From: Sphingomicrobium nitratireducens
GTDB taxonomy: Bacteria; Pseudomonadota; Alphaproteobacteria; Sphingomonadales; Sphingomonadaceae
Length of the DNA: 64,000 bases
Reading direction: 5' to 3'
Assembly: GCF_026157035.1 (NCBI RefSeq)
Contig: NZ_JANJZA010000001.1
Span: forward strand, 1,901,001-1,965,000
The notes below the pieces were generated by a model. The model searched no databases and had not been told where the DNA came from. It saw only the letters and a list, made by a program, of their open reading frames with translations. The translations under genes and the position numbers were made by a program. Of this stretch, positions 1 to 64,000 are shown in pieces; the stretch's first letter is position 1, and each line of letters begins with the position of its first letter.

Positions 1-1644
1 CGCCCGCCTGCCCCGCTTGCCGAAGGGACCGCCGCCACCGGTCGCCCACTGACCGCCGAGCAGCAATCGGTCGCGTTTCGCGCTGCCGATCTCACCATCG
101 AAGTCTTCCCCGACGACAAGGCGATCGAGGGGCGGATGGTGATGGCGCTGCGCATCGACAAGCCGATCGAGCGGATCCAGTTCGACCTCGACGAGCGGCT
201 CGCCATCTCGGTAATCGAAGCGGACGGCGCGCGGATTACTGACTTTACCCGCACCGACGGGCAGGTCGGCGTCCCCCTGCCCCGGCGCTACGAGGCGGGC
301 GAGGCCCTCAGCCTGCGCATCGACTATTCAGGCAAGCCCCACGTCGCTGCGCGCGCACCGTGGGACGGCGGCTTCGTCTGGTCGCAGACGCCGGACGGTG
401 CGCCCTGGATCGCGACCGCGGTGCAGGGCGAAGGCTGCGACCTGTTCTGGCCCTGCTTCGACAACAGCCTCGTCGAGATCGGCACGCTCGCGCTCCACGT
501 CATCGTGCCCGAGGGCCTGGTAGCGCCCGCCAACGGTCGCTTCATGGGCAAGGAAGAGCTGCCGGGCGGCCGCGTGCAGTGGAACTGGCAGACGCGCGAG
601 CCCAACAATTACGCCGTCGCGCTCAACATCGCGCCCTACGAGGAACTGAGCGGCAGCTACGAGAGCCGCTACGGCAACACGATTCCACTTCATTTCTGGT
701 ATTTGCCGGGCAACAAGAAGGGTGCCGAGGCGCTGTTCTCGACCTGGCCCGAGATCGTCGATTTCTTCGAGGAGACGGTCGGCCCCTACCCGTTCGGCGA
801 CGAGAAGCTCGCCGCGGTCGAGACCCCGCACCTCGGCATGGAGCACCAGACGATCAACGCCTACGGGCAAAAGTTCGTGCCCATTCCCGAAGGGTTTGAC
901 TGGCTGTTCCAGCACGAGCTCGCGCACGAATGGTTCGGCAACCAGCTGACCAACGAGGACTGGGACGACATGTGGCTGCACGAGGGTTTCGGCGCCTACA
1001 TGCAGCCCGCCTTCCTCAAGTGGCGCGACGGCGAGGCGGCCTACCAGTCTGCAATGTGGAAGCAGCGCCAGACGATCATGAACCGCTTCCCCGTCGTCTC
1101 GGGCGAGCACCGGCTCGAGGATGAAGTCTACAACCCCGAAATGGGGCCCGGGCAGGACATCTACGTCAAGGGGAGCTGGGTACTGCACACGCTGCGCGGG
1201 CTGATCGGCGAGGACGCGTTTTGGACCGCCACGCGCCGGCTAGTCTACGGCCGCCCCGACCCAGTGCCCGGCAATTTCCGCCCCCGCTTCGGCACCACAA
1301 ACGAGTTCGTCGAGATCGTCAGCGAGGAAGCGGGCCGCGACATGGGCTGGTTCTTCGATGCCTATTTGCGAAAGGCCCAGCTGCCGCGCCTCGCCAGCGA
1401 GCGGCAAGGTGGCGACCTTTTGCTGCTATGGCAGACGCCGGACGACATTCCCTTCCCGATGCCGGTCGAGATCAGCGTCAACGGCGAGAGGCGCACCGTG
1501 GAGATGGGGCCGGGCTGGAACCGCGTGGGCTTGCCCTCGCCCGAGGCGCGCGTCATTCTCGATCCAGACGCCCGCGTCCTGAAGTTTTCGGATGCGATCC
1601 ACGCCTACCAGACCCACCTGGCGACACAAGGAGGCCACCCATGA
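1..1644 (+). CDS. M1 family metallo-aminopeptidase (5' partial)
   Basis: Zinc-dependent aminopeptidase of the M1 (gluzincin) family, expected to trim N-terminal residues from peptides. The reading frame is open from base 1, so the signal sequence and true start lie outside the window; 547 codons are visible. An N-terminal beta-sandwich region precedes the catalytic domain. An exopeptidase-type motif reads LGMEHQTINAYG, a variant of GAMEN. The zinc site is complete: HELAH at visible residues 305-309 and the third ligand Glu at 328 in WLHEGFGAY, the HEXXH-X18-E spacing of M1 enzymes. The C-terminal part is short compared with PepN, as in the smaller M1 peptidases. The stop overlaps the next start (ATGA), suggesting co-transcription with the glutathione transferase. 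Peptide specificity is unknown. Confidence 0.93.
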   Translation, partial: RPPAPLAEGTAATGRPLTAEQQSVAFRAADLTIEVFPDDKAIEGRMVMALRIDKPIERIQFDLDERLAISVIEADGARITDFTRTDGQVGVPLPRRYEAGEALSLRIDYSGKPHVAARAPWDGGFVWSQTPDGAPWIATAVQGEGCDLFWPCFDNSLVEIGTLALHVIVPEGLVAPANGRFMGKEELPGGRVQWNWQTREPNNYAVALNIAPYEELSGSYESRYGNTIPLHFWYLPGNKKGAEALFSTWPEIVDFFEETVGPYPFGDEKLAAVETPHLGMEHQTINAYGQKFVPIPEGFDWLFQHELAHEWFGNQLTNEDWDDMWLHEGFGAYMQPAFLKWRDGEAAYQSAMWKQRQTIMNRFPVVSGEHRLEDEVYNPEMGPGQDIYVKGSWVLHTLRGLIGEDAFWTATRRLVYGRPDPVPGNFRPRFGTTNEFVEIVSEEAGRDMGWFFDAYLRKAQLPRLASERQGGDLLLLWQTPDDIPFPMPVEISVNGERRTVEMGPGWNRVGLPSPEARVILDPDARVLKFSDAIHAYQTHLATQGGHP

Positions 1645-2267
1645 GCCTTGCCTTCTACACCAATCCCCATTCGCGCGGGGCGATCGTGCGCTGGGCGCTC
1701 GAGGAAATCGGCTGCGCCTACGAGACGCGTCCCGTCCCCTACGGGCCGGAAATGAAGAGCGACGCCTATCGCCTGATCAACCCGATGGGGAAGGTCCCCG
1801 CCATCGTCCATGACGGCGCGGTGGTGACCGAGGTCGCGGCGATCTGCGCCTATCTTGCCGAGGCGTTTCCCGACGCGGGACTTGCGCCGACCGATGAGGA
1901 ACGCGCCGCCTATCTTCGCTGGCTGTTCTTCGCGGCGGGTCCGCTCGAGGCGGCGATCACCAACAAGGCGATGGGCTTCGCCCCGACCGAGGAGCAGGGC
2001 CGGATGGCCGGCTACGGCAACTTCGAGACCGCCGTCGGGACGATCGAGCAGCATCTCGGCGCCGCGCCCTACGTGGCCGGCGACCGGTTCACCATGGCGG
2101 ACGTCTATGTCGGCAGCCACATCCTGTGGGGCCTGCAGTTCGGCACGCTTCCCGAGCGCGACCATTTCAAGGCCTATGCGGCGCGCCTGTCGGGCCGCGA
2201 GGCGCTGGCGCGGGCGCGCGAGAAGGATGCGGCGCTGGCGCAGGAGATGGGGATGGCGAACGGCTAG
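1641..2267 (+). CDS. Glutathione S-transferase family protein
   Basis: Predicted cytosolic glutathione transferase of 208 residues, the normal length for the family. Residues 1-75 form the thioredoxin-like glutathione-binding domain (FYTNPHSRG near the start, MGKVPAIV cis-Pro loop, then the VTEVAAICAYLAE segment that contacts glutathione). The rest is the all-alpha C-terminal domain, with the FTMADVYVG N-capping-box motif near residue 150. It would conjugate glutathione to electrophiles; the substrate is not predictable. The ATG overlaps the stop of the upstream M1 peptidase and is preceded by GGAGG at about 1630-1634. The last codon and stop share the bases CTAG with the convergent protease gene. 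Confidence 0.93.
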   Translation: MSLAFYTNPHSRGAIVRWALEEIGCAYETRPVPYGPEMKSDAYRLINPMGKVPAIVHDGAVVTEVAAICAYLAEAFPDAGLAPTDEERAAYLRWLFFAAGPLEAAITNKAMGFAPTEEQGRMAGYGNFETAVGTIEQHLGAAPYVAGDRFTMADVYVGSHILWGLQFGTLPERDHFKAYAARLSGREALARAREKDAALAQEMGMANG

Positions 2268-3229
2268 TTGCGGTCGACGAAACCCCACAGCGCGCCGGGC
2301 TTGTACTGGCTCGCGTTGGCGGCGCGGAAGTGCGCCCGCCGGTTGCGGAAGTCGATGCTCATTTCGCTGAACGAGCGCAGCACGTCCATGCCCAGCAGCA
2401 AGGTCGGCCGGTCGGCCAGCCCCAACTCCTCGAAGGGTTCGGACAGCGCGAAGGCGATCGGCATGCGCAGGATCGTGATGCCGTCGATCTCGACGTCGCG
2501 CAGCAGCCCGTAGTCGATCGGCACGATCTCGCCGGTGACGGTCAGCATGGCGAGGCGGCGCAGGCGCTTGATCTTGCCCGACGCCATCAGTTCGCGCTTG
2601 AGCATCTGATTGCCGATCGAGATGCCGCTGCCGGTGTCGATCATCACGTCGAGCCGCGTCTTGCCGACCTGGGCGTTGGACATCACCATGCGCCCGTCGC
2701 GCTCGACCAGGTCGACGACGACCTCGTCGCGGCGCCCCTTGGTGCGGAACTTGGGCGCCTTGCCCAGCCGCATTTCCCGGTCGTCGAAATCGAACGTCAC
2801 GAACTGGTCGGCGAGACTGTCGATGCCGAGCAGCCCGTCCGCGCCGATCGCGGCCTCGCGGAATTTCAGCGCCTCGAGGTCGTGGAGCACGCGGCGCGAT
2901 ACGCGGATGGAGGGGATGTTGACCGTTTCCACACTGGCACGCCCGGCAAAGCTCACGACCGTCTTCTCGCCGAGCGTCTCGTAGCCCAGGAGCCGCGCCG
3001 CCTCGGCCGAGATCGCGCTGCGCTCCGCTCCCGTGTCGATCATGAAGTCGAGTGTCTCGCCACCCGTCACCTCGATGGGCAACGTCATGCGATCGTGCGG
3101 ATCGACCTGGAACTTGAGCAGGCGACCGTCCTCGATCGCCTCCTTGATCGTCTGGCTGTCATAGGCGGGCGGATCCGATGCGCTCGCCAAAAGGGCTCCC
3201 AGATACGCGAATGCCGCGGTCATGGTCAT
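2264..3229 (-). CDS. Retropepsin-like aspartic protease, exported
   Basis: Protein of 321 residues with an N-terminal hydrophobic segment (about residues 3-18), a likely signal peptide. Two aspartic protease half-sites are present in one chain: DTGAERS at 65-71 and DTGSGIS at 198-204. Each is followed by a hydrophobic flap-like region, and ADGLLGIDSL near 130 matches the pseudo-symmetry loop seen in pepsin-like folds. Tandem retropepsin domains of this type occur in bacterial periplasmic proteins, mostly uncharacterised. The start has a good ribosome site (AGGAG, 7 bases upstream). The 3' end shares CTAG with the convergent glutathione transferase. Proteolysis is inferred from motifs only; the target is unknown. 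Confidence 0.85.
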   Translation of the reverse strand: MTMTAAFAYLGALLASASDPPAYDSQTIKEAIEDGRLLKFQVDPHDRMTLPIEVTGGETLDFMIDTGAERSAISAEAARLLGYETLGEKTVVSFAGRASVETVNIPSIRVSRRVLHDLEALKFREAAIGADGLLGIDSLADQFVTFDFDDREMRLGKAPKFRTKGRRDEVVVDLVERDGRMVMSNAQVGKTRLDVMIDTGSGISIGNQMLKRELMASGKIKRLRRLAMLTVTGEIVPIDYGLLRDVEIDGITILRMPIAFALSEPFEELGLADRPTLLLGMDVLRSFSEMSIDFRNRRAHFRAANASQYKPGALWGFVDRN

Positions 3230-3326
3230 GGGCAGTCTCCTGAACCGTCAGTCTACCCCTGTATCGTCGCCTCGACAAAGTAACATTCCACGAAGGGCGG
3301 CGGAAGGCCGCGCCGCGCCAACGAAA

Positions 3327-3354
3327 AGGGCCCGGGAGTTTCCCCCCGGGCCCT
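3327..3354 (-). terminator. Intrinsic terminator of the BI-1 gene
   Basis: A perfect 10-bp GC-rich inverted repeat (AGGGCCCGGG / CCCGGGCCCT) with an 8-base loop lies 24 bases after the stop of the Bax-inhibitor-1 gene. On the minus strand it is followed by TTTTCGTT, giving a U-rich tail. Confidence 0.8.
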
Positions 3355-3377
3355 CGAAGTCTCGCATGAGCGTACGA

Positions 3378-4112
3378 CTAGTCGCGGCTGCCCATGAAGC
3401 TCAGCAGGAACTGGAACATGTTGATGAAGTCCAGATAGAGGCTGAGCGCACCCATGATGATCGCCTTGCCCATCATGTCGGTGCCGGCGACGTGGAAGTA
3501 GATGCTCTTGATCTTCTGCGTATCGTAGGCGGTCAGGCCCGCGAAGATGAGCACACCGATCGCCGAGATGACGAGGTGGAAGGTGCTCGACTGCAGGAAC
3601 AGGTTGATGAGCATCGCGACCAGCAGGCCGACCACGCCCATCACCAGGAAGGTGCCGAAGCCCGACAGGTCCTTCTTGGTCGTGTAGCCGTAGAGCGACA
3701 GACCCATGAAGGCCGCGGTCACCGCGAAGAAGGTCTGCGCGATCGACACGCCGGTGAAGACCAGGAAGATGGTCGACATGGACAGGCCCATGAGCCCCGC
3801 GAACGCCCAGAATAGCATCTGCAGCGTCGACGTCTTCATGCGGTTCATGCCGAAGCTCATCGCGAAGACGATGGCCAACGGCGAGAGGATGATCAGCCAG
3901 CGCAGCGGGGTGACCATGACCTGCGCGGCCATGCCGCTCGAGGCGAACAGCATCGCGACGATGCCGGTCAGCAGCACGCCCGATGCCATGTAGTTGTAGA
4001 CCTTGAGCATGTAGCTCCTCAGGCCCGCATCGCGCGCGGCGCGCGGTACGCCGACGGAAACGGCGGGGTCGAAGCCCTGCGTGCCCGTGCGTTCGTCGAA
4101 CTGGTTCTGCAT
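3378..4112 (-). CDS. Bax inhibitor-1 / YccA family membrane protein
   Basis: Integral inner-membrane protein of 244 residues with seven predicted membrane-spanning segments, the usual size and topology of the BI-1/YccA (UPF0005) family. A polar N-terminus of about 45 residues precedes the first helix; the last segment (SLYLDFINMFQFLLSFMG) carries the conserved acidic residue typical of the family's pore. Family members act in calcium/proton leak or modulate FtsH proteolysis (YccA); which applies here cannot be told. The ATG at 4112 was chosen over an upstream in-frame ATG because it has GGAG at ideal spacing and the extra 34 residues look unlike the family. The gene is monocistronic, with its own terminator downstream and an AT-rich divergent promoter region upstream. 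Confidence 0.92.
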   Translation of the reverse strand: MQNQFDERTGTQGFDPAVSVGVPRAARDAGLRSYMLKVYNYMASGVLLTGIVAMLFASSGMAAQVMVTPLRWLIILSPLAIVFAMSFGMNRMKTSTLQMLFWAFAGLMGLSMSTIFLVFTGVSIAQTFFAVTAAFMGLSLYGYTTKKDLSGFGTFLVMGVVGLLVAMLINLFLQSSTFHLVISAIGVLIFAGLTAYDTQKIKSIYFHVAGTDMMGKAIIMGALSLYLDFINMFQFLLSFMGSRD

Positions 4113-4235
4113 TGTCACTCCTTCGTCCGAAGACGTTCTTTCGCCCTCTGTTACGAGAGGCAATATCGGTGCCGGACGACAAATTTTCAAGGACGATCGC
4201 TCGCCATCGCACAACCCCGAGAAAAGGAATGGTAA

Positions 4236-4289
4236 TTTAATTTATAGTTTAATTTTCTGGGCGTGATATTTAAGCTATAGTTTAATTTC
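4236..4289. promoter_or_regulatory. AT-rich 21-bp direct repeat in divergent promoter region
   Basis: Two copies of TTTAAnnTATAGTTTAATTT (4236-4256 and 4269-4289) match at 18 of 21 positions, and their starts are 33 bases apart, about three helical turns. Each contains two TTAA boxes 12 bases apart. The block lies between the divergent BI-1 and thpR genes in otherwise GC-rich DNA, so it is probably a pair of operator or activator sites; the protein that binds is unknown. Confidence 0.5.
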
Positions 4290-4312
4290 TATTGCCTTGG
4301 CGAGCATGCTAG

Positions 4313-4864
4313 ATGCCGGACATGCACCGTCTTTTCGTCGCCCTCCCGTTGCCGCCCGCGCTCGTCGATGCGCTGCTCGATGCGATGGACGGCGATCCCG
4401 AGGGCCTGCGCTGGGTGCCCGAAGAACAACTGCATTGCACGCTGCGATTCATCGGGCCGGTCGAACGTCCCCTCGCCAACGAAATCGCCGACGCGCTTGC
4501 GGGGTGTGTCGTGCCGTCCCCGACCATCGCGGTCGACGGCGTTGGCATCTTCGATCATCGTCGACATGGCGCGCTGTGGGCGCGGATCGTACCGAAAGCG
4601 GCCCTGCAGCCGCTCCATGCGAAGCTCGACCGGATGCTGGTGCGCCTCGGCCTCGAACCCGAGCGGCGCGCGTTTCTTCCCCACGTCACGCTGGCGCGCT
4701 GGTCGGGCGGCGCGATCGATGCGCGCGGTTGGGCCGCGCGTCACGCGGGCCTCACCTGCGCGCCGGTAACAGTAGATCGTTTCACCCTGTTCGAGAGCCG
4801 GCTCGGGCGGCACGGGCCGAGCTACGAGGCCATCCGCGAAATCCGCTTTGTCTCCGCATCGTGA
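4313..4864 (+). CDS. thpR: RNA 2',3'-cyclic phosphodiesterase (ThpR/LigT)
   Basis: Two-histidine (2H) phosphoesterase of 183 residues, the typical ThpR length. Both catalytic HxTx motifs are visible: HCTLRFIG near residue 42 and HVTLARW near residue 124, one in each half of the pseudo-symmetric fold. Family members open 2',3'-cyclic phosphate ends of RNA to 2'-phosphates. The start is uncertain: ATG at 4313 or ATG at 4322 (MHRLFVALPL), the latter fitting the usual family N-terminus better; neither has a strong ribosome site. Transcription is likely controlled from the AT-rich repeat region upstream. Confidence 0.9.
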   Translation: MPDMHRLFVALPLPPALVDALLDAMDGDPEGLRWVPEEQLHCTLRFIGPVERPLANEIADALAGCVVPSPTIAVDGVGIFDHRRHGALWARIVPKAALQPLHAKLDRMLVRLGLEPERRAFLPHVTLARWSGGAIDARGWAARHAGLTCAPVTVDRFTLFESRLGRHGPSYEAIREIRFVSAS

Positions 4865-4929
4865 CGAATCCGTTCGCAGGCCCCATCGAATTGATATAAG
4901 TTAAGCCCGCTCGGGGGAGATTGGCGTTG

Positions 4930-6933
4930 ATGTTGAGTGCGTTGGCCCTGATGGCGATGCAGGCCGGCGGTCCGCCGGTCGAGCCTGAAATCGTCGTCAC
5001 GGGAGAGCGGTCGCGTCGCACGGTGCGCGAGACCGCATCGAGCGTCGCCGTCTTCTCCAACGAGCAGGTCGACGATGCGCTCGTCGATCGCGTCGAAACG
5101 CTCGTCGCCATCGTCCCCAACGTCCAGGAAGGCTCGGAAGGCATCGCCCCGGCAGTGCGCGGACTGGACGGCACCGGCCCGATGCGCGACCTCACTGCCT
5201 TCATCGCCGGCGTGCTCCCGCGGACGACCCTCCAGATCGACGGACGCGAATCCGATTATGCCGAACTCGTCTTCGGCGCGATGCCGCTGTGGGACGTCGC
5301 GCAGGTTGAAATGTTCCGTTCGCCGCAGATCGTCGCGCAGGGCCGCCCGACGGCAGGCGGCGCGATCTACGTCACGACGCGCGATCCGCGGTTCCGGTGG
5401 GAAGGAAGCGCGCGGGCCATGGGCTCGACCCATGACACGCTGAGCGGCGCCATCGCTGTCTCGCTTCCGATCGCCGACGAGGTTGCGGCGCTGCGCCTGT
5501 CGGGGGAATGGCGCGACGGGGAACCTTCGCTCTACTCCAACCCGATCCAGGTCGGCGCATCGCCCAACGAGGAACGCTCGCGCATCGCACGCGCCAAACT
5601 CCTGGTCAAACCGAACGGGATCGCGGGGGCGTTCCGGCTGACCTACGCGCACAGCGAGGGCCTGTCACCGCAGGGGGCCGGGATCCGACCGCCGTTCGAA
5701 GAACGTCGCGACGAGCGCGGATCGGGCGGCGTGTTCCGCACCCGCGTCGATGCGCTGAGCGCGGAATATGACGGCGCGCTCGGTGGCGGATGGCGCGGGC
5801 TCGTCATCGCGACGCGCGGCTGGTCGCGGATCCAGCGGCACGCCCCGCCTCGCTTCGGGGAGACGCTCACCTTTGCCGACGACTGGTCGATCGAGACGCG
5901 TGTGGAGCGGCAGTGGAACCGCACGTCGCTCGCATTCGGCGCGCACCATCTCGACCAGCGCAAGGACCAGCGCATCGACCTCAGCCGCGCGGTGGGTTTC
6001 GGCACGTTCGCGGACAAGAGGACTGCCAGCGGTGCCTATGTCGAACTCGGCCAGCAGTTGACGAGCCGGCTGGGCATGACGCTCGCCGCCCGGCGCCAGC
6101 GCGATCGCCAGCTACGGGTCGGAAGCTTCGCGCCGGAAGCCGCGTCGCTCGGGGTCGACGCGGACCTCAAGACCATGAGCTGGCAGCCCCGCCTGACGCT
6201 CGACTACGACCTCGATCCGGACTGGCGCATCGGATTGCTCGTCCAGCGCGCCTCGACGCCTCCCGGCGCGAGCGTCCCGCTCATCATCGGCGATGACGGA
6301 CTGTTCGGCGGGGAGAAATTGCTCGACGCAGAGATCTACGCACGCGGCCGGTTCGCGAACGGTCGCGGTCGCGTTCAGTTCAACCTCTTCCGCTACTGGA
6401 TCGAGGACTATCAGCGTCCGCTCACCGAAGCGCTCGCGATCCCCGACGTCCCGCCGATCTTCGTGTCGGAGGTCGTCAACGTTCCCGAGGCGAGGATCGG
6501 CGGGCTCGAGGCCGAATTCGGCTACCGGCTGTCGCCGCGGCTGGAGTGGACGGCGGCGATCGGTATGCTAACCAGCCGGATCGTCGACAATGGCGGGATC
6601 GACCGCGTCGCGGTGGACGGAAAGCTCGCGCGGACACCGGCCTTCAGCGGCAACACCACGCTCGCCTTTGCGCCGACCCAACGCTGGCGCCTGTCGGCGA
6701 CGCTGCGCGGGTCGAGCGGCTATTACAGCGACGACGAGAATACGCCCGAGCTGCGCGTCGGAGGCGTGGTGTTCGTCGACGTGCGGGCGGAGCGGCGCTT
6801 CGGCAAGGCGCGGCTGAGCGTCTTCGCGCGCAATCTCTTCGACCGCTTCGCGCTCAAATATTACTACGCGTCAGACTACGCCTTCGCCCACGACCCGCGC
6901 GAGGTGGGTGTGGCGCTCGATTACGACTTCTGA
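4930..6933 (+). CDS. TonB-dependent outer-membrane receptor
   Basis: Ligand-gated outer-membrane importer of 667 residues. EIVVTGE near residue 20 is the TonB-box-like sequence common in sphingomonads; a plug domain follows (about 30-140, ending in GRPTAGGAIYVTTRDPR), then a 22-strand barrel that ends in Phe (ALDYDF). It would take up a scarce ligand (metal chelate, heme, vitamin or sugar) using TonB energy. It belongs with the two TbpB-like lipoproteins and the Slam protein downstream. The ATG at 4930 follows GGGGGAG at 4913-4919. Oddity: the leader (MLSALALMAMQA) has no basic n-region; upstream in-frame codons would encode one (KPARGR) but no standard start codon precedes them. The 3' end overlaps the convergent regulator gene by 13 bases. 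Confidence 0.93.
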   Translation: MLSALALMAMQAGGPPVEPEIVVTGERSRRTVRETASSVAVFSNEQVDDALVDRVETLVAIVPNVQEGSEGIAPAVRGLDGTGPMRDLTAFIAGVLPRTTLQIDGRESDYAELVFGAMPLWDVAQVEMFRSPQIVAQGRPTAGGAIYVTTRDPRFRWEGSARAMGSTHDTLSGAIAVSLPIADEVAALRLSGEWRDGEPSLYSNPIQVGASPNEERSRIARAKLLVKPNGIAGAFRLTYAHSEGLSPQGAGIRPPFEERRDERGSGGVFRTRVDALSAEYDGALGGGWRGLVIATRGWSRIQRHAPPRFGETLTFADDWSIETRVERQWNRTSLAFGAHHLDQRKDQRIDLSRAVGFGTFADKRTASGAYVELGQQLTSRLGMTLAARRQRDRQLRVGSFAPEAASLGVDADLKTMSWQPRLTLDYDLDPDWRIGLLVQRASTPPGASVPLIIGDDGLFGGEKLLDAEIYARGRFANGRGRVQFNLFRYWIEDYQRPLTEALAIPDVPPIFVSEVVNVPEARIGGLEAEFGYRLSPRLEWTAAIGMLTSRIVDNGGIDRVAVDGKLARTPAFSGNTTLAFAPTQRWRLSATLRGSSGYYSDDENTPELRVGGVVFVDVRAERRFGKARLSVFARNLFDRFALKYYYASDYAFAHDPREVGVALDYDF

Positions 6934-8456
6934 GCGAACAGGAAGGCGTCGGGGCGCGTCCCCGTCTTTTTCCAGTAGTCGACTAGCCCCATGCCGGCCA
7001 TCAGCGTCATGAATCGCGGGTCCCCGCGCAGCGCCACGCAGCCCGGGGTGAACAGCATCATCGTGCGCCGCCAGCCCATGTCGTTGATCGTCTCTGCGCG
7101 GGTCTTCGTCTGGACCTTGCCCGCATAAGGGCCACGACCGAGATAGTAGGCGTTGCACACGTCGAGCGCATCATCGAGATAGCCGAGGCTCGACAGGCCC
7201 ATGACGGAAAACGACGCGTAGGACATGCCGAAGCCAACCTGCGAGAGTATAGCGTCGCGCGCGCGCTCGCTGCTGGCCTGTCCACCGTCGATCAACGCCA
7301 GCAGGAGCAGTTCCCAGTGCGGCTTGTTCTTGACGTTTGCGGGCACTGGATAGGTGTGGAGGAAGTCGAGTGCTTCCCTCGCCCTGCCGCTGAAGGCGAG
7401 GATGATGAGCCTCGAGTGCCAGAAGATCGGGTGGTTGGGCCACAGCGAGAGCGAACGGGTCATCACCTGTTCCGCTTTTCCGTTGTCGCCGAGGATCCAG
7501 TGCTTGAGCGCGCCTCTATAGTGTGGGGTGACGCTGAGCGGATCGAGCGAGAGGGCGATCTCGTTATGTTCGAACCCGTCGCTCACCCGACCGACCGACT
7601 GGAAGAGCAGGGCCAAGGAATTGTGGGCGAAGAAATTGTCAGGGTGATCGTCGAGGACGCGGAGCAACGCCTTTTCTTGCGAAAGCCAGTCGCCATATTC
7701 CGGGCGCAGCGTTGCCAGCGCGACGCGCGCATTTCCCTCCTTGTCGTCGAGCTGGAGCGCACGGCGCGCAGCGCGCTGAGCGGCCTCGAGCGCGAGGGTC
7801 ACCTTGTCGGGCCCGCCATTCTCGACCTGCATGCGATAGGCCATCGCCAGGAGCCCCCACGCGCGTGCACTGCGATCGTCGATCCTGGCGGCTTCGGTAA
7901 AGGCCTCGATCGCGCGATCTTCGGTGCCGGGCATGGCCCTGCGCAATACGTCGAGCCCGCGTTCGATCGCGCGCTGCGCCTCGGGAGACGGCGCGCGTTC
8001 GCGTGACGCGAACCAAGTTCCCCCTGCGACGACCGCCAGCGCCGCCGGGCCACCGAACAGGAGCCAGCGGCGGTCGTAGCCGGTTTCCGCATCGTCATCG
8101 CCGAGCGGCTGCGGCGAGGTGGGCCCTTCCCCGATGACCGACAGCCGGTAACCGGTGCGCGGCACGGTCTCGAGATCGAAGGCACCCGGCGCAAGGTCGA
8201 GCGCCTTGCGGACCCCCGAGACCGCGCGGTTGAGACTGTCGTCGCCGACGGCGACCCCGCCCCATACCTGTTCGAACAATTCCTGCCTGCTGACGACCTT
8301 GCCCGCGTCCCTTGCAAGGAGGACGAGCACCTGCATTACGCGCGGTTCGACGGCGCGCTGTTCCTCGTGCGCGATGACCAGGCGCCGCGACGGACTGACG
8401 ACGAGCGGTCCGAACCCGAAGTCGGCTTCTTCCACGAGATCCGCGGGACGCAGCAT
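6921..8456 (-). CDS. Membrane-anchored winged-helix regulator with TPR repeats
   Basis: Protein of 511 residues with three parts: an N-terminal OmpR/CadC-type winged-helix DNA-binding domain (about 10-108, with SRQELFEQVWGG, DDSLNRAVSGVRKAL and the wing VPRTGYRL), one transmembrane helix (about 131-151), and a C-terminal helical region of tetratricopeptide-like repeats (about 160-480). This is the CadC/ToxR architecture: cytoplasmic DNA binding, periplasmic sensing. It lies between the receptor (convergent) and the lipoprotein-Slam operon (divergent), so it is probably their regulator. ATG at 8456 was chosen; a GTG codon just upstream (8459) is equally served by GGGGG. Inducer unknown. Confidence 0.85.
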   Translation of the reverse strand: MLRPADLVEEADFGFGPLVVSPSRRLVIAHEEQRAVEPRVMQVLVLLARDAGKVVSRQELFEQVWGGVAVGDDSLNRAVSGVRKALDLAPGAFDLETVPRTGYRLSVIGEGPTSPQPLGDDDAETGYDRRWLLFGGPAALAVVAGGTWFASRERAPSPEAQRAIERGLDVLRRAMPGTEDRAIEAFTEAARIDDRSARAWGLLAMAYRMQVENGGPDKVTLALEAAQRAARRALQLDDKEGNARVALATLRPEYGDWLSQEKALLRVLDDHPDNFFAHNSLALLFQSVGRVSDGFEHNEIALSLDPLSVTPHYRGALKHWILGDNGKAEQVMTRSLSLWPNHPIFWHSRLIILAFSGRAREALDFLHTYPVPANVKNKPHWELLLLALIDGGQASSERARDAILSQVGFGMSYASFSVMGLSSLGYLDDALDVCNAYYLGRGPYAGKVQTKTRAETINDMGWRRTMMLFTPGCVALRGDPRFMTLMAGMGLVDYWKKTGTRPDAFLFAQKS

Positions 8457-8492
8457 CACACCCCCTTACGCACGACCGTCACCAGTTCGTCA

Positions 8493-8538
8493 GCCCATCA
8501 TCATGGGCCATCGGCTCCTCACGGGCAAGATGAGCCGA
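8493..8538. promoter_or_regulatory. Two inverted repeats in the regulator/lipoprotein intergenic region
   Basis: The 102-base gap between the divergent regulator and lipoprotein genes holds GCCCAT-N4-ATGGGC (8493-8508) and TCGGCTC-N14-GAGCCGA (8511-8538). Position suggests operator sites or 5' leader hairpins for the surface-lipoprotein operon; no binding protein is proven. Confidence 0.4.
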
Positions 8539-8558
8539 CGAAACACGAAGGAGTGACG

Positions 8559-9479
8559 ATGATGGGGATGATGGGAAAATTGCTGGTCGCCGCCTCGGCG
8601 CTGGCACTCGCCTCGTGTGGCGGCGGATCGGGGTCGGGGGTCGCGTCGACTCCGCGGGCACCGGTGGCGCCGACACCCGAACCCGCGCCGGCCCCCGCGC
8701 CGACGCAGGCCGAGCTCGACAACATCATGGAAACGAGCAGCACGAAGGACATCGAGTTCGATGCCGCCGGCTACTATCTCGACAATTCCGGCAAGCTTGT
8801 CGAAGGCGAGTTCAAGGTCAGTTACGACGCGAGCGCGAAGACCTATCGCATCGAGCTGCCCGACCATTCGCCCGGCAATTACCAGGGCTTCCAGATGAAC
8901 GACGAATGGCGCTCCGGCGGCGTCAATGTCGGCACCAGCGAGGGTGTCGGAATTCAGTTCAAGACCATGCCGGATTCGTCCTGGTGCCCCTGCAGCACGA
9001 TCGCCCTCTATTCCGACAGCGACTATGACGACTATGGCGCCTTTGCGATCGGAGTGCGCGCCCTTCCCTCGCAAGTCCTGCCGCATGGAAGCGCGCACTT
9101 CGCGCTCGATCTCGCGGGCGTCACCGAAGACCCGTATTACGATCTCGTCTTCGGCAATGGCGACATGTATTTCGACGTCACCGAAGGAACGCTCACTGGC
9201 CATCTCGCCCCCCAACTCCTCAGCACGGGGGGCGCAGGGGACCTTATCCCGCTGGGCACGTACGACTTCGTCAACACGGTCTATTCGTTCGGAAGCGTCG
9301 ATTTCTCCGGCAAGCTCAGGAACGACGCCAACGGCCTGACCGGCGTCTTCAGCGGCTTCTTCTCCGGGGCCGGCATTAACGTCATGGGCAACTGGCAGGC
9401 GGACTTCCGCAACCCTGACAACGGCAACACCTACAAGATGGGCGGCGGCTTCGTCGGGTTCGACATCAGCGGTCCGTAA
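8559..9479 (+). CDS. TbpB-like surface lipoprotein 1 (Slam-associated)
   Basis: Predicted lipoprotein of 306 residues. A signal peptide ends in the lipobox LASC (Cys near residue 20), followed by GGGSGSG and a Pro/Ala-rich tether. The mature part is beta-rich; the C-terminal third (GTYDFVNTVYSFGSVDFSGK, then GVFSGFFSGAG...GNW) matches the GxFxGxFxG pattern of transferrin-binding-protein-B beta-barrels. Sphingomonad relatives are annotated as transferrin-binding protein-like solute-binding proteins. It probably binds a ligand on the cell surface for the TonB receptor. The start has AAGGAG 6 bases upstream. It is the first gene of an operon with a paralogue and the Slam gene. A CPC motif (SSWCPCS) is present only in this copy. 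Confidence 0.8.
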   Translation: MMGMMGKLLVAASALALASCGGGSGSGVASTPRAPVAPTPEPAPAPAPTQAELDNIMETSSTKDIEFDAAGYYLDNSGKLVEGEFKVSYDASAKTYRIELPDHSPGNYQGFQMNDEWRSGGVNVGTSEGVGIQFKTMPDSSWCPCSTIALYSDSDYDDYGAFAIGVRALPSQVLPHGSAHFALDLAGVTEDPYYDLVFGNGDMYFDVTEGTLTGHLAPQLLSTGGAGDLIPLGTYDFVNTVYSFGSVDFSGKLRNDANGLTGVFSGFFSGAGINVMGNWQADFRNPDNGNTYKMGGGFVGFDISGP

Positions 9480-9531
9480 GCCGCGCCCTCGGCAAATCAT
9501 CGGCGGATCATCATTCAACCGACGGCGCGGC
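9480..9531 (+). repeat. Intercistronic inverted repeat between the two lipoprotein genes
   Basis: GCCGCGCC at 9480-9487, directly after the stop of lipoprotein 1, is the perfect complement of GGCGCGGC at 9524-9531. The 36-base loop has no U-tract after it. It could partly attenuate or protect the transcript between the two lipoprotein genes. Confidence 0.3.
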
Positions 9532-9586
9532 CCGCCGAACGTCTCAGGCAACACGCATCATGTGACTGCGAGTGTGGGAGGAAGTG

Positions 9587-10486
9587 ATGAAGCATCTAAG
9601 AACCATCGTTTGGCTGACGGGTTGCCTGGCCGTGACGGGCTGTGGCGGAGGAAGCGGCGGCACCGGTCAGGTCGGTCGCGTGCTCCCTACTCCCGCCCCG
9701 CCGCCGCCGCCGCCCTCGGATGTCGGGACATTCGCGGACGTCTTCTCCCTCGACAAGTCGACCGATCTCGCAGCCTTCGGGTACGACATTCGCTGGAAGA
9801 CCGGAGGCGCCGACGTCTCCGACGACGTCTCGGTGCACTACGATGCGGCACAAGGCGCCTACATCGTCGAGCTGCCCTATCACGGATCGGGGGGCTTCTA
9901 CGTCGACGAGGACTACGACACGAGCTGGTACGGAACCCTGGCCAACCCGGCCGCCCCGACCGAGCGACAGAACGTGGAACTCTATGTCGAAAAGCCGCTC
10001 CTGACCTATCAGAACCTGGAGTACAGCACGATCGCTTACCTGTCGGCCAACGACCAGAGTGCCGGATATCTGGTATTCGGCGTCCCGACCCTTGCCAGCG
10101 ACATGCCCGTCACAGGTTCGGCGACCTATGCTGCGAACGTGACCGGACTGGCCGTGGGTGGCGGCTATATCGGGGGCACCGCCGACTTCTTGTTCAATTT
10201 CGGTGCCGGGAGCCTCTCCGGCGCGATGGAGGTGAGCGCGTACGACGCCTGGGATGGCTACTTCATCGGCACGTACGACTTCGTGAACACGGTCTACTCG
10301 ACCGGATCGACGACCTTTTCCGGCGGGCTCAAGGACAAGTCGACCAACCTGGCCGGCACCTTCAACGGCGCATTCACGGGCACCGGGGCCGCGGAACTGA
10401 TCGGGCAGTTCGAATTCCAGTTCCGCGACACCTACACGTCCGACCTCCTGACGGCCTACGGCGTGTTCAACGGCAAGAAGCAGTAG
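9587..10486 (+). CDS. TbpB-like surface lipoprotein 2 (Slam-associated)
   Basis: Predicted lipoprotein of 299 residues, paralogous to the preceding gene. The signal peptide ends in a lipobox (AVTGC, Cys near residue 19), then GGGSGGTG and a shorter Pro-rich tether. The C-terminal region shares GTYDFVNTVYS, the GSxxFSG segment and the GTFNGAFTGTGAAEL...G barrel motif of TbpB-type proteins. The N-terminal half has diverged strongly from copy 1, suggesting that the two bind different ligands or different faces of one ligand. The ribosome site GGGAGGAA precedes ATG 9587; only 8 bases separate its stop from the Slam start, so the two are co-translated. Confidence 0.8.
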   Translation: MKHLRTIVWLTGCLAVTGCGGGSGGTGQVGRVLPTPAPPPPPPSDVGTFADVFSLDKSTDLAAFGYDIRWKTGGADVSDDVSVHYDAAQGAYIVELPYHGSGGFYVDEDYDTSWYGTLANPAAPTERQNVELYVEKPLLTYQNLEYSTIAYLSANDQSAGYLVFGVPTLASDMPVTGSATYAANVTGLAVGGGYIGGTADFLFNFGAGSLSGAMEVSAYDAWDGYFIGTYDFVNTVYSTGSTTFSGGLKDKSTNLAGTFNGAFTGTGAAELIGQFEFQFRDTYTSDLLTAYGVFNGKKQ

Positions 10487-10494
10487 AGTTCGCG

Positions 10495-11808
10495 ATGCTG
10501 TTTGCGCTGGTTCTTGCGAGTTCGGCCCCGCCGACGATCATGCCGGTCGATACCGCGCCGTCGTCCAGACAGGTCCGCACGGATGCCCAGTCGTTGCTGC
10601 GGCTGGGGCTGGAAGTCGAGCAGGCAGGACGGACGGGCCAGGCCGAGACAATCTACGAGGCGCTGCTTGCCGATCCCGAGCCGGCGGTCCGCAAGGCTGC
10701 CCGTTTCCGCCTCGCCGTCATGGCGCGCGAAGCGGGCCAGACGAGCGAAGCCGCGCTGCACCTGCGCCGCCTGCTCGACGACGACCCCGGTTTCCTCGAG
10801 GCGCGGCTCGGCCTCGCCTCGATGCTGGTCGAGATTGGCGACGAGGACGCGGCCCTTCGCGAACTGCGCGCTGCTCAGGCCGCGGGGCTCCCGCCGCAGA
10901 TCGCGCGTATGGTCGACCGGATGACGGACGGGCTGCGTGCGCGCCAGCCCTTCCTCGGCCGGTTCGAGTTCGCCTTCGCACCCGACAGCAACGTCAATGG
11001 CGCGACCCGCCTCGACACGCTCGACACGGTTATCGGCGACTTCTCGATCACCGAGGAATCGAAGGAACGCAGCGGCATCGGGGTGGCATTGCGCGGCAAC
11101 GTCCAGGCACAGGTCGGCCTCGGGGGATCGGCGCGGCTCGTCGGCACGGCCGCGACCAGCGCCAACCTCTACCGCAAGTCCGACTTTTCCAACTACGCGC
11201 TCGACATGGGGGCAGGACCGCGGCTCCAGCTCGGCCGCACGCGGCTGGCGCTCGAAGGCGGGCTGGGCAGGCAGTGGCTCGGGGGCGAACCGGTGCGCGA
11301 CTATTGGCGCATCGGGGTGATGGGCCAGCATCCACTGTCGCGAACACTGCACGGCGGGCTCGGGGCGAGCCTGGTCGGCGTCGACAACAAGCGCAATGCG
11401 CTGGAGGATGGCAAACGCTACGGGCTGAACGCCTCGCTCGAAAAGGCGCTAAACCCGGTGACCGGCATCGGCCTGTCACTTGGCGGTGAACGTGCAGCCC
11501 TGGCCGACCCGGGCTATTCGAACTGGTCGTGGCAGGCGCGCGCCTTCGCGTGGCGCGACTGGGGCCGCACGACGCTGACTGCGTCCATGTCGCTGAGCGG
11601 GCTGGTGACCGACGAGCGACTGTCGCTGTTTCCCGACAAGCGCCGCGACAAGGGCCGCCGAGTCGAGCTCGGCGCGGTGTTTCGCCAACTCGACCTGTTC
11701 GGCATGGCGCCTTTCGTGCGCGTCTCGAACGACCGCAATGCGAGTACCATCGCCTTTTATGACTACCGCCGTACCCGCGCCGAATTCGGGCTAGCCCGCG
11801 CCTTCTGA
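10495..11808 (+). CDS. Slam: surface lipoprotein assembly modifier (DUF560)
   Basis: Outer-membrane protein of 437 residues that would translocate the neighbouring lipoproteins to the cell surface. After a short hydrophobic leader comes a TPR-like helical domain (about 25-150, with AAxxR-type helices and LRRLLDDDPGFLEARLGLA), then a C-terminal 14-strand barrel starting at PFLGRFEFAFAPDSNVNGAT. The PDSNVNxAT motif and the terminal RRTRAEFGLARAF are signatures of the Slam/DUF560 family. In Neisseria, Slam1 and Slam2 export TbpB, LbpB and HpuA. Here the gene is last in an operon with two TbpB-like lipoproteins, exactly as expected for a client-translocator pair. Assignment rests on motifs and context, not on a search. 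Confidence 0.85.
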   Translation: MLFALVLASSAPPTIMPVDTAPSSRQVRTDAQSLLRLGLEVEQAGRTGQAETIYEALLADPEPAVRKAARFRLAVMAREAGQTSEAALHLRRLLDDDPGFLEARLGLASMLVEIGDEDAALRELRAAQAAGLPPQIARMVDRMTDGLRARQPFLGRFEFAFAPDSNVNGATRLDTLDTVIGDFSITEESKERSGIGVALRGNVQAQVGLGGSARLVGTAATSANLYRKSDFSNYALDMGAGPRLQLGRTRLALEGGLGRQWLGGEPVRDYWRIGVMGQHPLSRTLHGGLGASLVGVDNKRNALEDGKRYGLNASLEKALNPVTGIGLSLGGERAALADPGYSNWSWQARAFAWRDWGRTTLTASMSLSGLVTDERLSLFPDKRRDKGRRVELGAVFRQLDLFGMAPFVRVSNDRNASTIAFYDYRRTRAEFGLARAF

Positions 11809-11880
11809 CGCTTGAATTCCTGCCGCCCGCAACCCATCTGCCGCCAGAACCGTTCGCTTCAATGACGCCTTGCGCGATGC

Positions 11881-11895
11881 GAACAAATATGGAAC
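11881..11895 (+). promoter_or_regulatory. LexA (SOS) box upstream of uvrA
   Basis: GAAC-AAATATG-GAAC is an exact GAAC-N7-GAAC, the reverse complement of the alphaproteobacterial LexA site GTTC-N7-GTTC. It ends 12 bases before the uvrA start, so LexA binding would block transcription. Confidence 0.85.
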
Positions 11896-11907
11896 ATTCT
11901 GGCGATC

Positions 11908-14829
11908 ATGCTGACCAACATCTCGGTGCGCGGGGCGCGCGAACATAATCTCAAGGGTGTCGACATCGACATCCCGCGCGAAAGCCTGACGGTCATCACC
12001 GGCTTGTCGGGGTCGGGCAAGTCGAGCCTCGCCTTCGACACGATCTACGCCGAAGGCCAGCGCCGCTATGTCGAGAGCTTGAGCGCCTATGCGCGCCAGT
12101 TCCTCGAGATGATGCAGAAGCCCGATGTCGAACATATCGACGGCCTCTCTCCTGCTATCTCAATCGAGCAGAAGACGACCAGCAAGAACCCGCGCTCGAC
12201 CGTCGCCACGGTCACCGAAATCTACGACTATATGCGCCTGTTGTGGGCGCGCGTGGGTGTCCCCTATTCGCCCGCGACTGGGCTACCGATCGAAGCCCAG
12301 CAAGTCAGCCAGATGGTCGACCGTACGATGGCACTGCCCGAAAAGTCGCGTCATCTGCTGCTCGCCCCCGTCGTGCGTGGCCGCAAGGGCGAGTATAAGA
12401 AGGAAATCGCCGAGTGGCAGAAAGCGGGCTTCACCCGCATCCGCGTCGACGGCGAGGTCTACCCGATTGACGAAGCACCCGCGCTCGACAAGAAGTACAA
12501 GCACGACCTCGAAATCGTGGTCGATCGCATCGTCATCAAGGATGGCATCGAGGCACGCCTCGCCGACAGTTTCGAGACCGCACTGAAGCTGTCGGGAGGC
12601 CTTGCCTATCTCGATCCCGTCGACCCGCCCGAGGATGCGGCGCTGACCTCGACCATGAAGCTCGAAAACGCGCCTCCGGGCCGCATCGTGTTCTCGCAGA
12701 ATTACGCCTGCCCGGTTTCGGGATTCACCATCGCCGAGATCGAGCCGCGCCTCTTCTCGTTCAACGCGCCGCAGGGCGCCTGCCCCGCGTGCGACGGGCT
12801 GGGCCAACGGATGGAGTTCGACGAGGATCTTGTCGTTCCCAATCACGGCCTGTCGATCAAGAAGGGCGCGGTCGTGCCCTGGGCGAAGAGCCAGCCCCCC
12901 TCGCCTTATTACATGCAGGTACTCGGCAGCCTCGCGCGCGCGTTCGACTTCGATCTCGAGACCAAGTGGGCCGACCTGCCTGCCGAGGCGCGTGACGCTA
13001 TCCTCTACGGCACCAAGGGCCGCCCCGTCGTGCTGCGCTTCGTCGATGGCCGGAAGAGCTACGAGGTCAAGAAGCCGTTCGAAGGTGTGATCGGTAATCT
13101 CGAACGGCGCCTGCGCACGACCGAAAGCGCGTGGATGCGCGAAGAGCTGGAGAAGTATCAGGCCGCCCATCCGTGCGAGACGTGCGGCGGCTCGCGCCTC
13201 AAGCCCGAAGCGCTGTCGGTCAAGATTGCGGGCGAGGACATCAGCCAGTCGGCGCGCCGCTCGGTCGCCGATGCGCGCGACTGGTTCCTCGGCGTCGAGG
13301 AGCATCTCACCGACCAGCAGAAGGAAATCGCGCGCGCGATCCTCAAGGAGATCAACGAGCGCCTCGGATTCCTCCACAATGTCGGGCTCGACTATCTCAA
13401 CCTGGACCGCACCAGCGGCACGCTTTCGGGCGGCGAGAGCCAGCGTATCCGCCTTGCCAGCCAAATCGGTTCGGGCCTCTCGGGCGTGCTCTATGTGCTC
13501 GATGAGCCCTCGATCGGCCTTCACCAGAAGGACAATGACCGCCTCCTCGAGACTCTCCAGCGGTTGAAGAGCCTCGGCAACACCGTGCTTGTCGTCGAAC
13601 ATGACGAGGACGCGATCCGCACCGCCGACCATGTCATCGACATGGGACCGGGTGCCGGCGTGCGCGGCGGCGAAGTAGTCTGCGCGGGTACGCTCGACGA
13701 AATCTTGTCCTGCGAGGAAAGCCTCACTGCCGACTATCTGTCGGGCCGCCGCGAGATCGCGGTGCCGGCAAGGCGCCGCAAGGGCTCAGGCAAGAAGCTG
13801 ACCGTCCACGGTGCGCGCGCCAACAATCTCGACGACGTGACCGCGTCTGTCCCGCTCGGCACGTTCTCCTGCATCACCGGCGTGTCGGGGTCGGGCAAGT
13901 CGAGCTTCACCATCGACACGCTCTATGCCGCGGCCGCACGTGCGCTCAACGGCGCACGCATCCTGTCGGGCAAACATGACAAGATCACCGGGCTCGAGCA
14001 TCTCGACAAGGTCATCGACATCGACCAGTCGCCGATCGGGCGCACGCCACGCTCGAACCCGGCGACGTATACCGGGGCCTTCACCCAAATCCGCGACTGG
14101 TTCGCGGGCCTGCCCGAGAGCCGTGCGCGCGGTTACAAGCCCGGTCGCTTCAGCTTCAACGTCAAGGGCGGGCGCTGCGAGGCGTGCAAGGGCGACGGGC
14201 TGCTCAAAATCGAGATGCACTTCCTGCCTGACGTCTACGTGACGTGCGACGTGTGTCACGGCCAGCGCTACAATCGCGAGACGCTCGAGGTGAAATTCAA
14301 GGGCAAGTCGATCGCCGACGTGCTCGATATGACCGTAGAAGACGCAGTCGAATTCTTCAAAGCCGTCCCTGGCATCCGCGACAAAATGGCGATGCTGCAG
14401 AAGGTCGGACTTGGCTACATCAAGGTCGGCCAGCAGGCGACGACCTTGTCCGGCGGGGAAGCACAGCGCGTGAAGTTGGCGAAGGAGTTGTCGAAACGCG
14501 CGACGGGACGCACGCTCTACATTCTCGACGAGCCGACCACCGGGTTACACTTCGAAGATGTCCGCAAGCTGCTCGAAGTGCTCCACGCCCTTGTCGAACA
14601 GGGCAATACGGTCGTGGTGATCGAGCATAATCTCGATGTCATCAAGACGGCAGACCATATCCTTGATCTCGGTCCGGGCGGTGGTGTCAACGGGGGCCGG
14701 ATCGTCGCTGAGGGGACTCCCGAAGCCATCGCCAAGTCAGATGCGAGCCACACTGGACACTACCTGCGGCCGATGCTGGCCAAGGCGTCACGTTCCAGCC
14801 AAACGAAGACGCTGGAGGCAGCGAAATAG
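11908..14829 (+). CDS. uvrA: Excinuclease ABC subunit UvrA
   Basis: DNA damage-recognition ATPase of nucleotide excision repair, 973 residues, normal length. Two ABC ATPase modules are visible: Walker [17 protein letters not shown] near residue 30 and [16 protein letters not shown] near 660; signature and Walker B segments [13 protein letters not shown]...[10 protein letters not shown] and [13 protein letters not shown]...[10 protein letters not shown]. The zinc-finger cysteine pairs ([16 protein letters not shown] and CDVCHGQRY) are intact. UvrA dimers load UvrB at lesions. The start overlaps no other gene, and the LexA box at 11881-11895 indicates SOS induction. The stop abuts the convergent sodC. 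Confidence 0.98.
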
Positions 14830-15366
14830 TCAGCGTGGCGGCGCGATGACGGCGCACGCTACCCTAGCACCGGAGTCCCCCGACGGGTCGGTCCGGTAAT
14901 CGTCGGCTCCTTCATGGATGACGAGTGCCGTTCCGTCGGCGTCGGCCATGTCCTCGATCGACACTCCGCCGATGAGGAACTGGGCCGTGGCACGACCTTG
15001 GTCGTCGACAGCGATATTGGAGAGATCCCCAAGATGCGCACCGGCGGGATTATCCCGACCATGCTGCTTGCCCGCGGGGTTCCAATGGCCGCCTGCGCTC
15101 TGGAAATCCGGGAATTCGCATACTCCGGATTCATGCAGATGAGCTGCATGCTGGCCCGGCAGTATCCCGTCCACATCCAAGCTGATCGTGACCCCGTTGG
15201 AATCTTGCGTCCAGCTGACGTTCCCGACAGTGGCTTCGATCCCGCTGAGCAATTTTGCCGAAGCCATCGAAGGTGGCGTCCCTTCGTTTGCGGTCGAACT
15301 TTTTTCGCATCCCGCAAGCACAGCGAAGAGCGCGATGGCGGTGCCGATGAAAACCGAATTTTTCAT
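14830..15366 (-). CDS. sodC: Cu/Zn superoxide dismutase, lipoprotein
   Basis: Periplasmic superoxide dismutase of 178 residues converting superoxide to hydrogen peroxide and oxygen. A lipobox (AVLAGC, Cys near 20) indicates membrane anchoring. The metal ligands are in place: AAHLHESGVC (copper His pair and disulfide Cys), GGHWNP, HGRDNPAGAHLGDL (zinc loop) and VIHEGADDYRTDP, with the second disulfide Cys in GARVACAVI. It lies 9 bases downstream of the OmpA-domain gene on the same strand, so the two form an operon linking envelope structure and oxidative defence. Confidence 0.95.
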   Translation of the reverse strand: MKNSVFIGTAIALFAVLAGCEKSSTANEGTPPSMASAKLLSGIEATVGNVSWTQDSNGVTISLDVDGILPGQHAAHLHESGVCEFPDFQSAGGHWNPAGKQHGRDNPAGAHLGDLSNIAVDDQGRATAQFLIGGVSIEDMADADGTALVIHEGADDYRTDPSGDSGARVACAVIAPPR

Positions 15367-15375
15367 GGCTTGTCC

Positions 15376-15828
15376 TTAATTCCTTGCAAGAAACTCGACT
15401 TCGACCCGGCGGTTCTGTGCCTCCCGGACTCCATCGGCCGTTTGAATGAGAAGTTCACGTTCGCCTGCCGATCGAATGCTGAGCGCATCCCGCTTAAGCC
15501 CGCGTTCGACTAGCTCTTGTCGAACGGCCTCGGCGCGTTGCCTGGCGATTACTTCGTTCACGCTCGCTGAGCCCGAGCGATCGCTGTGGCCGACGAGCTT
15601 GATGCGAAGCTCCGGATTAGCGTTGGCTGCTTCGACGATTTGACCGAGCAATTCTTCGGCGTCCCGGTCGAGCCGCCTGCCGTCCCAGTCGAAAAAGAGG
15701 ATGAAGGGGCCGGGAAGACCCTCTTTCGCCACGCACGCGTCCGTTCCACTGGTGCATGGTGCTACGTCGTCGTTCGCCATTTGCTGGGCCATGCCGGCCA
15801 GAACAGCGCTGATGATGAATATCGACAT
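15376..15828 (-). CDS. Stand-alone OmpA-like peptidoglycan-binding domain protein
   Basis: Small exported protein of 150 residues with a signal peptide (about 1-18) and one OmpA C-terminal-type domain (about 45-150). The diaminopimelate-binding residues are present: the Asp in GHSDRSGS and the Arg in QNRRVEVE. The domain begins PGPFILFFDWD, the sequence that in many sphingomonad OmpA proteins follows the barrel and proline linker. Here it is a separate gene without a barrel. ATG 15828 was chosen because GGGAG lies 7 bases upstream and it gives a clean signal peptide. It precedes sodC in an operon. It probably binds the cell wall; partners unknown. Confidence 0.88.
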   Translation of the reverse strand: MSIFIISAVLAGMAQQMANDDVAPCTSGTDACVAKEGLPGPFILFFDWDGRRLDRDAEELLGQIVEAANANPELRIKLVGHSDRSGSASVNEVIARQRAEAVRQELVERGLKRDALSIRSAGERELLIQTADGVREAQNRRVEVEFLARN

Positions 15829-15900
15829 GGATCGCTCCCGACTGACTAGGACCGAGTATCGGCATGGTCGCCAGGTTCGCAACCATCAACATGTCGTGGG

Positions 15901-15933
15901 ACAAAGAAAAAGGGCCGATCCGAAGACCGACCC
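15901..15933 (-). terminator. Intrinsic terminator of the polyproline porin gene
   Basis: On the minus strand a 9-bp stem (GGGTCGGTC / GATCGGCCC, two wobble pairs) closes a TTCG tetraloop and is followed by TTTTTCTTTGT. It lies 28 bases after the stop of the barrel protein gene. Confidence 0.85.
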
Positions 15934-15960
15934 TCTCTCTGTCGTTACCGACCGGTGGCC

Positions 15961-16839
15961 TTAGCCACGCTCCGGTTCCGGCTCCGGCTCAGGCGGAGGC
16001 GGCGGCGGCGGCGGCGGCGGGCACACTTCGGTCGCCAGAATCACCGAGCCATCGGGGCAGGTGATCGTCTCCGGCGGCGGAGGCGGCGGCGGCGGAGGCG
16101 GCGGCGGCGGCGGCGGCGGAGGCGGCGGCGGCGCGAAGTTGAAGATCAAGCTCGCGAGGAGGCTGTGCGATCCCCAACCGTTGCTGTCGAGGCCGATGTC
16201 CGTGAACGGAAGTTCGCCCGTCGTATTGTACTGGAAGTCGCCGGTGCGGAAGTAGCGATACTTCAGGCCGACATCCATGTTCGGGCTGACCGCCTTGCGG
16301 ATACCCGCAATGAGCTGCCAGGCGTGCGTGCCGTCGGTGTCGGTGAAGTCGACGACCGCCGGAATGTCGATCGTGTGCTTGACGCGCGCCAAGCCGAAAC
16401 CACCACCGATGTAACCCGACCAACCGTCATCGTCACCGAAGTCGAGGAGGAGGTTGATCATGCCCGAGTAGACGGAGCCATGACCGGCAATGTCCTCGAA
16501 CGGACCGACCTGCCCGATCGGCAGCGGCGAAATCAGGATTTCGTCGAGGCCCGCACGCTTGTAGCCCAGTTCGGCTTCAGCGCGGATCATACCGAAATCG
16601 TAACCTGCGATGAGGTCGACATCGTAACCCATGTCGTAGCTCACGACTACGCCATTGGCTTCATCGACCAGAATCGGATCGTCTTCAACTTGAAGGATAG
16701 TGGCTGCGAGGTCGAGTTCAGTGTCCTCGACGATCATGGCGCCGCCTTCGATCCCCACGTACCACGACTTGTCGCGAGCGACAGCCGGAGTTGCGAGCAT
16801 CGTCGACGCAAGCGCCACCGAGATGGCCAGCTTCCGCAT
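15961..16839 (-). CDS. Outer-membrane beta-barrel protein with polyproline C-terminus
   Basis: Protein of 292 residues. A signal peptide (about 1-21, ending ATPAVA) is followed by an eight-stranded OmpA/P44-type barrel (about 24-235; SWYVGIEGGAMI, SVYSGMINLLLDF, GWSGYIGGGFGLARV, DVGLKYRYFRTG, HSLLASLIFNF). Then come 20 consecutive prolines, a small loop with two cysteines (TCPDGSVILATEVC), 10 more prolines and an EPEPEPERG tail. No OmpA peptidoglycan domain follows; that domain is encoded separately in the next gene. Likely a structural or porin-like surface protein. ATG 16839 has AAAGGGG upstream, and the gene is closed by its own terminator. Confidence 0.88.
   Translation of the reverse strand: MRKLAISVALASTMLATPAVARDKSWYVGIEGGAMIVEDTELDLAATILQVEDDPILVDEANGVVVSYDMGYDVDLIAGYDFGMIRAEAELGYKRAGLDEILISPLPIGQVGPFEDIAGHGSVYSGMINLLLDFGDDDGWSGYIGGGFGLARVKHTIDIPAVVDFTDTDGTHAWQLIAGIRKAVSPNMDVGLKYRYFRTGDFQYNTTGELPFTDIGLDSNGWGSHSLLASLIFNFAPPPPPPPPPPPPPPPPPPPPETITCPDGSVILATEVCPPPPPPPPPPEPEPEPERG
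15991..16131. repeat. GGC/GGA triplet tracts encoding polyproline
   Basis: Two in-frame triplet tracts, 16072-16131 (20 triplets) and 15991-16020 (10 triplets), consist of CGG with a few AGG codons on the plus strand. They encode the proline runs of the barrel protein and are prone to in-frame length change by slippage. Confidence 0.85.
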
Positions 16840-17013
16840 ATTGATATCCCCTTTCAAACGCGTCCTAGGTAAGAACTGCTTGAACACCTTATGAGCGACG
16901 CGGTTTCCGCGCAAGAAGGAGATCGTTACGGCCTGTTGCCAAAATGCCGCACTATTTCGAAGGGAATTTGCTAAACAGTTGCCCTCGTTGGCAAACTTTG
17001 ACGGCGACGCGAA

Positions 17014-17511
17014 CTAAGCTCCAATCAGACCATGTTCGGCCAAGCGGGCAATGATCGTTTCAATCGCGATCCGCGCTTCTACATCGACCACCGCGCCCCC
17101 CGACGGAGAGTCGACTGCCGCACCGCGCGCACCCACGATCTGGCTCCCCGTATAGTCCTCGAGGACGCCTCTCAGTCGATCGCTTTCCCAGCTGCCACCG
17201 ACATGTTTCCAATAACCGCCGGATGAAGGATCGAAGGCGCGCGTTCCTGAAGGAGGGACGACAAATCGCCATCCGCCAACGGCGGCCATCGCCAACATCC
17301 CGTCGCGCCCCGTCCAGTCGCCCGAGGCACCGGATCCGATCAGGAAGCAACTGCCTTCGACGGGACTGGCTGGAGGAGTGGCCTGCGGGGGTCCGACAAC
17401 CTCGGGGTGCAAGAGCATCTCAATCGCCTCGATGGCTTCATTGTGGGCGATCTCCTTCTGCAACTGCCCCGGTACCAGCAGCGGAAGCGCAAGTCGCGCG
17501 GTCTTGGTCAT
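17014..17511 (-). CDS. DUF2793 domain protein, gene-transfer-agent associated
   Basis: Protein of 165 residues with the DUF2793 pattern: RLALPLLVPGQLQKEIAHNEA at the start, a PPASPVEGSCFLIG segment and repeated Gly-Trp motifs (GDWTGRDG, GGWRFVVPP, GGSWESDR). DUF2793 genes are commonly found next to the tail and host-specificity genes of gene transfer agents or prophages in alphaproteobacteria; the function is thought to be in tail fibre or receptor-binding parts but is not established. It starts 4 bases after the stop of the truncated tail gene. It is the only member of this remnant that looks intact. Confidence 0.8.
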   Translation of the reverse strand: MTKTARLALPLLVPGQLQKEIAHNEAIEAIEMLLHPEVVGPPQATPPASPVEGSCFLIGSGASGDWTGRDGMLAMAAVGGWRFVVPPSGTRAFDPSSGGYWKHVGGSWESDRLRGVLEDYTGSQIVGARGAAVDSPSGGAVVDVEARIAIETIIARLAEHGLIGA

Positions 17512-17515
17512 AAGA

Positions 17516-18730
17516 TCACTCCTGAGGGATAAGGATACTGGTGAGATGCGAGCGCCCTTGCTCGCCGACGAAACACACCGAGACGGTAGAATTGGATGCC
17601 GACGTGGGCGGGAGTAATGCGGGGTCGATGACGACGCTGGCCTCGAAGGTAGAGACCGTCGCGACCCCGGCTTCCGAACTGATGATCACTTCGTAGGACC
17701 AGGAGGACTCGCCAATTCCAGCGTCCAATCCGTCGATCCAAGCCCAGCCCTGACGGCTTCTTGGCGTCCAATTGACAGCAAGCGAGCCGTCGGCTTTCCA
17801 GGATGCCTCGAGGTTGGCAGGACGCGGCGGCTTCCACCTTTCCCCGGCGAAGATCATTTCAACGGGAATTGCGTCTTCATCGGCCAGCCCTTCGGGCCGC
17901 AGTGTCATGGTCGACCCGACGCGCTCGATTGGAAGGGCTAGTGTTACAACTCTCCCCGGTTCGACCATGGCGAATGGCTCCCCGATCGAGTGGGACGCCA
18001 TGGCCCAGTCCGTGCCCCGGTATCCGCGGATCAGACCTTTCAGGACGAAGCGGCCTTCCCCTTGCGGAAGCGCCTGAGCGAACTGAATCAGCTCGCTGCC
18101 AAGTAGCGCGATGTTCGCTCCCCCCAGCAGGTCGCTTTCGGTCGCGGATTGAAGCCAGTGCCGCGGATCGATAAGCTGAACCTCGACGGAACTCTGGCGA
18201 TCGATCACGCAAAACTGTCCGCTATCTTCCAGCGCGCCCAGCGCAACCCCGGAAACGCTCTGTGTCGCTGCGCTACTCAGGACTGTCGTCGAGCCGTCGA
18301 GGTCCAACGACAATGGAACGGGCTTCCACCCGGGACTTTCCGTCGCCGCCGCGACGACATGCGTTGAGCCCGACCCATCGCCAAGGTCTGGTATCTCGAA
18401 CAATGCCACCTGCGTGGGTGCGAGGACGATATCTGGATTGGGCGCGATCCTCCCCGCGTCGGAGGGAAGCGTGTCGACATTCGATGGAAACCCTGCCCGC
18501 GATCCGATGACGATGACGACACCTCGCTCGGTCTCGACGTCGATCGCGGCCCACTGAACACCTTGCCACGCGAAGTGATCGCCGGGGCGCAGCCCCATGA
18601 AGCCGGGCCCGAGCCTCAGTCTGACCTTCTCGCGCTCGCGAAAGGCACGCGAAAGGATGTTCTGGGCAGCAGCACGCGCTTCTTGGGAAGTCGTCACGAG
18701 GGGCGCGTCGACCCTGACTTCCAGGCGCCC
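17516..18730 (-). pseudogene. GTA tail / host-specificity protein, 3' fragment
   Basis: About 400 codons matching the C-terminal part of the gene transfer agent host-specificity protein (GTA gp15 type). Recognisable segments are RLEVRVDAPLVTT, LRPGDHFAWQGV, DLLGGANIALLGSELIQFA and GRFVLKGLIRGYRGTDWA, all typical of the phage-tail region, followed by a fibronectin-like end. Full proteins are far longer, with a TIM-barrel-like domain that is absent here. At about 18725-18737 the homology changes abruptly to terminase sequence in another frame. No convincing ribosome site precedes the fragment; GTG/ATG codons inside the joined region could start a short product. Interpreted as the survivor of a large internal deletion. 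Confidence 0.75.
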
Positions 18731-18734
18731 CGCC

Positions 18735-18989
18735 CCGGATCTTCGCATCTCCAGCGATCGAGTGAATCCATTCGGATCCGGCCCGGGTCTTGCCGAAGCC
18801 CCTCCCCGCAAGGATGAGCCAAGTCCGCCAATCGCCCGGTGGCGGCCGCTGCCCTTCGGCGGCCCATGGTTCGAACCAGTGGGCAAGGACCCGTGCTTGG
18901 GATGCCGTCAGATCGAACGGAAGTCCGGGTCGTGGCAGCACGCCATCGCGCTGCCCGTCGCCCGCTTCGGGCGGACGGCTTGTGGCCAT
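18735..18989 (-). pseudogene. GTA large terminase, 5' fragment
   Basis: About 85 codons matching the N-terminus of the gene transfer agent large terminase (gp2 type), which packages DNA. After a Pro-rich leader come DLTASQARVLAHWFEPWAAE, then WLILAGRGFGKTRAGSEWIH with the Walker A motif GRGFGKTR. Homology stops at GDAKIR, just after the motif, and the frame then runs through sequence that encodes the tail protein in a different frame. The rest of the ATPase and the nuclease domain are missing, so the fragment cannot work as a terminase. Confidence 0.75.
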
Positions 18990-19049
18990 GGTGCTTTCCT
19001 TCCGACCAGCCCCTCCCCGATTTTCAGCGGCTTTCGATAGTCATTCTCT

Positions 19050-19135
19050 CCAAATGGAAAGGGCCGGCGACGCGTCTGCGTCCCGGCCCGTCGGCGACCC
19101 GAGCGCCCCGTCGCTCGATTCGCAATTCTTCATGC
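19050..19135 (-). ncRNA. Candidate small RNA
   Basis: A well-spaced sigma-70-like promoter (19142-19170) and a strong terminator (19061-19089 plus tail) frame about 85 bases that contain no plausible reading frame. Start and end are estimates from the promoter and the U-rich tail. No known RNA family was recognised. Confidence 0.35.
19061..19089 (-). terminator. Strong hairpin terminator after the histidine kinase gene
   Basis: GGGCCGG-C-GACGC-GTCT-GCGTC-CCGGCCC forms a 12-bp stem with one bulge and a four-base loop; the minus strand continues TTTCCATTT. It can end the kinase transcript and/or the candidate small RNA. Confidence 0.7.
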
Positions 19136-19141
19136 TTCACT

Positions 19142-19170
19142 TATGTACCCAAACAGCGTGACGATGTCAA
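19142..19170 (-). promoter_or_regulatory. Sigma-70-like promoter
   Basis: On the minus strand TTGACA (19170-19165) and TACATA (19147-19142) are separated by 17 bases, the optimal spacing. It fires toward the candidate small RNA and the gene transfer agent remnant. Confidence 0.5.
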
Positions 19171-19189
19171 GTATTTTTTACCGTTCTGG

Positions 19190-20746
19190 TTATTTCAAGC
19201 GGTCGAGAGGGAACCGGAAGTGGACTTGAAGTCCGCTTATCGCCCATTCGCGCTCGACCCCCCCTTTGAGCTGCCGCACGACAGACATCTCAACAAGATC
19301 GGTTCCGAAGCCCAGATCGCCGCGCTCGTGATCCACGGCCGGGCCGCCCTGCTCTACCCAGTCGACCACCAACGTGTCGTCACGTTTCGCCATTCGGACG
19401 GAAACGCGCCCCCCTTCGCATGACAGGGCGCCGTACTTGACCGCGTTTGTCGCGAGTTCGTGAAAGGCAAGGGCCAGCGGGGTTACCGCCTTCTCGCCGA
19501 CCTCGACATCGTCACCTTCGATCAGGACTCGCGGCTCGCCATCCTCCGCATAGGGCGCGAACAGGTCGTTGAGGAGCGACGACAACTGCGTGCGCTGCGC
19601 CGGCTCGTCGCTGATCGGCCGGACGTAATTATGGGCCCGGCCGAGCGCTGCGATGCGATCGCTCAACTTGGCCGTCACGCCCTTGATTTCCGGGTTCGCG
19701 CGCGACGCGAAGCTGACGAGGCCGGAAACCACCGAGAAGATGTTCTTGATCCGATGGCTCAACTCCCGCGACAGGAGCTGCTGGCTTTCGATCAGGAGCC
19801 GCGTGTCGTGGATGTCGGTGCAGGTGCCGAACCAGCGAACGATTTCTGCATTCCGGTTTCGAACGGGAAGGCCGCGCGCCAATGCCCAGCGATATTCGCC
19901 GTCGTGGCGGCGCAGTCGGTACTCGACCTCGTAGGGTTCACCGCTCTCGACCGCTTCCGCCCAGACCCGCGCCGCCCTTTCGGCGTCGTCGGGGTGCAGC
20001 GCCTGGGTCCAGGCATCGCCGTAATGCTGGCCCTCGGAGCCGCCGGTAAACTCGTACCAGCGCGCGTTGAAATAGTCGGGCTGCCCCTCGCCGTCGGTCG
20101 ACCACGCCATTTGCGGGATGGCGTCGGCAAGGACCTCGAAACGTTCCTCGCTCTCGCGCAGCGCGCGCGTCGCCTCGTCCGCGTCCTCGCGACTTTCCAG
20201 CTCGCGCCGCCGTGCGGCCAGCCTGCGCATGACCGCGTTGGCTAGGACTTCGAGCCCCTGCCGCTGCAATGACGTCAGCCGTTCGCGCGGTTCGGGCGAG
20301 ATGACGCACAGCGCGCCGAGCGGCGCCCCTTCCTCGCTGATCAGCGGCGCGCCTGCATAGAAGCGGATGTGAGGTGGCCCGGTGACCAGCAGGTTTGCCG
20401 CAAAGCGCGGGTCCTGTGCCGCGTCCGGCACGACCATCACCCGTTTGCCCAACATCGCATACTGGCAGAAACTCTGCCCGCGCGGCGTCTCGCACACATC
20501 GATCCCGGTCCGGCTGAGGAACAGCTGGCGCGATTCCTCGACGAGGGACACCAGCGCGGTCGGGACTTCGCAGAGGTTGGCGGCGAAATCGGTGATCGCG
20601 CGCAGTTCGTTGTCGCCGTCGAGCGTCTCGAGATCGTAGAGATCGAGCACGCGCCGGCGTGCGGCCTCGCCGCCCGCGGAATCGACATAGATCGGATCGA
20701 TCGAGGTCGCGGCGGGCATACCGGCAAAAGGAGCGCTGCGTTTCAT
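19190..20746 (-). CDS. GAF-PAS sensor histidine kinase, HWE/HisKA2 type
   Basis: Soluble sensor kinase of 518 residues. The N-terminal GAF domain (about 40-175; TGIDVCETPRGQSFCQYA and IRFYAGAPLISEEG) is followed by a PAS domain with PAC motif (about 205-325; WYEFTGGSEGQHYGDAW, YRLRRHDGEYRW). The kinase core has the phospho-acceptor helix ELSHRIKNIFSVVSGLVSFA and an HWE-family ATPase domain with ALAFHELATNAVKYGALS. Relatives in alphaproteobacteria feed the PhyR general stress response or respond to light or redox; the GAF sequence alone does not reveal the signal. No membrane segment. It has a terminator about 100 bases downstream; no response regulator is adjacent. Confidence 0.93.
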   Translation of the reverse strand: MKRSAPFAGMPAATSIDPIYVDSAGGEAARRRVLDLYDLETLDGDNELRAITDFAANLCEVPTALVSLVEESRQLFLSRTGIDVCETPRGQSFCQYAMLGKRVMVVPDAAQDPRFAANLLVTGPPHIRFYAGAPLISEEGAPLGALCVISPEPRERLTSLQRQGLEVLANAVMRRLAARRRELESREDADEATRALRESEERFEVLADAIPQMAWSTDGEGQPDYFNARWYEFTGGSEGQHYGDAWTQALHPDDAERAARVWAEAVESGEPYEVEYRLRRHDGEYRWALARGLPVRNRNAEIVRWFGTCTDIHDTRLLIESQQLLSRELSHRIKNIFSVVSGLVSFASRANPEIKGVTAKLSDRIAALGRAHNYVRPISDEPAQRTQLSSLLNDLFAPYAEDGEPRVLIEGDDVEVGEKAVTPLALAFHELATNAVKYGALSCEGGRVSVRMAKRDDTLVVDWVEQGGPAVDHERGDLGFGTDLVEMSVVRQLKGGVEREWAISGLQVHFRFPLDRLK

Positions 20747-20809
20747 TACGCATGCGCTACGGCCATCGGGTTGAACTCACAACCCTTTTTGACGGAATGC
20801 TTCCCTGGA

Positions 20810-21421
20810 TCAGTAACCCATCAGGGCCAGCACTTCCCGCCGGCTGCGTTCGTCCTTGCGGAACGTGCCCATCATCCGGCTGGTGGTCATCATTACGCCC
20901 GGCGTGTTGACGCCGCGCGCGGTCATGCAGGCATGGCTCGCCTCGATGACCACCGCCACCCCCTGCGGCTCAAGATGGTCCCAGATGCAGTCGGCGACCT
21001 GCGCCGTCAGTCGTTCCTGCACCTGCAGCCGGCGCGCGAACCCGTGCAGCACGCGCGCGAGCTTCGATATGCCGACCACCTTGTCGTTCGGAAGATAGGC
21101 GATCGACGCCTTGCCGATGATCGGCGCCATATGGTGTTCGCAATGCGACTGGAACGGAATGTCCTTCAGGAGCACGATTTCGTCATAGCCGCCCACTTCC
21201 TCGAACGTGCGCGACAGGTGGTGCGACGGGTCCTCTTCGTAACCCTTTGCATATTCCTTCCACGCGCGCGCCACCCGCGCCGGCGTGTCGAGTAGACCCT
21301 CGCGGTCGGGATCGTCGCCTGCCCAGCGAATGAGCGTCCGTACCGCCTCGGCGACGTCGGTCGGGACCGCGATCTTCTTGGGCGGTGCCACGAGGTCGCC
21401 ATCGACGGGAGTGTTGGCCAT
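20810..21421 (-). CDS. folE: GTP cyclohydrolase I
   Basis: First enzyme of tetrahydrofolate/pterin synthesis: GTP to 7,8-dihydroneopterin triphosphate plus formate. 203 residues. The zinc site is visible as [13 protein letters not shown] (Cys and His) and the distal Cys in [12 protein letters not shown], so this is the type IA zinc enzyme. [20 protein letters not shown] is the classic family signature. Met at 21421 was chosen because GAGG lies 6 bases upstream; an in-frame ATG six codons earlier has no ribosome site and overlaps the preceding gene. It forms an operon with the DUF6356 gene (7-base gap). Confidence 0.97.
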
Positions 21422-21428
21422 GGAATCC

Positions 21429-21659
21429 TCAGATTTCATAATCAGGATGGTCGAGCGCCTTGCGGCGGCGCGCGGTATCGTTGAGGTTTTCGAGAAGGTT
21501 GCTGGTCGTGCGCACGAACAGGCCGGGGACGAGGGCGTGGACGAGGCACAGCACCCCGCCGCCTATCATCAGCAGTCCCAGCCGCGCCGCGCCGGAGCCG
21601 TGCTCGCCCCAGCTCATCCCGATGTTCCTGGGATGGTCCTGGAAAAGGCGATCGAACAT
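21429..21659 (-). CDS. DUF6356 family small membrane protein
   Basis: Protein of 76 residues with one clear transmembrane helix (about 26-48, [20 protein letters not shown]) and charged ends. The N-terminus [14 protein letters not shown] and the following helix match the DUF6356 family seen in sphingomonads and relatives, where it is often near folE or tRNA genes. Function unknown. Located 7 bases upstream of folE, on the same strand, directly after a tRNA gene. Confidence 0.75.
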
Positions 21660-21680
21660 GTCTCTCTCCGCGGCGAAAAA

Positions 21681-21757
21681 TGGTGGCCCCGGCAGGACTC
21701 GAACCTGCGACCTGCGGTTTAGGAAACCGTCGCTCTATCCGGCTGAGCTACGGAGCC
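21681..21757 (-). tRNA. tRNA-Arg (anticodon CCT)
   Basis: 77 bases forming a complete cloverleaf on the minus strand: acceptor GGCTCCG pairing with CGGGGCC (one wobble), D arm GCTC...GAGC, anticodon loop TTCCTAA giving CCT, T arm with GGTTCGAGTCC, and an encoded CCA end. It reads AGG codons, rare in this GC-rich genome. Confidence 0.96.
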
Positions 21758-21791
21758 GTCCCTGCCCCCATATGGGGGATGAGGCGCGCAA

Positions 21792-22616
21792 TCAATCGCC
21801 CAGCGGTGCAATTGCCCTGCGGTGCTGCAACACGGGGATGCGCGAACGCACCTCGTCGATCCGGGCGAGATTGATGTCCGCGAACGCCACACCCGGCCGA
21901 TCCTCCATGTCGAGGAGGATTTCGCCCCATGGGTCGATGACGAGGCTGTGGCCGTAGGTTTCGCGCCCGTCCTCGTGCTTTCCGACCTGGGCGGCAGCGA
22001 TCACGAACAGTTCGGCCTCGATCGCACGCGCACGCTGCATGACTTCCCAGTGCGCCTTCCCGGTCGGGACGGTGAATGCGGCCGGGATGGCGATGACGTC
22101 GGCGCCCGCTTCGGCAAGACGCGCGAACAGTGCCGGGAATCGAAGGTCGTAGCAGATGGCCAGCCCCAGTGAGCCGACTGGCGTTCCCTTGACGAGAGTC
22201 GGCGCTTCTCCGCGCTGGTAGGTCGCCGATTCACGCCAGCTTTCGCCGGTCGGCAGGTCGACGTCGAACAGGTGCATCTTGTCGTAGCGTCCGCGAATTT
22301 CGCCTGTAGCGTCGATCACCAGGGCGCGATTGACGAACTTGCCGTTCTCGCCCTCCAGCGCAAGCGAGCCGAGATGCACCCAGAGACCGCGGCGCGCGGC
22401 GGCCTCGCGGACGCGCGCCAGCAGCGGGTCGTCCGCTTCGCTGCGCACCGATCGTGCCGCCCGTTGGGAATTGCCGTCGAGCAAGCCGGACATTTCGGGC
22501 GTGAACAGCATCGCCGCGCCGCCGGCTGACGCTTCCTCGATCGCTCGCTCGAGCGCCTCGGCGTTGCGCTGGGGGTCGATCCCCGTCGTCGCCTGGAACA
22601 GCGCGATACGCGTCAT
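21792..22616 (-). CDS. Carbon-nitrogen hydrolase (nitrilase family, Nit1/omega-amidase-like)
   Basis: Nitrilase-superfamily amidase of 274 residues with the complete Glu-Lys-Cys triad: Glu in FTPEMSGL, Lys in YDKMHLFDVDLP, Cys in AICYDLRFPAL. The YDKMHLFD/ICYDLRFP pattern resembles deaminated-glutathione amidase (Nit1), which repairs a side product of transaminases. That reading is supported by the overlapping glutaredoxin gene upstream (ATGA overlap), both touching glutathione metabolism. Substrate remains inference. ATG 22616 gives the family-standard N-terminus MTRIALFQ; earlier in-frame codons belong to the overlapping frame. Confidence 0.92.
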   Translation of the reverse strand: MTRIALFQATTGIDPQRNAEALERAIEEASAGGAAMLFTPEMSGLLDGNSQRAARSVRSEADDPLLARVREAAARRGLWVHLGSLALEGENGKFVNRALVIDATGEIRGRYDKMHLFDVDLPTGESWRESATYQRGEAPTLVKGTPVGSLGLAICYDLRFPALFARLAEAGADVIAIPAAFTVPTGKAHWEVMQRARAIEAELFVIAAAQVGKHEDGRETYGHSLVIDPWGEILLDMEDRPGVAFADINLARIDEVRSRIPVLQHRRAIAPLGD

Positions 22617-22876
22617 CAGGCGGCCTTCAATCTCGGATCGAGTTTCCCGTCCATCTCGAGCGAGAACAGGTCGTCGCATCCGCCGACATGCTCGCCGTCG
22701 ATGAAGATTTGTGGCACCGTCGTGCGGCCATGCGCGCGCTGGATCATTTCCTCCCGTTTCTCGGGCATCGAGTGCAACTCGTATTCGACATACTCGACCC
22801 CTTTCATGTCCAGCAGCCGCTTCGCGCGGATGCAGTAGGGACAGGTCGCTTTCGTATAAATCTCGACGGTAGCCAA
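22616..22876 (-). CDS. grxC: Glutaredoxin 3 (TTG start)
   Basis: Dithiol glutaredoxin of 86 residues: thioredoxin fold with active site CPYC (ATCPYCIRAK), cis-Pro loop TTVPQIFIDG and the glutathione-binding GGCDDLFSLE. It reduces disulfides and glutathionylated proteins using glutathione. The only start that gives the conserved N-terminus ATVEIYTK is TTG at 22874-22876, with GGAG 7 bases upstream. The stop overlaps the ATG of the nitrilase gene (ATGA). It follows comF by 32 bases on the same strand, so comF-grxC-nitrilase look like one transcript. Confidence 0.93.
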   Translation of the reverse strand: MATVEIYTKATCPYCIRAKRLLDMKGVEYVEYELHSMPEKREEMIQRAHGRTTVPQIFIDGEHVGGCDDLFSLEMDGKLDPRLKAA

Positions 22877-22908
22877 AACATCACTCCGGTTACGTGTTCG
22901 TTGCTTCC

Positions 22909-23646
22909 CTAACGCGCCAGACGCCGCGGGCGAACCACCCTTGCCCACAAATTCGCCTCGACCCGTCGCGCACCGCCCTTGAGCAAGGCGCGTGCGCACG
23001 CTTCGAGGGTGCTTCCGCTCGTTCTGACGTCGTCGACGAGGATTACCGTCCGTCCTTCGATGCGGGATCGATCGACGACGGCGAAGGCGCCGCGGACGTT
23101 CTTGTGCCGCTGGGCCGGGGTCATGTCCGTCATCGGGCGCGTCGCACGCGTGCGTTCGAGCACGAACGGATCGTTCTCGAGCCCGCTGCGCCGCGACAGT
23201 TCGCGGGCCAGCAACGCCGCCTGGTTGAAACCGCGCTGCCACAGCCGTCCGCGATGGAGGGGAACAGGCACCAGCAACGCATCGCGATCCGCACCTTCCA
23301 GCGAACGCGCCATCGGCGCCGCCATCGCCTTGGCGAGTGCCACGCGCCGTCCGTATTTCAGCTTCAGCGCCAGCGCGCGGCTCGTCTCGCCGTACCGTGT
23401 CGCGGCGGACGTCGCCTCGATCAGCGGCGGATCGCTTTCGCACGCAAGGCACTGGTCCTGCTCGGTCGCCTCGAGCGGCATCGCGCAACGCGTGCACCCG
23501 CTCGTCCCGATCCAGTCAATGGACGTCCAGCACGCGCTGCAGAAACTGCCGGCATGCTCGACGATCTCGCCGCACGAGGCACAGCGCGCCGGGAGGGCAA
23601 AATCGAGCAGGCCGCGCCCGAGGCGCCCGAAAAGCGACGACAACAT
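22909..23646 (-). CDS. comF: ComF family phosphoribosyltransferase-like protein
   Basis: Protein of 245 residues with an N-terminal double zinc ribbon (CASCGE, CSACW, CTRCAMP, CLACE between about 15 and 75) and a C-terminal type I phosphoribosyltransferase domain (VPVPLHRGRLWQRGFNQA; PRPP loop VILVDDVRTSGST). ComF assists DNA uptake in competent bacteria, by interacting with the PriA/ComFA machinery, and a ComF/GntX-like role is known in sugar-acid use in E. coli. It is the first gene of comF-grxC-nitrilase and is divergent from the methyltransferase gene 42 bases away. Confidence 0.92.
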   Translation of the reverse strand: MLSSLFGRLGRGLLDFALPARCASCGEIVEHAGSFCSACWTSIDWIGTSGCTRCAMPLEATEQDQCLACESDPPLIEATSAATRYGETSRALALKLKYGRRVALAKAMAAPMARSLEGADRDALLVPVPLHRGRLWQRGFNQAALLARELSRRSGLENDPFVLERTRATRPMTDMTPAQRHKNVRGAFAVVDRSRIEGRTVILVDDVRTSGSTLEACARALLKGGARRVEANLWARVVRPRRLAR

Positions 23647-23688
23647 CCCCTCTTGTGACCTACCTCGCGACACGCCACAAGCCGCCCG

Positions 23689-24471
23689 ATGTCCGGACCG
23701 TTCGATCTCGACCTTCGCCGCAAGAGGCGCGATCGCGCCGCCAGGAAGGGATCCGTCACCTACCTCTACGACCGCGCGCTCGAAGACCTGGTCGATCGGC
23801 TCGACATGGTCCGGCGGGACTTCCCACGCGCCCTCCTTGTCGGCTGCCCCGATCCGCGCCTCGCCGAGCGCCTCGCATCCAGGGTCGGTCGGCTCGACGT
23901 TGTCGATCCGTCGCTCGAGATGGCGCAGGCAGCATGCGGCGTCGCCTGCGACGAGGAAGCACTCGACGTCCAGCCCGGGAGTTACGATCTCGTCGTCAGT
24001 CTCGGCCTTCTGGCGGATGCCAACGACATTGCCGGCGCCTTGCTTCGAATGCGCTTCGCCCTGGCGAAAGACGGACTTCTCCTCGGCGCACTTGCAGGCG
24101 GCGACAGCCTGCCTGCGCTGCGCACCAGCATGGCGTCGGCCGACGCGATCATCGGTCGGGCGTCGCCGCGCATCCATCCGCGGATCGACCCGGCAGGGCT
24201 GACGCGTCTCCTGTCGCAAGCTGGGTTCGCGATGCCTGTCGTCGACATCGATCGCGTCACCGTACGCTTCGGGGGATTCGACAGTTTGGTGGCCGATCTT
24301 CGCGGTATGGGCGCGACCAACACGCTCGTGGAACGATCCCGCCGCCCGCTGGGCAAACAGGCCCTGCAAGCCGCTCGCAACACCTTCGCGCGCCTGGCGG
24401 ACGAGGACGGGAAAACGCCCGAAACGATCGAGATTCTCTATTTCACCGGTTGGCGCGACGCAGACGGATGA
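23689..24471 (+). CDS. SAM-dependent methyltransferase (BioC/NDUFAF5-like)
   Basis: Class I methyltransferase of 260 residues. The SAM-binding fold shows motif I as ALLVGCPDP, an acidic residue at DVVDPS, and motif IV/post-motif SYDLVVSLGLLADANDIAGAL. The glycine-rich loop is degenerate (GCPD instead of GxGxG), as in the NDUFAF5/BioC-like subgroup. Alphaproteobacterial members of this group are thought to hydroxylate or methylate complex I subunits or to act in biotin synthesis, but no bio genes are nearby. Starts 42 bases from divergent comF; ends with ILYFTGWRDADG, a typical family C-terminus. Confidence 0.85.
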   Translation: MSGPFDLDLRRKRRDRAARKGSVTYLYDRALEDLVDRLDMVRRDFPRALLVGCPDPRLAERLASRVGRLDVVDPSLEMAQAACGVACDEEALDVQPGSYDLVVSLGLLADANDIAGALLRMRFALAKDGLLLGALAGGDSLPALRTSMASADAIIGRASPRIHPRIDPAGLTRLLSQAGFAMPVVDIDRVTVRFGGFDSLVADLRGMGATNTLVERSRRPLGKQALQAARNTFARLADEDGKTPETIEILYFTGWRDADG

Positions 24472-24558
24472 CCCGTCATTAACCTTTCGTCATGCCGACT
24501 TGTTAAGGTTAGTTGCCTTAATCTGCCCGGCGTGGACCAAGACCGGAAGGAGGGTGGC

Positions 24559-24741
24559 GTGCTCGCTATCCGAAACTTTTTGCATACCCTGCGCAAGGAC
24601 AGGCGCGGGGCTACAGCGATCGAATACGGGTTGATTGCCGCACTCATCGTCATAGCGATGATGGGAGGCCTCCAAGCCATGGGCGGCGGTTCTGCCGGCA
24701 TGTGGGGCGGCCTCGACAACGACCTGAAGAACGTCATGTAG
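24559..24741 (+). CDS. Flp/Fap-type IVb pilin (GTG start)
   Basis: Prepilin of 60 residues for a Tad-type adhesive pilus. The N-terminus has a basic leader, then a prepilin peptidase site before RGATAIEYGLIAALIVIAMM, the hydrophobic helix with the conserved Glu at position +5. GTG at 24559 was chosen because AAGGAGG lies 5-6 bases upstream; an earlier in-frame GTG at 24532 would add a poorly conserved extension. The upstream region has three TTAA tetramers (24479, 24503, 24518), but not at the spacing of a full CtrA site. No tad/cpa assembly genes are in the window, so the pilus machinery must be elsewhere. Confidence 0.93.
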   Translation: MLAIRNFLHTLRKDRRGATAIEYGLIAALIVIAMMGGLQAMGGGSAGMWGGLDNDLKNVM

Positions 24742-24742
24742 A

Positions 24743-24771
24743 AGGGCGAGGCCCCGGACAGGCCCCGCCCT
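24743..24771 (+). terminator. Hairpin terminator after the Flp pilin gene
   Basis: AGGGCG-A-GGCC (24743-24753) pairs with GGCC-C-CGCCCT (24761-24771), followed by CGCATTGTTCTT. It may also serve the convergent M48 gene on the other strand. Confidence 0.55.
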
Positions 24772-24790
24772 CGCATTGTTCTTCTCGCGC

Positions 24791-26260
24791 CTAGCGTGTG
24801 CCGTAGACGACGACCTTGACCTTTTGACCGGGGGTCAGGCGACTGCTGCTCGACAGGCTGTTGAGCACCATAAATCGGTCGACCTGGTAATCGCGATAAG
24901 CCATCCGGCTCGCCAGCGACTGGATCGTGTCACCCGACTTGACCGTGACGACGTCGATCACGCGCGGACGGATTGCCGACGCCTCGCTCGCGCTGATGCG
25001 GCGGAAGCTGTCGATCATCGACGCGAACGGCTGCAACCCCGCTCCCGCCTGCGTCAGCGTGGCGAAGTGGTAGGCCGTCCCATTGTCCCATTGGTAAGCC
25101 ATCACCGACAGGTCGACCGCGCCATTGCCGGTGTTGACCCGCGCGGTCGTGTAGGCAGCCGGGAGCCCGTTGATCGTCGTATGGCGCGGCTGGGGGATAC
25201 TGACCTGCGCCTGGTTCCCGACGATGCTCTGGATGACCTGTCCGACGTAGGAATCGAGATTGCCGTTCATGCGGCCGCCCGAGAACAGCGCCTGCCCGCT
25301 CGATCCCGCAATGCTGACCTGCCGCGTCCCGTTCTGCATGCGGAACCCCGTCGGGATGGTGAACTGCATCTTCAGGTCGGGATGGGTGAAGGTGCGACCT
25401 TCGATGATGCCCTGCTCGGGATCGTCGTCCATCACCATCCCGTCGATCGCACCGAGGAACTGGTCGCGGTTGCGGATTCCGCCCTGCCCCGGCGATTGCC
25501 GTGCAAGGTCGGCCGCGCGCGCCGTGCGATTTTCGCTCAGCGGGTGCGTTCGGGCCCATTCGGGGGTGGAACGCCCGCTATTGCCCTGGATGCGTGCATC
25601 GAGAGCGGTTGACGCGCCGAGCGAGGCGAGCATCGAGGCGCTGGCGTTCGGATCGTAGCCGGCCGCGCCCATGTAGCGGATACCCAGCGTGTCGGATTCG
25701 TATTCCTGGTCTCGACTGTAGCTCAGCGTGTTGAGCTGGGCATATTGCATCGCGCCCTTGGCCAGAAGGTCGCCGACGCCGCTATTGCCGCCCAGAACGC
25801 CGCCGACGATTGCGCCGAGCGCACCGAGGATGGAGTTCTGCTGGGCCTTGGCTTGGCGCGCTTGGCTATGGTCGGCCGCGATATGTCCGACTTCGTGTCC
25901 GAGCACGAACGCGAGTTCGGCCTCGTCGTCCATCAGCCCCATCAGCTGGCGGGTCACGTAGACCTTTCCGCCGGGAATCGCGAACGCGTTCTCGACGGCC
26001 GAGGAAAGAAGCGTGAAATCGTAGGCGGCAGCCGCGTTGGGGGTACCCGAATGGACCGCGACCTTGTCGCCGACCATTTCGACATAGTTGCCTCGCGCGC
26101 CGGTCACTTCGCCACCGAACTCCGCGATCACCTGGCTGTGCTGCTGTGTCGCCGTTTGCGCTTCGCGCTGGGAAATCCCGGGATCGGCCGGCGGCGCGGT
26201 CATGCAGGCGGCCAGGGCCAGCGACGAACCGGCGGCGAGGATCAGGGTGGAAAGACGCAT
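24791..26260 (-). CDS. M48 family metalloprotease with LysM domain, lipoprotein
   Basis: Envelope zinc metalloprotease of 489 residues. A lipobox (SLALAAC, Cys 19) anchors it in a membrane. HEVGH at 122-126 and a distal Glu in DQEYESD near 186 make the zinc site of M48 (Ste24/BepA-like) peptidases. After the peptidase domain (about 35-265) comes a beta-rich middle region, and the last 50 residues (VKSGDTIQSLASRMAY...VLNSLS) form a LysM peptidoglycan-binding domain. E. coli BepA and LoiP degrade misassembled outer-membrane proteins; a similar quality-control job is likely, here tethered to the cell wall by LysM. Confidence 0.93.
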   Translation of the reverse strand: MRLSTLILAAGSSLALAACMTAPPADPGISQREAQTATQQHSQVIAEFGGEVTGARGNYVEMVGDKVAVHSGTPNAAAAYDFTLLSSAVENAFAIPGGKVYVTRQLMGLMDDEAELAFVLGHEVGHIAADHSQARQAKAQQNSILGALGAIVGGVLGGNSGVGDLLAKGAMQYAQLNTLSYSRDQEYESDTLGIRYMGAAGYDPNASASMLASLGASTALDARIQGNSGRSTPEWARTHPLSENRTARAADLARQSPGQGGIRNRDQFLGAIDGMVMDDDPEQGIIEGRTFTHPDLKMQFTIPTGFRMQNGTRQVSIAGSSGQALFSGGRMNGNLDSYVGQVIQSIVGNQAQVSIPQPRHTTINGLPAAYTTARVNTGNGAVDLSVMAYQWDNGTAYHFATLTQAGAGLQPFASMIDSFRRISASEASAIRPRVIDVVTVKSGDTIQSLASRMAYRDYQVDRFMVLNSLSSSSRLTPGQKVKVVVYGTR

Positions 26261-26351
26261 CGAATACCTCCGCGAGACAGACGGGGGCGGATGATCCGCC
26301 CCTTTCGACGCCCCAACGGCGCCGCGCTCGTTTCGGTTCCGGTTTTCCGGA

Positions 26352-27293
26352 TCAGGCGATGGAGAGAAATTTCTCGCGGCGCTGGTGCAGAAGTTCTTGG
26401 CTGCTCAACGCGCCGAGCGTGTCGAGTTCCTCGACGATCGCCCGCTTGAGGCTCGCGATCGCCTTGCCCCGATCGCGGTGCGCGCCGCCGAGCGGCTCCT
26501 TCACGATCCGATCGACCACGCCGAGTTCCTTGAGGTGCTTGGCCGTGATTCGCATCGCCTCGGCCGCATCCGCTGCCTTGTCCGCGGTCCGCCACAGGAT
26601 CGAGGCGCAGCCTTCGGGCGAGATCACCGAATAGACTGCATGCTCGTACATCAGGACGCGATTGGCGGCGGCGATCGCCACCGCTCCGCCCGAGCCCCCT
26701 TCACCGACGATCGTCGCGACCATCGGCACCTTGAGGCCAAGGCACTGCTCGGTCGAACGCGCGATGGCTTCCGCCTGTCCGCGTTCCTCCGCCTGTACGC
26801 CCGGAAAGGCGCCCGGCGTGTCGACCAGGCTCACCACTGGCAGCCCGAAATCGTCCGCCAACTGCATCAGGCGGATCGCCTTGCGATAGCCTTCCGGCTT
26901 GGCCATCCCGAAATTATGCTTGAGGCGGCTCGCGGTGTCGTCGCCTTTCTCGTGACCGATCAGCATCACGCGGCGCCCGTCGATCCGCGCCAGACCGCCG
27001 ATGATTGCCGCGTCGTCGGCAAAGGCACGATCGCCCGCCAGCGGCATGAAATCCTCGGCAAGCCCTGCGACGTAGTCCTTGAAATGCGGGCGGCTTGGAT
27101 GGCGCGCCACCTGCGCCTTCTGCCACGGCGTCAGCTTGCCGTACGTGTCGCGCAGCATCTTCTTGGATTTCACCTCGAGACGCCGGATTTCCGTGTCGAG
27201 GTTCACTTCACCGCCCTCGGCGGTGGCCTTGAGTTCGGCGACGCGCGATTCCAGTTCGGCGATCGGCCGTTCGAAGTCGAGATAGCTCATCAT
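26352..27293 (-). CDS. accA: Acetyl-CoA carboxylase carboxyltransferase subunit alpha
   Basis: Alpha subunit of the carboxyltransferase that moves CO2 from biotin to acetyl-CoA, the committed step of fatty-acid synthesis. 313 residues, normal length. [15 protein letters not shown] at the start and the crotonase-like core with [49 protein letters not shown] and [11 protein letters not shown] are canonical. Tandem ATG codons start the gene; the first gives the best match to relatives. It lies 36 bases downstream of xerD on the same strand. accD and the biotin carboxylase genes are not in the window. Confidence 0.98.
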
Positions 27294-27329
27294 CTTGGGT
27301 TCGGCGGGTAGAGCGGCCCTCGCGCGGCG

Positions 27330-28211
27330 TCAATCGCCGCGACGCGCAAGCGGGTGTCTCGCATTGACAAGTTCCACCAGTCGCGAGGCGTCGACGTGCG
27401 TGTAGATCTGGGTCGTCGCGATATCGCTGTGCCCCAGCAACGCCTGCAAGGTGCGCAGATCCGCGCCTCCCGAGAGAAGATGTGTCGCAAAGGCGTGGCG
27501 AAGGACGTGCGGGCTAACCCGGTCCGGCGCGATTCCGACGTCCGCCGCCATCGCGCGCACGATCTGGAACAGGCGCACGCGCGAAAGATGCGCCTTTCCG
27601 CCGGGAAACAACCATTTTCCGCCCGGGTGGACCGCATCCCATGCGGCGATCGCTGCGTGCGCACGGTCGGAGACGGGGACCAGCCGCTCCTTGCCGCCCT
27701 TGCCCGCCAGGATCAGGAACGGACTTCCGGGACGTACGCCGCGCCGCGGGAGCGACACCAGTTCGCTCGCGCGCAGGCCCGACCCGTAGAGCAGTTCGAG
27801 AAGGGCGAGATTGCGCAGCGCAACGGGTCGCTCGCCTTGCGCCTTCTCGGCCGCGCCCTCCAGCATCCGCTCCACTTCGTCGGGATCGAGAATCCGCGGC
27901 AACGGGCGGCTGAGCTTGGGCCGCGGAAGGGTCGACGAGGGATCGTCCGAGCGAAATCCTTCATCGAAGAGGAAGCCATAGAAACGGCGCAGCGCCGCCG
28001 AACGCCGCGCGACCGTCGAGGCGGCAAGATCGGACCATTGCTCGCCGAGCGACTTCAGAGCCTCGACGCTTGCCGACGACACCGGCCCGCCCAGCGCCTT
28101 GCGGGCCGCTTCCAGATCGGCGCGGTAGGCGAGCAATGTGTTGCGCGCCGCCCCCGCCTCGGCGGCGAGCATGTCGAGGAAGCGATCGATCAGCGCCGCG
28201 TCGTCGCTCAC
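27330..28211 (-). CDS. xerD: Tyrosine recombinase XerD-type (GTG start)
   Basis: Site-specific recombinase of 293 residues that, with XerC, resolves chromosome dimers at dif. N-terminal SAM-like core-binding domain (about 5-90) and C-terminal catalytic domain with all active-site residues: Arg147 (LYGSGLRASEL), Lys174 (KGGKERLVP), His235 and Arg238 (HVLRHAFATHLL), His261 (LGHSDIATTQ) and nucleophile Tyr270. GTG 28211 overlaps the stop of the upstream gene (GTGA). The housekeeping neighbours (accA, aroK) argue against an integrase of a mobile island. XerC versus XerD assignment rests on length and context. Confidence 0.93.
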   Translation of the reverse strand: MSDDAALIDRFLDMLAAEAGAARNTLLAYRADLEAARKALGGPVSSASVEALKSLGEQWSDLAASTVARRSAALRRFYGFLFDEGFRSDDPSSTLPRPKLSRPLPRILDPDEVERMLEGAAEKAQGERPVALRNLALLELLYGSGLRASELVSLPRRGVRPGSPFLILAGKGGKERLVPVSDRAHAAIAAWDAVHPGGKWLFPGGKAHLSRVRLFQIVRAMAADVGIAPDRVSPHVLRHAFATHLLSGGADLRTLQALLGHSDIATTQIYTHVDASRLVELVNARHPLARRGD

Positions 28212-29986
28212 GTCCTCGACATCAACTCCGCAGCAATCATCCGGGCTAGATAGTCCTGTCCGGTACGCCGCAGCGCGGTCAGCGCGTGGAAGAGATAGAG
28301 CGGCGAGAGGTTCTCGGGATCCTTCGTCTGCATCGTCATCGCGGTCATCAGCATCGCCGTTGCCGCCTCGCGCCGAGCCGATGCCCCGTCGATCGCCTTG
28401 GTCGCCTTGGTATGCCGCTGCAGTCCGAGCTCCAGCCGCGCGTTGAAGGCCCCGGTCGCCTCGGGATCGATGCGGCCCAGCCCGGCCAGCGCGGCGACAA
28501 GCAGTTTGGACTTGATCTGGTCCTTGCTCTCGTCGCGCCCCACGAAATCGGAAACGCGGTCGCGCGTGGTGTCGACACGCGCGGGATTCTCGACCCCCAC
28601 CGCGAGCATCGCCCAGGACGCATCGGCGTCATCCTCGTCCATCTCCGCGATCACCGGCAGCCAGCGTGCCGCCTCGCGGTCCAGACCGGCTGCGAACATC
28701 GAGGCGATCAGCGACGTCGCGTCGTCCTCGAAATCGGTCGACGGCGTGATACGCGACGCCGCACGCGCTGTCGCCGCCCAGGACGCCAGAAGCTCGAGAT
28801 CGCTGGTCGCCCCGAGATTCCACAGCGCCCGCATCGACTCGATACGCCCTTCGGGTTCGGCCGCGACGAAGGCACGGCGCAGCGCAAGCGCGTCGCTCCC
28901 TGCCAGCGCGTCCGCGTCGCTGGCGTCGTAAACGAGCGAATAGACATCCGTCAGCGCCTGACCCGAGAACACGCCCAGTCCGGTCGCGACCCTCGCCGAC
29001 GCCAGGCGGTGCTGCGCCGAGAGTAGCGGCGCACGCGCGTGCCAGGCGATCATCTGTGGGCTCGACGCGCGCAGCAGCCGGTCGGGGATTTCCATCCCCG
29101 TCGCGCTCGCCAGCCCGAACCGCCACGCGGTCATCCGGTCGACCGGATCCCATTCGATGGTCACCGCGCGCGCGGTCGAGGAGCCTGCGCCGACCAGTTT
29201 TTCCGCCAGGGAAAGGTCGATCCCGCCGACCGGTCCGCGGCGCCGGGCGCGACTGATCGCGTCCGCGGCGACTTCGGGCTGGCCGGCCAGTGCGGCACAG
29301 ATCGCCCGGACCAGCGGCTCGGCGCGCGGTTCGGCTCGGTCGAGCGCACCGGGCACCGGGCAGATCGCGGCCATGTCCGATGTGGCCAATGCGACCTGCG
29401 TCGCAACCTGCGCCATCTTCGCATCGTAAGCGCTGCGCGGAACGCCGCCGATCAGCAGCCGTGCCGCATCCGCCTCCCCCATGCGCAGCAACAGCCACGC
29501 GCGTTCGGCAGCCCAATCCGCATCGTCGAGGCTTTCGGGCGCGGGCCCGTCCGCCATCAGTGCATTGCGCAGCCCGATATGCGCCCAGCGGGAGGCTAGT
29601 GGCGCATCCATCCGACGCAGGGCAATCTTCGCGAAACGCCCCTTGAGCGCGCCCCACGGTTCTTCGCCGAAACCACCGATCCCCGTCGACAACGAGAAGC
29701 GCTCCGAAGAGGATGACGAATCGTCTGCCTCTTCCTCGTCTTCGAGATCGAATTCCTCGTCTTCGGCGTCCGCGTCTTCCGCGTCTTCGTCCTCGAATTC
29801 GTCGGCGGACGGGGCCGGCGCGGGACGAGGCGACGGCGCCGGTGCAGGCGCAGGCGCAGGCGTAGGAGCAGGTGTTTCGTCGAAGCCGGGCGGCAGGAGC
29901 GATTCGGGTCGATCCTGCGCCATGCCGGCGCCGGCGACGCCAATCAGCGCAATCGCCGCGACCTGGACGAGAAATCGCTTACGCAT
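28208..29986 (-). CDS. Exported protein with Pro/Ala and acidic linkers, unknown function
   Basis: Protein of 592 residues, not recognised beyond resemblance to sphingomonad conserved hypotheticals beside xerD-aroK. Visible parts: signal peptide (about 1-23, ending AGMAQ), a Pro/Ala-rich stretch (38-60), a strongly acidic Glu/Asp segment (62-88) and a Ser run (89-94), then about 490 residues of Ala-rich helices with a repeating pattern suggestive of TPR-like or armadillo-like repeats. Likely periplasmic. It is translationally coupled to the 50-residue membrane protein upstream (8-base overlap) and to xerD downstream (GTGA). The coupling suggests one envelope unit. Confidence 0.75.
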   Translation of the reverse strand: MRKRFLVQVAAIALIGVAGAGMAQDRPESLLPPGFDETPAPTPAPAPAPAPSPRPAPAPSADEFEDEDAEDADAEDEEFDLEDEEEADDSSSSSERFSLSTGIGGFGEEPWGALKGRFAKIALRRMDAPLASRWAHIGLRNALMADGPAPESLDDADWAAERAWLLLRMGEADAARLLIGGVPRSAYDAKMAQVATQVALATSDMAAICPVPGALDRAEPRAEPLVRAICAALAGQPEVAADAISRARRRGPVGGIDLSLAEKLVGAGSSTARAVTIEWDPVDRMTAWRFGLASATGMEIPDRLLRASSPQMIAWHARAPLLSAQHRLASARVATGLGVFSGQALTDVYSLVYDASDADALAGSDALALRRAFVAAEPEGRIESMRALWNLGATSDLELLASWAATARAASRITPSTDFEDDATSLIASMFAAGLDREAARWLPVIAEMDEDDADASWAMLAVGVENPARVDTTRDRVSDFVGRDESKDQIKSKLLVAALAGLGRIDPEATGAFNARLELGLQRHTKATKAIDGASARREAATAMLMTAMTMQTKDPENLSPLYLFHALTALRRTGQDYLARMIAAELMSRT

Positions 29987-30131
29987 CGCCCGCGTCGTCC
30001 GCCCCTTCGCTCATGTCGACATCGACTTCGACCGGCGCGGTCGGCTGCGGTTCGGGCGCGTTCGAGAGGTAGAAGAGCCCACCTACGACGAGAACGAGCA
30101 GCAAAACGAGAATCAGTACCGGGCGCGACAT
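29979..30131 (-). CDS. Small single-pass membrane protein (50 aa)
   Basis: Short gene reading MSRPVLILVLLLVLVVGG, one hydrophobic helix (about 4-22), then a proline-rich and acidic tail ending in DDAGDA. GAGG lies 6 bases before ATG 30131. Its stop overlaps the start of the following 592-residue gene, whose own linker is also acidic. The coupling and ribosome site support real coding. Function unknown; perhaps a membrane anchor or partner for the exported protein. Confidence 0.7.
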   Translation of the reverse strand: MSRPVLILVLLLVLVVGGLFYLSNAPEPQPTAPVEVDVDMSEGADDAGDA

Positions 30132-30202
30132 GAAGGCCTCTTTCGCAAAATTGATTTTTCGGGCTTTTGCCCCAGCAAGTCGTCACAGTATAGCCCCTAG
30201 CC

Positions 30203-30745
30203 ATGCCTCACCCGCTGACAAGACGCCTCGACAAGCCCATCGTCCTCGTCGGACTGATGGGAGCGGGCAAGTCGACGGTCGGGCGAAGGCTCGCGCGCAG
30301 GCTCGGCCTGCCCTTTACCGACAGCGACGCGGAAATCGAGGATGCGGCGGGTCTTTCGGCGGCCGAAGTCTTCGAACGATATGGCGAAGATGATTTTCGC
30401 GACGGCGAGAGACGGCTGGTTGCGCGCCTCATCGACGGGAGCGTCGGCGTGATCGCGACCGGGGGCGGCGCCTACGTCGACCCGGACACGCGAAAGCTCC
30501 TGAACGAACGGGCGATTACCGTCTGGCTCGACGCCCCAGTGGACGTCCTTGCAGAGCGCACGGGACGCCGCGACACGCGCCCGCTCCTTCGCGACGGCAA
30601 CCGCGCCAAGACCCTCGCCAAGCTCGACGAGGAACGCCGCCCGCTGTACGCTGAGGCACATCTCCATGTGATCAGCAATGAACAGGCCCATGGCAAGGTG
30701 GTCGAGGAGATCATAGAGGCAGTCGAGGAACATCTGGGCGCCTGA
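30203..30745 (+). CDS. aroK: Shikimate kinase
   Basis: ATP-dependent phosphorylation of shikimate to shikimate-3-phosphate in aromatic amino-acid synthesis. 180 residues. P-loop GLMGAGKSTVG near 17-27, the shikimate-binding Asp and Arg in DSDAEIE and FRDGERR, the GGGAY strand near 87-91, and the lid Arg in RDTRPLL. The stop and the aroB start overlap (TGATG), so aroK-aroB are coupled, the usual bacterial arrangement. Divergent from the small membrane protein gene 71 bases away. Confidence 0.97.
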   Translation: MPHPLTRRLDKPIVLVGLMGAGKSTVGRRLARRLGLPFTDSDAEIEDAAGLSAAEVFERYGEDDFRDGERRLVARLIDGSVGVIATGGGAYVDPDTRKLLNERAITVWLDAPVDVLAERTGRRDTRPLLRDGNRAKTLAKLDEERRPLYAEAHLHVISNEQAHGKVVEEIIEAVEEHLGA

Positions 30746-31794
30746 TGAGCAAGACGCCCATCTTCGTCGGCGCCCTGCGCGACCATGCGGAACGGCTGGA
30801 AGAGCTGGCCGACGGCGCGCCCCTTCCCGTCATCACCGATGCGCACATCTGGCGACTTCACGGCAAGGCGCTCGAAGACCTGCTCCCGGTCGACCCGATC
30901 ATCGTGACGCGGGGCGAAGCGGCAAAGAGCTGGACCGAACTCGAAACACTGCTCCACGCCTTGACCGCTCGAAACCATCCGCGCCAGCGCCCCGTCGTCG
31001 CATTCGGCGGCGGCTCGGTCGGCGATCTCGCGGGCCTCGCTGCATCGCTCTACCGGCGCGGCTGCCCCGTCATCCAGCTTCCGACCACGCTCCTCGCGCA
31101 GGTCGACAGCGCTGTCGGCGGCAAGACCGCGATCGACTTCGCCGGCCGGAAAAACATGGTCGGCACCTTCCACGACCCCGCGCTCGTGATTGCCGATCCC
31201 GTATATCTCACCACCCTCGACCCGCGCGCATTTCGTGCGGGGATCGCCGAGATCGTCAAATATGGAGTGATCGGCGACGCGGAGTTCTTCGCCGCTCTCG
31301 AACGCGGCATGGAAGCGCTCGCCTCGGCCAATCTCGACACCTGCGCCGATGCCATCCGCTATTGCCTCGCCGCCAAGCAATACACCGTCGCCGACGATCC
31401 TCGAGACCAGACCGGACGCCGCGCCCTCCTCAATTTCGGCCACAGCTTCGGCCATGCGATCGAGGCGGTGGCGGGCCTCGGCGAACTCAATCACGGCGAG
31501 GCGGTCGCGGTCGGTATGATGCTCGCCGCTCGTTATTCCGCAGCCGTCGGCCATTGCGATCCCGCGATCGTCGAGCGCCTCGGCCAGCTCCTCGCGCGCG
31601 CTGACCTCCCGCTCCGGCTCAGCGAAGTCGGCCTCGCTGGCAAGGGCGAGCGACTGCTGGACCCGATGCGCGGCGACAAGAAGAACCGCGACGATCGCGT
31701 GACGCTGATCCTGCTTCGCGCCATCGGCGACGCCTTCGTCTCGCCCGACGTCGAACCTGATCGTCTCGCCGCCTTCCTGCGCGACGCGGGCTAG
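30745..31794 (+). CDS. aroB: 3-dehydroquinate synthase
   Basis: Second step of the shikimate pathway: DAHP to 3-dehydroquinate, using NAD and a divalent metal. 349 residues. NAD-binding loop GGGSVGDLAGLAASLYRRG, TTLLAQVDSAVGGKTAIDF, and the metal ligands in AGIAEIVKYGVIGD, NFGHSFGHAIE and NHGEAVAVGM are all present. Overlaps aroK by one base. The final CTAG is shared with the convergent Kef antiporter gene. Confidence 0.98.
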   Translation: MSKTPIFVGALRDHAERLEELADGAPLPVITDAHIWRLHGKALEDLLPVDPIIVTRGEAAKSWTELETLLHALTARNHPRQRPVVAFGGGSVGDLAGLAASLYRRGCPVIQLPTTLLAQVDSAVGGKTAIDFAGRKNMVGTFHDPALVIADPVYLTTLDPRAFRAGIAEIVKYGVIGDAEFFAALERGMEALASANLDTCADAIRYCLAAKQYTVADDPRDQTGRRALLNFGHSFGHAIEAVAGLGELNHGEAVAVGMMLAARYSAAVGHCDPAIVERLGQLLARADLPLRLSEVGLAGKGERLLDPMRGDKKNRDDRVTLILLRAIGDAFVSPDVEPDRLAAFLRDAG

Positions 31795-33581
31795 TCGTCT
31801 TCCGGCAAGGACCGCTCGGCGGAGAACATGCGCTCCTTGGCGGCATGGAGATCACCCGTCTCGCTCTGGCGTTCGAGCCGTTCCTCGTCGCGGTCGCGAT
31901 AGGCTTGCTCGACCCGCTCCGCCTCCGGCGCGGAGACGCCGAGTTCTTCGAGCGCGGTGCGCCCCATCAACACCGCGCTCTCGAACAGTTCGCGCACCAC
32001 TCCCGAAAGATCGATCCCGTCGAGCTCGATGAGATGCCGCCGGTCGAACGCGCGCACGAACACGGCCGCCTGCGGAAAGGCTTCGAGCACGTTCCCGAGC
32101 TGCTCGGCAGTCGGGCCCTTGCCGTCCTGGCAGAACAGGATCGCCCTGGCTTCGTCCGCGCCCGCAGTCCTCAGCAAATCGAGCCGCGTGCCGTCGCCGT
32201 AATAGACCTTGGTTCCGAATTCCTCCGACAGCTCGATCTGCGCCGTCTTGCTGTCGATCAGCGTAACTCCGAACTTCTTGGCCATCAGCATCTGCGCGAC
32301 CGTCTGTCCGAAGCGCCCGTAACCGACCACGATGACGCTCCGCCTGGGCGCACGTTCGGGACCCTCCGGCCCGTCGCCGGCTTCTGCCTCGCGCGCTTCC
32401 ATCCGCTCGATCAGCATCATCAGGAAGGGGGTCGTCGCCATGGTCAGGGTGATGACCGCACCGAAGGTCGAGACCGCTTCCGGCAGGATGAGCTGCGCCT
32501 GCTGCGCCTGCGTCAGCAGCACGAAACCGAATTCACCTGCCTGGCTGAGCAGCAAGCCGAGCCGCAAGGCGGGTCCCTTGGCCATGCCGAACGCCCGGCC
32601 AAGCCCGAAAATGATCGCCCCCTTCACGAGAACGATACCGGCTGCCACCCCCGCGATCAGCAGCGGCCGCTCGGCAATCGCACCAAGGTCGAGCAACATG
32701 CCTACCGACAGGAAGAAGAAGCCCAGCAGGATCGAGCGGAATGGCTCGACATCGCTTTCGAGTTCGTGCCGGTAGGGACTTTCGGCAAGCATCACACCCG
32801 CGACGAACGCGCCCAGCGCTGTCGACAGGTGGAGCGCGTGCATCAAGGAGGCCGCCGCAATGACCGTGAACAGTCCCGCGACCACGAACAGTTCGCGTTC
32901 CCCGATCTTGCCGATCAGGCGGAAGAAGGGATTGATGACGAACCGGCCGGCAAGGATCAGCGCGATGATCGCACCGACCGTGTAGAGCGCCAGCATCACG
33001 CCCGACGGATCGTTGGGGTCGGCCGGCGCGCGCGACAGCGCCGCGATGATCGTGATCATCGGCACAATCGAGATGTCCTGGAGGAGCAGCACCGAGAAGG
33101 CCCGCTCGCCATGCGGCTGGTGGAGCTCCCCCGTCGAGCGCAGCATCGGCAGCACCTGCGCGGTCGACGACAGGCCGAGCGGCAGGCCGATCGCAAGGCT
33201 CGCCTCGATCGAGAAACCGAGGACGAAGTGGATCAGCGCTGCGAGCGCCAAGCCGCAGGTCACGACCTGGGTAATTCCCAGCCCGAAAATGTCGCGCCTC
33301 AGCCGCCACAACCGGCTGGGATGAAGTTCGAGCCCGACTATGAACAGCAGCAGTGCGATACCGAATTCGGACACCGCCATGATCGATTCCGCATTGCCCA
33401 CCAGTCCGAGCAGCCCCGGGCCGATGACCGCACCACCGACGATATAGCCGAGCGTCGCCCCCAGTCCCGCCTTGCGGAACAGGGTCACGAACAGAAGCGC
33501 CGCGCCGAGCATGATCGCGGCATCGACCAGCAGCAGGCCGGTCGCTTCGGCGTGGCTCGCTGCCGTGTCCTCAATCGTCAC
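31791..33581 (-). CDS. Kef-type cation:proton antiporter (CPA2) with RCK domain
   Basis: Potassium/proton antiporter of 596 residues. The N-terminal CPA2 membrane domain has about 12-13 helices (residues 15-400), with the LLLQDISIVPM segment typical of KefB/KefC. A TrkA-N Rossmann domain (about 420-540; VIVVGYGRFGQTVAQML) binds nucleotide or glutathione to gate transport. A charged C-terminal helix (540-596) is a regulatory tail. KefB/C protect against electrophiles by acidifying the cytoplasm. The start overlaps the upstream Fe-S scaffold gene by 11 bases; no KefF/KefG ancillary subunit is adjacent. Confidence 0.95.
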   Translation of the reverse strand: MTIEDTAASHAEATGLLLVDAAIMLGAALLFVTLFRKAGLGATLGYIVGGAVIGPGLLGLVGNAESIMAVSEFGIALLLFIVGLELHPSRLWRLRRDIFGLGITQVVTCGLALAALIHFVLGFSIEASLAIGLPLGLSSTAQVLPMLRSTGELHQPHGERAFSVLLLQDISIVPMITIIAALSRAPADPNDPSGVMLALYTVGAIIALILAGRFVINPFFRLIGKIGERELFVVAGLFTVIAAASLMHALHLSTALGAFVAGVMLAESPYRHELESDVEPFRSILLGFFFLSVGMLLDLGAIAERPLLIAGVAAGIVLVKGAIIFGLGRAFGMAKGPALRLGLLLSQAGEFGFVLLTQAQQAQLILPEAVSTFGAVITLTMATTPFLMMLIERMEAREAEAGDGPEGPERAPRRSVIVVGYGRFGQTVAQMLMAKKFGVTLIDSKTAQIELSEEFGTKVYYGDGTRLDLLRTAGADEARAILFCQDGKGPTAEQLGNVLEAFPQAAVFVRAFDRRHLIELDGIDLSGVVRELFESAVLMGRTALEELGVSAPEAERVEQAYRDRDEERLERQSETGDLHAAKERMFSAERSLPEDD

Positions 33582-34008
33582 GCGTCGCCTCCTTCATCGC
33601 ATCCGCCAAGGCTTCGAACGGCAGCAGTACCGCGCCGTGCCGCCCCGGTCGCTCGCGCGCGGGTTCGAGCCGGTCGATTTCTGGCCATGGTCCTGCATCG
33701 TCGCTTTTCCCCGCAAGCCAGGCCCGCAACGCGGCAAGCGCCTGCTCGATCCCGGCGAGTGATTGTCCGGCAGCATGACGCGTCATCAGGGTCGTCGCCG
33801 CTTGACCGTACGCGCATGCCTCCGGCTCGACTGCGATCAAAGAGACCTTACCGTCCTCGACCGCCAGATCGAGCTTTAAGACCGCTCCACACGTCCGGCT
33901 GCGACGCTCGACGCGCGCATCGGGCACCTCGAGCCGGCCATGATGCTCCTGCCCCGCGGCAAGCCGCAGGATGTCCTTGGTGTAAGGGGCGCTCAGGCCC
34001 TGCGCCAC
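33571..34008 (-). CDS. Iron-sulfur scaffold-like protein (IscU/NifU N-domain), one Cys missing
   Basis: Protein of 145 residues with the IscU/NifU-N fold pattern. Two of the three cluster-binding cysteines are visible (RTCGAV near 40 and EACAYGQA near 64). The third position, normally Cys in the C-terminal helix, reads [13 protein letters not shown], so His/Gly replaces it. It may be a divergent scaffold or a cluster-carrier variant. GTG 34008 is the likely start, overlapping cysS by 16 bases; the 3' end overlaps the Kef gene by 11. No iscS/sufS is adjacent. Confidence 0.78.
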
Positions 34009-35300
34009 GTCGTCCCGCCCGGCCCGTCCTCGAGGAGGATGCCGTCGGCCATCAGCTCGTCGCGAATGCGGTCGGCGGTGGCGAAGTCGCGAGCCTTCTT
34101 GGCCGCTGCCCTCGCCTCGATCTTCGCCTTGATGTCCGCCGCATCGTCAGTGCCGCCCTGGAACCATTCGCTCGCAGTACGCCCCAATAGCCCGAGCAGC
34201 GTCCCGCTAGCCTTGAGCGCGGCGGCGTCCTCGATTGCCGACAGGCGCGACAATGCGAGCGGCGTATTGAGATCGTCTTCGAGCGCCTCCACGACCTGCG
34301 CATCGGGCTCGCCCACCTCTGCGTCGCCGACCTTACGGTAGAGACCGTCGAGCGTCGCCTTGGCCTGCTCGACCAGCGCATTCGTCCACGGCAGCGGCTG
34401 GCGGTAGTGCGCCGTCAGCAATGCAAAACGCAGCGTCTCGCCGTCATGGCTCTCGAGCAGCACCTCGGGCGTCACGACGTTGCCGAGCGACTTGGACATC
34501 TTCTCCGCGCCCATGTCGACGAAACCGTTATGCACCCAGTAGCGCGCGAGCGGCGCACCATGGGCGCAGCGGCTCTGCGCGATCTCGTTCTCGTGATGCG
34601 GGAAGATGAGGTCGAGCCCGCCACCATGGATGTCGATCGTCTCGCCCAGATGCGCACGGATCATCGCCGAACACTCGATATGCCAACCCGGGCGCCCGCG
34701 TCCCCACGGACTGTCCCAGCCGATGACATTCTCGTCGCTCGGCTTCCAAAGCACGAAATCGGCCGGATCGCGCTTGTAGGGAGCGACCTCGACGCGCGCG
34801 CCCGCGATCATCTCGTCGCGGTCGCGGCGCGACAGCACGCCATAATCGGGATCGCTCGCCACCGAGAACAGCACGTGGCCCTCCGCCTCGTAGGCGTTGC
34901 CCTTCTCGACCAGCGCCTCGATCATCGCGACCATGGGCGCAATCTCGTGCGTCGCGTGCGGGGCGAGGTGCGGCGGCCGCACACCGAGCGCGCCCATGTC
35001 GGCAAGGTAATACTCTTCGAACCGCTGGGTCACGACCGACGGGTCGACACCTTCCTCGCGCGCCGTGGCGATGATCTTGTCGTCGATGTCGGTGATGTTG
35101 CGCGCATAGACGACATGGTCCGCGCCGTAGCGATGTTCGAGCACACTCCGCAGAAGGTCGAAGATCACAGCGGGGCGCGCGTTGCCGATATGCGCCCGCC
35201 CGTAGACGGTGGGCCCGCAGACATACATCGTGACGCGCTCGGGATCGGCAGGCACGAATTCGCGCTTCTCGCGCGCCATCGTGTCGTGAAGACGGATCAC
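33993..35300 (-). CDS. cysS: Cysteinyl-tRNA synthetase (GTG start)
   Basis: Class I aminoacyl-tRNA synthetase that charges tRNA-Cys. 435 residues, somewhat shorter than the E. coli enzyme (461). The HIGH motif is HIGN in [17 protein letters not shown] is intact ([12 protein letters not shown]). Zinc ligands Cys in VCGPTVYG, Cys in WHIECSAM and His in [13 protein letters not shown] are present. The C-terminal DALR-like anticodon region is shortened. GTG 35300 overlaps the cvpA stop (GTGA). Confidence 0.97.
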
Positions 35301-35800
35301 AGCTCGTCCTCCCGCACCACCTCGACGAAATCGACCACCGCGCGCGTGCTGGCATTCAGGAGCGGGAAGGTCTGGCTGTCGGTCATCCAGTCGGGACGAT
35401 CAGCCTCGGGGCCGTAGGTGAAGTCGGTAACGAGATTGGCGAGCAGGAACACGATCGTCGCCGCCAGCAGGCCCTTGATGATCCCGAATCCGCCGCCCAG
35501 CAGGCGGTCGATCGGTCCGATGATCGAGCGGCGCGTCTTGCCACCGATCTTGCGCGCCACCAGTTTCACGATGACGTAAGTCGGCAGGAACAAGAGTGCG
35601 AACGCGAGGATCGCCGCGCCGGCATCGGTGCCGACACCGGGCTCCAGCGTCGCGGTCAGCGGCGCATGGAACGTCTTCAGCGCAAGGATCGCAGCGACCC
35701 AGGCGAACAGGGTCAGCACCTCGTGCACGAAACCGCGCACGAAGCCGAGGAGGCAACCGCCGCCGAGCAGCAGGATCACGAAAATGTCGAGTGCAGTCAT
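35297..35800 (-). CDS. cvpA: CvpA family inner-membrane protein
   Basis: Protein of 167 residues with four predicted membrane helices in the first 130 residues and a hydrophilic tail, the CvpA family layout. [19 protein letters not shown] and [15 protein letters not shown] match family motifs. CvpA is needed for colicin V export in E. coli and for envelope stress tolerance in other bacteria; molecular activity is unknown. It sits between radA and cysS on the same strand and is coupled to cysS. In many bacteria cvpA is next to purF; here purF is 12 kb away. Confidence 0.9.
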
Positions 35801-35833
35801 CGCGCTTCGGCTAGCGAACCGTCGCGCCCCGCG

Positions 35834-37207
35834 CTAGCCCTCGCGTCCCAATATGTGATCGGTGAGCGCGCGCAGCCGGTCGAACCCCTCGACCGCCATG
35901 CCGCCTGCCTTGGCGGTCGCCGCCGGCGCCCAGGCGTTCGAGAAACCGAGCTTTCCGGCTTCCTTGAGCCTGAGACCGGCATGCGCAACCGAACGCAATT
36001 CCCCGGAAAGCGCGACTTCGCCGAAAACAACCGTGCCCGCGGGCACGGCACGTTCCGACAGGGCCGAAACCAAGGCGGCTGCAACCGCGAGGTCGGCCGC
36101 CGGATCGCCGAGCCGGTATCCGCCCGCGACGTTGAGATAGACCTCGGTCGAGGCAAAGGAGATGCCGCAGCGCGCCTCGAGTACCGCGAGCAGCATCGCG
36201 AGCCGCTGCGAATCCCACCCCACCGCAGAACGCCGCGGGGTCGCACCGCTTGCAAGCCGGACGGTGAGCGCCTGGATTTCGACCAGGACCGGGCGCGTGC
36301 CCTCCAGCGCTGGGAAAACGGACGTGCCGCTCATCTCCTCGCCGCGCTCGGTGAGGAATAGCGAGGACGGATTGCCGACCTCGACGAGGCCTTTCCCTTC
36401 CATCGCGAAGACGCCGATCTCGTCGGTCCCGCCGAAGCGGTTCTTGGCCGCGCGCAGGATGCGGTACTGGTGGCTGCGCTCGCCTTCAAAGCCCAGCACC
36501 GTATCCACCATATGCTCGAGCACGCGCGGCCCCGCGATACTGCCGTCCTTGGTGACATGCCCGACCAGCACGACCGCGCTCCCGCGCTCCTTAGCAAAGC
36601 GCACCAGCTCGTGCGCCGATGCGCGCACCTGGCTGACCGTCCCGGGCGCCCCTTCGATCATGTCGCTGTGCATCGTCTGGATCGAATCGATCACCAGAAG
36701 CGCGGGCGGCTCGCCTTCGCCGAGCGTCGTCAGGATATCGCGCACCGAGGTCGCAGCCGCGAGCTTGACCGGCGCCTCGCCCAAGCCCAGCCGCAGCGCG
36801 CGCAGCCGCACCTGGTCAGCCGCTTCCTCGCCCGACACGTAGACCGCCTGCCGGCCGGCCTTGGCGACATTGGCCGCGACCTGCAGCAGCAGCGTCGACT
36901 TGCCGATGCCCGGATCGCCGCCGATCAGCGTCGCCGAGCCCGGCACGATCCCGCCGCCCAGCGCGCGGTCGAACTCAGCGATTCCGGTCGTCATCCGCTC
37001 GGGCAGCGCGATGTCGGCATTCAGGCCGACCATCTCGATCCGGGAGCCGCCGCCCTGAAGGTTGTGCTTCTTGGAAAAGGCCGTGACGACGCCCGAGGCG
37101 TCCTCAACCAACGTATTCCAGTCGCCACAGTCGGCACACTGCCCCTGCCAGCGCGACGTCACCGTCCCGCAAGCCTGGCAGACATAGCGTTTCTTGGGTT
37201 TGGCCAT
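35834..37207 (-). CDS. radA: DNA repair protein RadA
   Basis: RecA-related ATPase that drives branch migration in recombination. 457 residues. N-terminal zinc finger (CQACG...CADCG, residues 10-30), Walker A GGDPGIGKSTLLLQ near 97-110, the RadA-specific KNRFGGTDEIG near 260, and a C-terminal Lon-protease-like domain (about 300-457) without the catalytic Ser-Lys dyad pattern. All family hallmarks are intact. Lies 33 bases upstream of cvpA on the same strand; radA-cvpA-cysS may be co-transcribed. Confidence 0.97.
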   Translation of the reverse strand: MAKPKKRYVCQACGTVTSRWQGQCADCGDWNTLVEDASGVVTAFSKKHNLQGGGSRIEMVGLNADIALPERMTTGIAEFDRALGGGIVPGSATLIGGDPGIGKSTLLLQVAANVAKAGRQAVYVSGEEAADQVRLRALRLGLGEAPVKLAAATSVRDILTTLGEGEPPALLVIDSIQTMHSDMIEGAPGTVSQVRASAHELVRFAKERGSAVVLVGHVTKDGSIAGPRVLEHMVDTVLGFEGERSHQYRILRAAKNRFGGTDEIGVFAMEGKGLVEVGNPSSLFLTERGEEMSGTSVFPALEGTRPVLVEIQALTVRLASGATPRRSAVGWDSQRLAMLLAVLEARCGISFASTEVYLNVAGGYRLGDPAADLAVAAALVSALSERAVPAGTVVFGEVALSGELRSVAHAGLRLKEAGKLGFSNAWAPAATAKAGGMAVEGFDRLRALTDHILGREG

Positions 37208-37275
37208 GGCGTCACGCTAGCGGAACATTTGAAGAACGAAAAGCCTTTTCGTAAGCGGAGTCGGCCTCGACCCTT

Positions 37276-37656
37276 TCACGCTTCCGCTTGAAGTCGATCA
37301 TATCGTAGCTGGGCGCGACGGATGTCGTGAACATGATGGAGAGCCCAGGTGCCAAGCGCGGCGATCGGGTCGCGAAAACTCTCGCCCAATGACGTGAGTG
37401 CATAATCGACCCGGGGAGGACAGGTGTCTTGGACGGTGCGGCTCACGAGCCCGTCGCGCTCGAGTGTCCTGAGCGTGCGCGTCAGCATGCGCTGCGAAAT
37501 CCCTTCGGCTTCGCGTCTAAGCTGATTGAAGTGGCGTGGACCGGTAGCGAGCACCATCATCACCAGGATCGGCCATTTCTCCGCCAGTCGATAGAGGATC
37601 GGCGCGACATCGTTGCAGTTGGCGAAATGCAGTCCCTTGTAGGCGACGTTCATCAT
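37276..37656 (-). CDS. HxlR family transcriptional regulator
   Basis: Winged-helix regulator of 126 residues. The HxlR pattern is clear: Cys near the start (FANCNDVAPIL), EKWPILVMMVL, GPRHFNQLRREAEGISQRML, TRTLRTLERDGLVSRTVQ, PPRVDYALTSLGESF. Members often sense electrophiles, quinones or redox state through cysteines. It is divergent from the TolC-like gene. The palindrome at 37730-37747 in the shared promoter is repeated upstream of the small secreted protein (39157-39172), so this protein probably controls itself and both neighbours. Confidence 0.92.
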   Translation of the reverse strand: MMNVAYKGLHFANCNDVAPILYRLAEKWPILVMMVLATGPRHFNQLRREAEGISQRMLTRTLRTLERDGLVSRTVQDTCPPRVDYALTSLGESFRDPIAALGTWALHHVHDIRRAQLRYDRLQAEA

Positions 37657-37729
37657 GAAGCTCCCGAGATGCCGACGGACCTTGCCAAATCCGTTTCGAC
37701 ACTAAGCGTCCCAACGCACCTTGCAAGAT

Positions 37730-37747
37730 AGGCACATCTTTGTGCCT
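37730..37747. promoter_or_regulatory. Palindromic operator, copy 1
   Basis: AGGCACA-TCTT-TGTGCCT is a perfect 7-bp inverted repeat between the divergent HxlR and TolC-like genes. Read toward hxlR it continues ATC-TTGCAA, and the same palindrome plus TTGCAA occurs at 39157-39181, supporting a common binding protein. Confidence 0.65.
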
Positions 37748-37806
37748 TCTTGAGCCCACCCGTCACTTTGGTCGAGCATGCCCGTTCAGAATGGCGGGAG
37801 AGTGAC

Positions 37807-39138
37807 GTGGCGTTCGATCTTGTGCTGGCGGCGATGATCGCGGCAAGTCCGATCCCGAAGGGCGAGATGGAAACGACCATGGCCGTCACGATGGACGAGG
37901 CGGTGGCATTCGCGCTCGATCGGAGCTTTGGCGTCCAGCGCGCCGAACGTAACGTCCAGATCGCAGATCATCAGGTGGACAGCGCCCGTGCGCAAAAACG
38001 CATAAAGTTCGACAGTCATCTCCGCGCCGGACAGTCCGCGAACTACAGCGAATTCACCGGCAACGCCTTCAAGTTCAGCAACGCCAAGCCCGATTTCTCC
38101 GCGACGATGGGCGCGGTCGCCAGTATTCCCATCGACCTTTGGGGCGTCGCCGGACGGCAGATCCGGCAAGCCCAATATTCGCGCGACAGGGTTTCGCTGG
38201 CCTTTGATCAGGCGTTTCTCGGCACGGCGCTCGAAGTCCGCGGAAATTATGTCTTCGCCTTGCAGTCGAAGGAACGCGCCGACGCCAACCGCGCCAGCCA
38301 GCAGGAAATCGAGCAGCTCATGGCTCGCCTTCCCCCTGCCCAAGACGACCTCATTACCTATCTCGATTCCGAGCGCGGCCTTGCCGTGCAACAACTTGAT
38401 TCTTCCGTAACGCAGGAAGAACTTGCCCGCGCTCAATTGGCGCAATCGCTACGTCTTCCCTCGGGCTTGACGCTGACTTTGAGCGACCAGTTGACGCCGT
38501 TGGCCGCGACAATGGCTGCAGAACAGCTTTTCGCGACTGCATCGCGGCATCGCTCCGATCTTCTCCAGGCCGAAATCAATCTCGACCAAGCCATGCTTCG
38601 ACGCGAGCAGGCCAAGGACGGGCGTCGGCCCAATCTGGGGGTCGACGCTTTCGCCGATCAAGGCGTGACAGGGCGAACGCCCTTGTTCGGCGATCTTGAT
38701 AGCGGACGATCGCTCGGTGTGGGGGTCGCCGCGCGTCTGGTCGTCCCCTTGCTCCATCGCGACGGTGGTGTGCTCAGAAACCAGCGCGCAATTGCCGACC
38801 TCCAGGCCGACCAGGCCTTGTCGGACCATGCCGAGGCGCTCGAGCGTGCGACGAACGAGATCGAGCGGCTCCTCATCACCCGAACGCGGCTTGCTGCCCG
38901 AATGGAAAAGCTTCCCGACATCGCACGTGCCGAGGCAACGCTAGCTGACGCCGAAGGGCGACTGCTGAGCGCCCCTCCTCGCGACGCGCCGGCCATGCTC
39001 GCCCAGGTGACCATTGCGCGCGACAATCTTCGCAGCGCGCGCCTCGCCCGTTCTTCGACACTGGGCGAGCAGGCCAACAATCTGATCGCATTGAGCCGGG
39101 CGGTCGGGACAGACCTGTTCGTACTCGGCATCCCGTAG
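37807..39138 (+). CDS. TolC-like outer-membrane efflux protein (GTG start)
   Basis: Outer-membrane efflux protein of 443 residues in the TolC/OEP family. Two OEP repeats are suggested by MDEAVAFALDRSFGVQRAERNVQIADHQ cut short here as MDEAVAFALDRSFGVQ near residue 28 and the second copy around RHRSDLLQAEINLDQA near 260, each followed by long coiled coils. The leader is short and lacks a basic n-region. GTG 37807 was chosen for GGGAGA 6 bases upstream. No ABC, RND or MFP partner gene is adjacent, so it may work with a pump encoded elsewhere. Likely controlled by the divergent HxlR regulator. Confidence 0.85.
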   Translation: MAFDLVLAAMIAASPIPKGEMETTMAVTMDEAVAFALDRSFGVQRAERNVQIADHQVDSARAQKRIKFDSHLRAGQSANYSEFTGNAFKFSNAKPDFSATMGAVASIPIDLWGVAGRQIRQAQYSRDRVSLAFDQAFLGTALEVRGNYVFALQSKERADANRASQQEIEQLMARLPPAQDDLITYLDSERGLAVQQLDSSVTQEELARAQLAQSLRLPSGLTLTLSDQLTPLAATMAAEQLFATASRHRSDLLQAEINLDQAMLRREQAKDGRRPNLGVDAFADQGVTGRTPLFGDLDSGRSLGVGVAARLVVPLLHRDGGVLRNQRAIADLQADQALSDHAEALERATNEIERLLITRTRLAARMEKLPDIARAEATLADAEGRLLSAPPRDAPAMLAQVTIARDNLRSARLARSSTLGEQANNLIALSRAVGTDLFVLGIP

Positions 39139-39156
39139 TGGGACAGATCCTCAACG

Positions 39157-39172
39157 GGCACACAAATGTGCC
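39157..39172. promoter_or_regulatory. Palindromic operator, copy 2
   Basis: GGCACA-CAAA-TGTGCC is a perfect inverted repeat 73 bases before the start of the small secreted protein, followed by TAA-TTGCAA as in copy 1. This suggests that the downstream gene belongs to the HxlR regulon. Confidence 0.6.
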
Positions 39173-39245
39173 TAATTGCAAAGACTTGCCACCATTGTCC
39201 AACTGAATTGGCGACTGTTTCGCGAACGAGAATAAGGAGATGATT

Positions 39246-39623
39246 ATGACGAAGTTTCTGACGCTGCTATCCGGCTTTGCGCTTTGCGTCGGCGGCGCTT
39301 CGGTGGCCGGCGCGACGCCCGACAAACCGATCAATGCATCGATGGTTGGCTCGGGAACGGGCTGCTTCACGCAAGGCGCCAATGGCGTCGAATTGTTCGA
39401 CCCTGCCTGCTCCACCTTCGCGACGGTCAAGCTCGACCGCGAAGGCAACATCCAGCACTACATCTATCATGACAGCGCACAGCTTCAGGACGGCCAGACC
39501 GCACCGGACAGCGCGGTCGTGACGCCCGTCAGCTATGTCGTGTTCGGCCTCTCGTGCGTCGGCAACTCGCGGATCACGCCGACCGGCGCCTACACCTCCA
39601 ACCAGGTCTGCACTCCGCTCTAG
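39246..39623 (+). CDS. Small secreted cysteine-containing protein, unknown function
   Basis: Protein of 125 residues not recognised. A signal peptide (about 1-22, ending SVAGA) is followed by about 100 polar residues with four cysteines (GTGCFTQG, DPACSTF, GLSCVGN, NQVCTPL), probably two disulfides. ATG 39246 is preferred over ATG 39240 because AAGGAG at 39233-39238 is then 7 bases upstream. The upstream operator links it to the HxlR regulator and the TolC-like gene; it ends before a strong hairpin. It could be a secreted client of the TolC-like channel, but nothing in the sequence proves this. Confidence 0.75.
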   Translation: MTKFLTLLSGFALCVGGASVAGATPDKPINASMVGSGTGCFTQGANGVELFDPACSTFATVKLDREGNIQHYIYHDSAQLQDGQTAPDSAVVTPVSYVVFGLSCVGNSRITPTGAYTSNQVCTPL

Positions 39624-39644
39624 GCGAACCGCAGACCGATTCGA

Positions 39645-39686
39645 AGGAAAGGGCTAGAGCGGACATTGCCGCGCCGGCCCTTTCCT
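39645..39686 (+). terminator. Hairpin terminator after the small secreted protein gene
   Basis: AGGAAAGGGC (39645-39654) pairs perfectly with GCCCTTTCCT (39677-39686), and an inner GCGG/CCGC stem fills most of the loop. No long U-tract follows, so it may be partly factor-dependent. Confidence 0.5.
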
Positions 39687-39701
39687 ACTACGCGCAAGGC
39701 C

Positions 39702-40967
39702 ATGAGCTTCCTCCCCGAGCCGCTGCGCATCGCCGACTTTCGCGCTTTCGTCACCGCGCGGCTCGCCACCACCATTGCGCAGATGGCGATGGTCATCGTC
39801 ATCGGCTGGCAGGTCTACGACATCGCGCGCGAGACGATGGGCATCAACGCCGCCGCACTTCGCCTCGGTTTTATCGGGGTCGTCCAGTTCGTGCCGCTGT
39901 TCGCGCTGACCCTGGTCTCGGGACACGTAGCCGACCGGTTCGACCGCCGCGTGATCGCTCGTGCCGCCCTCGCGCTCGAATTGTTCTGCGCAGCTGCGCT
40001 CGGTGCCCTCGCCTTATCCGGGGCCATGACGCTGACCGCCCTTTACCTCATTGCCGCCTTGCTCGGCGTTGCCCGCGCCTTTGCCGGCCCCGCGCTCAGC
40101 GCACTCGCCCCCAACATCGTCCCGCGCGCGATGCTCCCTCGTGCGATCGCCCTTTCCTCGATGGCCTGGCAGGCGGGCACGATCGTCGGCCCCGCAATCG
40201 GCGGTTATCTCTACGTCGTCTCGGCCGCGACCGCCTACTTCGGCAGTGCGGCCCTGTTCGCGCTCGCCCTCGCCTGCCTCTTTCTGGTGCGCACCCCCGC
40301 CCGCGCCGAGACTTCGGAAAACCCCGACCCCTGGGGCCGGATCAAGCGCGGCCTTCTATACGTGCGTGAAAACCGCCTCGTCCTCGGCGCGATCAGTCTC
40401 GACCTGTTCGCGGTCCTCCTCGCTGGCGCGACCGCGATGCTGCCGATCTTCGCGCGCGACATTCTCGGCACCGGTCCCGAAGGCCTCGGGCACCTGCGCG
40501 CCGCCCCCGCAGTCGGCGCCACGCTGACCGCCGCCTTCTTCACCTTTCGTCCCCTGAAATCCAATGTCGGCACCAAGATGTTGTGGGCGGTGGCCGTGTT
40601 CGGCGCGGCGACAGTCGCCTTCGGCCTGTCGCGCAACATGACGGTTTCGCTCGCCAGCCTCGCCATCCTCGGCGCGGCCGACATGTTCTCGGTCTATGTC
40701 CGCCAGTCGCTCATCCAGCTCTATACGCCCGATGCGATGCGCGGACGCGTCGGCGCAGTCTCGACGCTCGCGATCAGCGCTTCCAACGAACTGGGCGAGG
40801 CCGAAAGCGGCTTCCTTGCAGCGCTTATCGGCCCGGTCGCCGCCGTGATCGCGGGCGGGGTCGGCGCAATGGCGGTCGTCGCCCTCTGGGCATGGCGCTT
40901 TCCCGAGCTTAGACTGGCACGCAATTTCGATCCCCCCGACCCCGACCAGCAGGAGCGTTCGCCATGA
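39702..40967 (+). CDS. MFS transporter (EntS-like, MFS_3)
   Basis: Major facilitator exporter of 421 residues with 12 predicted helices. Loop 2-3 motif [28 protein letters not shown] and the second-half repeat [18 protein letters not shown] are typical of the MFS_3 group that includes the enterobactin exporter EntS and drug exporters. Substrate unknown. ATG 39702 has AAGG 5 bases upstream. Its stop overlaps the cysK start (ATGA), so the two are co-translated. Confidence 0.9.
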
Positions 40968-41890
40968 AGGCCGCCAATATCCTCGAGACCATCGGTCGCA
41001 CCCCGCACGTGCGCCTCAACCGCCTGTTCGGGGACAGCGCAGAAATCTGGATCAAGTCGGAACGCGCCAATCCGGGCGGATCGATCAAGGACCGAATCGC
41101 GCTCTCGATGATCGAGGACGCCGAGCGTTCGGGCGCGCTCAAGCCCGGCGGGACCATCGTCGAACCAACCAGCGGCAATACCGGGGTCGGGCTCGCCATC
41201 GTCGCGGCCGTCAAGGGCTACCGCCTGATCCTCGTCATGCCCGACAGCATGTCGGTCGAGCGCCGCAGACTGATGCTAGCCTACGGCGCCGAATTCGTCC
41301 TCACCCCGCGCGAAAAGGGCATGAAGGAATCGATTGCGCGCGCCGAAGCCATCACCGCCGAAACCGAGGGTGCGTGGATGCCGCAGCAGTTCGAGAACCC
41401 CGCCAACATCGCCGTCCACGTCGAGACCACCGCTCAGGAGATCCTCGCCGACTTCGCAGACACGCCGTTCGACGCGATGGTGACGGGCGTGGGCACCGGG
41501 GGCCACCTCACTGGCTGCGCACGCGTGTTGAAGAAGGCCTGGCCCGACCTCAAGGTGTTCGCGGTCGAACCCGAAATGTCTCCGGTCATCTCGGGCGGCG
41601 AGCCGTCGCCCCACCCGATCCAAGGCATCGGCGCGGGCTTCGTTCCCGCCAATCTCGACACCGACATCCTCGACGGGGTGATCCAGGTCGATGCCGAAGA
41701 AGCGCGCGAGATGGCCCGTCGCTCGGCGCGCGAGGAAGGGATGCTCGTGGGGATCAGCTCCGGCGCGACACTGGTCGCGATCGGCAAGGCGATCGAAAAG
41801 CTGGGGCCCGGCAGGAAGATCCTCGGCTTCAATTACGATACCGGCGAACGTTACCTTTCTGTCCCGGACTTCCTCCCCGAGGAAAGTTAA
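40964..41890 (+). CDS. cysK: Cysteine synthase A (O-acetylserine sulfhydrylase)
   Basis: PLP enzyme making L-cysteine from O-acetylserine and sulfide. 308 residues. The PLP lysine is in [12 protein letters not shown] near residue 42; the substrate-binding loop [12 protein letters not shown] and the phosphate loop [12 protein letters not shown] are intact; the SSGATLVA motif near 265 binds the PLP pyridine. Translationally coupled to an MFS exporter, which could hint at export of cysteine or a related metabolite, but this is inference. Confidence 0.97.
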
Positions 41891-41969
41891 TCCAGCCTCA
41901 ACCTTCTCTGTAAGACAGCCGGTTAACACCCTTGGGCTATGCCGCATGCCGTGGGAGTGTGTGGAACCG

Positions 41970-44642
41970 ATGACGCGTAACCGTTTTGCCGCCAGCATGC
42001 CGCAATCGCCGGAGGGAAGGACCTCCGCGCGCGCCGCCATGCTGTTCGACGTCTCGGTTCCGGAAACCGAAGCCGACAGCCAGATCGCCGAACAACGCGT
42101 CGCGCAGCTTCGTCCGCTCCCCGTCCTGCTCGCCTTCTCCCATTTGCTCGCGGGCCTGTTCCTCTACCTCACCGTCCCCTTCGCAAGTGTTCCGGCGCTC
42201 ATGACCGTCGCGTTCATCACGACCGTTGCGCTCGATCTCGGTGCCTGCCTCATGCTGAAGGCGGCGCCGCGGCTCGAACTTCGCGCGCACAATGTCCAAA
42301 GGCTGACGACGGCCTATCTCGCCATCGTCACCTGCCTGTGGTGCGGAATCGGCACCGGCGTCGGCGCGATCGACCCGGTTCATGGCGACCTGTTAACCGA
42401 ATTCATTATCGGCACCGGCGCCATTTCGCTTGCGCTCGTCGCCATCGCCACGCCAGCGATCGCGATCATGGTCGGCCTGTCGGGCGTGGCGACCACGTCC
42501 GTCCTCGGGTCGGCGCCCTACCTCGTGGCGGGGATCGGGGCGATGAGCCTCATCGTCGCCGCCTATTCGACTGCCAATGCCCGCGCCATGCTGGCCGTCG
42601 CACGCAAGCGTCTGCGGCTCGACGAGGACGCCCACAAGGCGCTGCGCTTCGTCAACGAATTTGAGAATAGCGGCCAGGGCTGGTTCTGGGAGACCAATGC
42701 AAGCGGCCTTCTTACCTACGTCAGCCGCCAGCTCGCCGACGACTTCCGCTGCGAGCCGACCGACCTTCTCGGGCGCCGCTTCACCGATCTGCTCAACGTC
42801 GAACAGGCACCGGGCGAGACGCTGCGCGAGGAACGCACACTCGGTTTCCACCTCTCGGCACGCTTTCCCTTCTCCGACGTGGTCGTTCGCCCGGCGAGCG
42901 ACGAAGACGTCCACTGGTCGATGTCGGGCAACCCGATCTTCTGCGAGAACGGCCGCTTCCTGGGCTTTCGCGGCATGGGCACCGATCTTACCGAACAGCG
43001 CCGCAGCGAACAGGAAATCTCGCGCCTCGCGCGGTTCGATTCGCTCACCAGCCTGCCCAATCGTGCGATGATGCGGCAGATGCTCGACGAAGCGCTGCGC
43101 AATGCCTCGCGCCGCAAGCGCGGCTGCACCTTGTTCCTGATCGATCTCGATCGGTTCAAGAACGTCAACGATACGCTCGGCCACCCCGTCGGCGACGCGC
43201 TGCTGCGCCAGGTTGCCGAACGCCTGACCGCCGTGATGGGCGACCACGGCCAGGTCGGTCGCCTCGGCGGTGACGAATTTAAAGCGGTGTTGCCCGGGAT
43301 CGTCGAGACGGGCCTCCTCGAATCGCTCGCACGCACCATGATCGACCAGGTATCGCGGCCCTATGTCGTCGAAGGCCACCGAGTAACCATCGGCGCCTCA
43401 ATCGGCATTGCCATCGGCGATCCCGACCGCGCCTGCGCCGACAGCATGATCCGAAACGCCGATCTCGCGCTCTACGCCGCAAAGGCGGCAGGGCGCGGCA
43501 AGCATTTCTTCTTCGAGCCCTCGATGCACAGCGAAGCGACCGAGCGTCAGATGCTCGAGAACGACCTGCGCGGCGCGATCGAACGCGGCGAGCTGTGGGT
43601 TTCCTACCAGCCGCTCGTGCGCGCGACTTCCGAGGACGTGTGCGGTTTCGAGGCGCTGGTGCGCTGGGACCACCCGACCCGCGGCGCGATTTCGCCCGAA
43701 CGGTTCATTGCGATCGCGGAAGAGTGCGGCCTGATCCCGTCGATCGGCAAGTGGGTCCTCGACCAGGCGGTCGCCGAAGCGATCCACTGGCCCGACAGCG
43801 TGCGGATTGCGATCAACCTCTCCCCGATCCAGTTCAACGATCCCAAGATTGTCGAAACCGTCGCGCAAGTGATCGAGAAACACGGCCTCAGGGCCGAACG
43901 GCTCGAACTCGAAATCACCGAAGGCGTGTTCCTTGCGGATAGCGATGCGACCGAGGAAACTTTCGCGCGTCTCAAGTCGCTTGGCGTCCGCCTCGCGCTC
44001 GACGATTTCGGCACCGGCTATTCCTCGCTCGGCTATCTGAAGAAGGCACCGTTCGACAAGATCAAGATCGACCAGAGCTTCGTGCGCGGGGCGACGTCGG
44101 AAACCGGACGCCACAGCGCGATCATCCGTGCCATCGTCACGCTCGCCGATAGTCTCGGCATGGACACCACGGCCGAGGGTGTCGAAACGCACGACGTCCT
44201 CAATCTCGTTCGCGATTTCGGGGTCAGCCAGATCCAGGGCTTCATCTTCGGAAAGCCCGTGCGCGGCGAGGAAGCGCGCGAGTTGGCCAAGGCCGCGTCC
44301 GTCGTTCCCGAGGGCTTCAGCACCACCCGAGAACCGCGCCACCGCCTGATGCGCCGCGCGATCGTCTCTCTTCACGGCGCGCCGACCGAGATCCGATTGC
44401 GCAACATCTCCGCCATGGGCGCTCTCGTCGAATGCCCGGTCCCCCTCGCGCCGGGAACCGCGCTCACGATCGACATTGTCGGGGTCGGCCCGGTCGTCGG
44501 TACCGTTCGCTGGGCGCAATCGTCCCGCTTCGGTATCCAATTCGAGGAAGCCTTCGACCTGTCACGGCTGACCGCGGTCAAGCCGAAGGAACACTCGCCG
44601 AGCGTGATGCGCCCCTGGTACGTCGACCAGGCGGTCGGCTAG
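41970..44642 (+). CDS. Membrane GGDEF-EAL-PilZ cyclic-di-GMP protein with PAS
   Basis: Signalling protein of about 890 residues with five parts: five or six N-terminal membrane helices (about 45-200), a PAS domain (about 220-340), a GGDEF diguanylate cyclase domain with an intact GGDEF at 433-437, an EAL phosphodiesterase domain (GFEALVRW with EAL at about 561, DDFGTGYSSL, KIDQSFVRG) and a C-terminal PilZ-like domain (about 790-880). Both catalytic motifs are complete, so it could make and degrade cyclic-di-GMP, with PilZ as sensor. Start is uncertain: ATG 41970, GTG 41961 or ATG 41946; none has an ideal ribosome site. Confidence 0.93.
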   Translation: MTRNRFAASMPQSPEGRTSARAAMLFDVSVPETEADSQIAEQRVAQLRPLPVLLAFSHLLAGLFLYLTVPFASVPALMTVAFITTVALDLGACLMLKAAPRLELRAHNVQRLTTAYLAIVTCLWCGIGTGVGAIDPVHGDLLTEFIIGTGAISLALVAIATPAIAIMVGLSGVATTSVLGSAPYLVAGIGAMSLIVAAYSTANARAMLAVARKRLRLDEDAHKALRFVNEFENSGQGWFWETNASGLLTYVSRQLADDFRCEPTDLLGRRFTDLLNVEQAPGETLREERTLGFHLSARFPFSDVVVRPASDEDVHWSMSGNPIFCENGRFLGFRGMGTDLTEQRRSEQEISRLARFDSLTSLPNRAMMRQMLDEALRNASRRKRGCTLFLIDLDRFKNVNDTLGHPVGDALLRQVAERLTAVMGDHGQVGRLGGDEFKAVLPGIVETGLLESLARTMIDQVSRPYVVEGHRVTIGASIGIAIGDPDRACADSMIRNADLALYAAKAAGRGKHFFFEPSMHSEATERQMLENDLRGAIERGELWVSYQPLVRATSEDVCGFEALVRWDHPTRGAISPERFIAIAEECGLIPSIGKWVLDQAVAEAIHWPDSVRIAINLSPIQFNDPKIVETVAQVIEKHGLRAERLELEITEGVFLADSDATEETFARLKSLGVRLALDDFGTGYSSLGYLKKAPFDKIKIDQSFVRGATSETGRHSAIIRAIVTLADSLGMDTTAEGVETHDVLNLVRDFGVSQIQGFIFGKPVRGEEARELAKAASVVPEGFSTTREPRHRLMRRAIVSLHGAPTEIRLRNISAMGALVECPVPLAPGTALTIDIVGVGPVVGTVRWAQSSRFGIQFEEAFDLSRLTAVKPKEHSPSVMRPWYVDQAVG

Positions 44643-44652
44643 CGGCCTCGGC

Positions 44653-46455
44653 CTAGGCTGCCGTCTCGAACGCCTCGACCGGTAGTGCCATCACGCTGTC
44701 CGCACCCGCTTCGACCTGTCGCCGTAGCCCGCTGGCAAGCGGCAGGTGGCGATCGGCGTAGTAGCGCGCGGTGGCGATCTTGGCCTCGTGGAACGCCTTG
44801 TCCTCGCTGTCCTTCAGGCCGGCGCTGGCGCCAGCCATCTTGAGCCACATCCAGCCGAGCGATACGAGCCCCATCAGCTCCATGTACGGGTAAGCGCCAG
44901 CACCGGCATTGTTGGGGTTGGCCATACCGTTCTGAGCGAGCCACATGGTCGCGCCCTGGAGATGACCGACCGCCTTTTCGAGCGGCTCGGCAATGCCGGC
45001 GGGATCGCCCGCCTGACGCGCTGCCGCGATATCCTCGGCCAGCACCTCGAAGAAAGCCCGCACCGCACGCCCGCCATTCTGCCCCAGCTTGCGTCCGACG
45101 AGATCCATGGCCTGCACGCCGTTGGTGCCCTCGTAAATCTGGGCGATGCGCGCGTCGCGCACGAACTGCTCCATACCCCATTCTCGGATGTAACCGTGCC
45201 CGCCGAACACCTGCTGGGCCTGGACCGTGGTCTCGAAGCCCCTGTCGGTGAGGTAGCCCTTGATGACCGGCGTCAGGAGCGAGACGAGGTCGTCGGCGCG
45301 CTCGCGCTCGGCTTCGTCCTGCGACTTGTGCGACAAGTCGACCTGCAGCGCCCCCCACAGGATAAGCGCCCGCGCCGCCTCGTTGAACGACTTGGCATCG
45401 AGCAGCATGCGGCGCACGTCGGGATGGACGAACAGGTTATCCGCCTTCGCGTCCATGTCGCGGTCCTCTGGCTTGAGGGCGCGGCCCTGCTTGCGATCCT
45501 TCGCGTAGGCGACCGCGTTCTGGTAGGCGACCTCGCCCTGCGCGAGGCCTTGAAGGCCAACACCGAGACGCGCCGCGTTCATCATGATGAACATCGCGGC
45601 GAGGCCCTTTTCCTTCTCGCCGATCAGGTAACCCGTCGCCCCGTCATAATTCATGACGCAGGTCGAGTTGCCGTGGATCCCCATCTTCTCCTCGATCGAG
45701 CCACAGCTGACCGCATTGCGTTCACCCACAGTGCCATCCTCGTTGACGAGGAACTTGGGCACGATGAACAGCGAGATGCCTTTCACGTTGTCAGGGCTGT
45801 CGGGCATCTTGGCGAGCACCATGTGGATGATGTTCTCGGAGAGGTCGTGCTCGCCGGCCGAGATGAAGATTTTGGTGCCGGTGATCTTGTAGGTACCGTC
45901 GTCCTGCGGCACCGCCTTGGTCTTGAGCAGGCCGAGATCGGTCCCGCAATGCGGCTCGGTGAGGTTCATCGTGCCGGTCCAGACGCCCGACACCATGTTG
46001 GGCAGATAGGTATCCTTCTGTTCGTCGGTACCGACCACCAGCATCGCGGCGATCGCCCCTGCGGTGAGGCCGTGATACATCTCGAAGCCCTGGTTGGCGG
46101 CGACGAAATATTCGCTCACCGCGGTCGAAAGCGCGTGCGGCAGGCCCTGCCCGCCATATTGCTCGGGAAAGGCCAGCGTCGACCAGCCGCCCTCGCAGAA
46201 CTGCTTGTAGGCGTCCTTGAAACCCGTCGGCGTGGTCACGCTCGCATCGTCGTGTCGCGTGCAGCCTTCCTCGTCGCCCACGCGGTTGAGCGGCGCCAGA
46301 ACGTCGGCCGCCAGCTTGCCCGCCTCGTTCAGCACCGCCTCGACGATGTCGGGCGAGGCATTCTCGAAGCCCGGCAGGTTGGTGTAGTTCTGCAGGCCGA
46401 CAATATGATCGAGCACGTACTTCGTGTCGCGAACGGGGGCGGTGTAGACGGGCAT
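44653..46455 (-). CDS. Acyl-CoA dehydrogenase, DmdC-like (long form)
   Basis: FAD enzyme of 600 residues, about 200 longer than standard acyl-CoA dehydrogenases. The N-terminal extension, [35 protein letters not shown] and the C-terminal acyl-CoA dehydrogenase domain ([20 protein letters not shown]) match the 3-methylmercaptopropionyl-CoA dehydrogenase (DmdC) group. These oxidise acyl-CoAs to enoyl-CoAs; members act in dimethylsulfoniopropionate breakdown or fatty-acid oxidation. The MerR regulator upstream ends one base before its start, the arrangement of a regulator with its target operon. True substrate unknown. Confidence 0.92.
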
Positions 46456-46456
46456 A

Positions 46457-46837
46457 TCAGTCCTCTATTTGCTCCTGGAGCAGGCCAATAAAGCCTTCCA
46501 GTTCCTCGATGGTTTCGTCGATATCGGCTTTCTGCCGGGTCAGCGCGTCGATCCGCTCGCGGCACTTGTCGAGCGTCATCTCGCGCTGTTTGCGGCGCGC
46601 GTCTCCAAGGTCGTAGAGATCGAGCAGTTCGCCGATTTCGGACAGGGAAAAGCCCACGCGCTTGCCGCGCAGGATCCAGGCGAGGCGCGCACGGTCACGC
46701 TCCGAATAAATGCGCTGCGTACCTTCGCGGCGGGGCGAGATCAGCTGCTCGTCCTCGTAGAAGCGCAGCGCCCGGGCGGTGACCCCGAACTCCTCGCACA
46801 ATTGTCCGATCGAATAGGTTGCGCTGTCGGCCAACAT
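46457..46837 (-). CDS. MerR family regulator of acyl-CoA metabolism
   Basis: MerR regulator of 126 residues: N-terminal winged helix ([30 protein letters not shown] cut here to [20 protein letters not shown]) and a long coiled coil (about 75-126) without metal-binding cysteines. This fits the LiuR/PsrA-like MerR group that controls branched-chain and fatty-acid oxidation genes. It is adjacent to and upstream of the acyl-CoA dehydrogenase. ATG 46837 was chosen; a GTG two codons earlier is possible. No obvious MerR palindrome was confirmed upstream. Confidence 0.9.
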
Positions 46838-46905
46838 GACCACAGGGCTAGTTTACGTTTCCGTAAAGGTCAACCGAGTTGCGACGAGCAACCGATCCGC
46901 CGCGA

Positions 46906-47325
46906 TCAGCAGAGCGGGTCGCCCGCGACATCGGTCAGCGTGCCGGGCCGCGCCTCGCTGCGCATGACGGTTTGTCCGCCTAGCTCCACGTCGCTGCCGC
47001 AGTAATAGGCGCACGCCTCTCCGCTATCCCCGAAGCGGAGCGTCTCGCCCTCGGCCAGAATCGGAATCCGGCATTGCTCGTCGCCCCGCGGTAGGAAGGT
47101 CATGCCCTCGCCATCCACCTCGATGCGCCCTTCGGCCATGCAATTGGCATTGCCCGTCTCGGCGTAGAGGATGAAAGCCGCCTCGCCTCCCTCATCGACG
47201 CAAAGGCCGCCCCGCGTTTCGTCCGTCCACAAGCCGGGTCCGAGGCCCGCCGTTCGTGCCTCCTCGCTCTCCCCACCACAGGAAGCCAGCGCAAGGCTCA
47301 GCACGATCATCGCGGCAAGACGCAT
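46906..47325 (-). CDS. Cysteine-rich lipoprotein, unknown function
   Basis: Protein of 139 residues with a lipobox (LSLALASC, Cys near 16), followed by GGESEE and a beta-rich domain. Six more cysteines (GGLCVD, NANCMA, DEQCRI, EACAYYCG, final Cys) suggest disulfides. No known domain recognised. ATG 47325 is the only start that yields the signal peptide; a much longer open frame extends upstream but overlaps purF on the opposite strand. It is divergent from purF, 127 bases away. Confidence 0.75.
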   Translation of the reverse strand: MRLAAMIVLSLALASCGGESEEARTAGLGPGLWTDETRGGLCVDEGGEAAFILYAETGNANCMAEGRIEVDGEGMTFLPRGDEQCRIPILAEGETLRFGDSGEACAYYCGSDVELGGQTVMRSEARPGTLTDVAGDPLC

Positions 47326-47452
47326 TTTGAACGCTTTCGTTTCGTTGCGGTACAGGACGGGCCTAGGGTCGCACATTCTTTGTGACAAGATGGCGACAAG
47401 TCGGCCCATCTTTCCTATAGGGGCACCCCACGCCCTCAAACGGATTCGCCCG

Positions 47453-48898
47453 ATGCTGACGACCAACCCGTTCGACGACGACAAGCTCAAGGAAGAATGC
47501 GGCGTATTCGGCGTGTGGGGTGCCGAGGGCGCGGCCAATCTTGCCGCGCTCGGGCTGCACGCGCTCCAGCACCGTGGCCAGGAGGCCGCGGGCATCGTCA
47601 GCTTCGATGGCAAGACTCATCGCGCACACCGTGCCATGGGCCATGTCGCCGGCAACTTCGACAGCGATGCCGTGATGAACAAGCTCGCGGGGCACGCGGC
47701 CATCGGGCACGTGCGCTATTCGACCACCGGCGAGACCGCGCTGCGCAACGTCCAGCCACTGTTCGCCGATCTGGCCGAGGGCGGCTTTGCGGTCGCGCAT
47801 AACGGCAATCTTTCCAACGCCATGACGATCCGCGGCGAGATGATCCGGCGCGGGTCGATCTTCCAGTCGACCAGTGACACCGAAGTCATCATCCACCTGG
47901 CGGCTACCTCGTCCTTTTCCACGCCGATGGATCGCCTGATCGACGCGCTCAAGCAGGTCGAGGGTGCCTACTCTCTCCTTTGCCTCGTCCCGGAAGGCCT
48001 GATCGCCTGCCGGGACCCGCTCGGCGTGCGACCGCTTGTGATGGGCAAGTTCGGCGAGGCTACGGTTTTCGCCTCGGAGACGGTTGCGCTCGACGTGATC
48101 GGCGCGACCTTCCTGCGCGAGGTCGAACCGGGCGAGCTCGTCCTCGTCAATGACGAGGGCGTGCGCAGTTTCCGCCCGTTTGAGAAGGCGCGCCCGCGCC
48201 CCTGCATTTTCGAGCATGTCTATTTCTCGCGCCCCGACAGCGTCTTCGAGGGCGTGTCGGTCTACGAGACCCGCAAGGCGATCGGCGCGATGCTGGCGCG
48301 CGAGGCTCCGGTCGAGGCGGACTATGTCGTCCCCGTCCCCGACAGCGGGGTGCCCGCGGCGATCGGCTACAGCCAGGAATCGGGCATCCCGTTCGAACTC
48401 GGCATCATCCGCTCGCACTATGTCGGGCGAACATTCATCCAGCCGACCGACGGCATCCGTCACCTCGGCGTCAAGCTCAAGCACAACGCGAATGCCCGCT
48501 TCATCGAAGGCAAAAAGCTCGTTCTCATCGACGACAGCATCGTGCGCGGGACGACGTCGATGCGCCTCGTGCAGATGATGCGCGACGCGGGTGCGGCGGA
48601 AATCCACATGCGCATCGCCTCGCCCCCGACGCGGCACAGCTGCTTTTACGGGGTCAACACGCCCGACCGCGCCAAGCTGTTGGCAGCACAGATGGATACG
48701 GCGGCGATGGCCGACTACATCAAGGCCGACAGCCTCGCCTTCATCACCCTCGACGGCCTCTATCGCGCGCTGGGCGATGCACGCGACGATGCCGCCCCGC
48801 AGCGTTGCGACGCCTGCTTCTCGGGTGACTATCCGACGCGGCTGACTGACCAGGAACTCAAACGCGAAGGCAAGCTCAAGCTCGTTTCGCGCAACTAA
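47453..48898 (+). CDS. purF: Amidophosphoribosyltransferase
   Basis: First committed step of purine synthesis: PRPP plus glutamine to phosphoribosylamine. 481 residues. A 15-residue propeptide ends before the N-terminal nucleophile Cys in EECGVFGVWG, the processed Bacillus-type enzyme. CIFEHVYFSRPDS, SCFYGVN and CDACFSG hold the cysteines expected for the [4Fe-4S] cluster of this type. The PRPP loop reads VLIDDSIVRGTTS. It starts a unit with the SDR gene 19 bases downstream. Confidence 0.97.
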   Translation: MLTTNPFDDDKLKEECGVFGVWGAEGAANLAALGLHALQHRGQEAAGIVSFDGKTHRAHRAMGHVAGNFDSDAVMNKLAGHAAIGHVRYSTTGETALRNVQPLFADLAEGGFAVAHNGNLSNAMTIRGEMIRRGSIFQSTSDTEVIIHLAATSSFSTPMDRLIDALKQVEGAYSLLCLVPEGLIACRDPLGVRPLVMGKFGEATVFASETVALDVIGATFLREVEPGELVLVNDEGVRSFRPFEKARPRPCIFEHVYFSRPDSVFEGVSVYETRKAIGAMLAREAPVEADYVVPVPDSGVPAAIGYSQESGIPFELGIIRSHYVGRTFIQPTDGIRHLGVKLKHNANARFIEGKKLVLIDDSIVRGTTSMRLVQMMRDAGAAEIHMRIASPPTRHSCFYGVNTPDRAKLLAAQMDTAAMADYIKADSLAFITLDGLYRALGDARDDAAPQRCDACFSGDYPTRLTDQELKREGKLKLVSRN

Positions 48899-48917
48899 CC
48901 GACGGAAAAATACAAGC

Positions 48918-49634
48918 ATGACCGACACGAAGCCCTTCGAGGGCAGGATTGCGCTCGTCACGGGCGCCAGCCGCGGCATCGGCGCCGCCACAGCAGAAGC
49001 GCTCGCAGCCGCTGGCTCGCATGTAGTGATGGTGGCGCGCACCGCCGCCGAGATGGAAAAGGTCGAGGAGCGTATCCACGAAGCCGGCGGCAGCGCCACG
49101 CTCGCCCCGCTCGACCTGCTCGAGGACGGCGCCATCGGCCGCCTCGCCCAGGCGATCGGCGAGCGCTGGGAGAAGCTCGATATGCTCGTTCTCAATGCCG
49201 CGACCCTCGGATCGCTGACCCCGGTCGAACATATCGACGGCAAGGAATTCGGGCGCACCGTTGCGCTCAACCTGATGGCCAACCAGGCGCTGATCGCGGG
49301 CTTCGACCCTCTGCTGCGCCGCGCCGACAAGGCCGAGGTCGTCGGCGTGACGTCGTCGGTGGGCGCCACGCCGCGCGCTTACTGGGGCGCCTATGGTGCT
49401 TCGAAAGCCGCATTCGACACGTTGCTCGGCGCCTATGCCGATGAGAACGAGCATGCCGGCAAGATCCGCGTCCACATCGTCGATCCGGGCAAGACCCGCA
49501 CCGCGATGCGCGCGCGCGCTTTCCCCGGTGAAGACGAAACGACGCTAAAGGATCCGGCGGTGGTCGCCAACGCGATCGTCGCGCGTCTCCAATCGGATGC
49601 CCCGACCGGCGGCCGCCTTACCGTCGACGGCTAG
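48918..49634 (+). CDS. Short-chain dehydrogenase/reductase
   Basis: NAD(P)-dependent oxidoreductase of 238 residues. Cofactor motif TGASRGIG near 15-22, NAATLG (the NNAG-like motif) near 92, catalytic Ser in TSSVGA near 145, and YGASK with catalytic Tyr/Lys near 158-162. Substrate unknown. Follows purF closely on the same strand. Its end shares CTAG with the convergent cfa gene. Confidence 0.93.
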   Translation: MTDTKPFEGRIALVTGASRGIGAATAEALAAAGSHVVMVARTAAEMEKVEERIHEAGGSATLAPLDLLEDGAIGRLAQAIGERWEKLDMLVLNAATLGSLTPVEHIDGKEFGRTVALNLMANQALIAGFDPLLRRADKAEVVGVTSSVGATPRAYWGAYGASKAAFDTLLGAYADENEHAGKIRVHIVDPGKTRTAMRARAFPGEDETTLKDPAVVANAIVARLQSDAPTGGRLTVDG

Positions 49635-50875
49635 GCCTTCGCCAGCGTCACCTGCGCGACGTCGATCCCGCGACCGCGGAAACCGCCTTCGCAATACATC
49701 AAGTAAAATCGCCACAAGCGGTGGAAGCGGTCGCTGAACCCCTCGACGCGTCCGCTGTCGACTGCGTCGTCATAGCGCTGGCGCCACTGGAACAACGTCT
49801 CGGCATAATCGAGCCCGAACCCGTGGCGGTCGGCCCAGCCCAGCCCGCGCTCGGCCGCGAGCGCTTCGAAGCGCGGCTCGTCGATCAGCATCCCGCCCGG
49901 GAATATATAGGCCTGGATGAAGTCGGCACCGGCGCGGTAGGCGTCGAACAAGTCATGCTCGATCGAGATGAACTGGAGCGCCGCCTTCCCGCCCGGCTTG
50001 AGGTTGCGCGCGATGGTATCCATGTAGGCTGGCCACCAGCGCTCGCCGACCGCCTCGACCATCTCGACCGAGGCGATCGCGTCAAATTTCTCGGAAATCT
50101 GCCGATAATCCTGCAACCTGATTTCGATCCGGTCACTTAGTTGTAAAGAGGCAATCTTTTTATCGGCAAAACCTTTCTGCTCTGCAGATAAGGTCAGACC
50201 GACCACGTACGCGCCTCTCTTTGCCGCTTCGATCGCCAGCGTTCCCCACCCGCACCCGATCTCGAGCAGCCGGTCGCCCGGCTTGAGGTCGAGCCGGTCG
50301 AGCAGTGCATGCACCTTGCGCAGCTGCGCCACCTCGAGATCGTCGCCGTCAGCGAACAGCGCAGAGGAATAGCTCATCGTCGGATCGAGCCACGCCGCGT
50401 AGAAGTCGTTCCCCAGGTCGTAATGCGCCGCGATATTCTCCCGCGCCTGCACCAGCCCGTTGTCGCGCAGCTTGTGCGCCGCCGCGTTGATCCAGCGCAT
50501 CGGCCCCTTGGCCCGCGCGGCATCGCCGAGGCTCTTGGCGTTCGCCATGAACAGGGCGAAGCCGGACACCATGTCGGGCGAGGAGCATTCACCCGCTTCG
50601 TATGCCTTGTACCAGCCGACCGTGCCCGACAGGCCGAGGCGTACCAGTGCGGCATAGCTGTGGAGGTGAATGACCGCCACGGGGCCGGGACCGCGAAAAC
50701 CGACCCTGCGGCGCGTCCCGTCGGGCAGGATGACGTCCATCCCGCCATGTTCGATGCGGCGGTCGAACGTGTCGAGCAGCCCCTTGAAGAAGGGCGCGGC
50801 GAGCCGCCCGATCAATCCATCGCCAGTCGCGAAATGCCGGTCCGCTTGGACCAGGTGTTCGCCGCGCGTCGCCAT
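49631..50875 (-). CDS. cfa: Cyclopropane-fatty-acyl-phospholipid synthase
   Basis: SAM-dependent methyltransferase of 414 residues that adds methylene to unsaturated phospholipid acyl chains. Family motifs: HYDLGNDFYAAWLDPTMSYS, SAM loop LLEIGCGWGTLAIEA, GLTLSAEQ, EMVEAVGERWW, and QFISIEHDLFDAYRAGADF. ATG 50875 has GAGGGG 7-8 bases upstream. It starts 10 bases after the photolyase stop on the same strand, so phr-cfa form an operon. In Rhodobacter both are in the RpoE-ChrR singlet-oxygen regulon; no rpoE/chrR is in this window. Confidence 0.94.
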   Translation of the reverse strand: MATRGEHLVQADRHFATGDGLIGRLAAPFFKGLLDTFDRRIEHGGMDVILPDGTRRRVGFRGPGPVAVIHLHSYAALVRLGLSGTVGWYKAYEAGECSSPDMVSGFALFMANAKSLGDAARAKGPMRWINAAAHKLRDNGLVQARENIAAHYDLGNDFYAAWLDPTMSYSSALFADGDDLEVAQLRKVHALLDRLDLKPGDRLLEIGCGWGTLAIEAAKRGAYVVGLTLSAEQKGFADKKIASLQLSDRIEIRLQDYRQISEKFDAIASVEMVEAVGERWWPAYMDTIARNLKPGGKAALQFISIEHDLFDAYRAGADFIQAYIFPGGMLIDEPRFEALAAERGLGWADRHGFGLDYAETLFQWRQRYDDAVDSGRVEGFSDRFHRLWRFYLMYCEGGFRGRGIDVAQVTLAKA

Positions 50876-50885
50876 CAATGCCCCT

Positions 50886-52238
50886 CTACTTGGTGTCGCG
50901 GTAGGCGCTTAGCGCCCTCTCCCGTCCCTCCTTATGCTCGACCAGCTTTTTCGCATAGCCCTCGGGTGCACATCCGGCCTCGTGCGGGTCGTGAATTGCG
51001 GCGTCGGACAGGTCAGCCAGTTCGGGCACCCATTCGCGGATATAGGCCGCCGCATCGAACTTATCCGACTGGGACAGCGGCGCCATGACGCGGTTAAACT
51101 GCTGGCTCGCCGTCCCGGTACCCGCAATCCACTGCCAGTTGAGCGAATTGTTGCCATAGTCGGCATCGACCAGGCAGTCCCAGAACCACTTCGCCCCGCG
51201 CTCCCAATGGATCAGCAGGTGCTTGGTGAGGAAGGAGGCCGCGAGCATGCGCACGCGATTATGCATCCATCCCGTCGCCCACAATTGTCGCATCCCGGCA
51301 TCGACGATCGGATAACCGGTCTCGCCCCTGGTCCAGGCCTCGAAGTCCGCGTCCGCCGCCGACCCTGTGCGGTAGGCCAGTTTCTGCATCTTCTCGCGCC
51401 CCGTCTCCCAGCCGATCGAGGGTTGGGCGCGCATCGCCTGCCGCGCAAAATCGCGCCAGCCCAGCTCCTTGAGGAATTTCGCTCCGCCTTTCAGATCGAG
51501 CGCGTGCCACACCTGCCGCGCGCTCACTTCGCCCATGTGAAGGTGCGGCGACAGGCGGCTCGTCCCTTCCTCCGAAGGCAGGTTACGCGTATTCGCATAG
51601 GCCGAGACTTCCTCGGCAAAGTCGTCGAGCCTCTCGCGCCCGCCCTCCTCGCCCGGCGTCCAGTCGCCGGAGAATTTCGACGCCCAGTTCGGATCAGTAG
51701 GGAGCAGGTCCCAGTCCTCGAGCCGGTCTCCCTTGGGCCCTTCGCCATAATCGATGCGCGCCGGCCGCTCGATCGGCGCGGGCGGCGGCAACTGCTCGCT
51801 CAGCGCCCGCCAGAACGGCCCATAGACCTTGTAGGGCTCGCCCGCCCCCGTGCAGACCTGCTCGGACGAAACGAGGCATTCGCCATCGTGCAGCACCAGC
51901 CGCTCGCCGAGCGCGTCCTGCTGCTCCACGCTCCAAGGTTCGTAGAGGCGCGTCGCGTGGATTTCCTCCGCCCCGATCGCGTCGGCAACCTCGGCGACGA
52001 TCTCGGCAGCGTTACCGCGCCGCAGCATCAGATGCCCGCGAAGCTGTTCGTCGAGCGCTGCGAGGCTGTGATGCAGCCACCATTTCTGCGCCGCGCCCAT
52101 TGCATAGCCGTGGGTCGGCGTTTCCTCGTCGAGCACATACAAGGGTATGATCGTTCCGCCGTCGCACGCAGCGACTAGGGCATGATTGTCGGAAAGGCGC
52201 AGATCGCGCCGGAACCACATCAGTCGGGGGGCTGCCAT
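50886..52238 (-). CDS. phrB: Deoxyribodipyrimidine photolyase (cryptochrome/photolyase family)
   Basis: Light-driven DNA repair enzyme of 450 residues. The N-terminal antenna domain (LMWFRRDLRLSDNHAL) is followed by the FAD domain with GTSRLSPHLHMGEVSARQVW, ARQAMRAQPS (shortened signature), GYPIVDAGMRQLWATGWMHNR, WERGAKWFWDCLVDADYGNN and GTGTASQQFNR. These are CPD class I photolyase hallmarks. ATG 52238 gives the standard N-terminus MAAPRLMWFRR and has GGGG upstream. Operon with cfa, consistent with a photooxidative stress role. Confidence 0.95.
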   Translation of the reverse strand: MAAPRLMWFRRDLRLSDNHALVAACDGGTIIPLYVLDEETPTHGYAMGAAQKWWLHHSLAALDEQLRGHLMLRRGNAAEIVAEVADAIGAEEIHATRLYEPWSVEQQDALGERLVLHDGECLVSSEQVCTGAGEPYKVYGPFWRALSEQLPPPAPIERPARIDYGEGPKGDRLEDWDLLPTDPNWASKFSGDWTPGEEGGRERLDDFAEEVSAYANTRNLPSEEGTSRLSPHLHMGEVSARQVWHALDLKGGAKFLKELGWRDFARQAMRAQPSIGWETGREKMQKLAYRTGSAADADFEAWTRGETGYPIVDAGMRQLWATGWMHNRVRMLAASFLTKHLLIHWERGAKWFWDCLVDADYGNNSLNWQWIAGTGTASQQFNRVMAPLSQSDKFDAAAYIREWVPELADLSDAAIHDPHEAGCAPEGYAKKLVEHKEGRERALSAYRDTK

Positions 52239-52278
52239 TTCGCCCCAACCGCTCGCTTGGTGCGCGGGTTCCGCCCGA

Positions 52279-53283
52279 TCAGAGCTCGTGCGGTTCCTTC
52301 TCGACCTGCCAGGTCTGGCCCTTGGCGACGAGCTTCTGGAGATCGGCATTCTTGCCTTCGGACGCGGCGCGATTCTGCTCGATCACCGCGCTTTCGAATG
52401 TCGGAGCGGGGTCTTCGTAGAGGACGCCGAGCGCGACAGGGAAGATGTCGCCAGGCATTTCCGCGAGCAGCAGCGCGAGCGCTCGGTTCCGCGGATCGTG
52501 CACCAGCACCTCGTCACTGTCGCCCGCGACGACCTTGAGCGCCTTGGTCCCGGCATCGAACGCGACACCCTTCTCCCCCTTGGCGAACAGCATCTTCTCG
52601 CCGGCTTCGAGCCACAGCTGCTTTTCGTCGGCGACGCTGCGATCGGTGAATGGCGCGAACACGTCGTCATTGTAGACGATGCAATTCTGGAAGATCTCAA
52701 TGAACGCCGCACCCTTGTGCGCGTGACCCGCCTTGAGGACCTCGGGAAGCTTCTTGTTGACGTCGATCCCGCGCGCCACGAAACGCGCGCCCGCGCCAAG
52801 CGCGAAGCTGGCGGGAATGGCAGGCCGGTCGACCGAACCGAACGGCGTCGAGGGGCTGCGCGTGCCGATCCGGCTGGTCGGCGAATATTGCCCCTTGGTG
52901 AGGCCGTAAATCTCGTTGTTGAACAGCAGGAGCTGGCAGTCGAGATTGCGCCGCAAAAGGTGCATCGTGTGGTTGCCGCCGATGCTCAATGCATCTCCGT
53001 CGCCGGTGATGATCCACACGTCGAGCTCGGGATTAGCCAGCTTGACCCCCGTCGCCACCGCGCAGGCACGCCCGTGGATCGTGTGGAAGCCGTAGCTCGC
53101 CATGTAGTACGGAAACCGGCTCGAGCAACCGATGCCCGAGACGAACACGGTCTTCTCGATCGCCGTGCCGAGGTCGGGCATGGTCCGCTGCACCGCCTTG
53201 AGCACCGCATAGTCGCCGCAGCCCGGGCACCAGCGCACTTCCTGGTCGCTGGCCCAATCCTTGAGGGTGGTGACGTTGTTCAT
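52279..53283 (-). CDS. korB: 2-oxoglutarate:ferredoxin oxidoreductase, beta subunit
   Basis: TPP-containing beta subunit of 334 residues. RWCPGCGDYAVL carries Fe-S/structural cysteines near 18; GIGCSSRFPYYM and the TPP-binding GDGDALSIGGNH (about 95-106) followed by NNEIYGLTKGQYSPTS are canonical. With KorA it converts 2-oxoglutarate and CoA to succinyl-CoA plus reduced ferredoxin; some members prefer pyruvate or branched ketoacids. It lies 3 bases after the micropeptide that separates it from korA. Confidence 0.94.
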   Translation of the reverse strand: MNNVTTLKDWASDQEVRWCPGCGDYAVLKAVQRTMPDLGTAIEKTVFVSGIGCSSRFPYYMASYGFHTIHGRACAVATGVKLANPELDVWIITGDGDALSIGGNHTMHLLRRNLDCQLLLFNNEIYGLTKGQYSPTSRIGTRSPSTPFGSVDRPAIPASFALGAGARFVARGIDVNKKLPEVLKAGHAHKGAAFIEIFQNCIVYNDDVFAPFTDRSVADEKQLWLEAGEKMLFAKGEKGVAFDAGTKALKVVAGDSDEVLVHDPRNRALALLLAEMPGDIFPVALGVLYEDPAPTFESAVIEQNRAASEGKNADLQKLVAKGQTWQVEKEPHEL

Positions 53284-53286
53284 GGC

Positions 53287-53385
53287 TCAAAGGCCTCCGT
53301 TGAAGGCGACGAGAATCAGGACGACCACGACAAGCAGCGCGATCAGCGGGAAGGCGTTCATCGGTTTGGGCGTCGGCTCGCTCAT
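53287..53385 (-). CDS. Micropeptide with one membrane helix, between korA and korB (32 aa)
   Basis: Reads MSEPTPKPMNAFPLIALLVV, then continues hydrophobic to the end (AFNGGL). One transmembrane helix covers about residues 12-28. The ATG overlaps the korA stop (ATGA) and the stop lies 3 bases before korB, so it is embedded in the operon with coupling on one side. Frame and spacing suggest real translation; the function is unknown, perhaps attachment of the oxidoreductase to the membrane. Confidence 0.65.
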   Translation of the reverse strand: MSEPTPKPMNAFPLIALLVVVVLILVAFNGGL

Positions 53386-55259
53386 GCCAGCGACTCCTCG
53401 ATGGCGGCCTCGATCTCGGCGATGCGGAAGGGTTGGCCCGACACCTTGTTGAGCGGCTGGGCATCGACCAGGAACTGGTCGCGTAGCAGCGTCTTCAACT
53501 GCCCCATATTCATCTCGGGCACGAGAATCCGGTCGTAGCCGCGCAGCAGCTCGCCAAGATTTTTCGGGAACGGCGCGATATGGCGGAGGTGAATGTGGCT
53601 GACATCAAGGCCGCGCGAACGGCTTCGCCGTACCGCCTGGTGGATCGGCCCGAAGGTCGAGCCCCAGCCGACCAGCGCCAGCTTGCCGCTCGTTTCGCCG
53701 AGGCACACGTCCTGGTTGGGGATGGTGTCGGCGACATTTGCGACCTTGGCCGCGCGCTCCGCGGTCATCTGCGCGTGGGCCTGCGGAGAATAGTCGATGT
53801 TGCCAGTAACCGGCGCCTTCTCGATTCCGCCGATGCGATGCTCGAGCCCGGGCGTGCCCGGCTTGATCCACGGCCGCGCGCCATCGGCGTTGCGCGCATA
53901 GGGCTCGACCGAGAAATCGCCCTTGGGCGCCACTGCGAACTTGACCGGGAACGGCTCGTAGCCGTCCATGTCGGGCACCTTCCACGGCTCGGCGGCATTG
54001 GCGATATAGCCGTCGGTCAGCAGGATCACCGGGGTCATGTAGCGCGTCGCGATGCGGCAAGCCTCGATCGCGCAATCGAACGCATCGGCGGGCGAGCGCG
54101 CCGCAATCACCGGGATCGGCGCATCGCCGTTTCGCCCGTAGACCGCCTGGTAGAGGTCGGACTGCTCGGTCTTGGTCGGAAGGCCGGTCGACGGCCCGCC
54201 GCGCTGCGAATTGACGATCACCAGCGGGATTTCGGTCATCACCGCCAGACCCATCGCCTCGCCCTTGAGCGCGATGCCCGGACCCGAAGACGACGTGACG
54301 CCAAGGCTACCCGCATAGCTCGCCCCGATCGCGGCGCAGATCGCAGCGATCTCGTCCTCGGCCTGGAAAGTGGTGATGCCATATTCCTTGAGGCGCGAAA
54401 GGTGGTGGAGCAGAGCGGAGGCGGGCGTAATCGGATAGCCCCCGAAGAACATCGGCAAGCCCGCCAACTGCGACCCCGCGACCAGCCCGAGCGCAAGGCT
54501 CTCCGCGCCCGTGACGGTGCGATAGAGGCCGGGTTCGGCAGGCGCCGGGTCGATATGACGCTGGCCGACCTGTCCGCCCAGTTCCGCCGTCTCGCCATAG
54601 GCGTGGCCCGCATTGATCGCGGCGATATTCGCCTCGGCGATTTCGGGCATCTTGGCGAATTTCTGCTTGAGCCACTCGACCACCGGCGCGCGCGAGCGAT
54701 CGAACATCCACAGCGCGAGGCCCAGCGTCCACATGTTCTTCGAGCGCAGGGCTTCCTTGTTGGAAAGCCCGAACTCCTTGACCGATTCCAGCGTCAGCGC
54801 GCTGATGTCGAACGCCAGCACCTTCCACTTGGCAAGGCTCCCGTCCTGAAGCGGATCGGCTTCGTAGCCGGCCTTGTCGAGGTTGCGCTTGTTGAACGCG
54901 CCGGTGTCGGCGATCACTAGTCCGCCCTCGCGCAGCTGCTGGACGTTCATCTTGAGCGCCGCCGGGTTCATCGCGATCAGCACGTCGGGCTGGTCGCCCG
55001 CAGTCTCGATCGCGCTCGACCCGAAATTGATCTGGAAGGCGGAGACGCCGAACGTGGTGCCCTGCGGCGCGCGGATCTCGGCCGGAAAGTCGGGGAAGGT
55101 CGCAAGATCGTTGCCCGCCAGCGCGGTCGACAGGGTGAATTGCCCGCCGGTCAGCTGCATGCCGTCGCCGCTATCGCCCGCAAAGCGGACCACGACCGCT
55201 TCGCCGCGATCGCTATTGGCGGCTTCTTCCTCGGTCAGCCTGTGCGTCGCCGACACCAT
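53382..55259 (-). CDS. korA: 2-oxoglutarate:ferredoxin oxidoreductase, alpha subunit
   Basis: Large subunit of about 625 residues made of an N-terminal gamma-like domain (about 20-190; VVVRFAGDSGDGMQLTGGQF) fused to the alpha pyrimidine-binding domains (GYPITPASALLHHLSRLKEY near 270, SSGPGIALKGEAMGLAV). This gamma-alpha fusion is the aerobic two-subunit KorAB type. The start is ATG 55259 or GTG 55265; the latter has AAGGGA closer. The final ATGA overlaps the micropeptide gene. The operon order is korA, micropeptide, korB. Confidence 0.94.
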   Translation of the reverse strand: MVSATHRLTEEEAANSDRGEAVVVRFAGDSGDGMQLTGGQFTLSTALAGNDLATFPDFPAEIRAPQGTTFGVSAFQINFGSSAIETAGDQPDVLIAMNPAALKMNVQQLREGGLVIADTGAFNKRNLDKAGYEADPLQDGSLAKWKVLAFDISALTLESVKEFGLSNKEALRSKNMWTLGLALWMFDRSRAPVVEWLKQKFAKMPEIAEANIAAINAGHAYGETAELGGQVGQRHIDPAPAEPGLYRTVTGAESLALGLVAGSQLAGLPMFFGGYPITPASALLHHLSRLKEYGITTFQAEDEIAAICAAIGASYAGSLGVTSSSGPGIALKGEAMGLAVMTEIPLVIVNSQRGGPSTGLPTKTEQSDLYQAVYGRNGDAPIPVIAARSPADAFDCAIEACRIATRYMTPVILLTDGYIANAAEPWKVPDMDGYEPFPVKFAVAPKGDFSVEPYARNADGARPWIKPGTPGLEHRIGGIEKAPVTGNIDYSPQAHAQMTAERAAKVANVADTIPNQDVCLGETSGKLALVGWGSTFGPIHQAVRRSRSRGLDVSHIHLRHIAPFPKNLGELLRGYDRILVPEMNMGQLKTLLRDQFLVDAQPLNKVSGQPFRIAEIEAAIEESLA

Positions 55260-55351
55260 CAGCACATTCCCTTCATACTCTGCCTAGCGCGTGCCCTTAG
55301 AGCCGTGAAGAGCGCTTCGCCACCCCTCAAAACTGCGCTAAGGCCGCCTCC

Positions 55352-55825
55352 ATGTCCAACGAGAACCGCTACCGGCTCGGTGCCGGCATCATGCTGATCA
55401 ATTCCGACCGCCTCGTCTGGGTCGGTCGCCGCATCGACAACAAGGACGAGGCCTGGCAGATGCCGCAGGGCGGCATCGACAAGGGCGAGGACCCGCGCGC
55501 TGCCGCGATGCGCGAGCTCGAAGAGGAAACGGGAATCGCGCCAGCGCTCGTCCGTCAGGTCGAGGACGCCCCGGTGCTCGAACTCGCCTACGACCTCCCC
55601 GAGACGCTGCGCGGTCACCTGTGGGGCGGCAAATATGTCGGCCAGCGCCAGCATTGGTTTCTCAAGCGCTTCCACGGCAGCGACGCCGATGTCGACATCG
55701 CCACCGAGCATCCCGAGTTCAGCCACTGGAAGTGGGTCGAACCGCGGCTGCTTCCCGAACTCATCGTCCCGTTCAAGCGCGACATGTACCGCGCCATCGT
55801 CGACGGCTTCGCCCGCTGGCTTTAG
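55352..55825 (+). CDS. rppH: RNA pyrophosphohydrolase (Nudix)
   Basis: Nudix hydrolase of 157 residues that removes pyrophosphate from the 5' end of RNA and starts mRNA decay. Nudix box GGIDKGEDPRAAAMRELEEE then TGI near 45-67 is complete. NRYRLGAGIMLINSDRLVWVGRR (first 20 residues RYRLGAGIMLINSDRLVWVG), WQMPQGGID and KRDMYRAIVDGFARW are family features. Divergent from korA; followed 28 bases later by the M20 hydrolase on the same strand. Confidence 0.93.
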   Translation: MSNENRYRLGAGIMLINSDRLVWVGRRIDNKDEAWQMPQGGIDKGEDPRAAAMRELEEETGIAPALVRQVEDAPVLELAYDLPETLRGHLWGGKYVGQRQHWFLKRFHGSDADVDIATEHPEFSHWKWVEPRLLPELIVPFKRDMYRAIVDGFARWL

Positions 55826-55853
55826 GCGAATTGTCCCGCTAGACAGCCTCGCC

Positions 55854-57065
55854 ATGGGCAAGTTGACCGATCAGGAACAGGCCGCCGTCGAGCGCGCGCG
55901 CGGTGCGCAGGACGAGATGCTGCGCCACACCGAACGCTGGGCGGTGATCAATTCGGGCTCGCGCAACCTGTCCGGCCTCGCCGAGGTCGGCGCCGAGCTG
56001 GCGGACGCCTTTTCCGACCTTCCCGGCGAGATCGAGATGGTCGACCCCGCCCCCGTCACCGCGATCGACGATGGCGGCAAGGAATATGACATCCCGCACG
56101 GGCACCACCTCCACATGCGCGTGCGCCCCGATGCCCCGCTCCAGCTTTTGTTCACGGGCCACATGGACACGGTGTTCCCGGTCGATCACCCGTTCCAGAA
56201 ACTTCACTGGATCGAGGAGAACGCAGTGCTCGGCGGCCCTGGCGTTGCCGACATGAAGGGCGGACTCGCCGTGATGCTCGCGGCGCTTCGCTCGATCGAG
56301 GCCGACCCGGCCGCCGCATCGATCGGCTACGAAGTCATCATCAATTCCGACGAGGAAGTCGGCTCGCTCAGTTCCGCGCCGCTCATTGCGCGCTGCGCCG
56401 AGGGCAAGCGCGCCGCGCTGACCTACGAGCCCTCCGCCCTACCCGATGGCACGCTGGCGGGCGCACGTTCGGGCAGCGGCAACTTCTCCTTCACTGTCCA
56501 CGGCAAGTCCGCCCATGCCGGCCGCAACCCGCGCGACGGACGCAATGCGCTGGTCGCCGCGGCGGACTTGGCGCTGCGCCTCAAGGCCGGAATGGATGAC
56601 ACGCTGTCGGTCAATCCCGCGAAGATCGACGGTGGCAGCCCCAACAATGTCGTGCCCGACCTTGCGATCCTGCGCGTCAACATGCGCCCCGTCTCGACCG
56701 ACGACCAGGCGCGCGCCGAGGCGCTGGTCGCGCGCGAAGTGGCCGCAGTCGCTGCCGAGCACGACGTGACGATCGACCGCCATGGAGGCTTCGCCCGCCC
56801 GCCCAAGCCGATGACCCCCGACATGGAAAAGCTGTTCACGCTGGTCCAAGGCGCGGGCCGCGACCTCGGCCAGGAAATCGGCTGGAAAGCGACCGGAGGC
56901 GTGTGCGACGGCAACAATATCGCCGCCAAGAAGGTGCCCGTCGTCGACACGATGGGCGTGCGCGGCGGCGCCATCCATTCGCCCGAAGAATTTTTGATCG
57001 TCGAGAGCCTTGCCGAACGCGCGGCGCTCTCGGCCCTGACCATCCTGAGGATTGCCAATTCATGA
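55854..57065 (+). CDS. M20 family hydrolase linked to the arginine succinyltransferase pathway
   Basis: Di-zinc hydrolase of 403 residues in the M20 family (with ArgE, DapE, carboxypeptidase G2). Metal ligands: His and Asp in FTGHMDTVFP, Asp in VADMKGGLAVML, Glu pair in NSDEEVGS, and a distal His in AIHSPEEF; the dimerisation lid domain runs from about 205 to 310 (FTVHGKSAHAGRNPRDGRNA). The stop overlaps the astA start (ATGA). The AST pathway needs a succinylglutamate desuccinylase (AstE, M14 family), and none is in the cluster. This M20 enzyme cleaves the same type of bond as DapE and may fill that role. Activity is inference. Confidence 0.88.
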   Translation: MGKLTDQEQAAVERARGAQDEMLRHTERWAVINSGSRNLSGLAEVGAELADAFSDLPGEIEMVDPAPVTAIDDGGKEYDIPHGHHLHMRVRPDAPLQLLFTGHMDTVFPVDHPFQKLHWIEENAVLGGPGVADMKGGLAVMLAALRSIEADPAAASIGYEVIINSDEEVGSLSSAPLIARCAEGKRAALTYEPSALPDGTLAGARSGSGNFSFTVHGKSAHAGRNPRDGRNALVAAADLALRLKAGMDDTLSVNPAKIDGGSPNNVVPDLAILRVNMRPVSTDDQARAEALVAREVAAVAAEHDVTIDRHGGFARPPKPMTPDMEKLFTLVQGAGRDLGQEIGWKATGGVCDGNNIAAKKVPVVDTMGVRGGAIHSPEEFLIVESLAERAALSALTILRIANS

Positions 57066-58078
57066 CCCACCGCATTCGCGCGGCGCGGCCCGACGATGTC
57101 GATGCCCTTTACGATCTCGCAAAGCTGACAGGGGGCGGGTTTACCAACCTGCCGGCCGACAAGGCGACGCTCGAGGCCAAGCTCTCCCGCTCGGCCGAGG
57201 GCTTTTCCCGCGAAGGCGAAGGACAGGGCGATGATCTCTACGTTTTCATGCTGGAGAACGTGGAGACGGGCCAGATCCGCGGCACCTGCCAGGTGTTTGG
57301 TAAGGTCGGGGTGAAGCAGCCCTTCTATTCCTACCGCATCTCGACGCTGACGCAGAAGAGTGCCGAACTCGACCGAATGTTCTCGAACAAGCTCCTGACC
57401 CTGTGCACCGATCTCGAGGGATCGAGCGAGGTCGGCGGCCTGTTCCTCCACCCGGCCGAACGCGCCGGCGGCCTCGGCATGCTATTGGCGCGCTCGCGCT
57501 ACCTCTTCATCAAGCAGCACCGCCCGCGCTTCGGCGCGCGCATCCTTGCCGAATTGCGCGGCGTGATGGACCAGGCTGGACACTCGCCCTTCTGGGACGC
57601 GATCGGCGGACGCTTCTTCGGCATGACCTTCCCCGAAGCGGACGAGTTCAACGCCGTCCACGGGACCCAGTTCATCGCCGACCTGTTCCCCAAGAGCCCG
57701 ATCTACGTCTCGATGCTCCCCGAAAGTGCGCAGGCGGTGATCGGCCAGCCGCACCCGACCGGTCGCGCGGCCCTCAAGATGCTCCAGCGCGAGAACTTCG
57801 TATGGGACTGCTATGTCGATATTTTCGACGGCGGTCCGACCGTCGTCGCGCCGACCGACCAGGTCAAATCGGTCGCCGATGCCGAATGGTATCGTGTCGA
57901 GGACGAGTTCAGTGGCGAAGGCGGCGACAAGATGATGGTGGCCACCGGGCGCCTCGAGAACTTTATGTGCTGCCAAGCAGTCGGTCGCATCGAGGATGGC
58001 GCCATCCGCCTCTCGCCGCAGGCGATGGAGATTCTCGACCTCGAAATCGGCGACCGCGTGCTCGCGGTGGGACGCTAG
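57062..58078 (+). CDS. astA: Arginine N-succinyltransferase
   Basis: First step of the AST pathway: arginine plus succinyl-CoA to N2-succinylarginine. 338 residues, normal length. GNAT-like fold with the conserved N-terminus RIRAARPDDVDALYDLAK, GGGFTNLPAD, the TDLEGSSEVGGLFLHPAERAGG block (first 20: TDLEGSSEVGGLFLHPAERA) and GHSPFWDAIGGRFFGMTF. Coupled to the M20 hydrolase upstream and 3 bases from astB downstream. Confidence 0.96.
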   Translation: MTHRIRAARPDDVDALYDLAKLTGGGFTNLPADKATLEAKLSRSAEGFSREGEGQGDDLYVFMLENVETGQIRGTCQVFGKVGVKQPFYSYRISTLTQKSAELDRMFSNKLLTLCTDLEGSSEVGGLFLHPAERAGGLGMLLARSRYLFIKQHRPRFGARILAELRGVMDQAGHSPFWDAIGGRFFGMTFPEADEFNAVHGTQFIADLFPKSPIYVSMLPESAQAVIGQPHPTGRAALKMLQRENFVWDCYVDIFDGGPTVVAPTDQVKSVADAEWYRVEDEFSGEGGDKMMVATGRLENFMCCQAVGRIEDGAIRLSPQAMEILDLEIGDRVLAVGR

Positions 58079-58081
58079 GCG

Positions 58082-59338
58082 ATGATCCGCGAAATCAACT
58101 TCGACGGGCTGATCGGCCCCAGCCACAATTATGCCGGGCTCAGCCTCGGCAACCTCGCCTCGACCCGCAACGCCGGCGACGTCTCGCAGCCGCGCGCTGC
58201 CGCCCTTCAGGGGATCGAGAAGATGCGCGCCAACCTTGCGCTGGGCCTCGTCCAAGGCGTTTTCCTGCCCCAGCCGCGCCCCGCCACCGACTGGCTCGAC
58301 GCCCTCGGCGCTGAGTTCCTGACCGCGCCGCATGCGCTCGCCGCCAACGCCATGTCCGCGTCCTCGATGTGGGCCGCCAATGCCGCCACCGTCAGTCCCG
58401 CGCCCGACGCGGCGGACGGGCGCTGCCACCTCACCGTCGCCAACCTCAAGACGATGGCACACCGCAGCCACGAATGGCCTTTCACGCTTCGACAGCTTCA
58501 GCTTGCGTTCGCCGACAAGGACCGTTTCGCCGTCCACGGCCCTGTTCCGACCGCTTTCGGCGACGAAGGCGCGGCCAACTTCATGCGGCTTTGCGAAGGC
58601 CATGACGCGAAGGGCGTCGAGATCTTCGTCTACGGCGTCTCGGGCGGCCCCTTCCCCGCGCGCCAGCATATCGAAGCCAGCCGCGCCATTGCCCGCCTCC
58701 ACCGGCTCGATCCGGATTGCACCCTGTTCGTCCAGCAGTCGGAAGAAGCGATCGCGGCCGGCGCCTTCCACAACGACGTGGTCGCAGTCGCCAACGAGCG
58801 CGTGCTGTTCAGCCATGAAAAGGCGTTCGCGGACCGCGACGACACGCTGATGCGCATCGCCGGGCGTTTCCCCGCACTCCAGCATGTCGAAGTGCCCGAT
58901 GCCGAAGTCCCGCTGGCCGACGCCATTTCGAGCTATCTGTTCAACGCTCAGCTGGTCACCCCGCCCGACGGCACGATGACCTTGGTCGTGCCGAGCGAAT
59001 GCCGCGAGACGCCGAGCGTCTGGGCGTGGCTGGGGAAGCACCTCGCCTCGAACGGTCCGATCCGCAAGGTCGAAGTGGTCGATGTGCGCCAGTCGATGGC
59101 CAACGGTGGCGGCCCCGCCTGCCTGCGCCTGCGCGTCGCCTGCGATCCCGACCATGTCGACCCGCGCTTCCTTGTCGACGAGGCCAAGCTCGATGCGATG
59201 GCGCAGACGGTGTCGCGCTACTGGCCCGAGGAAGTGGACGCGCGCGAACTCCAGTCTGAAACGCTCGTCCGCACGGTACGTGACGCCCACGCCGCGATTA
59301 TCGATACATTAAATCTAAACGAGTTAACGTCGATTTAA
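58082..59338 (+). CDS. astB: N-succinylarginine dihydrolase
   Basis: Second AST step: succinylarginine to succinylornithine, 2 ammonia and CO2. 418 residues. Guanidino-modifying fold with EINFDGLIGPSHNYAGLS at the start, ANFMRLCEGH, FHNDVVAVANERVLFSHE (catalytic His region) and NGGGPACLRLRV (catalytic Cys). The last ten codons are unusually AT-rich (TTA, CTA, TTA leucines) because they overlap the TTAA boxes at 59324-59349. AstC and AstD are not in the window. Confidence 0.96.
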   Translation: MIREINFDGLIGPSHNYAGLSLGNLASTRNAGDVSQPRAAALQGIEKMRANLALGLVQGVFLPQPRPATDWLDALGAEFLTAPHALAANAMSASSMWAANAATVSPAPDAADGRCHLTVANLKTMAHRSHEWPFTLRQLQLAFADKDRFAVHGPVPTAFGDEGAANFMRLCEGHDAKGVEIFVYGVSGGPFPARQHIEASRAIARLHRLDPDCTLFVQQSEEAIAAGAFHNDVVAVANERVLFSHEKAFADRDDTLMRIAGRFPALQHVEVPDAEVPLADAISSYLFNAQLVTPPDGTMTLVVPSECRETPSVWAWLGKHLASNGPIRKVEVVDVRQSMANGGGPACLRLRVACDPDHVDPRFLVDEAKLDAMAQTVSRYWPEEVDARELQSETLVRTVRDAHAAIIDTLNLNELTSI

Positions 59339-59349
59339 TTGACACTTAA
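59324..59349 (+). promoter_or_regulatory. CtrA-like site cluster: three TTAA boxes 11 bp apart
   Basis: TTAA at 59324, 59335 and 59346 make two overlapping TTAA-N7-TTAA sites, the CtrA consensus spacing. More TTAA tetramers lie at 59309 and 59359. The cluster overlaps the end of astB and sits 40-65 bases before the sigma-54 promoter. Confidence 0.6.
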
Positions 59350-59386
59350 TCATTCGCTTTAAGAGCTTTTTGGCGGAACTCTGGGC

Positions 59387-59403
59387 TTGGCACGGCGTTT
59401 GCT
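59387..59403 (+). promoter_or_regulatory. Sigma-54 (RpoN) promoter
   Basis: TTGGCACG-GCGT-TTGCT matches the sigma-54 consensus (YTGGCACG-N4-TTGCW) exactly, with GG at 59389-59390 and GC at 59401-59402 separated by 10 bases. The predicted transcription start, near 59414, is only two bases before the next ATG. Confidence 0.75.
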
Positions 59404-59415
59404 TAACTTATTGCG

Positions 59416-59748
59416 ATGCTCAAGAAGTTCGGCAGACTGTTCGTGATCAAGACGCGCTGGGAAGCGTGGCTGGTCACGTACGCCATCGCGCTGGGCGCGG
59501 TCGAACGGGGCAAGACCTATCTCGCGAATTATCCCGGCGGCTGGGGCCTGGCTCTTTTCTTCGCCTGCCTCGGCGTCGTGTTCCTCGCCGGCGCGAAGCT
59601 ACTCGACAGCGTTCGACCGGCAGAGCCGCGCATCGTCGAAGGCCCGCATCCGGCGCTGGCACGGCATGCCGCCTCGCCCGCGCGCCGTCACGTCAGCGAT
59701 ATTCAGCGTACGGGGTCCCGCCGGCAACGCGCAGCGTCACGACGCTGA
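59416..59748 (+). CDS. Small membrane protein behind a sigma-54 promoter, unknown function
   Basis: Protein of 110 residues resembling sphingomonad conserved hypotheticals. A basic N-terminus (MLKKFGRLFVIKTRWEAW) is followed by two hydrophobic segments (about 17-30 and 43-62) and a basic C-terminal tail. No domain recognised. The sigma-54 promoter and CtrA-like boxes immediately upstream suggest cell-cycle or motility control. The predicted start of transcription leaves almost no leader, so translation would be leaderless or nearly so. Its last 56 bases overlap the convergent gene. Confidence 0.7.
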   Translation: MLKKFGRLFVIKTRWEAWLVTYAIALGAVERGKTYLANYPGGWGLALFFACLGVVFLAGAKLLDSVRPAEPRIVEGPHPALARHAASPARRHVSDIQRTGSRRQRAASRR

Positions 59749-60028
59749 CGTCACACAGGTTCACGCCGGACCACACCAGCGTCTGCCCGCCTGCTTGCGC
59801 CTGAATGTCGAACGCGCAATCCGGATTGGAAAACTTCACTGCCTGGCGGGCATCGGGCGCAGGGGCCGAGCCGAGCGGCTGCCAGGCCGCGGTGCCCGTG
59901 CGCCGGATCGACAGGTCGCCGAGCGCATTGCCGGTCCCGTTGACGAGGGTGAAGTCGGTCGCCTGGGCGAACAGCGGGGCGCTCGTGGAGACGCAAAGCG
60001 CGAGCGCGAACAAGGGAAGCATCTTCAT
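59693..60028 (-). CDS. Small periplasmic protein, unknown function
   Basis: Protein of 111 residues. The signal peptide (about 1-21, ending APLFAQ) is followed by a beta-rich domain beginning ATDFTLVNGTGNALGDLSIR, with two cysteines (NPDCAFD, NLCDVSV) that could form one disulfide. Sphingomonad proteins of similar pattern are unannotated. ATG 60028 has AAGGAAG upstream. It overlaps the convergent membrane-protein gene by 56 bases. Confidence 0.75.
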   Translation of the reverse strand: MKMLPLFALALCVSTSAPLFAQATDFTLVNGTGNALGDLSIRRTGTAAWQPLGSAPAPDARQAVKFSNPDCAFDIQAQAGGQTLVWSGVNLCDVSVVTLRVAGGTPYAEYR

Positions 60029-60173
60029 GGCTTCCTTATAGCCTAGACTCACCCGAACGGGAAATGTCATGCCTTCCGCTCCGGGCGCTTGGGGGCGATT
60101 CGCGCACGTTTACGCGTGATTCACTTTTTCCGGTCAGTCTGCGTTTCGATCGCCGCGAAATGGGAGGTGGATT

Positions 60174-60332
60174 GTGCGTACCGAATCCGATCACCGCTTC
60201 TATGCGCGCCGCGCTGCCGAAGAGCGCACGGCCGCGATGCGATCGGTCACTGCCGCAGCCAAGTCGCGTCACGAGATGCTCGCCGCCGAGTTCGCGGCGC
60301 GGGCGCAGAAATACCAACCGATTTCCGCCTGA
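60174..60332 (+). CDS. Small basic protein (52 aa, GTG start)
   Basis: Reads MRTESDHRFYARRAAEERTA and ends in YQPISA: a highly helical, Arg/Ala-rich protein without membrane segments. GGGAGG lies about 8 bases upstream of GTG 60174, and a strong terminator follows 28 bases after the stop, so the unit looks like a complete monocistronic gene. Similar short proteins occur in sphingomonads; function unknown. Confidence 0.65.
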   Translation: MRTESDHRFYARRAAEERTAAMRSVTAAAKSRHEMLAAEFAARAQKYQPISA

Positions 60333-60360
60333 CGTACCGGCTTCGGAGCCGACGCAAACG

Positions 60361-60395
60361 AAAAGCCGCGCAGGGTTTCCCCGACGCGGCTTTTT
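60361..60395 (+). terminator. Intrinsic terminator
   Basis: AAAAGCCGCG (60361-60370) pairs with CGCGGCTTTT (60385-60394), loop of 14 bases, followed by T-rich TTCTTT. It ends the small-protein transcript and could act in both directions. Confidence 0.9.
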
Positions 60396-60409
60396 CTTTG
60401 CGGAGCCAA

Positions 60410-60486
60410 TGGCGCGCCCGGAAGGATTCGAACCTCCGGCCTTCTGATTCGTAGTCAGATGCTCTATCCAGCTGAGCTACGGGCGC
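60410..60486 (-). tRNA. tRNA-Arg (anticodon ACG)
   Basis: 77 bases on the minus strand: acceptor GCGCCCG pairing with CGGGCGC, D arm GCTC...GAGC, anticodon stem TCTGA/TCAGA with loop CTACGAA (anticodon ACG, normally edited to ICG), T arm with GGTTCGAATCC, and an encoded CCA end. It reads CGU, CGC and CGA. Confidence 0.97.
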
Positions 60487-60596
60487 TTGGGCTGGAGGGC
60501 GCAATAGTGGGGCATGTCCAAGGGCGCAACCCCCTCTTTTGAACAAAATGTCCAATCGCATTGTCGGATGCCCCCCGCCTGCCTACAGACAGGGCG

Positions 60597-61094
60597 ATGC
60601 GCGCGCTTTTGCTCCTTCCGATCCTTCTTGTCGCGGCCTGTTCGACCCCTGCGGTCGACCCACCGCCGCTCCATGGCCGCGCGGGCGAATCGCTCGACCC
60701 GCGCCTGCCGGTTGCCGTGACGCAGCTGCCGCGCGAGGCCGATCCCACCCTCCTTTCCCGTCTAGAGGCATTGGTCGCCCAGGCGGCCGCGGGCTCGAAC
60801 GCGTTCGACGCGCTCGCCGGCCAGGTCGTGCCCATCGTCGAGGCCGCGGATGCGCCCGGCTCGGAAGCGTGGACGGCCGCGCAGCAGGCGCTCTCGCGCC
60901 TCGATGCCGCGCGCGCGCCGGTCGCGACCGCGCTGGCCGATATCGACCGGCTCGCGACGGGCTCGATCGAGGAGCGCGAATGGGTCGCCCCGGCCGACCG
61001 CGAAGCGATCGCCACCGCGAGCGCCGCGGTCGCGAGGATCGACGAGCGCCAGTCGGCGCTGATCGACCGCCTGACCGGTCACCTCAGCCCCTAG
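60597..61094 (+). CDS. Helical lipoprotein, unknown function
   Basis: Protein of 165 residues with a lipobox (PILLVAAC, Cys 15) followed by about 140 residues rich in Ala, Arg and Glu, almost entirely helical (a hairpin or coiled coil is likely). No domain recognised; reminiscent of small envelope lipoproteins. ATG 60597 with AGGG upstream gives the signal peptide. Its end overlaps the convergent GNAT gene by 11 bases. Confidence 0.75.
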   Translation: MRALLLLPILLVAACSTPAVDPPPLHGRAGESLDPRLPVAVTQLPREADPTLLSRLEALVAQAAAGSNAFDALAGQVVPIVEAADAPGSEAWTAAQQALSRLDAARAPVATALADIDRLATGSIEEREWVAPADREAIATASAAVARIDERQSALIDRLTGHLSP

Positions 61095-61638
61095 CGCGCC
61101 ATTCGTACTTGGTGATCAGCCACTGCCGCGCGGGGCCATAGCGCTCCGAATAGACGGCATCGTGATAGGCGAGCGCGGGATCCTCGATCATGCCGAGCCG
61201 CAGCATCAGCGTCTGGCTAGCCGTATTGCCGCCGACCGTGACCGCGCTGACCCGCGCCGCCCCGTACCGCTCGAACGCGAGTTCGAGCGCCTTTTCTGCC
61301 GCTTCGCGCGCATAGCCCTTCCCCCATGCACTTTCGCGGAAGCGCCAGCCGATCTCCATCTCGCCCGGATTGGGCGCGCCCTCATAGTTGAGGCGCTTCA
61401 ACCCGCAGAAACCGAGCATCTCGTCGTCGTCCAGTCGCTCCACGATCCAGAAGGTGAAGCCGAAGTCGCGCTCATAGCCTTGCAGGCGCTCGAACCCCTC
61501 GCACCATTTCTCGTAGGCCTGCACTCCGCCCAGCCACTGCATCACGGCCGGCGTATTCATGATGTCGTAGAAACGCCTGCAATCGTCCGCCTGCCAGCTT
61601 CGCAATCGAAGGCGTTCAGTCCGTGCTTGAAAGGTCAT
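61084..61638 (-). CDS. GNAT acetyltransferase (RimJ/RimL-like)
   Basis: Acetyltransferase of 184 residues. TERLRLRSWQADDCRRFYDI at the start and the acetyl-CoA loop region AWGKGYAREAAEKALELAF, then NTASQTLMLRLGM, match the RimJ/RimL group that acetylates protein N-termini or small amines. Target unknown. ATG 61638 has GGGG upstream and overlaps the permease gene by 23 bases, so hemB-permease-GNAT are coupled. Confidence 0.9.
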   Translation of the reverse strand: MTFQARTERLRLRSWQADDCRRFYDIMNTPAVMQWLGGVQAYEKWCEGFERLQGYERDFGFTFWIVERLDDDEMLGFCGLKRLNYEGAPNPGEMEIGWRFRESAWGKGYAREAAEKALELAFERYGAARVSAVTVGGNTASQTLMLRLGMIEDPALAYHDAVYSERYGPARQWLITKYEWRARG

Positions 61639-62899
61639 CGATCCCCGTCCGCCGCGCGAAGAAATAGAGAAGCGAGCCGACAGCAGCAAAGCCGCCAAGG
61701 GTCAACCACTGATCGGGCGTCGTCTGGGTCGCTGCCCAGATCGAAAGGAGCAACGCGATCGGCGCGGCAATGGCAATGGTCGTGTTGACGACCGCCAGCC
61801 CCGCCCGCGCACGCAGCCGCGGCAGCGAGACGATCGACGCGATGTAGGCCACCAGCCGCGCCACGGTCGACATGATCGCGAGGACGAGGAAATCGTCGAC
61901 CAGCGCGAACAGGGTGATCAGCACGAACAGGAACAGGATCGAGTTGGCGGGCGTCCCCCAGCGCGAAACCTTGCCGAACCAGGCGGGCAGCAGCCCGTCG
62001 TCGGCAAGCGCCGAAGGCATCCGGCTGGTCGACGTATAACCCGCAGTGAGGTTGGCCAGCACCGACACGACGATGGTCGCCGCGATCAGCAGCGCACCGA
62101 CATCGCCCCAGTGAAGCCGCGCCAGCTCGGTGATCGGCGCCTCGGGCCCGGACCCGGCGATGACCGAGTGACTGTAGGCCCATTGCAGCCCGAAATAGAT
62201 CAGCGTCACGAGCGCCAGGCTAAACAGCAAGGCGCGCGGCATGGCCCGCTTCGGATTGCGAGTCTCGCCCGCAGGCACGGTCGCGTTCTCGAACCCGACG
62301 AACGCGTAGAGGGCACCGAGCGCGATTCCCTCGACCGCGCCGAATTGCGGCAGCACGACCGGACCGGGCGCGGAGGCGGCCGCGATGCCGACGATCACAA
62401 GCAGGACGAGCGGGAGAAGTTTGACCACCGTCATTGCGCCGAGCGCCGAGACAGCCCTGCGCACGCCGATGACGTTGATGATAGCAAGGAAGGAGAAGAT
62501 CGCGACGATCGCGACCGTCTTGGCTGCCCCCTCCCCGATCGCGGGCCATAGCGCTGCGGCATAGGCGATCAGCACGAGCACGTTGGCCCCGAAGCTGATC
62601 ACACGCGCGGCGTAATAGGTCCAGCCGATGACAAACCCCGGATAGGCTCCCCATGCGTCGCCGACGAAGCGTTGCGGGCCACCCGAGCGATCGGTCAGCT
62701 TCGTCAGTTCGGCGAAGCAAATGACGATGCTCATCACGAGCAGCCCGCCGATCAGCAGCAGCCACGGCGCGAATGTTCCGACAGCCTGATGCAGAACCTC
62801 GGGAAGCCCGAAAATCCCCGCGCCGATCAACCCGTTGACCACTAGGAAGGCGACGCCAAGCGTCCCCATGTCGCGGCGATACTTGCCGCCGTCGCTCAT
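61616..62899 (-). CDS. APC family amino-acid permease
   Basis: Secondary transporter of 427 residues with 12 predicted helices in the APC superfamily. The N-terminal GTLGVAFLVVNGLIGAGIFG is the substrate-binding helix 1 motif; FVGFENATVPAGETRNPKRA is the helix 6 region and following loop. Substrate is probably an amino acid or amine. The ATG overlaps the hemB stop (ATGA). Coupling to hemB raises the possibility of 5-aminolevulinate transport, which is only conjecture. Confidence 0.9.
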   Translation of the reverse strand: MSDGGKYRRDMGTLGVAFLVVNGLIGAGIFGLPEVLHQAVGTFAPWLLLIGGLLVMSIVICFAELTKLTDRSGGPQRFVGDAWGAYPGFVIGWTYYAARVISFGANVLVLIAYAAALWPAIGEGAAKTVAIVAIFSFLAIINVIGVRRAVSALGAMTVVKLLPLVLLVIVGIAAASAPGPVVLPQFGAVEGIALGALYAFVGFENATVPAGETRNPKRAMPRALLFSLALVTLIYFGLQWAYSHSVIAGSGPEAPITELARLHWGDVGALLIAATIVVSVLANLTAGYTSTSRMPSALADDGLLPAWFGKVSRWGTPANSILFLFVLITLFALVDDFLVLAIMSTVARLVAYIASIVSLPRLRARAGLAVVNTTIAIAAPIALLLSIWAATQTTPDQWLTLGGFAAVGSLLYFFARRTGIDDLSSTD

Positions 62900-63882
62900 G
62901 CGATTTTCCGCGCGATCTCCAGCGCGTGATAGGTGAGGATGCCGGTACACCCGGCGCGCTTGAAGGCGACGAGCGTCTCCATGATCATCGCGTCGCGGTC
63001 CCCCGCCCCGCTGGCCGCCGCCGCTTCGAGCATCGCGTACTCGCCGCTGGTCGAGTAAGCGAAAATCGGCGCTTCGAACGCGTCGCGCACGCGGGCGATC
63101 ACGTCGAGATAGGCAAGCCCCGGCTTCACCATCACGAAGTCGGCTCCCTCGTCGAGATCCTGCTCGATTTCGCGCAGCGCTTCGGCGCTGTTGCGAAAGT
63201 CCATCTGGTAGCCACGCTTGTCGCCCTTCAGGCGATCTCCCGATCCGACCGCCTCGCGGAAGGGGCCGTAGAAGGCGGAAGCATATTTGGCGGCGTAGGC
63301 CATGATCGCGGTGTCGGGATGCCCGTTTTCCTCGAGCACCTCGCGGATCGCGCCGATGCGGCCGTCCATCATGTCCGACGGTGCGACGATGTCCGCCCCG
63401 GCGCGCGCCTGGACGATCGCCTGTTGCGCGAGCACCGCCACGGTGCGGTCATTGTCGACGCTGCCGTCATTGGCGAGCAACCCGTCATGGCCGTGGCTGG
63501 TGTAGGGATCGAGCGCAACGTCGGCCATCACGCCGATGTCGGGGACCGCGTCCTTGATCGCGGCGATGGCGCGGCAGACGAGATTGTCGGCGTTGAGCGC
63601 TTCCTTGCCGTCGTCGCTGCGCCGGTCGGCGGGCGTATTGGGAAACAGGGCCACCAGCTTGATCCCTGCATCGCGCGCCTCTTTCGCCCGCTCGACGAGG
63701 AAGTCGATGCTCCAGCGCGAGACGCCGGGCAGCGTCGCGATCGGCTGTTCTTCGTTCTCGCCATCGACGACGAACAGCGGCCAGACGAGATCGCTCGGGT
63801 GGAGGCGATGTTCGGCCAGGAGGTCGCGCATCCATGCCGATTGGCGGCCGCGGCGCAGGCGAAGGGCGGGGAAATGGCTCAT
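62896..63882 (-). CDS. hemB: Delta-aminolevulinic acid dehydratase
   Basis: Porphobilinogen synthase of 328 residues: joins two 5-aminolevulinates in heme synthesis. Schiff-base lysines are in AYAAKYASAFYGPFREA and FVMVKPGLAYLDV; ADVALDPYTSHGHDGL is the metal region, where Asp replaces the zinc cysteines, indicating a magnesium-type enzyme. ATG 63882 was chosen; the two codons before it (TTG, GCC) extend the frame without a ribosome site. It is the first gene of a unit with the permease and GNAT. Confidence 0.97.
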   Translation of the reverse strand: MSHFPALRLRRGRQSAWMRDLLAEHRLHPSDLVWPLFVVDGENEEQPIATLPGVSRWSIDFLVERAKEARDAGIKLVALFPNTPADRRSDDGKEALNADNLVCRAIAAIKDAVPDIGVMADVALDPYTSHGHDGLLANDGSVDNDRTVAVLAQQAIVQARAGADIVAPSDMMDGRIGAIREVLEENGHPDTAIMAYAAKYASAFYGPFREAVGSGDRLKGDKRGYQMDFRNSAEALREIEQDLDEGADFVMVKPGLAYLDVIARVRDAFEAPIFAYSTSGEYAMLEAAAASGAGDRDAMIMETLVAFKRAGCTGILTYHALEIARKIA

Positions 63883-63944
63883 GGCCAAGCGCTCTAGCGT
63901 GAAGCGCCCACGGAAAGAAAGACGGATTGGCGCATTGAGGGGCC

Positions 63945-64000
63945 ATGGACAGTGGCGTTCCCGACAAGGCGATCCTGGTGGTCAACGCGATGAGCCGGCG
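63945..64000 (+). CDS. Probable diacylglycerol/lipid kinase (3' partial)
   Basis: Only 18 codons are visible, reading MDSGVPDKAILVVNAMSR. AILVVNAxSR is the N-terminal strand and nucleotide-binding start of the diacylglycerol kinase catalytic (YegS/DgkB) family. GAGGGG lies just upstream of ATG 63945. Divergent from hemB, 62 bases away. The family call rests on very little sequence. Confidence 0.5.
   Translation, partial: MDSGVPDKAILVVNAMSR

Follow-up and report, generated by a model that had tools for sequence, protein, structure and literature searches.

Within a 64,000-nucleotide stretch of the Sphingomicrobium nitratireducens genome (the window), positions 4930-11808 probably encode a type 11 (Slam) surface-lipoprotein system, comprising a Slam, two cargo lipoproteins, a TonB-dependent receptor and a membrane regulator. 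An earlier note, made from the letters alone, had described a receptor, a CadC-like regulator, two lipoproteins and a DUF560/Slam translocator as clustered here. All five genes lie where it had placed them, and their identities are supported.

Genes and protein folds at the locus

The TonB-dependent receptor (4930-6933, plus strand) comprises 667 residues from an ATG that is preceded by GGGGGAGA; the reading frame is also open from a TTG at 4921. Its assignment is borne out by both domains, with the barrel (PF00593, 72.8 bits) and the plug (PF07715, 33.8 bits) scoring above the cut-offs of 27 and 23.9, respectively. A TonB-box-like EIVVTG was recognized by eye in the N-terminal region. A search of solved structures returned only the pesticin receptor and the colicin I receptor, aligned over the plug end. 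The receptor reached 114.9 bits with the siderophore-receptor model TIGR01783 and 15.7 bits with the haemoglobin/transferrin/lactoferrin model TIGR01786, both under the cut-offs (223.5 and 323.75). All five receptor orthologues identified in the family had their top score on TIGR01783, every time under its cut-off. Because this model is broad, these best scores are a weak pointer to iron. Next to the closest outgroup receptor (29% identity, locus L117) are genes matching FecE, FhuB and SstD models, likewise under the cut-offs. Judging from distant receptors only, an iron chelate (siderophore- or haem-like) is the likeliest ligand.

The regulator gene (6921-8459, minus strand) shares 13 bp at its 3' end with the receptor gene. 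Its product has a CadC/ToxR layout, with a winged helix at residues 36-106 (PF00486, 47.6 bits; cut-off 26.2), a hydrophobic segment from residue 133 and a C-terminal domain matched by TPR models, which is presumably a periplasmic sensor. Both the PF00486 score and the single hydrophobic segment ahead of the C-terminal domain fit the CadC-like regulator of the earlier proposal. By simple hydropathy, 4 of 36 aligned regulators had no membrane segment and 2 had a segment only elsewhere.

Lipoprotein 1 (8559-9479, plus strand; 306 aa) has the lipobox LASC, with Cys20 encoded at 8616-8618, and lipoprotein 2 (9587-10486, plus strand; 299 aa) has the lipobox VTGC, with Cys19. Both lipoboxes can be read directly from the sequence, as had been noted before. 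The two proteins are paralogues (33% identity over 217 aa, E 5e-20). Neither reaches the curated cut-off of NF041636 (slam_lipo) or PF01298: lipoprotein 2 matched them with 27 bits (E 4.6e-6, cut-off 80) and 14.8 bits (E 0.042, cut-off 26), respectively, and lipoprotein 1 gave no match to either model in the profile search. In an alignment of 74 cargo rows, which are whole proteins and single repeats, 63 matched PF01298 and 66 matched NF041636 when judged by E≤0.01 instead of the curated cut-offs. AlphaFold predicted a handle and a C-terminal 8-strand barrel in each lipoprotein, with mean pLDDT values of 82.7 for lipoprotein 1 (model m7f6f829059e6) and 81.9 for lipoprotein 2 (mfd16c8f772bf). 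DSSP of these models placed the barrels at residues 178-302 (9090-9464, plus strand) and 178-298 (10118-10480, plus strand). Foldseek returned HpuA, TbpB, NHBA, LbpB, fHbp and HphA chains as top matches, including TbpB for lipoprotein 1 (E 4.5e-7) and HpuA (5ec6, E 4.4e-7) for lipoprotein 2, with modest TM-scores over the query, mostly 0.3-0.5. Thus, on the predicted models, both lipoproteins have the TbpB/HpuA/haemophilin fold, though they are divergent beyond the curated family cut-offs. The description of TbpB-like lipoproteins therefore holds for the barrel, of the single-lobe TbpB/HpuA type, and not at the level of the curated profiles.

The motif GTYDFVNTVYS, put forward earlier as a shared barrel motif, is present in both window lipoproteins. 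It is not a family motif, since among 135 cargo ORFs these two alone carry it, and it was rejected as a barrel hallmark, being confined to paralogues of the same genome. A third lipoprotein of this genome carries the variant GRYDFVATVYS. The DNA of the two window copies is identical at 31 of 33 positions, which may reflect gene conversion or strong local constraint.

The Slam, or T11SS outer-membrane protein (10495-11808, plus strand; 437 aa), consists of a short signal sequence (by eye), a TPR region at residues 35-137 and the SlipAM barrel at residues 158-437. The profile check proposed earlier returned 27.6 bits for PF04575 SlipAM, above the Pfam cut-off of 22. The N-terminal TPR scored above the cut-off with TPR_19 (31.4 bits; cut-off 25) and under it with TPR_Slam (25.8 bits; cut-off 35.2). 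PDSNVNGAT, named earlier as a Slam motif, and the C-terminal RAF map to conserved columns of a 41-Slam alignment. A search of solved structures returned mainly TPR proteins, with all top matches on the TPR part and the few others insignificant. The product is predicted to translocate cargo to the cell surface. The earlier note had held that a missing family match or a non-barrel model would count against its proposal; neither occurred. A tRNA-Arg called by ARAGORN at 10903-10983 falls within the Slam reading frame and was rejected as a real gene.

Linkage of Slam, cargo and receptor in Sphingomonadaceae

At a threshold of E≤1e-77, main-clade Slams were detected in 51 of 199 genomes of the family, and cargo matches in 51/51 of these versus 12/148 of the remaining genomes. 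Since 39 of the 51 Slam genomes had supplied the cargo profiles, the remaining 12 are the fair test; cargo was found in all 12 (Fisher p 7e-12, uncorrected for relatedness). Note that the genome search scored only the best 6-12 first-look candidates per genome. A contig scan with the single Slam as query found nothing. Of 41 loci (the window and 40 fetched loci), 38 had cargo no more than 1.5 kb from Slam, as did 67 of 80 in a second set, the best 80 of 182 found with the Slam alignment, which has eight genomes in common with the first. Among the 13 cargo misses of the second set, 7 have Slam within 600 bp of the record end. The lipoproteins might remain periplasmic or not be Slam clients, a reading in keeping with their divergence below the curated cut-offs. 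However, cargo and Slam co-occur in 12/12 genomes outside the profile set, the two genes are closely linked, and the models predict the characteristic C-terminal barrel; we consider this reading highly improbable.

Sphingomonad Slam loci rarely include this receptor, and the regulator is its constant partner there. Receptor orthologues (E<1e-100) were found in 5 of 199 genomes, in four of them inside the Slam locus, and only 4 of the 51 main-clade Slam genomes have the receptor beside Slam. Uptake capture is therefore not established as the general role of sphingomonad cargo. Across 113 distinct Slam loci, the receptor is beside Slam in 13, with the regulator in 13/13 and adjacent cargo in 11/13. 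Sphingopyxis jiangsuensis is among the relatives that carry the module. In two species, Sphingomonas edaphi (L032) and S. rhizophila (L167), the cluster of receptor, regulator and Slam has no cargo gene next to it, and receptor and regulator are present in genome G047, where no Slam was detected. On a Slam tree of 111 rows, from which duplicates and rows shorter than 380 aa were left out and which has long branches around L066, the receptor-regulator module needs 3 changes, compared to a shuffled mean of 12.5 (0/500 shuffles as low).

These distributions bear on the possibility that Slam and the lipoproteins serve surface display (adhesion, protection or cell interaction), the receptor being a neighbor with its own function that travels with the regulator. 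The rarity of the receptor beside Slam and the Slam-less receptor-regulator pair of G047 are consistent with this, as is locus L035, where a YadA-head protein lies between regulator and cargo. Moreover, only 4/37 and 10/70 non-module loci (the latter from the best 80 of 182) had a TonB-dependent receptor of any kind at 3 kb or less from Slam or cargo, counts that are lower bounds from a profile with few seeds, in sets sharing eight genomes. On the other hand, the location of four of the five receptors in Slam loci and the clustering of the module on the Slam tree speak against independent travel, and we regard pure display as possible, if rather doubtful.

Proposed function and relation to known systems

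From the gene identities, folds, gene linkage and tree clustering computed here, we infer surface display, ligand hand-over, ligand class and regulation. In our preferred reading, to which we assign a probability of roughly 0.6, the lipoproteins are displayed by Slam and supply the receptor with a captured ligand of the iron type, and the regulator controls the cargo genes. The lipoproteins would cross the inner membrane by Sec, become lipidated and reach the outer membrane, where the Slam barrel would recognize their C-terminal 8-strand barrel and move them to the cell surface. There they would bind the ligand and hand it over to the TonB-dependent receptor of the same cluster. The membrane-bound winged-helix/TPR regulator would control the local cargo genes, and sister regulators two further cargo sites that would also depend on the window Slam.

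A narrower form of this reading takes the lipoproteins as haemophore-like and their ligand, like that of HpuA and HphA, as haem or a haemoprotein. It draws on HpuA as best structural match of lipoprotein 2, on HphA chains among the matches of both lipoproteins and on two dispersed lipoproteins of the same genome with sub-threshold HpuA or TbpB_B_D matches. However, Slam cargo that binds other ligands has this fold as well, the receptors reach better scores with TIGR01783 than with the haem-receptor model TIGR01785, and no haem-uptake gene was recognized within the locus; we consider this narrower form unlikely.

The Neisseria systems, in which Slam operates with TbpB-TbpA or HpuA-HpuB, share with the window locus the TPR and Slam barrel, lipobox cargo with a C-terminal 8-strand barrel and a TonB-dependent receptor, and HpuA is the top structural match for lipoprotein 2. 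In contrast, the window has two single-lobe tandem cargo paralogues, a receptor that is not of the haemoglobin/transferrin/lactoferrin type (15.7 bits with TIGR01786) and a wHTH-TM-TPR regulator within the cluster. The haemophilin/HrpABC systems of TXISS-1B likewise bring Slam, single-barrel cargo and a TonB receptor together at a single locus; according to PMC8406197, their cargo is soluble and carries signal peptidase I signals, whereas both window lipoproteins have lipoboxes.

The core of the locus is of a known kind, since Slam in environmental Sphingomonadaceae, as well as TbpB-barrel cargo and TonB-receptor neighbors, have already been published. The Slam locus in a free-living sphingomonad noted earlier is real, though overstated as news in view of PMC8406197 and PMC12282271. 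The former describes subcluster 1C as 'largely from environmentally isolated Sphingomonadaceae' and as lacking a characterized representative in its 2021 survey; the latter names 'Sphingomonas surface protein' as a cargo type. The window locus shares with TXISS/T11SS subcluster 1C and these proteins the occurrence in Sphingomonadaceae and a DUF560 protein with TbpB-barrel cargo. According to these papers, published Sphingomonas cargo combines Pro-Thr repeats with two or three handle-barrel pairs; the window has two single-pair proteins with a receptor and a regulator. A locus this compact, with a receptor and a regulator of its own, opens both the ligand of Slam cargo outside animal hosts and cargo regulation to testing.

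Sister regulators, scattered cargo and an upstream repeat

The regulator and scattered sister lipoproteins look like an add-on to the known export machine. The S. nitratireducens genome has one Slam, that of the window, and five cargo lipoproteins at three sites, the three outside the locus having been overlooked in the earlier note. It also has three strong regulator homologues, each directly adjoining one of the three cargo sites. Cargo specificity also becomes testable here, as a single Slam faces five cargo genes spread over the three sites. A general regulator-cargo pairing was rejected: family-wide, only 5 of 32 strong regulator matches (E≤1e-50) have cargo at 3 kb or less, and 3 of the 5 belong to this genome. 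Two other regulators (L102 and L108) adjoin PEP-CTERM proteins; the regulator tree left out L063, L105 and the duplicate L156. The protein resembles CadC/ToxR-type membrane one-component regulators in its N-terminal wHTH, one predicted TM and presumed periplasmic C-terminal sensor, and differs from them in that the sensor is a TPR domain and the gene is associated with those for Slam cargo and a TonB receptor. A search of a partial open-access library found no published description of this regulator link.

It is conceivable, if improbable, that the TPR regulators monitor whether Slam cargo has been exported and that one Slam serves a genome-wide regulon of five lipoproteins and three sites through a shared ATCAT-repeat operator. 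The periplasmic TPR domain would sense unexported lipoprotein, or the TPR domain of Slam, and adjust cargo expression. If true, type 11 secretion would possess its own dedicated feedback circuit.

A sigma-70 scan gave 0 promoter-like sites, and terminator-like sites numbered 4, versus 4.0 in shuffles. The ATCAT repeat hints at a regulon, but it was noticed first and tested afterwards; six upstream regions were looked at and four counted, while the remaining two, one preceding the receptor and one between the two cargo genes of site C, have no ATCAT. Candidate operator elements, as leads only, are ATCATCAT in the regulator-lipoprotein 1 intergenic region (8497-8504, plus strand) and, between lipoproteins 1 and 2, an ATCAT direct repeat with an 11-bp period (9496-9514, plus strand); a further ATCAT lies at 9557-9561. 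ATCAT occurs 11 times in the 460 bp of the four regions (0.75 expected), the top value among all 5-mers, and 11 times in the 598 bp of all six (0.97 expected). None of 200 first-order Markov samples of the four regions was as extreme, the nearest differing in p by no more than a factor of 2. At 12 other loci, the regions ahead of 17 cargo genes were rich in ATCAT only at L204 (5) and L163 (3), with 0 or 1 elsewhere. ATCATN5-6ATCAT occurs 8 times genome-wide, twice at cargo sites, compared to 0 for the reversed control.

The five-gene locus and its lipoproteins

The earlier note had proposed, from sequence alone, a Slam-dependent lipoprotein uptake locus at 4930-11808, and all five genes that it named proved to be real and in place. 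A TonB-dependent receptor with plug and barrel domains (4930-6933, + strand) is followed by a regulator of CadC/ToxR layout with a winged helix and TPR repeats (6921-8459, - strand), the lipoproteins lipo1 (8559-9479, +; lipobox LASC) and lipo2 (9587-10486, +; lipobox VTGC), and the T11SS outer-membrane protein Slam (10495-11808, +). Slam scored 27.6 bits on the SlipAM barrel profile (cut-off 22) and carries TPR repeats, confirming its assignment to DUF560. The next gene is uvrA (11908-14829). ARAGORN called a tRNA-Arg(gcg) at 10903-10983, within the Slam gene, which is probably false. Genes matching DUF2793 and Rcc01698_C/Phage-tail_3 at 17014-18886 resemble gene-transfer-agent tail genes.

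Lipo1 and lipo2 are paralogues (33% identity over 217 aa, E 5e-20). Taken singly, they nearly escape family libraries: in a direct library search lipo2 reached 27 bits on NF041636 slam_lipo (cut-off 80) and 14.8 bits on PF01298 (cut-off 26), and lipo1 had no relevant family match. A cargo profile iterated from the two also recovered lipoproteins adjoining other sphingomonad Slams, and at E<=0.01 PF01298 was matched by 63 and NF041636 by 66 of the 74 rows of the cargo alignment. AlphaFold models built on alignments (mean pLDDT 81.9 and 82.7, pTM 0.77 and 0.78) both contain a handle rich in beta, then eight long C-terminal strands. For lipo2, Foldseek returned 62 matches at E<=0.001, the 50 listed being HpuA, TbpB, NHBA, LbpB, fHbp and HphA chains; for lipo1 it returned 42 at that threshold, of the same kinds barring three chains of the unrelated BFA1; TM-scores over the query were modest, mostly 0.3-0.5. 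On this evidence both proteins have the fold of Slam cargo with a single lobe, unlike the two-lobe TbpB. Many cargo proteins of other genomes contain two or three handle-barrel repeats, like the multiple repeats of the published 'Sphingomonas surface proteins', so named in PMC12282271. The 33-nt stretches coding GTYDFVNTVYS (9255-9287 and 10268-10300) match at 31/33 positions in two genes that encode proteins of 33% identity, which may reflect gene conversion or strong local constraint.

Slam, cargo and the receptor-regulator module in Sphingomonadaceae

Main-clade Slam (E<=1e-77) was present in 51 of 199 family genomes, two of these Slams being split or broken. Cargo matches occurred in 51/51, a count that is partly circular because 39 of these genomes are the window's own or supplied the profiles from their Slam loci, and in 12 of the remaining 148, one with a Slam fragment and one with a divergent Slam. 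Among the 12 Slam genomes outside the profile set, cargo was found in 12/12 vs 12/148 (p 7e-12, relatedness not corrected). Eight genomes have divergent Slam alone (E 1e-33 to 1e-45), one of them with cargo. Cargo lay <=1.5 kb from Slam in 38/41 and 67/80 loci of two sets picked by similarity to the window's Slam, with 8 genomes common to both. Ten genomes in which no Slam barrel was detected (G015, G033, G047, G054, G057, G065, G151, G168, G171 and G178) gave cargo-type matches; these could be barrel lipoproteins of another sort, or depend on a translocator that the search missed. At locus L063, Slam and cargo adjoin a 901-aa protein (10806-13511) that combines a winged helix with a protein-kinase domain and TPR.

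Receptor orthologues (E<1e-100; weaker matches in G032 and in G150, where a contig end cuts the gene, not counted) were found in 5/199 genomes, four times inside a Slam locus; in the fifth, G047, the search of the 199 genomes found no Slam. Receptor and regulator stand tail to tail in all five, overlapping by 13, 4, 4 and 4 bp or lying 1 bp apart. At the G047 locus (L099), the receptor-regulator pair, without detected Slam, is preceded by a Pfam Beta-lactamase-family gene that lies directly upstream of the receptor and shares its strand. After addition of named genomes (the best 80 of 182 matches), 13 of 113 distinct Slam loci held the receptor, which is no population frequency because sampling began with the nearest Slams; without that bias, the figure is 4/51. 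All 13 also have the regulator, convergent with the receptor in eight and in tandem in five: the window, S. edaphi, G058, G078, Novosphingobium mathurense, N. kunmingense, two Erythrobacter MAGs, Sphingopyxis jiangsuensis, Sphingomonadales BRH_c42, S. rhizophila, Tsuneonella rigui and Qipengyuania gaetbuli. Two further loci (L163, L165) have the regulator and lack a window-type receptor. Mapped onto a FastTree phylogeny of 111 Slams, the module requires 3 changes vs 12.5 expected (0/500 shuffles as low, relatedness ignored). Receptor-linked regulators need 6 vs 10.9 on a 33-row regulator tree (0/500 as low) and are therefore not one clade. At module locus L035, a YadA-head protein (7447-8607) lies between regulator and cargo gene.

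The observation and the identity of the system stood, but its novelty is less than the earlier note claimed. PMC8406197 describes subcluster 1C from environmental Sphingomonadaceae and, in general, associations with TonB receptors and with TbpB_B_D proteins; PMC5449769 reports TonB receptors in 120/185 Slam clusters and nine clusters with several lipoproteins. No mention of the winged helix-TPR regulator was found in the available parts of these two papers or PMC12282271. New here are a membrane regulator that is constant in receptor-bearing Slam loci and a dispersed cargo family in a genome with one Slam.

For the ligand, an iron chelate is our best guess, and only a guess. TIGR01783 (siderophore) was the best model for all five receptors of the group, always below cut-off; the nearest outgroup receptor (29% identical) lies next to genes with sub-cut-off matches to the FecE, FhuB and SstD models; and among solved structures only the pesticin and colicin I receptors matched, weakly.

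Dispersed cargo sites and a candidate operator

The window's genome has one Slam (a single PF04575 match; one full-length match by alignment search) and five cargo proteins, two in the window and three elsewhere on contig C1 (one gene at C1:1696905-1697603, two at C1:2049606-2051117). Its TPR-domain homologues of the regulator comprise three strong matches, the next, at 1e-18, covering partial TPR only. Each of the three lies directly next to one of the three cargo sites, the reading frames being 60-99 bp apart; the two unlinked regulator-cargo sites span C1:1695101-1697603 (L100) and C1:2049606-2052650 (L101). The regulator at C1:2051469 carries a different HTH, and the two cargo genes there run in the same direction. 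A rough chance estimate for this adjacency, assuming random placement, is 3.5e-6, but cassette duplication is an equally good explanation; on the regulator tree the first two regulators group as sisters (support 96). None of the three cargo genes of S. edaphi is beside a regulator, so the pairing is a trait of the window's genome and of module loci rather than a rule.

Four regions upstream of cargo genes, 460 bp in all, contain the motif ATCAT, noticed before being tested, 11 times vs 0.75 expected; with two further regions that lack the motif, the count is 11 in 598 bp vs 0.97. The enrichment is mostly absent in other genera. ATCATN5-6ATCAT occurs eight times in the window's genome, two of them at cargo sites. 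Copies lie in places ~10-11 bp apart, and OmpR-type winged helices bind direct repeats of such spacing. As a lead, the ATCAT repeats may be regarded as a putative operator.
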